This document shows, piece after piece, positions 1 through 64,000 of a stretch of DNA of 64,000 nt (positions are counted from its first letter, which is position 1; the number at the start of each line of letters is the position of its first letter). Where the stretch lies: assembly GCF_002775205.1 (NCBI RefSeq), contig NC_036445.1, positions 24,594,953 to 24,658,952 on the forward strand, given 5' to 3'. Below the pieces are notes generated by a model that was not told the origin of the DNA, did no database searches, and was given only the letters and a program-made list of their open reading frames with translations. The stretch comes from Xiphophorus maculatus. Its lineage: Eukaryota; Chordata; Actinopteri; Cyprinodontiformes; Poeciliidae. A program made the position numbers and the translations under genes.

Positions 1-2103
1 GCAGTCAATCATTCTTGTGTATGCTGCTCTCAACATGTTTAAACATAAAAAGTATATCTGACTCAGTAATTGATTAACAAATCAATAACGGCACACATGA
101 GAATAGCTTGTAGCAACATTAATTAGCTTAACATGACGGGGCTATTACTAGCAACTAGCATGTTAAACAATTCCAAGCGACACATAAATATTAATATAAC
201 ACCCTACATGAACCATTAGCAAAACTTTATAAATATTTTGGACTGTTTCTTTACTGTTGAGCCAATACTCACTTACTGACGACCCAAAACAGCAACGACT
301 GAACCGCACCTCTAAAACAACGGTCAGCTCTCGACCAGACTTCACCACAGTAACGCTTGACTGACAAGGATGGCTGCCAAACAACATAGCTGGAACTGTT
401 CTAACTCTTTATCACAAAGTTGGGTGATTCTTGCTCTCTTGTGTTGATTTGGTGATGATGGAGTGTTTTCTTTAGGGGAAAAAATAAAAGCGGAACAAAG
501 CAAAATCCAACATAAGCCTACAACTGCATTCCCATTTAGCTTGTTTGAGTGAAGCCCTGTGGAAATACCCATCATGACTTTTGTGTTGCTGCGTTCAGAC
601 GTTTGCTGAGATGCGTTGAGAGTAAGCCCCGAGATGTCTAGAAAAAAATCGTCGAGTCGCTTCTCAATTTGAATTCTTCCTTTTCGGGAAAGAATTTGCT
701 AAAGCTATGCAGAGACTCTCAGCTGTTTGGGCCTTTTTTTTGAGACGTCTCAACAACCTTCAAGGTTGGCTTTCCTTCCTCGATAGATAAGGGCTTTTTA
801 GTTTTACTGTCCCAAAGCAGACAAAAAAAAGATAACGTCGCCCCGTCCGCTCCAGGTTGCAAACACAAAAAAGGTTCATCTGAACCTTAACTCTGAACAG
901 CCCAGGACGTATCACTCAGATTAAACTTTTAACCACCAATGAATGGAGTTGTGTTGATGTGATCACATTACTCCACAATGACCTTGTTGCCGGTTAAAGA
1001 ACATTACTAAGGGCGCAAATAATCTTCGACACAGAGGCACCAGTTCTCCTTTCTTCCTTGACAAAGAAAGGGAATTGACCAATCCTTGTAAAATAACACA
1101 CTTCCTGTTCCCATGGTTGCCTTTAGACAAAGACCAGAGGTTTTTGCTCACACAGTGTTGACTCAGGTGACCTGCTTTATAACTGGACATTGTACAGTTT
1201 TTATGCCGTCCTAAAAGAATGTGCAGTATAAAGAAAATCTTTGTTTCGACTCAAGAAGTCAGTCGAGCATTCGTTTCAGAAAACCTTTGGAAATATCGGC
1301 TGAAGTAAGAGTTTGGTTTTGCTACAAGAAAAAAAAAAATTTGTCGTTTAAAATTACTGGTCACATTTCACTGTGAAATCAATTTTAAATCACTTTAGAA
1401 ATGGATCATCTTTAGATCAAAATGACATGCACGGTTTTTACATTTGCTGATCTACTTACCTGTGAATTGTTGAATAACAAGATAAAAATCTTATCTTCCA
1501 AGCAAGCTCCTACCTCTGCTGACATCACACAAGGCTACTGATTAGAGTTCATTGGTGGTTTTTCTTGCTATTTTTCCCTCTTTATTTGAACATCTGTGAA
1601 TTAAGTAGGAAATTTCTCCAGCATATGGCGACATTGTGATGGAAGTTTATGTCACGGGCTTTCATTTCCAGAGATCCAGGCAGCTCGGAAGTAGAAAACA
1701 CTGTTGCCGTGCACTCCATCAGCAAACGATTTGTCCTTTTGTAACTCAAACAAAGTGCATCATCTGGTCTCTCTCAGAGTAATGGGGTAATTGGTAATGG
1801 CATAATGATGTTTATTGCATCTCTTCTGGGATCTGCAGTGTTATCATCTTACCAGAAGAGCATCGAGACAGGAAATGTTTTCCTTTCCACAGCAATACTT
1901 GCAGGAAGAGAGGCCGCTGGAATGCTGTTCGGAATGGAAAAAACTGGAGTTTGTTCGAAATGAACAGCATTTCGAAGAAACCGCGTTTGCTTTCGGGACC
2001 CTAAAAAAAACTTTATTCTCCTGCGTGTCCTACAGAAGAGTTTCCTGCTTTGGTTTATGCATTCTCCTAGGCGTCGCTTCGTAGTGGCTCTGCGTGATGA
2101 ATA

Positions 2104-2570
2104 TGTTGTTTAGGGTTGATATATACTGCCTTGCAAAAGTATTCAGAAACACTTGAACTTTTCTCCATTTTTTGTCACATTACTGCCGCAAACCTCAATG
2201 TAGTTTCATGTGATCTTTTGTGAGAGTCTCTAGTTGTGGTGTGCGACACAAATCTAGCCGGGGAAAGAGTAGCAAGAAGAAAGCCATCACAGATAAAAAA
2301 ATAAAATAAAAAAAAGTCGTCAGATGTCTTGATTGCCCATTGACGCAGTTCATCTAGTGGCCACGGAAAATATGTTGAAGAAGGAGCAAAGACCAAAACT
2401 GAGATTTAGAAACATGCAAAGGCATGTCTGGGGGAGAAACTAGCGTAGCACGTTAGCCTGATGGGAGGATGGATGCAAAAGACTTCAGGCTGAAGTAGAG
2501 ATCCACCTTTTAGCACAACAATAATGCAGTCAGAGCTGGTATCATCAGAGTTGGTTTAAGCTTTTTCAAA
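2104..2570 (+). mobile_element. Tc1-like DNA transposon relic
   Basis: It opens with the end typical of a widespread fish Tc1-like family (ctgccttgcaaaagtattc). The next bases resemble the known inner flank, ending near tttttgtcacattac. Around 2480-2560 are degenerate pieces that look like the transposase 3' part (a gacttcaggctgaag-like stretch followed by ccacctttt). No reading frame survives, so it is an old, internally deleted copy. The right boundary is uncertain. Confidence 0.5.
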
Positions 2571-4313
2571 TTGTTGTGTTTATTAAACAGTCCCATATTA
2601 CTGAAAAAGATGGAGGAGCCGCCAGCGCAGAAAGTTAATCACATGAAGAGCTACTTGTCGGCTAAGACTTAATCATTTATGATCTGTTTACATTCAATTG
2701 TGAAGACGCTGTAAACACAACGTGGTTTGGGATTCGACCGTTAGGTTTTTCCCTTATTAGGACTCGCGTCTGAGGGCTGAGATAGCAGCAGGCGGAGACG
2801 GCAACAGGATGCTGCAAAACAAACTTCTTAATTCCACTGAACCCACGGCCATCGGGAAAACGTCCTGAGTGGTTTTCACTCGAGTTGGCTCCTTTTTTCT
2901 TTTTTTTTTCTTCCTGCAAAGACAGTAAAGTTGTTTTACACCGGAAAAGGAAAATAATGGCAAAAATGGACAAAATCTGCTGCAAATCAAGTTCAAATTA
3001 ATTTTTTTTTTTTTTGTACTGTTTTGAACAAGTCTGATCTCAGATTCGGGTCAACGCAGTTTGTGCGGAACGTCAAGACAAGGAGCGTTTTGTTGGGAAT
3101 CTGAGCTTACCGCAAGCCGCTCTCCGCCTTTTGTGTTAGCGCCATGAAAGGGTTGCTTTCTTCCTCTTCAAATCAGCCTTTTATTACTGCATCAAACCAT
3201 TTGGGGTCAACTGTCATTGCGTGCGAGGGAGAGGGTGTTTTTCGCCAGGCGAGAAACTCCAGCCTGGGATCATTTCCTCTTGTCGGTCTCAATGTGCAAC
3301 CCGTGGTTTCACTCTTGGTGAACACATGGGAAATGCAGCCCTCCTTTAAACTTACTGTTGGCAATTGCTCAAGAATTTCAACATTTGCAGTATGTTTCTT
3401 TATCATGAGCGTTTTTTGGGGGTTGGGTTTTCTAGAATGCAGATGTAAAGATTGAGTTTTGCAGTCTGGTAAATTGAGGCTTGAATAACCTGTTCATCTG
3501 GGGTTTTTAAATCAACTGTTCATCCTGTCCTTCAGTGTCTTTGAATATGTTTGAATAAACAAACTCAATTATTGTACATGGTTGAACAAGTATGCTTTTC
3601 CCTTTCAGCGCTCCAGGCTGTTACTCACAAATTACCAAAACGCACAATGGGGAATTTTATCTACAATCTTGACTACGTGTGGCACCTTTCAGTTCTCTCC
3701 CTCCCCCTCCAGCCTCTACTGGTTTTTCATACGTTACTGAGCTTGCTTGAAAATGACAAAGCAATATTCTTTTACAGCCAATATAAAGTTAGACAAGCTG
3801 TAGGTCTCTCCCCCTGACGGTAAGCATAATAAAAACCTGATATAAAAGTTGATGAGCGAAGGTTCTTTCATGTTTTTCATGATATTAAAGTTTTTCTTTC
3901 CTCTCCATTTTGTCATATGACAAACCTGAAAAATGCACTCCTATCATAAAAACCCAGAGTCCCAGCAGAGAGGTCAGGGAGGGACTTTAAAACTTTAAAA
4001 ACAGGGTTCGATGACACTGCTCAGGCCATCATTTCAACGTGGAAAGAGTGTGGCACAAGAGCAAACCTACCAAACGGTGGCTGCCACACCTCGGGTTGAC
4101 TGGATAAATATGAGCTGTTTTGTTGGAAGGCTTTTAAAAAAAAAAGAAGACATTGGAAAGCTCTGTTTACGTGTAGGGAACAATAGACGCTTGGAAAAAG
4201 ACTTGTTCAAATAAGACCACAACTAAACGTGTTTTACCACAAGTGAAAAAAGCTACACACGTCGTTCCTACTGTGAAATATGTTGGTGAGAACTCTGTTT
4301 TTGTGGGCTGCAG

Positions 4314-4340
4314 AGGGGGGCGGGGGGGGGGGGGGGGGGT
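4314..4340 (+). repeat. Poly-G tract
   Basis: An almost pure G run of about 25 bases, broken by one C near 4321. The length is enough for an intramolecular G-quadruplex on the plus strand. It is not near a recognisable exon. Confidence 0.8.
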
Positions 4341-6220
4341 TCAAGGTTGTTTCAGGACTGACTTTCTGAAACAACAAAGTCAAGCTAATTTGTTAGTAAG
4401 TGGGGAAAATAACCTTCCCTATATGTAGTAAGGTTAAAGGAGACTCTTGGAAATTCCAAATGATGGTCAAAATGAGTAAAAAAAAAAAATAAACAATTGA
4501 GAAACAAAATCCCACTGAATGTAGCGTCCTGTTTTCTTCTGAGAACAGGACGCTCGAAGCTCATATCTTTCTGTCTTATTCAGATTTCTGTTTTATGCAT
4601 TTTTTTCCAACCCTCTTTTTTTATTCATTTCTTTTTTTTAAACAAGGAGATTGAAAGCAGTGAGGCACATTGCAAAGACATGGATGAGTCAACCTTCCCT
4701 CGCCTTGACTCACATGGCCGAGCCACTTGTGAAATCTGATTTTCTTTTTGCACTCGCTCCTCTTTCATTTGTTTACATCTCTCGTAATGGGCCTTCCAGT
4801 CAGGCCGGCCTCTGCAGACCGAGAGAACAATGGCAGGAGCAGCATTATCGCGGAAGCGTTTAAAACTCAATTTAATAATGGAGCTGCAGTCAGACCCAAC
4901 GGCTGAGCGAGCGTTTTTGTTTTTGTTTTGTTTGAACACCACATCCGTTCAGCATGGTTCTGTCAGACTGTGGGAGTGGGTTAGAGTTGGGTGAATAGCT
5001 CTGTGGATGCATCCTTACCATCTCATAACATTCCTCCAAATTCAAGGCCAGCAGCGTGGCAGCTTTAGCTGGGTATTCATAGAAAGACATCCACCCTGAA
5101 GCTAAATGGCATGCATGTTGTCTTTGTTCTGTTAACTAAAAGAAAACAGTCTCAGGCAAAAGAATGTATCCGATAGAGTTCTGTGGAAAGCTTCCTTCGC
5201 TCCCACACTCCCTCACAGATTCCTTCTGGGACTTTTTTTTTTTTGCTTTGTTTTTTTTTTTTTTTTGGCCGCACTTACATGTTTCAACTCATCAAACTGA
5301 TTCAAATCATATCAAAGATAACCAGAGTAAATCAAAAAGGAGTTTATTTATCAAGAATGAAATCCGTCCACACCAACCTGGACCTATGGGAGAAAAGTGA
5401 ACATAATGATTGTGACGTTGAGGAGTTGCGATGACTAGCAATGAGTCACCGGCGCTGGCCATGGGGGGATTTTGGCAATTTTGATCACAACTGTTTCAAA
5501 ACCTTATAAATCTGGATTGATAGATATCAGTGAGTTTGTTTCCTAGTTGTTAATTTCTGTAGATCGGGCTGTGATCTGTTTCTTTTTTTTTTTTGTAACT
5601 CTTTTAGGCGACTTCATGACTCTCTTAGTGATCAGGATTGGATGTTTGGATGCTGCTTCTGAAATTAAACTCCGATTTTCAAACACTTTGGTTATTCACC
5701 TGTATTTTACGGCTTAACAAAAGAAGGGATTACTTCCTCACACTTGGATAGCGCTCCCTCCTGAGAAGTTAAGCCATTTAGTGTATTTTGTATTTTTTTC
5801 AGGTTGTTTTTATCTCAACACTTTTTGACGACTTGACGGAAAGTTCATAAATTTACGCAGCTGCACGTAAACCTTAATGTGTACTGAATTTTCCCACCCT
5901 GAGCAAATAGTTGAACATTAACATGTCTTTAGATGTCAGCTGGGAGAAATGAAATCACTCTAATGGTCAAGCAGCCTTTATGGTGGCTGCAGAGGGACAT
6001 AACTCTGACCGGCTCGGCCACGTTTACTGTAAACGTGACGCTACTTCCTGGATTCAATCTTTCTTTGATCAACCTACATGCATTTTCACATGAAACTCAA
6101 AGGAGATTCAAACTCTTGCGGGTTTTTGAAGTTTTTTTATGCTCATGCACTGTAACATTGTAGCAGTGCAGCTTGTTGCGTTTGGCTTCATATCACTTTA
6201 AGATGAGATCCAAGTGACTG

Positions 6221-6507
6221 CACTGCAAAAACAAAAAAATCTTACCAGGTATTTTTTTTTTTGTTTAGTTTCCAGTGCAAATATCCTAGCACACTTGAAA
6301 TAAGACGAAACTACATTACAAGTAACTTTTCATTAGGATAAAAGAGCTTGATTTAAATCAATAATTCCTTAGTATTGATTAAAAAGTTCAATTTACGGAT
6401 TATTTCACCTGTAACGACATTTTTCCTGTTATAAGTGATGTCATATGTCATATCTGCACTAAAAACTAGACTAAAATGACTTGGTATGATTTTGTGTTTT
6501 TGCAGTG
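6221..6507. mobile_element. hAT-like MITE with CACTGCAAAAAC termini
   Basis: The element begins CACTGCAAAAACA and ends with the inverted copy TGTTTTTGCAGTG. Inside are the paired motifs tcttaccaggt and acttggtatgattttg. This is a short non-autonomous DNA element with no coding capacity, a form very common in teleosts. I did not find a clean 8-bp target duplication, so it is not recent. Confidence 0.75.
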
Positions 6508-6969
6508 AATTCCTGAAGTCCAGTAAGTCCAGAATGCTTATATTTGTGTAAATGGTGACCTTTCAGTCTTGATTTTCATTTTTCTCTTCTTTTTTTCGCT
6601 TGGAACATGCAAGATTACGTAGACACTTTGCGAGACAGACGACCTCGCCAAGCTTTTGTGTTTTGTTCTGCTTTAGTTCGTCTCCACGTAATCATACATT
6701 CTACCCACATTAAACAGCTGCTTAAGCTCATCCACGGTGGCCCCGTTCTCTATCAGACAATGGAGAAGAATGCAGACTCGGACCGAGCAGATCATTGGAA
6801 GGGGGCTTACGGTATTTACAGCACTTGAGCAAACACAGCCTAATCCACGCGAGACGAGTGCAGAGGCAGGAGAGTGACGAGTGTTGCAGAAGCATCCCAG
6901 GAACGAGGCTTGCAGGAGACAGGAAGTCGCAGTCAGGCTGGAGCATAAGCAGACCGCCGAGGAGCACAA

Positions 6970-7262
6970 CACGATAAAGTCAGAACAAAGCTGATGATCT
7001 GTTGTAAGCAAAACCCAAAACGTCGGCTGCTTGTTCTCATTGTGGTGCACTGTGTGCTGTACGCAGAAAATGTGCGGTGCAAAACTAAGAGTGTAAGAAC
7101 ACTGAACCCACCATGATGGTGGAAAACTAGAGCTACAGCCGCCCCGGGGCGTTCTGCCGTACACCAGCTGGCGAGAACACAACGACATGGGCGGACGGAG
7201 AGGGAATCGAACCGGCAACCCACCAACTGGGGGAACAAACTCCTACCACCGTCTCCACAAGA
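6970..7262 (-). mobile_element. tRNA-derived SINE-like element
   Basis: On the minus strand a tRNA-like head can be read. A diverged A-box-like stretch lies near 7245. A good B box (GGTTCGATTCC) lies near 7204-7215, followed by a body running towards 6970. No terminal repeat or clean target duplication was identified. The long minus-strand open frame that crosses it (6673-7218) is best explained by this non-coding repeat. Confidence 0.45.
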
Positions 7263-7699
7263 CCAAAAAATAACGTCTTTCAGTCAGAATGTTCCCAGAT
7301 GAGAAATACTTGGCTGTAACTGTTTTAAAAACATCTTGCCAACAATCATCAGAGAACGTACAATGAAAGAACAAATGCTTTCAATATCATTATTAAGGAC
7401 AGTTGGTTTTGAACCTAAAAATTCAATAAGAAAAAAAAAAACCTCAAAACTTTGAAAAAAAAACTTCGAAGCTTGTTATAGATTTTGAAAAGTCTTCTCA
7501 GGGTGTAGTTTGCTATTCACACACACACAGTTTACATTTTGAAATTGATTTCAGGATGACCTCACTCTAGCCTGAAAAAAAAAGAACATTTCAAATCCAT
7601 CAATAAAACCAGTGGCATTGATGCCCATGGTGGGGGTGTGTGTGTGTAAACTCTTCATTGGAACTCCAAGTGACAGAATTACACTGCGTGTTAAGTGGA

Positions 7700-7751
7700 G
7701 GCGTGTGCGTGTGTGTGTGTGTGTGGGGGTGTGTGTGTGTGTGTGTGTGTA
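7700..7751. repeat. TG microsatellite
   Basis: Mostly (TG)n, interrupted by one GGGGG block; a shorter TG run precedes it near 7634-7647. Several overlapping open frames that spell Cys-Val or His-Thr repeats come only from this tract. Confidence 0.9.
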
Positions 7752-8751
7752 GTGGGAAACCCTGCTTGTTTTTATACACACTACTGGAATACACACCACA
7801 AACATTTCATTTTCAGTTCTGTAAGGAGCAAGATGAATCACCCCTTATTTAAGAAAAACAGATATGCTGTAGTTGGAACAAAAATATATCATAAAAAACA
7901 AAAGTGCCTAAAACTGCTGTACCAGTCAAATCTGTGGTTCTCCTACAGATGTATGCTGGGGCAGAGCTGCAGATGTTTACAGTACAAACATCACATGCCT
8001 GTAATGTACTGTAAACAGCTGCACACTGTACAATTACAATTTTTACTTACCATTTAAGTTGCTATATTTTTCCCATTAGGAGTGTAAGTGCTGCGACCTG
8101 TTAGCTCCCCCCCTCCCACATGAGCATCCATTTAATTATACACCTTTGAGATCGTGGAGCCTGAAGATAAAACCATGCGGGTTCGGTGTTTGTTTTCCTT
8201 TGACTGTTTTGTAGTTGCGTTCGTTGTAAGCCGACTGATGGTAACTGGATGCTAAGTGCTGATTAGCATCGTTTACATACCAAACTCTGGGTTTTCTCAT
8301 GGTCAACGTTTGTCCTCCTTCCTCTTGCACTTCTCCAGGTTGGTGTGTAGTTTCAGTGGCTGCAGTACATACAGTAGATGTTGAGGATTTCAGGTGTTTT
8401 TAATTTGTCACCTATACTCTGCTGAGAAGCATGAATCAAGGTTGAGATTTTTTCCCCGGATAGGCATATCATGTGTGTGTCTCCTGTCCAGGCAGCCGAG
8501 GCAAACACTGCGGTGGGTCTGGTTCCCTTGCAGTGTTGGTAAAAAAAATTCTCTATTAAAAAAACAGGGGGGGAGGGGAATGAGATGTTCCTCTTGTTGC
8601 ACCATTAAACTCACTGACTGGATAAAGCGGCAGTTTAATATTCTTCCTTTGTGTGCCGTAGAAATGAGATTTACTTTCAAACTCCGATTGTATGTGCCCG
8701 TTTTATTTTATTCAATATTTTCTTGTTTTTTTTTTTTTTTTTTGCCTCCAG

Positions 8752-8910
8752 GCCCGTGAAGCCAACCACACCGGTGACCGAATGTCTGCAGAGAGGAACA
8801 GCAGGACCGCCAAGACGCTGAACCACGTGGCTCTGGGGCTCGGGCTCGGATCCCTCGTCCTTTGCATCATTTACGTTGTGGTAGTTGTCGTCATGGCTTC
8901 CGCACACTAG
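8752..8910 (+). CDS. CD225/dispanin-family membrane protein, 3'-terminal exon (partial)
   Basis: A 52-codon terminal exon follows a long T-rich tract and a CAG acceptor at 8749-8751. It opens in phase 0 and stops at TAG 8908-8910. The peptide begins AREANHTGDRMSAERNSRTA. It then gives a hydrophobic helix of about 25 residues rich in Leu, Gly and Val, ending MASAH. In the CD225 (IFITM/PRRT/SYNDIG-like) family the last exon has this layout: a short cytosolic loop with a G-D motif and Ala/Ser-rich stretch, then the second membrane segment and a very short tail. The first membrane segment, normally on the preceding exon, is not found in the 8.7 kb upstream. The gene must therefore start off the window. 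I cannot say which family member this is; it did not match TRARG1 or PRRT2 as I remember them. Confidence 0.72.
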   Translation, partial: AREANHTGDRMSAERNSRTAKTLNHVALGLGLGSLVLCIIYVVVVVVMASAH

Positions 8911-9354
8911 CGTCTCTGTTTCATACCTTTACTGCGCATGCCTCTGTTACATAACGAGAAGCTGCCCTGCAATTGCATTACCGAATAATTGTGTTAAAGA
9001 GAATGTAACCAGTGTGAATCTTTTCCATCGTTGTTTTGTAATCAAAGTGATTAAGGACCTGCTACTCGTCTGACAGTTTTATTTTTGTATAAAATGATTT
9101 TTTTATTATTATTATTTTTATTATTTCAGACAAAGTGGGACAATCAGTCTCACAAAACCAGCATAAATTTAGAAAAAGTGGAGCTGCTGTAGCGGACGCA
9201 GCTTCCTCTATTGGCTCTGACTCGATCTGATTAAACCGAATTAAACCGAACCATTCCGACGATTTGGCAATGATTTTATTTTCCCTTTTTCTACTCTTTC
9301 CAGACCATGCTTAAAGGGCTTTGTTTCTCAATAAAGAACACCTTTATAAATAAA
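8911..9354 (+). other. 3' UTR of the CD225 gene with two poly(A) signals
   Basis: After the stop codon the sequence has no further coding potential. It carries AATAAA at 9330-9335 and 9349-9354, so the transcript probably ends near 9350-9380. Confidence 0.6.
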
Positions 9355-11099
9355 AGCGCAACGTAAATCATTTTGAGTCCTTCTCTTTCCGTTTTGCTTA
9401 TCCAACTGCAATAAAAAAAAAGAGAGAAAAATTGTCCATTTAAGACGTGAGTTTGATGTAAATTTAAAGTTGAAGCATTTCTGATCTTGTCCTCCGACGT
9501 CTTCTTGCTTTTAAAGGGAGATTAATGCTTTTTTTTTTTTTTTTTTTTACCCCTAATACTGCAACAAAAGACGAACATTGATTTTTATTTTCCCTCATTA
9601 GACATGAACAGACAACATTAGATGCAAAGAGAACAAGACATGACTCAAGTCTCCAAGATGTCTGCAGAGGCCTGAGAACGTCCATGGATTCCTTTCCACA
9701 CGCCGAGCCTGTTACAGTAAACGTTTTTGTCTCCACTTGCCCTGCCCTCGCTTCCTCCATTCACTCCTTCATCACACGAGTTCATGTCCAAACTGATGTT
9801 TCAATAAACTTCTGCAATTGCTGTTCAGCTGTTCCTTTTTTTTTATTGCCTTCTTCAATTTTAAGTCCTTGTGCAATACAGTGGAACCATTTCTCTCCAC
9901 CATTGCCATTACTTAGTTCCATTTTCTCAAATCTGTTCCTTTTTGAGACCGTGGGATTCCTTGTCATCGCCTCGGATTTTTCTCGAAGATGGCTTAGGAA
10001 TAACAACGGAAAGCCTGAGAGAGAAATGTACAGATATAGAGACTTGCAAAAGTATTCAGTTATAGTTGGGTTTTTTTTGCCATATTCCATACTCAATGGA
10101 TTTTCTTTTTATTTTATGTGTTACACCCCCCCAAAGCCCCGTCCCCAACTCCTCTCGATACTTTGCAGATCCACATCCAGAGACTGACATTATTGCACAT
10201 TATTTTTATTTTATTTCATCTGTAAAACCGTCTAAAATTAGTCAAACTGGATGGAAGTAACTGATGAATGTCAATTTTCAAGTCTTGTCACAGAGTCTCA
10301 GTTGTGTTTGCGTTTGGCTTCATAACATTGACCAAAAATTTTAAAGACCTGAGAAATATTTTTAAGTACAAAAGGGAAATAAAAGTTATTCCTAGCTTCT
10401 TTTTATATATATATATATATATATTTTTTTTTTTTCATGCCATATTTGAATCAAACTTCAACAACCGAGAGAAACTGGCCATATTTTTTTCATTCTTTTA
10501 TTTTTAGTCAGTGAACTAAATATTCTCTTAAATTTCCATGAATATTGAAACAAAATGTTTGCGTTGTCTTGTCATAAAAGCTTGGCATTATCCTAAATCC
10601 CAGGGTTTTTTATAGTTCTTTAACTATAAAACATAATAAATAAGGTTTTATGAAAATATGAGCAAAAATTGCTCTTTGTAACGTAGAGGTAGTTTAGACC
10701 CCTGGTCTAAACTACCCCACTGTATGTTTGAGTCCTGCTGGAAGGAACAGCTACGCCTCGATGTGTCTCAAATGTTTCTGCATGGTGACTTTGGTATTTA
10801 ACTCCAGTTAAACTCTGACCGACCTGCTGAAGAAAAGCTCAGCAAAAACATGCTGGTGGCAGCAGACAGACCGTCCACTTCCTCAGTGGGCTTAGTTTAA
10901 CGTGGACATTCTTGGAGCGATCAAAGCCAATGGTGAAACTTCACTAAATATCCAGGAAAAGTCTTTATAAATAAGGGAAATCATTCATTGTGTTCATATG
11001 TGTTTTAGCACAGACGTCTGCCTGCATCAGCACAGGATCTCAGAGCAAAGAAGTACAGTGAAGTGATAGAAATCGGTATGTGGCCTCCCTCTGCTAAAT

Positions 11100-11600
11100 C
11101 AAAAAATGTTTAGCTCTGAAGAAAAGATGGAGAGATTAAAATAAGGCAATAAAATTGACTCTTCAGAAACTCTGTCATCTTAAAGGGCTGACTGAAGATT
11201 TTGATTCTGGCTCTTGTCTGTGGCAGTAAGACTTTTGTGAGAAACGGTTCAAGTTTGTAGTGCTCTGTATTTTTTAGCGGCTTTATTTGCTGCGTCCCTT
11301 CTCTCATAATGCTGCCACCGTGTCTCACTGGGGTGACGGCTGTGGTGTTCTGGGTGATTTTCTGTGTAGGGCAGATTTTGTCTTTGTAGTTATGGTTGAA
11401 AGAGGTTAAGTACAAATGCAAGCCGCACTGTGTGGATTTGTAATAGTAAAACGTTTTCCTTCCGCTCCGCGTTGGACCGTCCACACAGCACCGCATTACG
11501 GAGGTTTGCGATTTTAATGTGGTCAAATGAGAAGGGGGAAAAAAATTAGAAAGGTATGAATACTTTTTAATATACTTTAGTGTAACAGTTCTGTTCAGGT
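11100..11600 (-). mobile_element. Tc1-like transposon relic
   Basis: Read on the minus strand, the centre (about 11300-11330) encodes a degraded HGGSIM motif, matching the GGGSIMLW motif of Tc1-type DDE transposases. The segment near 11490-11580 resembles the end of the same fish family (aaggtatgaatacttttt). It is a fossil with no intact transposase, although one minus-strand frame stays open for about 200 codons by chance. Confidence 0.5.
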
Positions 11601-11772
11601 TGGATATCCTTACCTGACCTGCCTGATCTACTGAAGAGCTGTGGTTGTGAATGTCTGACACCTCTGACACCACAGGTATCAAGTTTCTGCAAAAACCCTC
11701 CAAATGCAAGATCACTGACATGTATGGGTGCACTCAGCTTTTTTTTTTTTCCGGGATGGTTGTGGTGGGCCC

Positions 11773-11824
11773 CTCACACACACACACACATGCGCACCCC
11801 TCCCCACGCCTGCACGCACACACA
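11773..11824. repeat. Interrupted CA microsatellite
   Basis: (CA)n blocks separated by GC-rich interruptions. Confidence 0.75.
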
Positions 11825-12153
11825 TTCTGTGAAAGTGGAGCACTGCTAAAGAAGACGGTCTCAGTACTTCTCACTTTCTCTTTAAGAAATGTTTTTGACA
11901 CGGTATTCAAGCAGGTATTTTTCTGAAAGTAAACAACTAAGTGTGTTAACAGTGGATTTAAAAAATATACTCTTGATCTTTATCTTAATTTTACTTTCAT
12001 TTCAGATTTTTTTTAATTTTTATTTCTTTGGCGTAAACAGGTTGTGAGTTTAAGAAATCTCCTCAGGGTTATGATATCATGCAGGCATTCACTTCCACTT
12101 TTGAACTCCCAGAGTGAATTCAAAAGTGTTCAACAAGTCTAAATGGGTTTAAG

Positions 12154-12231
12154 ATGTATGTGTGTGCGTGGGGGTGTGTCGGGGTGTGTGTGTGCGTGTG
12201 TCAGGGTGTGTGTGTGTGTGGGGGGGGGGTG
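12154..12231. repeat. TG-rich minisatellite ending in a G run
   Basis: Imperfect (TG)n with repeated GGGGTGTGTC units, closing with about 9-10 G. Confidence 0.8.
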
Positions 12232-12349
12232 CATGGTTGGGAGTGTATTGGCTTAGCTCCGGCTGTTTTGTGACTGCAGTCACAGCGGATGCTGTGGGTG
12301 GAAAGAGATAATATTGCCCCACAGGAACTTGCTGGTTTCTTGCCCCACT

Positions 12350-12940
12350 TCAGAGATTATGAACTGAAGAGACAAAAGCTGAACTCTTTGCGAGGTGTGT
12401 GTGTCCCATTAGATCTGACGTAAAGGTAACGCAGCGTTTCAGAAAAAGAACATCATACCAACAACCGTATGATGTTGGTATGATGGTAGTGTGGCGTTCT
12501 GGTTTTGTTCTGCTGCTTCCAAGACCTGGAAGACTTACTGAGACAAATGGATTCTGCTGTCGGCCAAAACATCTTGAAGGAGAACGTCCTTCCATCTCAA
12601 GCTGAAACCAACCTGGGTTCCTGAGCAGGACGATGATCCAAAACACACCAGCAATTGCGCTGCTGAACGGCTGTGCTAAAAAAATAAATAAATAAAATGA
12701 AAAGTTTGGACTGGCCTAGTCGAAATCCTAACCTGAATCCTATTGAGATGCTGTGGCATCATCTTGAAAAGTCTGTTCATGTTCAAAACCCTCCAATGTG
12801 GATTATGACAAATGATGGAAAGATGAGTTGATGAGTTGGCCACATTTCCTCCACAGCTGTAAAAAACTCATTGCAAGTTATTCTAATAGCTTGATTTCAG
12901 CTGTTGCTGGTAAAAGTGGCCCAAGCAGTTATTAGGTTAA
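12350..12940 (+). mobile_element. Tc1/mariner-like transposase relic
   Basis: The plus strand keeps recognisable parts of a Tc1-type DDE transposase. Near 12630-12660 is a stretch encoding a DDDPKHTS-like motif around the second catalytic Asp. Near 12712-12770 an SPDLNPIEMLW-like sequence holds the third acidic residue. A C-terminal part follows to about 12920 (LIASY, then GGP-type residues). An AT-rich insertion (12675-12700) and frame breaks show it is dead. Confidence 0.7.
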
Positions 12941-14283
12941 TATGCTACCGGGGGGAGGGGAGGAGGTGACGTTAATGACGGGTTAGCGCCTCCCGCTGGC
13001 CTGGTGACCCCAAATAGTCCACTCATATCTCTGGCTCACCTGGCGTTGTGGCTGTGTAGGGCCCCCTGCTGGATAGTCTGAGAAACGGAAACACACCGCA
13101 CCTGTAAAAATACTAACAAAAAGAAACGACCTGGTGTTACGTTTCATCATTACACACTTTTTAATGTAACTAAAGAAGTAAAAAAAAAAAAAAAAACCAC
13201 AAACCCTCTAAAGCCTGATAAATTGTTTCAAACATTTTCCAAGTGTATTGACGTATTGTGTACAATTCAAATGAAAACCAAAGAATATTTGGTAGAGAAA
13301 AAAACAAATGTTAAAAAGTTAGGGTGTACTGTGTGGGAAGATCTTTATAGTTCAAGAGACGCTCGATCGTGAACTGTTATTCTGGCATTTGCTCATTTTT
13401 ATAATTCACCGTTTGAAGAGAGGTGACAAAGTAGCCATTTCTCCCCTCAGGCCACCAAAATAAAACTTGCACATAGCCGCAATTTTTAATTGACCTATTG
13501 GAAAAAAGGCAACAAAATTTCTGAGATATTTTACAATAGAAAGCAAAAATGTTTGACTCCAAAATGTGAGTTTATGAGCAAAGTCCCAACTTTGCTAAAG
13601 ATGTTAGTGTGAGTGGTCTCAACACTCCCACTCATATTTTCTTAAGTTGCACCCATCACTTCATTTTTCATTGTTGCTTTTAATTCCACAAGGTAAAACA
13701 AAGAGCTTTTGATTCTATGCATAGCATAAACTTTATTGAGTATATGAAAACAAATACAAATGGGGAAAAAATAGAATAATGTCACTTTTCCCCCCCTTAA
13801 ACAAGAAAATAACTTAAGTCACCCTTTTAATCAATTCAAAACATAAAGAACAATGTGCATTTCATTTCTTCTGAACCGAGCCTTTCTTCCACCTTCAAAT
13901 CCATCGAGACTTCATGGGTTTGGGTTACGTCTGTCCAGGTGTAATTCAACCCCAGACATGCGCAGCTTTGTTCCGTCTGCTGAATGGAACGAGCATTTTT
14001 CCCTGTAGTTACTCCGACAGAGGCACTCGCTGACCTTTTATGCAAAATGTCCTCAGAGGAGGACAGCAGAACATATAAAGGAGTCCTTGTTCCACAAGCT
14101 AAGATGCAAATGTGGTTGAAGATCTTCAAACTGCTACTTTTGGTTAACATTTATACCGATACTGAAACAGAAAGCTGAAGCTCACTCGGGACTTTTAGCC
14201 GGTTTATTACTGAACAGAAGCCGTGTGGAGATCACACACCGGCAACATGCAGATGATGCAACGGGTGCGTACATCTGAGCACA

Positions 14284-14289
14284 TTTATT
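14284..14289 (-). terminator. sdha: sdha poly(A) signal
   Basis: AATAAA on the minus strand, about 500 bp after the sdha stop codon. A second AATAAA lies near 14203, so two 3' ends are possible. Confidence 0.55.
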
Positions 14290-14790
14290 GAACATTTCTG
14301 AAATATTTACACACTTAAAAACCTTCCCGCTCGTTCAGCGACGCGTGCGCATCGAATTGCATTCATCCCCACCGCCTCTTTGAGCCGAGATCATTTTAAA
14401 TCGCAGAGCTACTTAGAACGACACAAGCGTGAGAAAATTGTGTCACAGAAAGCAGAGCTCGACTACTGAAATTTGTTCGCTGTTGTTTTTTCTGTTATTT
14501 AACGTTAGTCAGAGTTCAACTCATCAGCGTTTCTAATATCGACAGGAACCGAGAGCTCCGGCGGTGTGTGAGAATCCACCGGACCTTTGCTGAGATAAGT
14601 CGAGGCTAAACAGGCAAGAAGGACAGAAGCAGGAACGTGACACCAAGGTCTGAAACTGGCAGTTTTTATGATCAGCATCGCTAAATGGGTACAAATGTGC
14701 AACATGAACCGCCTTCTCTGTTAAAAGAAATGGTGTTCTTCTCTTAAATAGCCGTTTATGATCCTTCTGTGTGGGGGGGGAGAGAGCTTC
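14290..14790 (-). other. sdha: sdha 3' UTR
   Basis: About 500 bp between the sdha stop codon and its first AATAAA. I see no coding sequence in it. Confidence 0.5.
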
Positions 14791-22588
<7,798 letters not shown>

Positions 22589-23440
22589 GTTGTCGGTTGA
22601 AAAACTGTTGCTCTGATGTCGGGGGAAGAGATATGCTGTCGGACTGGACGGAACCACTGTACGAAGAGGGGGGGTTATCTATTTTATGCCTAATATATTT
22701 TACTTATAAAAAAAAATATTGCATTGTTTTCAAGAAGAAGATACAATCAACTGTGTAAGAAATTTTTTAAAAAAGAAAAAAGTTGTTGTTTTGTAATATT
22801 TAAATAAAGTTTTATTCAAGTCGGTTTAAATCAACCACCCTGTCCAGCTGTGTGCACAAGCAAATGGTTATTATATAAGCGGAGTATGCAGGAGCAAATG
22901 TATAAGTGACCTAGGCATTTCATTCAAGGTGAGAGGCAGCTGCATACACAATGCAGGAAAAAAAATATGGTGTGATATAATTATGGTGCAGCTATATTTT
23001 CCGTTGATAGTTTGGTGTTAAATACTGTAGCCGCAAAGGCAAAGCTAAAGGTTAGCCAGCATGCTAGCTGGTGCTAGCTTTGTTTTTGGTCAAGCTAAAC
23101 GGCCAAACCTCCTCAGGCGTCATCACCACAGTCTGTAAAAACATGTCTACAATATACGCAGGCCTGTTTGTGGTAGTCACGGGCATTTTGTTAATGCTAA
23201 AATAAATATTTACATCTAATGACGAACACTGAACTTAAATTTAGGGTTTTGAAGGTAAATAAACTACTAATATGAGCTGTCAATAATCAAAGCTGCCAGG
23301 CCACACTTGTCTGGAAACTGCTTTATTTATAACTGCAGACAAATGTGTGAATCACATTGTTAGCTACAGAAGGAATGAATATAAATAAAAAATGTGTTTT
23401 TGTTGGATTATTTTATTTGTTTGTCCTTCCAGCAGCCTCC
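22589..23440. promoter_or_regulatory. Divergent promoter region of sdha and ccdc127
   Basis: The two start codons lie 852 bp apart on opposite strands. The sdha side (22589-22680) is CpG-containing and likely holds its 5' UTR. The ccdc127 ATG sits on an exon that begins at 23433 after a TTCCAG acceptor, so a non-coding first exon should lie in about 22.65-23.2 kb; I could not fix its donor. Human SDHA and CCDC127 are also head to head, which supports a shared promoter. Confidence 0.6.
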
Positions 23441-25381
23441 ATGAACAACTTGAATGACCCCCCCAGATGGAACATCCAACCAGAGCAGGGAGGGGGGGAA
23501 GCAGGGGCCGGTGGTGGCCACCAGTGGAACTACGCCCTGCTGGTCCCCATGCTGGGACTGGCTGCATTTCGTAAGTTGCACAATTATATTCCTCTGGAAG
23601 TGTTAGGATTGGGTGTTTTTTACTCTGGATAAAAAAGTAGGCAGAGTTATGTGGTTTCCTGACTTTATTTTAAGAAAATTACTTTAGCCTTTTATGGAAC
23701 CTGTGCATTTAGTTGATAATCTTGTTTGCAGATACTAAAAAGAAAAATATTCTGCCATTTTATTGCACAGTCAAGTACCGTAACTATATTACCTTAAGAC
23801 ACAGGTGTCAAACTCCAGTCCTCAAGGGCCGCTGTCCTGCAGTTTTTAGATGTGCCACAGGTACAAAACACTGGAATGAAATGGCTGAATTACCTCCTCC
23901 TTGTGTAGATCAGTTCTCCAGAGCCTTAATGACCTAATTATTCCATTCAGGTGTGGTGCAGCTGAGGCACATCTAAAAGTTGCAGGACACCGGCCCTTGA
24001 GGACTGGAGCTTGACACTCCTGCCTTAAGATGTTCTAAAAATGCTACAGACATATCAAATAAGACTTAAAAAGAAATTTGACTTTGGTGCCTCGCAATTG
24101 GGCCTCTGTCTCTTTAAAAATTCCGTCTCCTTCTGAAATTTCACCTTCAGACTCCTCTATTAACCCTTTAACAATATTTTTTGCAAGCTCTGCACTGCAA
24201 AGTAGCTCGCAAAATGAGCTGATGTGCTGCTCCACCCGTTGTTTGCTAATTGCTGCTGGCTAATCTGAAGGAGCTGAGTGGAAGAATAGCGATGGAGTTT
24301 GAAGACTGCTGCTTTTACACAGTTACGTGGTTGCCCAGGGAGATTAAAGTATTTCTCAAACATGCATGAAGGATTAAAGGCAACACTCCATGTATGTTTT
24401 TGATGAGAAAATAACATCATAACATGACATAAAGCTTTAAAAAAAAGTCAGTTTAACTTAAAACTACCCCTTTAAATAAGCAGTGACTGTTTTTATGATG
24501 GTTTATAATAATACGCTTAATTTCAATTTCAGAAAGACCAGATTAGCTAGGTATAAAATGCTCCCCTGTGGCCGTATTATTAAAAACTGTTATTTTTAAA
24601 GGCTGGATATGGACGAGGGACTCTCAGAATGAGATCCAGAAGGTCAAAGTCCAGTACGACAAAGACGTTTCCGTGATAAAAAGCGAGATGGAGGCTCGCT
24701 ACCGGGACACGCTGACAGAGAGCCGCAGGGCGGTGGCTATGCTCGAGCTGGAGCTGGAGAAGGAGCAACAGAGGGTGAAAGGATACCAGCAGGCCCTGGT
24801 CTCTCACAGCCAGCATCTAATCCAGGAAAGGAAAAAGCTGGAACAGGTACCCTGCCTTTAGCTCAACCCGCTTTTACGTCATTCTTGTTCCTTTCCTGTT
24901 CTCTTTAAAGAAAAACGTATTTTTTTTACGCTAGGAGCGAGAGGCGCTGAACGACGAGAAACAAAAGCTCGTCAAATCTGGCGCCGCCGGTGCTGCGCTG
25001 CGTGACGCCCTGGAACGGGAGGCCGAGTGGCACCAGCGAGCCTCAGCCACCCTGAGGGAGCTGGAGGGTCTGCTTGTTGAGCGTCAGAACGCCTACTGCT
25101 CTCTCATCCAGCCCCGGGATCAGCGGCTGGAGATGGAGAAGAACATGCTGCTGAAGGTGGTCAAAAACCCCGTCGCTGCGGAGCTGGGTCTAGAGTCTGA
25201 CTTGCAGGATATCTTCAAGAGAGACAAGCACTGTGCGGATCTGATGAACATGGACAAGAGGAAGAACGGAAGCCTCATGTGGGTTTACTTGAAGTACTGG
25301 CAGCTGCAGATCACTCTGCAGAAACACAAAAGAGCGGAAGAAGCCATATTCGACGGGAGAATCCAAGGTCACGGAAAGTGA
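23441..25381 (+). CDS. ccdc127: Coiled-coil domain-containing protein 127
   Basis: Three coding exons, 23441-23570, 24602-24846 and 24935-25381, join in frame to 273 aa (human 260). The start MNNLNDPPRWNI and the motif WNYALLVPMLGLAAFRWIW near residues 30-50 match human CCDC127. That motif is a hydrophobic segment likely to be a membrane anchor. Residues about 55-195 form a charged coiled coil rich in Glu, Lys and Gln. The C-terminal domain contains NGSLMWVYLKYWQLQ, the most conserved part of the family. The ATG lies 8 nt inside its exon; the intron after Phe42 is phase 1. The family has no known enzyme activity; a mitochondrial role is an inference from family reports and from its pairing with sdha. 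Confidence 0.95.
23804..24019. mobile_element. hAT-like MITE with GTGTCAAACTCCAGTCCTCA termini
   Basis: About 216 bp in ccdc127 intron 1. The left end gtgtcaaactccagtcctca is inverted at the right end as tgaggactggagcttgacac. The long inverted repeats continue inward (gggccgctgtcctgca against tgcaggacaccggccc). It is non-coding and a common fish family. Confidence 0.85.
24080..24476. mobile_element. TIR element ending in acccctttaa, copy 1
   Basis: It shares its inner segments with 62860-63366, which is inserted in the opposite orientation: gctggctaatctgaaggagctgag and gggagattaaagtatttctcaaac. Both copies finish with a CCCCTTTA end. Non-coding; the family is not named. Confidence 0.55.
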
Positions 25382-26045
25382 CCTCCATAAGCTGCTTTTG
25401 TTATCGTTTTTGGCTTTGATGGATGTTAAGTTAATGTGGAACAGGGATCATCTGATAGGAATGTTATGCAAATACCTAAGAGGTAATCTTATTCCGATGT
25501 TTTTCCCCATGTCATTCATGATCTCTGAGTTAAGGGAACATCATAAAAGTATGTCTAATTTCTGAGGCCTCAATTCAGACTTGTTAGCTTTAATTTAACC
25601 ACGGGGTAAGTTAAAATGCACTTGGATACATCCGGTGGTGTCCGGTAGCACTTTAAATCAAAGAAATTGAGACGTTTTTTTATTTTTTACCCTTTTATCT
25701 CATAGAGAAATCCGGGTTAATGCACACATCTGATAATGTAGTTAAATTCTTTGATTTAATTTATAGAAGTGAAGTAAAACACAGAATGTTGATAAAACAC
25801 ATCATTTTCTACATATTTTAAAGCTGAGTGGAGGTTTTCAATAACTTGTCGATGAACTTTTGTGGGAGGTAACGGTGGGACTTGGCTTCAACGTATCACC
25901 ACTTCCTCAGTTTTTAATCATTTAAAGTATTTTCCATCGAAATTGAATTAGTCTTATTGGGTCTGAAATGTTTGATTTTGTGAGATATCTTGGTGATGGC
26001 ACTTTACTGACGCTGCATGTGTAAGTAAAATAAAACTTCAATAAA
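25382..26045 (+). other. ccdc127: ccdc127 3' UTR with poly(A) signals
   Basis: Non-coding sequence after the ccdc127 stop. AATAAA occurs at 26029-26034 and 26040-26045, placing the likely transcript end near 26060. Confidence 0.6.
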
Positions 26046-26344
26046 AACACAAGAATGCTCAGATGGTTCTGCACTGTAATGCTCATGTAAAATGAATTCA
26101 TATGTGTAGCCTTTTTATTGGGAACCAGGCTTTATGCTTTTTTTTGTTTTTTTACTTTGTTAAAGTGCTGGATTTCATGTCATGAGTACACATGTATTGA
26201 TAACAACAACTATGTGCAATTATCTGAATATATTTTTTTCCAAGAACTGAACATGTTTGTGTTGTTTGCTTTTCCCCCTTAAACCAATGACTGGTGTCCA
26301 CAAGGGGGCGCTCTCAATTTAATTGTTTGCAGAGCCTTTAATCT

Positions 26345-26823
26345 GGTGGTGTACAAACTTTTTGCAACATGGGCTAGAATCCCAAAGTAGAAAGTACTCA
26401 GGGGGACAAATAGTTTTTCCAACTTAAAAAAAGTCAATTCTGTTCTAATCTTCTCAACAATAAATTAAACAAACAATGTTTTAATGAAGCAAAGAGCTGT
26501 ATTTTTTTTTTGTCTTAATAAAAGGCAGACTGTTTCTTTTAGTTTTTGGGCAAATATTTGAGTCTATTTCCTACAAATGAGAACTTTCTCCAACAAAAAA
26601 CTCGTATGTTAAAGTTTATAGCCCCACTTACTGTGAAATTAAAAGAAAAATACTCTGTGCCCAACAATTTCCATTATAGAATAATGAGATATGTCATTGA
26701 AACTCTTATTCTAAAAATAAAAATGACAAAAGTGGCCACTGCAGGGTCAAATTTGTACAATTCTTGAACTGCAGTCAGGGGCCACAAAAAATGTTCAGAG
26801 GGCCACACTTTGGACACCCCTGC
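26345..26823. mobile_element. hAT-like MITE, GTGTCCAAA family
   Basis: The left end ggtggtgtacaaactttttgc pairs imperfectly with the right end ccacactttggacacccctg. Same family as the elements at 15296 and 52770. It lies between ccdc127 and tcap and encodes no intact protein. Confidence 0.7.
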
Positions 26824-26953
26824 TTTAATCCAAGACAGAATTTGTTTGGAAGCTCATATTGCACAACTATAATGAACAGGAAATTCCAGTTATAATGAAC
26901 CCAGGTCTTCATGTGAGACACAGTTGCAACCAGATTGTGTTCATATCTAGAGT

Positions 26954-26959
26954 TTTATT
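26954..26959 (-). terminator. tcap: Probable tcap poly(A) signal
   Basis: AATAAA on the minus strand, 167 bp after the tcap stop codon and the first such signal downstream. Confidence 0.5.
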
Positions 26960-27125
26960 TCAACAATATTAATCCACTATTGAATAGATATAAATATGAA
27001 CCCATGAGATGAGACCTACTGACATCCTGGTCAGTACTATCATAACTGCAGTTTTCTATAAATAATAACAGCATGTTGCACCGTTTAGACTCTTCAGCTG
27101 CAGTTCTAATCTCATTTCCCTTCCT

Positions 27126-28771
27126 TCACTCTCTCCTCTGCTCTCGATGAGACACGTTTCTCGGAGAGGACATCAGCCTGGAGGCTCTGAAGTTCTCTCT
27201 GGCCGGCTTGCAGAGGTCCCCAGTGATGGAGGGGGTTTCATCTGCTGTGAGATTTGCCTTTCCTTCAATGACGGGTTCTTCTGTGTCGGAGGCTCGCTGC
27301 GGCGCTTTGGTCCTGTTGGAGAACGGCAGCTGGTACTCTCTCATGACTCCCCCCTCTATGCCCAGCTTCAGGGTCTGGCTGGGCCTCCTCTCAACCATTA
27401 GGTGGACCACCTGCTGCTGCTTGTAACTCTCTCTGCGAGCGCTGTCGGTCTCTGACAACGTCATCCTGAAACACAGCGCACACACACACACACACACACA
27501 CACAGCTAAACTTTATGCTGCTTTAAGATGTAACAAACGATAAAAACAGGGAGACGTTAAGGTTTTCTGAACATCGTGCGGCTAAAACCTTTCTAGAATG
27601 ATAAATTTCACGTGAGAAAAATGATACAGTTTCAGACAAATATTGGACCAACACTGTTGAAGGATGTTATTTTAGCTGTCATACTTGTAAATATGTAATT
27701 TATTGAATTATGTTTGGTTCGTGACTGAAAATATAGTTTCTTTTTTCCAACATTCTGATATAACGCTGATCATTTTAGCCAGAAGAAGGCCTTTTGTTAG
27801 GTTGTTGTTTTTTTTTTTCTTTTTTAGTTTTTTACAAAAATCTATCTATTTGATGAGAGCGGATTTATAGTTCATCATTAATTATCCATAGTCAAATATT
27901 GCTCTTCATCTAAAGGTAAACAGTGTTTTGTTTTTCAGCAGTTAGATTTTCCTTCAGCCAGTTCTAGATCGAAGCATTGACTGCTGTGTGTTGTCATGTT
28001 TATGTTTATGCATTTGGCACATGACAAATGAGAATATAGCGATTCAGTTATTATTAAAACAATGTTAAGCCAATTAGACAGATAAACCAATTCTGTCAGA
28101 GGTGATAAAGGTGTCTGTGTAGCATCCAATTTCAGTTTCTATAATCTAAAGATGTAATTTTTTTCTTTCAATTTGTAAAAAAAGTAAATATTTGCAATTG
28201 AGCCCAAAATGATCCGTACCCCTGTCTGTTTAAGATTGAAAATAGCAAATCAAACCAAAAATCTTGATTTGCTAAAACATATAACCATATGAAGGTATTG
28301 TTTATTTTTCATTTGAATTGGGTTTTCTATAATTTTATTGAAAACAACACGTCAACAACTATTTACATCCATATTCCAATTCAAATTGATGGGGAAAATT
28401 GTGTCTTTGGTTAGATTAGAGATAGACATTGAATCTGTCTAAGCCGTTCTGACCAGCTTTTAACATTCTTCCATTGGTATTTTAACCGTTTAGCTTTGTT
28501 AATGTTAGTTCCAGTCAGAAGAAACCTGTTGTTATGAAAGATTCCTGTAAAACTCTTCTCTGTGTTCTGTGAATTGGACTACAAGGCCGTAGTCTCCGCA
28601 GCGTATGGAGCCGTCCTCAGCATATTGAACCGCTCACCTGTACTCAGGTCTTGTCTCCAGCACCATGTTTAGCCAGCAGGCGCTGTAGCTCTCCTTCTTG
28701 CACAGGTCATCCTCCTGAAGATCCGAGTAGGACTTCACCAGGCAGACCCTTCCTCTGCTCACACAGTGCAT
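27126..28771 (-). CDS. tcap: Telethonin (titin-cap)
   Basis: Telethonin glues the N-termini of two titin molecules together at the sarcomere Z-disc of striated muscle. Two exons, 28771-28638 and 27465-27126, join in phase 2 (AG|G) to 157 aa (human 167, also two exons). Family matches in order are: WLNMVLETRPEYR near residues 33-45; SETDSARRESYKQQQVV, matching the mammalian DTQRHETYHQQ region; VERRPSQTLKLGIEGG; and EYQLPF, matching EYQLPY. These are the beta-strand segments that clasp titin Z1Z2. The C-terminus is Ser/Arg-rich, like the phosphorylated mammalian tail. No in-frame ATG exists between 28771 and the upstream region I checked (to about 28858), which fixes the start. A TAAATATAG stretch near 28915-28930 (minus) could be a TATA or MEF2-like site. 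Confidence 0.93.
27477..27505. repeat. CA/TG microsatellite at the tcap splice acceptor
   Basis: (CA)n on the plus strand, read as (TG)n in the tcap transcript, ending about 10 nt before the exon 2 acceptor CAG at 27466-27468. Confidence 0.9.
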
Positions 28772-30089
28772 AGTGGACGTACCGTATGTATGCCGACGTT
28801 TGGGATTCTCGATCTCTGCCGAAGCCGACGAAAACTTAAGGGAGAAGATCGGACATTGAGTCGCCTGAGATGAGTTTCCCTGTGTTGCGGTGTCTTAAAT
28901 GTCCCGTCTTGTTACTATATTTACTCCTCTGTGTCACATTGTTGTGTATTTGGTGAATGCCCCCCCTCAGGCTTTCTGCAGGTTGGTTTCCATCTGAAAA
29001 GGAGCTTTATGAAAGCCTCCATGATGTCGGCCAACTGGATTATCGGAGTCAATTTAAGCCTTGATATTTGTAACTTTACAGACCTTGGAGCAATAAACAG
29101 GTTGAGTTAATGTGGTTTCAGATATCAACTTTGTGTCTACGTGTAAACAGGTAGAATTGGTATACCAATGGAGAGGATGTTCTAGCTTTGCAAACCTATA
29201 AATTTATGTGTGCAGACAGAAATATTAAATGGATTAGAGTGTGATCCCATTTGACCTAAGATCAAATGTCTGCTGGCATAGTTGAGGAGAGAAAGAAGCT
29301 CTGACTGCTTCTTTAATCGGGCTCATTAACTCAGAGCTGCTTTCCAAGCTGCGAGGCGGAGCAAAGGCATTTTAAACTTCAATGTTGAACTTTTTTTTAA
29401 ACATTTTGTCTCATTACAAGCAAAAGAATTCAACTTATCCTACTGGATTTTTTTTTCTTCTTCATATTGGAATATGATTATGAAGTGGAAAGAAAAGGGC
29501 ACATTTTCAAAGTGTTTTTACAAATAAAAAACTGTAAACTCTTGCCGTGCATTTGCATTCAACCCACTCTAGAGCTCGAGAAACACAGCAGAGATATCAG
29601 GGATTGAGTTGTGAAGTTTAAAGTAGGGTTTTAAAACAACGTGTGCAGGTGGAAAGATATTCCAAAAGGACAACCATTGAGTGTGCTCTACACAGATCTG
29701 GTGTTTTGGACAAAGAAACAATTGTTGAAGAAAGCTAAAGGAATCTCTATCACCAACAGCTTCGCAAGCCTGGTCAAATATGTCAGTCAGTGCAATGGGG
29801 AGCCAACGTAAAATAAATAATAAAGAAACTGACAAAAATATTCCATAACATTGCTTCTCTCAAATGGTTTGTGATAATAGGAATCGCAAATGTCATGTAA
29901 AACAAATAATAAAGTTCGTCCAGAGCACAAAGTATAGAATTAGATGTGATAGATCTGCCCTCATGGATCAGGCACATTGTCACCGATATCTAAGCTATAA
30001 TTTTTTTTCAATATCCCGATACAGATATAAATATCGGATCGGTGGAGGAAGGATATCTGGTCAGATGGGACCAAAATGTAACTTCTTGT

Positions 30090-30340
30090 CTTTAATGCTA
30101 AAGGCTACATGTAGACATCGCCGCTTTTTACACCGTCACCTCTGTGAAACATGGTGGTGGTAGAACCACGCTGATAGGAAATGAAGTGAAGCTACGGAAA
30201 GTTAGAGGATGATCCCGTAAAGCTGCTAGAGGCTACTGAAGACTTGAAATCGATTTCTACCTCACCTGGTGTTTCAAATGACATTCCTCCAGCAGGAGGA
30301 CCCCTTGCAACCCGAATCTGATCAGAATGAAACTGAATCA
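30090..30340 (+). mobile_element. Tc1-like transposon relic
   Basis: It contains tgtgaaacatggtggtgg, the sequence before the GGGSIMLW motif of Tc1 transposases, then ctagaggctactgaagactt and a degraded cttccagcaggac-like segment. Old and non-functional; edges uncertain. Confidence 0.45.
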
Positions 30341-30689
30341 GAAAGAGCGTGACGCTATGATGCGGCAGGAGGAAGCATGCTGGACTCCGACCAACAACAC
30401 CCGGCTCCGTGACACCAGAGTCAGCACCGCATGACTCCAGTCCAGGCGCTGGTCCGAACACGTGTTGCTGTGGTGACAAGGATTCACATTCCCCCAAACA
30501 GATTAACCTTTGGTCACGTCAAAGTGGCATTAAGTGTCCCGAGAGGGAAAGATGTATCACTTCATGCGGTTTCTATATCTGAGAAGAAAACATGCTTGTG
30601 TCTCTAACAATGTTGTTCTCCCGCTGTCCGCCCTGAACTCACTCATCCAAACAGGAATCATTTGAATGTTGGAAGTGGAAATAATTGGA

Positions 30690-31289
30690 TGATTAACAAG
30701 AATAGCAATTATTTGTGTAATCAATTAATCTATTGATTATTATGACGATGAATAGGATTAAGATATTGTCACATTTTGCAGATTTTCACTAAACCAGTTA
30801 AGATTTTTTGTTACACAACACTTGAAGTATATTTAAAAATGCAAATCACAGAATTACTTTTTTGAATAAGAAAACAAAGATGATTTTGCCAAACATCCAA
30901 TAGCACATTATTCCTCTAATGAAAGACTGATCATTTGTAGTAAAGGCTGCTGTTAAAAAGTACTGACTACTAAACTGTTTATTTATTTTATTAATAAATG
31001 GACAGCAAAATGTGGTTAATAGGATTTTTTTGTTTTTTTAACTTTGAACAAGATTAAGCTAAAAATGCCACTTGAGGAGTTCTGGTTACAACATATTTAC
31101 AGACAAAGAAGGTTTTTTTTAAATCTTAAATGCAATATATATTTTTGTACAGTTTTGGCTTAATTACTGCTCTAATTGTGTTCTTTCAGCAAATTGGCAT
31201 TTTTAAGATTCTGTGTAGTCGAGTTAACAATTACTTGATTACAATTATGTCAATGATTTATTAATTACATTAATTGCTTCAGTCCTATT
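30690..31289 (-). mobile_element. TIR element, family 'GGGCTGAAACGATTAATCG', copy 2
   Basis: The minus strand reads ATAGGACTGAAGCAATTAAT at its start and continues with the same core as copies 1, 3, 4 and 5 (gccaatttgctgaaag, then gtaattaagccaaaactgta). About 600 bp, non-coding. Confidence 0.65.
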
Positions 31290-31567
31290 GTGAAATAAGA
31301 GACAGTTTATCACTTTTAATCAACGGATATAAAGAACAGATCCAAACAAAGTTTTTTTTCGGACTGAATAACTTTACTTTGTTCATTCACACATCTTGTT
31401 CCTCTGACACTTTCATCTGTAAGAACTTTTTAAATCAGGGGAAAGCAGAAACGCATGAGAAATGTCTATATTTCTTAAAACAAATGTTCTGATGAAAAAC
31501 CAAAACAACATACACACTGACACATGTCGTTTATCTCTGTAAAGCTCATATCACCCAAGCCTCAGCA

Positions 31568-33117
31568 TCAGTTTCTGAACCAGGCGGGTCTTTTCCTGGA
31601 CCGCTCCACTATCCTCTTCCCACCTTCCTGCTCGCTCGGCGTTTCCCCCTCATACAGGACGACCGTCTCCACGGTCGGGGCCCTCAGGGGGCCGCCTTCC
31701 ATTTCCTTGATCTGCTGGCGTATCATAGAGGTCTCCTTGCAAATCTTGGCGTAGCAGAAGCCGCAGAGGATGTGGCTCTGCTTCAAATGGCCGCACTCTG
31801 GACACGTCTCGATGTTTTTCTGGTTGAGCAGACAGAAACAGCAGAGGGAGTAAATAAGTGATAAACCACATAGAACACAGCATGGTCAACTTTTTTGTAC
31901 ATCTCTTTAAAAGTAGTATTAACTGAAGATGAATAGGTTCATATTTAAGTATTTTATGCTTTGGAAAAAAAATATTATAAAACCATATCATTACTTTACC
32001 ATAAATACTGAATGTAATGATCTTTTCAAAGCAATAGTGGGAAATTTGGGTTTAAATGGTTGGTATTGTCATCTGAGCTGGTGTGACAAAGTGAACTACA
32101 GAATGTTTAAAGTTGAAAAAAAACTTTAAACACTTTAAGCATTTTTTTTCCTTTTTCATAAGGTAAATTATTGCTGAAATATGCAGAGTTTTACTTTATG
32201 TATCGTACTGAAGCAGTTCATGCTGTGTCTTGTCTCAGGCTATGGACTCAATAATGATTGTATCTAAATAATCAATAATGAGGGGAGCAAAGGACAACTT
32301 TGCTCAACAATCCAAGAGAGATTTGGTGCTGAACAGTGTGGTGGAGGACAATTGCCACAAGGCAGAAGTGATAACTATAGTTCCTGAAGTATCGAAACCT
32401 TGAGATGGTGGGTCCAGGGCCAGGAAACAAAGATCTTAAATCCAGTATGAACATACTGAAGGTTTTATTTATTAAATTTGATGTGTTTCTTTAAATGGTT
32501 TAACGCCGAAACACTGACTGTACATCTAAAATGTTACATACCACAAACCTTAAGCTTACAGGGGTGTGTCTATGATGGAATAGGAGCTCTATTAATACAA
32601 ACTAAGAAACCGTGGCAGCTAGATGTACCTTAACTTTGGGGAACTTTCTTTCATCTCTCCTTCTGGTTCTGTTGATCTCTATGGTGCGTCTCTTCTTGGG
32701 GGCCGCCATCCACAGGATGCTGTCCAGGAGGCCGGGGGTCAGCTCCGGGCTCTGCTCCTCGTCCTGTTGGGGGTCCTGCTCGGTCTGGGGCAGAAGGCTG
32801 GGGCCATTCACTGCCAGAGCTGGGGCTATACACGGACAGAGAAACAGCCACATGTTTTACACGGAGTCAGGCATTAAACAGCTTACACCATGGACGAGCA
32901 CCAACACGGCGACAAAAGCTCACATTTGTTATTACAAAAGGAAGTGGGATAACAACAACTGAATTAGGTTTGTGATTTTAAAAAAAAGCTGCAGCCTTAA
33001 TGTTTCCGGCCTAATCTCACCCAGCTGCGTGTCCAGTCCGGATATTTGGAGAAGTCTGCTTTCAATGCGCAGCAGAGAACATCTGAGGCTGTGCACCAAG
33101 GCAGGTAAGTTCATCAT
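31568..33117 (-). CDS. mrpl32: Large ribosomal subunit protein bL32m, mitochondrial
   Basis: A component of the mitochondrial 39S ribosomal subunit. In the family it is cut by the m-AAA protease before assembly. Three exons, 33117-33021, 32825-32629 and 31819-31568, join in frame to 181 aa (human 188). The first about 70 residues are a variable presequence. [20 protein letters not shown] leads into the mature protein. The zinc-ribbon cysteines are C104, C107, C117 and C120 (CPECG, then CGFC), and all four are present. The C-terminus [21 protein letters not shown] matches human closely. There are two tandem ATGs (33117 and 33114); I chose the first, but either would serve. The gene diverges from psma2, as in human. 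Confidence 0.95.
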
Positions 33118-33646
33118 TTTTACTTCAGCACGTTTCTTCTCCTTCAGACATTACAAACACCTCACGGTCACCGGGATTTCTTCTTCTTCGTTGATTCGAT
33201 GTGCGATTGCCATCTAGTGGGGGTTTGTCCAAACTGCATTTATTCCACCCACAGCGTTTTATTTGCACGAGTTTTTGCATCAAAACGGCTCCTCTTACAT
33301 CAATTCAATATCCAAATGTTTTTAAAATGTCTTACTCGGTTAGAAGAAACTGAGATTGTTCATTCTCAACTCGGCAGACCGTCACAGAAAGAATGACAGA
33401 ACGCCATTTCAATTAAAGTTGTATTAGTTACATTAATATGAAGCATATTCCATTTAACTAAACTAAGCAGCCTTCTATCATTTAAACATTAAGCTGCGAT
33501 ATTCGTATAATCATAATACAGGCGTAATGAAGGGCAGAATTTATTTCACATGTATTTTATGAAGTTTCCCCCAGAGGGCGCTATACACCCGTAAGTGTAT
33601 TTGGAGTTTCCTGTTCACGCCTGCACAGAAGAAGAAGAAGATCAAA
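33118..33646. promoter_or_regulatory. Divergent promoter of mrpl32 and psma2
   Basis: Only 529 bp separate the two start codons. The psma2 side ends in a purine-rich leader (gaagaagaagaagatcaaa) right before its ATG. The human MRPL32-PSMA2 pair has the same head-to-head layout, so one bidirectional promoter is likely. No TATA box was evident. Confidence 0.65.
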
Positions 33647-36579
<2,933 letters not shown>

Positions 36580-37722
36580 ACACACCCTCTCTGAAGGGCC
36601 ATCTGGCTACATTTCGAAACAGATTTAGCAGCACGGTGGCCAATTGACACAAGGAACAGAAGAGTATGTCCACAACAACATAATGAAGACATGCATATCC
36701 CTATTGACCATTACTACTCAATGTCTACACAAATGTTTATTCTTATGGACATAAGAAAATAAATGAGCTTTACCCTAACACGTACTCTTGATGTCCTTTG
36801 TGACAATTGGCTTGTGTGCACGCTGAAAAGGTTTTGAGTTCTGAGAGAAATCTCAGCTCTTCCATTGAATCTTCAATTCTTACTCCTCAAAGAACTGCGC
36901 TGAGTTTGAGGACACACCTCTTCTGCATAATACATTTAGCTAAAAAACATATTTGTGTAATAATCAAACTTCGAGGTCATGACAAATGTTTTTCTTTACA
37001 CTCAACAAAAGATATTTTTCATTCTTTTAATACATTTGAGTTAGATTTTTAAAAAAAGAAGCAGGTTTTGGAGGATTCAATGGCGAGGCTTGAGATTTTA
37101 CAGTCAAGATCTGATTGCTGTACTACCGTTTTACATGATGTACTTTTTTTCAGGCTTAATACAGTTCTTAAATTTGTATTTTCTCCACTGTTATGTGTCG
37201 CTTATTCAAATAAAGAATGGTGAACTGTTGACTCATTGCTTCTACTTATTACATTTTTATTTTGAAAATATTTTAAAATGAGTTTAACAGCAAAAATTTT
37301 TTTTTTTTTTTTTTTTTTAGATGAGCGCGCTCTAACATTTACCGGAGCACCTTGTCAAAGTATTTATGTATCCCTCCGCTTCTATTTTGTTTCTGTGTTT
37401 TTTTATTTGCTGTGAGTTGTACGGTAGTGACTGTAAAGCGTATTCAACCGTACAACAGTTGTGTTCGAAATTTAAATGAAGTTTTCGATTTGATTTAGAG
37501 TGAAAAATTAGTCTGAGCTCTGTTTGTGTCAGCGGAGGAGTAAACCTCCTGTCCACACAACGCCCTGATGACGTTTATGGCGCCAGAAATCAAGGGTTCG
37601 TAGAGGAAACAGTGTGCGTCAGCTGGAGAAGACGGCGCGTTATTTGTATTATGTTGGCGATATTGTAAACGTAACAATCGTGGACAGGTTTCTCCACCGT
37701 TTGTGGTCGTAATAAAGTCAAG
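36580..37722. other. psma2 3' end and atad2 5' region
   Basis: The psma2 3' UTR runs to about 36780 with AATAAA at 36758-36763. No gene is seen from there to 37560. The last about 160 bp before the atad2 ATG are richer in CpG (gacggcgcg, ggcgcc) and probably hold the atad2 promoter and 5' UTR. Confidence 0.55.
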
Positions 37723-54577
<16,855 letters not shown>

Positions 54578-54709
54578 TTCTTAAGAAGAAAAAGAAAAAA
54601 CAATCTTTTTCATACATGTAAATATTCAGACAACGGTCCTATTTTTTTGTAGAAAATGATTATATCTGTGTTTTAGCTCAAAGTTTGTATCACTTCTTGT
54701 TTATATGTA

Positions 54710-54715
54710 ATTAAA
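54710..54715 (+). terminator. atad2: atad2 poly(A) signal
   Basis: ATTAAA 133 bp after the atad2 stop codon, followed by a GT-rich stretch (gttattgtgcg). Confidence 0.6.
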
Positions 54716-54739
54716 GGGTTTTCCACCTGTTATTGTGCG

Positions 54740-57024
54740 CTTTCCCTTTGTTGCGCGACAAAACGTTTGTTTGAACAGACTGCACTGTCGCTACTGACAA
54801 AGAAGCTTTTCTCCGTTTCTAGAAAATCCTTTTTTGCACTTTACTCAAAGCAAGACTGAATTACAAAGTATTTGTCGAGGATATGCCACCATTGTGTAAA
54901 GTTTGATATAAACGCATATTACTGGCATCACTGTTTAAAAACATTTACAGCACTGCAATGAAATACAGTTTGCAATGCAGAAGCATTAACTTCCACTGCC
55001 AATTTTGAAAAACATAACCTTTAATTAGAGTACATTTGAATCTTTGAAAATATGAAATGGATCATTCTGGAAACAACTGGGTCATTTTTGAATCTTTGAT
55101 TTCTATTTGCCTTTTTTGTCTTTTATCACATCCAACAATGACCCAATTTCAGTTTCATGTTGACCTTTGGCAAAGGAAATGACCCAGAGATCCTCCTCTG
55201 TACTTCAGACAGCATAAAGCCATATACTGTATATTCAATGCTACGGATACCAGGATGACTTTGTTTTTGTCTTGGCTTCCATCTGATCAAAGCACATAGT
55301 TCCAATGTAAGCCAGAGAAGAGTTTAGTAGATGTTTACGTTTGTGATGGTAACACAGAAAATAACTAAGCAATCAGCAGCAGCATCTAATGGCGGCTATG
55401 GAGATTTGACAACCTCAAGATGTCAATGTATTGAAATTTACCAAAAGTAACCTTTGATTATTTTTGTTTCAAATCTATTTTTACTGACCTGAGCAGAAAA
55501 CCACTTTTAAATTCCACTGTGGGTTTATCCAACTGCAATAAAAATTAGTTTTAAAAGCATCTTTACCAGGAGTGCCTGTACATAAAGCTGGTACTGTAGC
55601 ACACATTTCTGATAAAATGGCTAAGAAATAACTTAACAGCCACAAAAGGGGATCTATCATATCGGCTTAAAGTGTAAAAGATCAAACTGAAAACATGTCT
55701 GTAAAGTTTAGTAAGGGATATTTTCATTTATTTCTGCCAGGAATCAATGGTTGCATCAGGCAGTGTGACAGTATGAGTGATTCTAGTGAAAGTAGGTCAG
55801 CAGACTGGTGACCTATCTCTTTCTGGACGTGCTCAACGGAGACGATCTTAATGAAAAGCAAATATTCTCCACCTGGTCAGGTCACACAGAACAGTTCCTG
55901 TTGGCCCCTTGATCTTTGTCACATTTGATCAGGTATTGATCTAAATATGGATACTATCGATTGAGTCCAAGGTGAATATTGGTATCGGATGGACACTAGC
56001 ATGATGAAATCACTACTTTTGTTTAAAGTGCCTCTTCCATATGTTCTGCAAATTACTCGAGTATCCTCACAGAATTCATGTTGCAGGGATCAAAATACCA
56101 GATAGTTTTACTTATTTATTTCTGACCTTTGGAGTGTTTGCAGTCAAAATGTCTGCTGTCTTTCAAATACAATTTGTTTAATTATCCTATAAATGCAGTT
56201 TTGAAAAAAAAATCTTACTGCAGCTCGAAAATGTACACCTAAGGAAAGATGTATACCTCAAATCTCAAATATGAATATGGCTGAACATTAAGTATTGAAG
56301 GGAAATATGTGTTCCCATTTATATTGTATGCAAATTAAAGACTCGGTTATAATCAGGATATTAAGTTATTTCTGTCCTGCTACATTGTTGTCTACTAGTG
56401 TAGTTAGTTAATGAAAAAATATTTGCCTAAAGTCTCTAAGCACATAAAGATTTTATGCAAATCTTTATTTGCCTTAAATAAAAATCTTAGGCAAATAAAT
56501 GTCTTGATTTATTTGATCAAAATCATAATCAACAAACTGAAACCGAATCAAGTTATTCAGTTACTTAGATTTTTTTTATTTTTAAGTATTGGTATTGACG
56601 ATACTAGCCCTGTATTTGTATTGGATCAATACCAAAATGTACAGTATTACAAACTTCCACCTCCAAAACAGCTTCCCTGTTGAACTCCATATTCCCCCGC
56701 AGACTGGCGCTGCCACCACCATGTTCAACCACAGCACAGTGTAGCCAAAAAGTGGTTTCAACCAGATCAGACCATCTTCAAAGCATCAGAGACGAGGAGG
56801 CAGAATAGAAATGCATGCCACACTTTTCAGATTTCCATATTTGTAAACGCTTAAAACAGTTTTTTTTTTTCTTTCTCTCCTTCCACTGCACAACTATGGT
56901 GCACATTGTGTTGTTCCGTCACGCTAAATCTTTCTAAAACACCTAAGGTTCGGTTGCCAAAATGAGAAAAAGTTCAAGGGGTGTGAATACTTTTGCAAAG
57001 CACCGTATACTAACTATAGTGTAC

Positions 57025-57085
<61 letters not shown>

Positions 57086-57200
57086 AATCATACTAAACAC
57101 ACCGAGGCAGCCAGCCTAATGTAATGAAAAGCAGCAGCAAGGAGGATCACCTTGGCTGAAACTAGCGGCGTGTCCTTAAGTAGCTCTCATATTCTGCCTC
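54740..57200. other. atad2-zhx1 intergenic region
   Basis: About 2.5 kb with no gene seen. It contains degraded transposon sequence. A Tc1-like end (ttcaaggggtgtgaatactt, then ttttgcaaagcaccgta) lies at 56975-57007, with related debris back to about 56690. AT-rich stretches carry tattggtat-type inverted motifs (55920-56640). A long (AT)n run follows. Confidence 0.55.
57030..57082. repeat. AT microsatellite
   Basis: An uninterrupted (AT)n of about 26 units, some 500 bp before the likely zhx1 first exon. It can extrude a cruciform. Confidence 0.95.
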
Positions 57201-57954
57201 GCAGGTCATGTAAGGACATTTTGGCACCGAGCCGAATCGGAAACGAACGCGTTTACGAGCCTGCGCGCTGATTGTCCGGCACCCGGCGCCTCCCGGAGCC
57301 CACCGTGACTTAACTCATTCTGAAACACGGCCTGTATTTGCATTAAAGTGGGCTTTTTTTTTTTTTGTCCCCCACCTCCCTCCCCCCAACCATTAACTGC
57401 TAACATTTTTAAGATCCCCCGGAAAGTCGCCGCGGAATGACGTCAAGACGTATTACATTGAATGATGACGTTGTTTGATCATTAAAAAAAAAAAAGAAAA
57501 AAAAAAAATCAGCCGTTAAAATATTTGAGAAATAGGTCATCAAAAAAAAAACGAAGCGCCGGGAGATTCTTTCCGCGAACAGCTACGACGAGCCCAGTGA
57601 ACTTTTATGAGGAGCCGCTTTCTGGTGGGAGATAAACCTGCCCGGACCAGCAGAGATGTCCGGTGTTTCCAGCATCAGCAGAGGAGGGCTGTAGCCGTTA
57701 AAGCGGTCCGTCTGTCTCGGCTGGCTCTATTTTTTTATTTATTTTTTAATAAGGGAGATCCAAATGCTTTAATAACTCACGTAGACGCCGCAGCCGCCCC
57801 GGCCGGGCTGAAAGCTTTAGCCCGAGGAGAGAGCAACACCGACGGATACCGACAAGGGACCACCTGGAGGCAGCTCTGCCGAGACCCAGGAAATCACTCC
57901 TCGCTTCGCCTCTCCAAGCCTGGTAGCAACACAGGGCGCATTACTGTAGTTCTT
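57200..57954 (+). promoter_or_regulatory. zhx1: zhx1 CpG-rich promoter and non-coding first exon
   Basis: GC content and CpG density rise clearly here compared with the flanks (gaacgcgtttacgagcctgcgc, cgccgcggaatgacgtcaag). A TGACGTCA CRE-type palindrome is at about 57437-57444. A strong donor, tctt|GTAAGT, at 57954/57955 ends the first exon, which would splice to 59969. The transcription start is not fixed; it probably lies before 57600. Confidence 0.6.
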
Positions 57955-58619
57955 GTAAGTTTACCGCCAGACCTCATAATGACCGGCCCGGCTAACACGG
58001 GCTAGTTGGCCCGCCGCATTAAAACGCTCCTCTGTCGCTGAAAAACAGCCTTTCGTGTTGCCTTTGTAACATACGGCCACGCTTTATTGCTACTTTAATA
58101 ATAACAAATGAGCTAGCTGACACCTCCACATTTTCGAGGTGCTGGTGTTAAAACCTCACAGTGGTAGCAGCAGAGCAGTGTGAACACACAGTAGTTATAT
58201 ATTTATAAGCAGTGATACATTTTGACGCCATTAAGTGATAAAAATGTGACCCAAAGCACTTTACAGTGTGTTTACAAAGGCATTGGTTTACACATTGGGC
58301 AAGTGGATGAAGCGGTGAAGGGGGTCTGCAGTATTTCTCCAAACAGCCTCCTAAACAAATATCTATGCTTGTTATTTAAGCTATACCACACTATCCTGAA
58401 CTGTGCATATAAAACAATTGAATTTTGTAATAAAAAAAAAAAGTTGAATATTTTGTTGTTTTTTCATGAAGTGAAAATCATAGATTTCTTACACAAGGTT
58501 TCAAGACTTTGTGCCTGATCTTTTCCCTCACATGTAGCGAAAAGCCAATATTCAGTGATTCAAAAAAGTAGAATATAACATTACAAGATCAACAGAAAAT
58601 TGTATATTAAATAGAAATG

Positions 58620-59420
58620 TCTAAAGTATGTTAATTTCTACCCACTCAGTACTTGGTTGGGCCTCTTTTTACATAAATTACTGCATCGATGAGGTGTGGA
58701 GTGGACGAAATCAGCCCTGTGGGTCTCCGGAGGTTCAATGGAAGCCCAGATTACATCAATAGCTGCCTCCAGGTCATCTGCATCTCTTGGATCTGGTGTC
58801 TCTCATCTCTCTCTTGACAATAACCTTACAGATTCTTTATGGGGTTCATGTCAGACCAGTTTCCTGGCCAATCAATCACAGTGACACCACAGTCATTAAA
58901 CCAGCGTTTAATGACTGTGGCAACTTCACACTCGACCTCAAGCGACGTCGAGTGTGAAGTTCTGCTGATTCTGTGCCTCTCCACTCTTCCTACAGACTCT
59001 GGCACCTTGATTTCCAAACGAAATGCAAACTTCATTTCCAAATGAAAATAATACTTTAGATCACAGAGCTACAGTCCAGTTATTTGCTCCTTAGCCCAGG
59101 TAAAACGCTGCTGACCCTGTCTTTGGTCCAGAAGTGGCTGGACACGCAGCCTGTAGGGGTCAGCTGTGCGGAGTGGATCTTGCAATTCGCTCTTAAGATT
59201 TCTACCCTATTTTCTTGAATGGATTTAGTTTGACAGTTTTCTTGAAGCTGTAGTTATCCTTCCACTCAACTTTCTGTGAATAGGCTTGGATACAGCAGTC
59301 TGTGAACAACCAGCTTCTTTAGCAAAGACCTTCTGTGGCTTACCCTCCGTCATTGATGGTCTTCTGGACAGCTGCCAAGTCAGCAGTCATCCACATGATT
59401 GTGTTTCCTAAAAAATATTG
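58620..59420 (-). mobile_element. Tc1/mariner-like transposon relic with internal hairpins
   Basis: On the minus strand near 58826-58880 the translation VIDWPGNWSDMNPIKNL is a degraded form of the Tc1-type DWPANSPDLNPIENLW motif, which holds the third catalytic acidic residue. The rest (to about 59400) is broken and non-coding. Two perfect hairpins at 58887-58920 and 58922-58961 sit inside it. It lies in zhx1 intron 1. Confidence 0.6.
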
Positions 59421-60071
59421 AACTTCATATTTTTTTAGATGTACCTTTAGATGACACTCAAATGCAGGTGTGAAAATCAGGTTTTCCATGCAAAGGAATA
59501 ACTTAAACCTAGTAATATGAAGATGTATTACAGTTTTGATGGCCTACTCAGTTTTCCTCTACGCTATCCAGCATGTCAGAGGCTGAAATGCAAGTTTAGT
59601 CTGTGCAGCTTTATGGCCAGTTGGCTGGACGATCTTCATCTTGGCCAATGCTTCACTTCTGCTGCCAACCTATGCAGTTTATTTATTTGCGATTTTCTTT
59701 TTGGTCCATTCCTGTCACGACACAGTTCTGAAATTTCATTCATAATAGTATTAAGACGGTGTTAAAAAAAAAAAAAAATCTTCCATTTGAGTTGGTGAAA
59801 CCTGCAGAAACCCTGAAACACCTACTAGGTTACACTCACGTCCACTCCCACGCAGCTTCCAAGCTGTCGCAGGAAGTTAAGGAATCATGAATTCGATTAC
59901 TGAATCCCAGTGAGGGGAGGCATGTATGCGACCTTAACATGTCCCCTTTATTTGTGTTTTCCATTCAGAGAAACGGGATTCCAAGAATCCAGCTCGTCAA
60001 CTCACTGTCCTGCAATATGTGAACCTGGACAGCTCGGCCGCAACACGAGTACGAGTCAGTCTGAATCGAAG

Positions 60072-63000
60072 ATGTCGAGCCGCCGGAAGTCCACCACGCC
60101 TTGCATGGTGCTGCCTTCGGACGTGGTGGAGCAGGAAGCCGTAGAGGAGAAGCCGGAGAGAACAAAGGAGGACGAGGCAGGGGATGAGGAGGAGGAGGAG
60201 GAGAGGAAGGGGAAGGAGGCGACGGAGGAGCTTGGTCAGGCGGTGGTAGTTGTTCCCACTCCACCGGACGCAGGTAAAGCCCTCACAGAACTGAGTGACT
60301 GTGGAACTTTGTTACTCAGATCTAGAGAATTAAGATACGAATGTGAACAGGGTAGAACACGTCAAAGTTAAGGCTTGTGGGCCAAATCCGGCCCGCCGTA
60401 GCTATTTTCTGTGGCCCTTTAGCTCAGGCGTTTTCAACCTGCGGGTCCAGAAATATCATGCGACTCTTAATAAGTTTGCTCAAAAATGCTATAAAATTGG
60501 TGTTTTAAAATGTAAAGTTAATTAAAAAAAAATACTACTGGTTTTCATGTAACAAATCCAAATAATTTTCAATAACGAAGGATATTCTCTTTTTAAAAAA
60601 GTAATTTTTTTTGTCGTTTGGCTGCCAAGTATGAGCTTTTTTTCTATTAAAAATTATACGTACTATTGAAAAATTGTGTTCACTCCTTTTGTGTGAAAAA
60701 AGTTTGAGAACTGTATTTTTAAACCTAAAATCATGAAAAATGCTTTTGTTTCGAGCCACTTTTTTTTATAACCTAAGCTAAATAGGCCCCAAATGAAAAT
60801 AAGTGCAGAACATTATTATCCCCCCCTGCAGATGAAGCCGGCGTCTACAGCGCCGATGACCTCAAAGTCGTCGGCTCCACGCCGAAATCCAGACCGAAAG
60901 ATTCGCCGGAGGGCCCGAGTTGTGATCAGACCGCGCAGGAGCCGCAGAGCGACTCGGCCGGGGCGGGAGGAGCGGACTCGGCCGCGGCTTCGGCCATCTC
61001 CCTGAGCAAGACCCCGATCATGAGGATGAAGACCAAGTCCGAACCCAAGAGGATCGCCGTTTCCCTCAAATCCACGGACGAAGGAGCGGGGGAGGGCGCG
61101 GGGGGAGGAGGAGGAGGAGACGGGGAGCTGGGAGGGGAGCAGGAGCCCATCGAAGCCCCGCTCGGACCAATGACGCCCGTGGAGAAGCTGCTGCACGACT
61201 CCATGAAGTTCGGAGGAGGGGGCCTGCTGGTCAGCCCACCGTCAGAGCAGCTGAGAAAATCTTCCATTTTAAACCCCACAATTCTGCCTGCTGGTCTGGC
61301 ACAGGTAGAGAAAACCTCAAAGATTTACTACTTCTTTATTTAAACATACAGCTTCAAATTTATCACTTCACGTCCACGCCTTTCTTTTTACCGGGATTTT
61401 TTTTTTTCTTGTGAAACCTTCTAGTGGAAGAGAAATGATACGTGGTGTTTAGGGCTGAAACGATGAATCGCGTTAATTGAGATTAATCAGTTATTGAAAT
61501 AATTGGCAACTAATTTAGTAATCGATTAATCGTTAGCTGGAGTATTCAGACTCAAAAATAGGCCATTTTGCTAAAAGACCAACAGATTTAATGTTGTAAT
61601 TAAGCTAAATCTGTTAAAAAATATACACATTTTGCATTTAAGATAAAAATGTACTTATATTTTACCCAAAACATTTTTATTTTTTTTTAGCTGCAGAAGC
61701 ATCCTTTGTTACAAATGATCAAGTGTACACTAAATGAATACCGTTATTGAATGGTAGGTAATGAAATATTTTTATTTAAAAAAGGAATTTAATTATTTAA
61801 ATCTGCAAAATGTGCAGATTTTTTAAAAATCCGGTTAATCAGTTAATTGTCAGAATAATCGATAGATTAACCGATTACTAAAATAATCGCTAGTTGCGGC
61901 TCTAAAATGAGTATTTTAGTATAAATACAGTGAGTATATGTGTTTTGTTTCACATCGGAACCGTTTCATGGAATCCTGATAAAATCCATCAAAGTTTGTG
62001 GCTGTAACATGACAAAATGTGGAAAAACTTGAAGGCCTGTGAATATTTGTGCAGTGCTCTGTTGTAGAACCTAAAAACCCACTTTGAGCTTTGGGAAAAG
62101 GACAGATAATTCACAGCTGATTCAGTGTCTTGTTCAGGGCCGATACCTTTTCCTCATACCTTTGATACTAAATAGCAAACATCGGCAAACATTTATTTGA
62201 TACTAAATAGCAAACATCGGCAGCAGCTGCTGTGTTTAACGGTTTTCGCCCTCTCTGTCGTCACGCCAGGTGCTTTCAGCGTTCCAGGCCCAGCAGAGTG
62301 CAGCAGCCGCAGCAGCGGCCGTCTCTCAGTCCCAGCTGCTGATTCCTCTGAGCAGCATCCCCTCCTACAGTGCAGCTATGGACTCCAACCCTCTTCTGAT
62401 CAACACTTACAGGAAGTTTCCTTACCCCTCCCTGGCAGAAATAAGCAGCCTGGCATCACAGACGCAGTTTACAGAAGAGCAGATCAAGGTAAAAGATCAC
62501 ATTGTTTTTCATAATCAAAAGTTGTTGTTTTTTTTCCTGTCTTGCTTGAGCTAGAGACACTCGATCTGTGCGCAGGTGTGGTTCTCGGCCCAGCGTCTGA
62601 AGCACGGCGTCAGCTGGACTCCAGAGGAAGTGGAGGAGGCCAGGAGGAAGCAGTTTAACGGGACCGTGCACACAGTGCCTCAGACCATCACCGTCATCCC
62701 CGCACACCAACTGTCCGCTGCGGCGAACGGCCTGCAGTCCATCCTGCAGACCTGTCAGATTGTGGGCCAACCTGGCCTTGTGTTTACACAGGTAGGCAAA
62801 GAAAGAAAAAATGTTCCGCATTTCAATGAGCGGAGATGCGGCTCTTTCAAGCTTGCTGTGTGAACATTGTCTCAGTCGGACTGAGCTTGAGCTTAAAAAA
62901 ACCAAATCTGGAACATACTTCGTGCCTTGATTCTTCCATGTGTGTTTGAGTGATCCTTTAAGCTCCCTTGGCAACCATTCAGCTGAGCAAAACGCCTGGG

Positions 63001-64000
63001 TGGACTGACTGCCTCCTTGGAGCTTCACTTTCCAAGTCTTCAAGCTTCCGCCTTCCAGAGTAGCCCTCCCCCACTCAGTTCCTTCAGACTAGCCAGCAGC
63101 AATTAGCATTTCCACCTAGTGGAACTGCACATCTCCTGCGCTCATCATACAAGCTACTTCTCAGTGAAATGGTAGTGAAAACGTTGCTAAAGGTTTAACA
63201 GAGAGGCCATTTTGTGATGACTTCCTGGATGTGGAGTTTCAGAATGAGCAGGAGCTTTTCAATAGACATATACATAGAACATTTTTATAACACAAGGTAA
63301 TGTAGTTATTTGATTTTGTTATAAAATGGCACTGTGCGGTAGAAAAACACATAATACTGCCCCTTTAGTACATGCTCCTTTCACAATTATGTCAAACTAC
63401 TTTTGGTGGTTTGTGACATTAAATCCTGCTAAAACGTCATGATGTTTGTTGTTGCAAAGTCATAAAACATGCATAAGAACCAGACACAGTGATCGCTGTA
63501 TGTGTTTACCACAGGTTGGTCCAGGTGGGAATCTTCCAGTGACTAGTCCAATCACGTTGACTGTGGCAGGTTTGCCCAGTCAGTCTCAGAGCTCCAGCAG
63601 AGTTTCCTGTCAGTCCACGCCGACAAACAGTGAGCTAAAACGGGCTACCACAGTCCAGCCTCCCTCTCTGTCTCCCCAGGTTGGGACACCTTTCACATCC
63701 GGATGTGCTTGCTGTTTTAGTAGCAAATTTAGGATTTTCACCATCTAATTACACTGATGTTTCTTAAACGTTGCACTAACTCCTTGTTTAGAGTTTACAT
63801 CATTTGCCTTTCTCCTGTTTGCTACCTTGTTGTGTAAAATGACCCGACAGGAACACCGTGTTGATGGCTAACTTTTTCCCCTCCCTCACCAAGGAGAACT
63901 CAGCCCTCAGTGCTGACTCGTTCAGCCTGAGACCTAAGAAATCCAAAGAGCAGCTGGCAGAGCTGAAAGCCAGCTACCTGAAGAACCACTTCGCCTCCGA
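60072..64000 (+). CDS. zhx1: Zinc fingers and homeoboxes protein 1, 5' part of coding region (partial, no zinc fingers)
   Basis: A nuclear homeodomain repressor family. Coding exons are 60072-60273, 60832-61304, 62270-62488, 62576-62791, 63515-63679 and 63894 to the window end. The 5' UTR continues back to the acceptor at 59969. Phases agree at all junctions, giving about 460 residues so far (human 873 in total). [14 protein letters not shown] is the family's N-terminal signature. SISKTPIMKM of human aligns to [12 protein letters not shown]. Homeodomain 1 runs from about residue 250 to 315 with [36 protein letters not shown] and [15 protein letters not shown] identify ZHX1 rather than ZHX2 or ZHX3. 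The last exon starts homeodomain 2 ([19 protein letters not shown]). The two C2H2 fingers that human has between the N-terminus and SKTPIM are absent. Exon 2 encodes an Asp/Ser/Gly-rich linker instead. Confidence 0.93.
60377..60720. mobile_element. Possible hAT-like fragment in the zhx1 intron
   Basis: The stretch gtgggccaaatccggcccgcc, then a tgtggccctttagctcagg-like piece and ttttcaacctgcgggtcc, resembles a common fish hAT-derived repeat. It fills part of the 558-bp intron where the zinc-finger exon would be expected. Boundaries are unclear. Confidence 0.4.
61451..61902 (+). mobile_element. TIR element, family 'GGGCTGAAACGATTAATCG', copy 5
   Basis: The best preserved left end: AGGGCTGAAACGATGAATCG. 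The right end is tagttgcggctct. It carries the caactaatttagtaatcgat and ggccattttgctaaaa boxes. 452 bp, in zhx1 intron 3, non-coding. Confidence 0.75.
62162..62222 (+). repeat. 35-bp tandem duplication
   Basis: The unit starting ttgatactaaatagcaaaca is present at 62162-62196 and again, 26 bp long, at 62197-62222. The shared bases are identical, so it is recent. It lies 48 bp before a zhx1 exon and could include a branch point. Confidence 0.9.
62860..63366. mobile_element. TIR element ending in CCCCTTTA, copy 2
   Basis: It shares inner segments with 24080-24476 in reverse order and orientation: tttgagtgatcctttaagctcccttgg and cagttccttcagactagcc. Both copies end with the same CCCCTTTA end, as expected for an element with inverted termini. 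In zhx1 intron 5. Confidence 0.55.

What the first reader, a model, noticed from the sequence alone, without database searches (positions are those of the whole stretch)
60072..61304. zhx1 lacks the family-defining C2H2 zinc-finger pair
The N-terminal exon, with the family signature [11 protein letters not shown], ends in phase 1 and joins in frame to an exon that leads into the SKTPIM motif. In human ZHX1, ZHX2 and ZHX3 two C2H2 fingers lie between these landmarks. Here only linker is encoded, and the 558-bp intron has no C-X2-C pattern in any frame that I could find. A zinc-finger exon flanked by phase-1 introns could be lost without a frameshift, which would explain the clean junction. The intron instead carries hAT-like debris. 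A homeobox-only ZHX1 would be a notable change of architecture; a local assembly collapse is the alternative.
Basis: partly seen in the sequence, partly recalled or inferred. Interest (0 to 1): 0.72.

Follow-up and report, generated by a model that had tools for sequence, protein, structure and literature searches.

The report
Fish zhx1 duplicate without zinc fingers
This fish carries two copies of the regulatory gene zhx1; the copy in this window has lost its pair of zinc fingers but kept its five homeodomains, while the second copy on another chromosome still has the fingers, so the two copies may have divided an ancestral protein between them.

Summary
Exon 1 (60072-60273, phase 1) joins exon 2 (60832-61304) with no C2H2 finger between them or in the 558-bp intron, and I found no ZHX-like finger elsewhere in the window. 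The gene continues past the window as an open 937-aa frame with five homeodomain matches and no match to Pfam's ZHX finger family. Searching the same 704-Mb genome with the human fingers gave five strong loci: two zhx2, two zhx3 and a second zhx1 on C13. That copy, 'zhx1b', is 973 aa and has both fingers. atad2-zhx1-zhx2 is doubled on C3 and C13, as expected after the teleost genome duplication; one duplicate lost its fingers. In zhx1b a phase-2 intron splits finger 2 and none precedes finger 1, so the proposed phase-1 finger exon is not supported. Assembly collapse is unlikely but untested. The window copy keeps human homeodomain residues more often than zhx1b (49 v 26 sites, p=0.011), hinting at domain partitioning. 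HOMEZ is the known finger-less precedent. No other fish was available, so the age of the loss is unknown.

The parts
60072..60273 (+). zhx1a coding exon 1: start codon, family signature [11 protein letters not shown] and an acidic linker; ends in phase 1 about where finger 1 would begin
   Evidence: aligned to zhx1b and human ZHX1
60274..60831 (+). intron 1 (558 bp, 34% GC) at the place of the missing finger module; no finger remnant found
60361..60725 (+). dispersed repeat inside intron 1, hAT-like by eye (edges approximate)
   Evidence: (matches between intron positions 80 and 452)
60832..61304 (+). zhx1a coding exon 2: linker and SKTPIM motif; its start does not resemble the fingers or their C-terminal extension beyond shuffles
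62270..62488 (+). zhx1a coding exon 3: first part of homeodomain 1 (to QIK|VWF)
62576..62791 (+). zhx1a coding exon 4: end of homeodomain 1 and the conserved region after it
63515..63679 (+). zhx1a coding exon 5: linker before homeodomain 2 (3' border set by hand, least certain)
63894..64000 (+). start of zhx1a coding exon 6 (homeodomains 2-5); continues to 65147 beyond the window, with exon 7 at 66279-66563 in continued numbering
44454..49969 (+). span of three atad2 exon pieces upstream of zhx1a; all three have a counterpart on C13

Best explanation
The window gene is zhx1a, one of two zhx1 copies left by the teleost genome duplication. It has truly lost the whole finger module (both C2H2 fingers and their C-terminal extension), by deletion of the coding DNA or, less likely, its decay beyond recognition, and survives as an intact homeobox-only gene. 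Its partner zhx1b on C13 keeps the fingers. Shown: absence of fingers, an open 937-aa frame with five homeodomain matches, presence and synteny of zhx1b, and more human homeodomain residues kept in zhx1a. Inferred: the two copies partly divided the ancestral protein by domain. zhx1a should still form dimers through homeodomain 1, bind NF-YA and repress through its acidic tail, but reach DNA or partners through homeodomains alone; it could thereby modulate the fingered Zhx1b, Zhx2 and Zhx3 proteins by forming heterodimers with one finger set missing.
For: zhx1a frame: 937 aa in 7 coding exons, borders set by hand, GT-AG at all six coding introns; five homeodomain stretches and no PF18387, against four stretches and PF18387 at 62.4 bits in zhx1b. 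Genome-wide finger search: ten matches at E<=1, five of them at E<=1.2e-4, one of these zhx1b; the other five at E>=0.19. atad2: 3 of 3 pieces match both the C3 and the C13 block upstream of zhx1; finger-bearing zhx2 lies about 80 kb and 110 kb downstream on C3 and C13. pN 0.14-0.24 against pS 0.63-0.92 in the five homeodomain regions of zhx1a v zhx1b (synonymous sites near saturation, so qualitative only). Residues: zhx1a keeps the human residue at 49 sites where zhx1b changed, the reverse at 26, sign test p=0.011. Intron 1 outside the repeat is about 185-215 bp, depending on the edges taken, short for the 252 bp of fingers plus extension (84 aa in 2GHF) with splice signals; simulated decayed fingers are found in 181-200 of 200 trials at up to 0.3 substitutions per site. 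Human ZHX1: dimerisation by HD1 (aa 272-432), acidic repressor region 831-873 (PMC9570228, passages); HD1 dimers and NF-YA binding (PMC2893186, passages).
Against: No transcript data: expression and splicing of zhx1a are inferred. No other fish was compared, so the loss could be specific to this species. Decay is not excluded for an old loss: simulated remnants are found in only 70-165 of 200 trials at 0.5 substitutions per site and 2-4 of 200 at 1.0, and the fingers alone (177 bp) would just fit the non-repeat part of the intron. The Pfam Homez model at homeodomain 5 scores zhx1b (55.1 bits) above zhx1a (32.8 bits). No functional test of partitioning exists here.
Confidence: 0.8

Rival explanations
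1. Assembly artefact: a finger exon in the true intron 1 is missing from this assembly.
For: Intron 1 is in phase 1, so a missing symmetric exon would leave no frameshift. The intron holds a dispersed repeat, a place where misassembly is possible.
Against: No N run in the window; 33.4-Mb contig. No spare zhx1-like finger sequence in the genome search. None of the other five zhx genes shows a finger exon bounded by phase-1 introns: zhx1b has a phase-2 intron inside finger 2, zhx2b, zhx3b and zhx3a have signature and fingers in one frame, zhx2a's finger exon has apparent phase-0 borders.
Confidence: 0.08
2. A more specific route to the same loss: an intron already sitting in finger 2, as in zhx1b, grew outward in zhx1a through shifted splice sites, so that both finger halves became intronic and were later deleted or decayed.
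For: zhx1a has an intron exactly in the gap and zhx1b has one inside finger 2. A single deletion across the whole module would have removed such an intron as well.
Against: Phases differ (1 v 2); none of the other intron positions is shared by the two genes; no finger or zhx1b sequence can be recognised in intron 1 (best DNA match 41 bp, 76% identity, E 0.013).
Confidence: 0.35
3. zhx1a is a decaying pseudogene and the finger loss is part of the decay.
For: Loss of a defining domain; the N-terminal region up to SKTPIM aligns poorly (32 of 127 identical to zhx1b).
Against: Open frame of 937 aa across seven exons; homeodomain blocks 72-80% identical to human (109/142, 45/56, 42/58, 52/67, 38/49).
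Confidence: 0.05
4. A fingered isoform exists through a distant alternative exon upstream or downstream of the window gene.
For: Alternative first exons are common in regulatory genes (general knowledge).
Against: No ZHX-like finger found in the 64-kb window or the 30 kb after it; the only C3 match at E<=1 in the finger search belongs to zhx2a on the opposite strand.
Confidence: 0.02

Closest known systems
[quoted passage not shown]
   Same: N-terminal signature, SKTPIM motif, five homeodomains, acidic tail, position beside atad2 and zhx2
   Different: no finger pair and no C-terminal finger extension; six coding introns, whereas the human coding region is, as I recall, one exon
zhx1b of the same genome (C13:10008521-10019133)
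   Same: same family and neighbours; 405 of 857 aligned residues identical
   Different: keeps both fingers; no intron position coincides in the alignment
HOMEZ
   Same: Zhx/Homez-family gene without fingers, described as most likely a secondary loss (PMC4901127, passages; grouped with ZHX1-3 by its homeodomains in PMC2211742, passages)
   Different: a separate gene, here a finger-less open frame on C6 whose best PDB match is Homez 2ECC; the window gene is zhx1 by sequence and synteny, so this would be a second, independent loss
Partitioning of domains between duplicates (subfunctionalisation)
   Same: one copy keeps the fingers, the other keeps more of the human homeodomain residues (inference)
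   Different: zhx1b keeps homeodomains too, only more changed, so the split is asymmetric

Membership tests
ZHX1 / Zhx family | two N-terminal C2H2 fingers (C-X2-C-X12-H-X4-H) | tested here: not met
ZHX1 / Zhx family | four or five homeodomains | tested here: met
   PF00046, five stretches, 133.1 bits
ZHX1 / Zhx family | signature [11 protein letters not shown] and SKTPIM motif (motifs recalled, then seen in zhx1b) | tested here: met
ZHX1 / Zhx family | conserved neighbours atad2 and zhx2, as in salmon and human (PMC2846915, passages) | tested here: met
ZHX1 / Zhx family | dimerisation through HD1, NF-YA binding, repression | not testable with these tools
   regions are conserved but function was not assayed
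HOMEZ | Zhx-type homeodomains without zinc fingers | tested here: met
   shared through loss, not proof of membership
HOMEZ | sequence orthology to homez | tested here: not met
   homez of this genome lies on C6; the window gene aligns with ZHX1 and zhx1b along its length outside the finger gap and has zhx1 neighbours
HOMEZ | leucine zippers | not tested
   not examined

The most novel reading that the evidence does not exclude
After the teleost genome duplication the two zhx1 copies split the ancestral protein by domain: zhx1a became a homeobox-only regulator, repeating independently what made HOMEZ, and acts as a natural finger-less dimer partner that tunes the fingered ZHX proteins. The loss is old and fixed in a large fish clade, and came with a burst of new introns in zhx1a, zhx1b, zhx2a and zhx3a.
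Probability: 0.3. Interest if true: 0.65.

Novelty: new variant of a known kind. Interest (0 to 1): 0.5.

Why it matters
What the ZHX fingers do, as against the homeodomains, is hard to separate. An intact-looking ZHX1 without fingers beside a fingered twin in the same genome is a ready-made experiment on which functions need the fingers, and a second case, after HOMEZ, of finger loss in this family. The pair also shows different intron positions throughout, which bears on how vertebrate genes gain or lose introns. I found no paper on these fish copies: 'zhx1a'/'zhx1b' gave one hit, a human pituitary EST study with a single mention, which I did not open; zhx1+zhx2+zhx3+teleost gave none; zhx1+zebrafish+orthologue gave only the salmon MHC paper; the listings (25 of 34 shown; 7 of 7) showed no title on it. 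These searches cover open-licence PMC papers only.

Tried and rejected
Rejected: a finger hidden in the intron (regex, tblastn, shuffles, decay simulation), finger DNA recognisable by alignment with zhx1b, an orphan finger exon elsewhere in the genome, and a homez identity for the window gene. Exon 2's start shows a faint likeness to the finger extension ([10 protein letters not shown] / TVNDLTFDGS), but 404 of 2000 shuffles do as well, so I claim no homology there. Relatives elsewhere: none confirmed in viral contigs; in genome contigs only a bacterial homeodomain. The tool for whole genomes states that this genome has no relatives there, so no tree of the loss was possible. Intron homology among the zhx genes was looked at but not settled.

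The genome search was often unanswered ('busy'; 23 calls). The exon-1 DNA request was answered as and the intron-1 request. The PF18387 genome search and the exon-4 protein search never ran, so the finger census rests alone.

Full report
What was checked. The finding concerns 60072-61304. Exon 1 (60072-60273) carries [13 protein letters not shown] and ends in phase 1; intron 1 is 558 bp (60274-60831); exon 2 (60832-61304) leads to [10 protein letters not shown]. No finger is encoded between them. The intron has no C-X2-C on either strand. A tblastn search with the human ZHX1 fingers scores it 14.6 bits, near the median of 500 shuffled introns (13.9; 95% level 17.7, 99% level 19.6). Two window-wide hits to finger 1, 19 residues each at 55108-55164 (25.0 bits) and 46821-46877 (23.5 bits), beat all 60 shuffles for finger 1 alone, although for the pair 2 and 4 of 60 shuffles reach those scores. 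The first lacks the second zinc-ligand histidine and meets a stop, the second contains a stop, and neither is among the genome-wide matches at E<=1. I treat both as chance.

The complete gene. The window is C3:24594953-24658952 of a genome of 704,300,149 bases in 101 contigs. Those figures are what I recall for a Xiphophorus assembly; that is recall, not a test. With 30 kb fetched downstream the coding region can be followed to its stop: seven coding exons and 937 aa, with GT-AG at all six coding introns. I set the borders by hand from the open frames; the border after exon 5 is the least certain. Pfam finds five homeodomain stretches and no ZHX finger model. Homeodomain regions are 72-80% identical to human ZHX1 (109/142, 45/56, 42/58, 52/67, 38/49). 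It does not look like a wreck.

The second zhx1. Searching the whole genome with the human fingers gave ten matches at E<=1, five of them strong (E<=1.2e-4): C3:24739323 (zhx2a), C13:10119106 (zhx2b), C13:10008755 (a second zhx1), C1:18022608 and C20:26227759 (the two zhx3); the other five had E>=0.19. The names zhx2 and zhx3 rest on recalled human sequences and on the comparison of the copies with each other; a and b are my labels. The C13 gene starts MASRRKSTIPCMV and has both fingers, the NFxxTMVKRNN extension, SKTPIM and the homeodomains: 973 aa in six coding exons, PF18387 62.4 bits. Three of three atad2 pieces from the window match the C13 block upstream of zhx1b, and zhx2 lies downstream of zhx1 in opposite orientation on both chromosomes. 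Salmon has ATAD2, ZHX1 and ZHX2 together in the orientation of human chromosome 8 (PMC2846915, passages). This double synteny fits the teleost genome duplication.

Against the proposed exon loss. In zhx1b finger 1 lies in the same exon as the signature, and finger 2 is split by an intron in phase 2. zhx2b and zhx3b hold signature, fingers and homeodomains in single open frames (1041 and 935 codons), and zhx3a holds signature and fingers in one frame. zhx2a does have an intron before its finger exon; its apparent acceptor is in phase 0 and the donor was not fixed. So none of the other five zhx genes here shows a finger exon between phase-1 introns. The lost piece matches the whole structured module: 2GHF covers the fingers and 25 residues beyond them, ending at NDLTF, and the start of exon 2 does not resemble that extension beyond shuffles (404 of 2000 as good).

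How the DNA went. Intron 1 contains a dispersed repeat: about 60361-60725 matches scattered copies (317 first-look candidates, 40 scored), the longest two matches at about 70% identity over 322 and 357 columns. The rest of the intron is about 185-215 bp, depending on the edges taken. That is short for the module's 252 bp with splice signals, though the fingers alone (177 bp) would just fit. A decayed finger copy would have been found in 181-200 of 200 simulations at up to 0.3 substitutions per site, but in only 70-165 of 200 at 0.5 and 2-4 of 200 at 1.0. So deletion is the likelier route, and decay beyond recognition after an old loss is not excluded. Why an intron now sits exactly in the gap is open: either an older intron in finger 2 lost its flanks, or a new intron arose at the join. 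The phases differ between zhx1a and zhx1b (1 v 2), so I lean slightly against simple inheritance.

How it most likely works. Human ZHX1 forms dimers through the homeodomain-1 region (272-432) and represses through an acidic region (831-873) (PMC9570228, passages); ZHX proteins bind NF-YA and dimerise through HD1 (PMC2893186, passages). zhx1a keeps these regions. It also keeps the human homeodomain residue more often than zhx1b does: 49 sites against 26, p=0.011, mainly in HD2 (9 v 1), HD4 (12 v 6) and HD5 (10 v 3); HD1 (14 v 12) and HD3 (4 v 4) show no difference. Against this, the Pfam Homez model scores zhx1b above zhx1a at homeodomain 5. The best reading is a partial division of labour: zhx1b keeps the fingers, zhx1a keeps a more ancestral homeodomain set and works as a finger-less repressor and dimer partner. 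The division is inferred; only the architecture is shown.

Known and new. Finger loss in this family has a precedent in HOMEZ, whose fingers 'most likely were lost secondarily' (PMC4901127, passages); PMC2211742 places HOMEZ with ZHX1-3 by its homeodomains (passages). The homez of this genome lies on C6: a finger-less open frame with three homeodomain stretches, the Pfam Homez model at 87.1 bits and Homez 2ECC as best PDB match. A finger-less zhx1 duplicate would be a second, separate loss. My literature searches found no description of it (open-licence papers only). I rate it a new variant of a known kind.

Limits. One genome only; no transcripts; no reads; no other fish at hand. The finger-family search of the genome (PF18387) did not complete, so the census rests. 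The human sequence outside the PDB-confirmed parts is recalled.

Noticed in passing
zhx1a (window 60072-64000 and L017) and zhx1b (L024, L025): The two zhx1 duplicates have six and five coding introns, none at the same alignment position, most of them in phase 0 between AG and G in the exon. zhx2b and zhx3b have single-frame coding regions while zhx2a and zhx3a are split. Either many introns were gained after the genome duplication or many were lost; intron gain in teleost mtnr1b paralogs is reported (PMC7541902, start of abstract in a search listing).
   Followed up: partly
L025 (zhx1b) and L028/L029 (zhx2a): zhx1b and zhx2a share one intron position, phase 0, at SW(T/S)PEE|VEEAR in homeodomain 1; it may be ancient or a parallel gain at the same proto-splice site. 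This counts against the view that all these introns arose separately after the duplication.
   Followed up: no
window 60361-60725: Dispersed repeat in intron 1, hAT-like by eye, with a short core (intron positions about 88-149) matched by most of the 40 scored places in the genome.
   Followed up: partly
L001:9428-10474: A 348-aa open frame with a clear homeodomain (PF00046, 61.9 bits) in a 92-kb contig of an Endozoicomonas genome; a gene taken from an animal host is one possible source.
   Followed up: partly
G000:C14:10453466-10453648: A further zhx/homez-like homeodomain in a 466-codon open frame, perhaps a second homez copy.
   Followed up: no
window 55108-55164 and 46821-46877: Two 19-residue likenesses to ZHX1 finger 1 outside the gene, one without the last histidine and followed by a stop, one with a stop inside; taken as chance.
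   Followed up: yes
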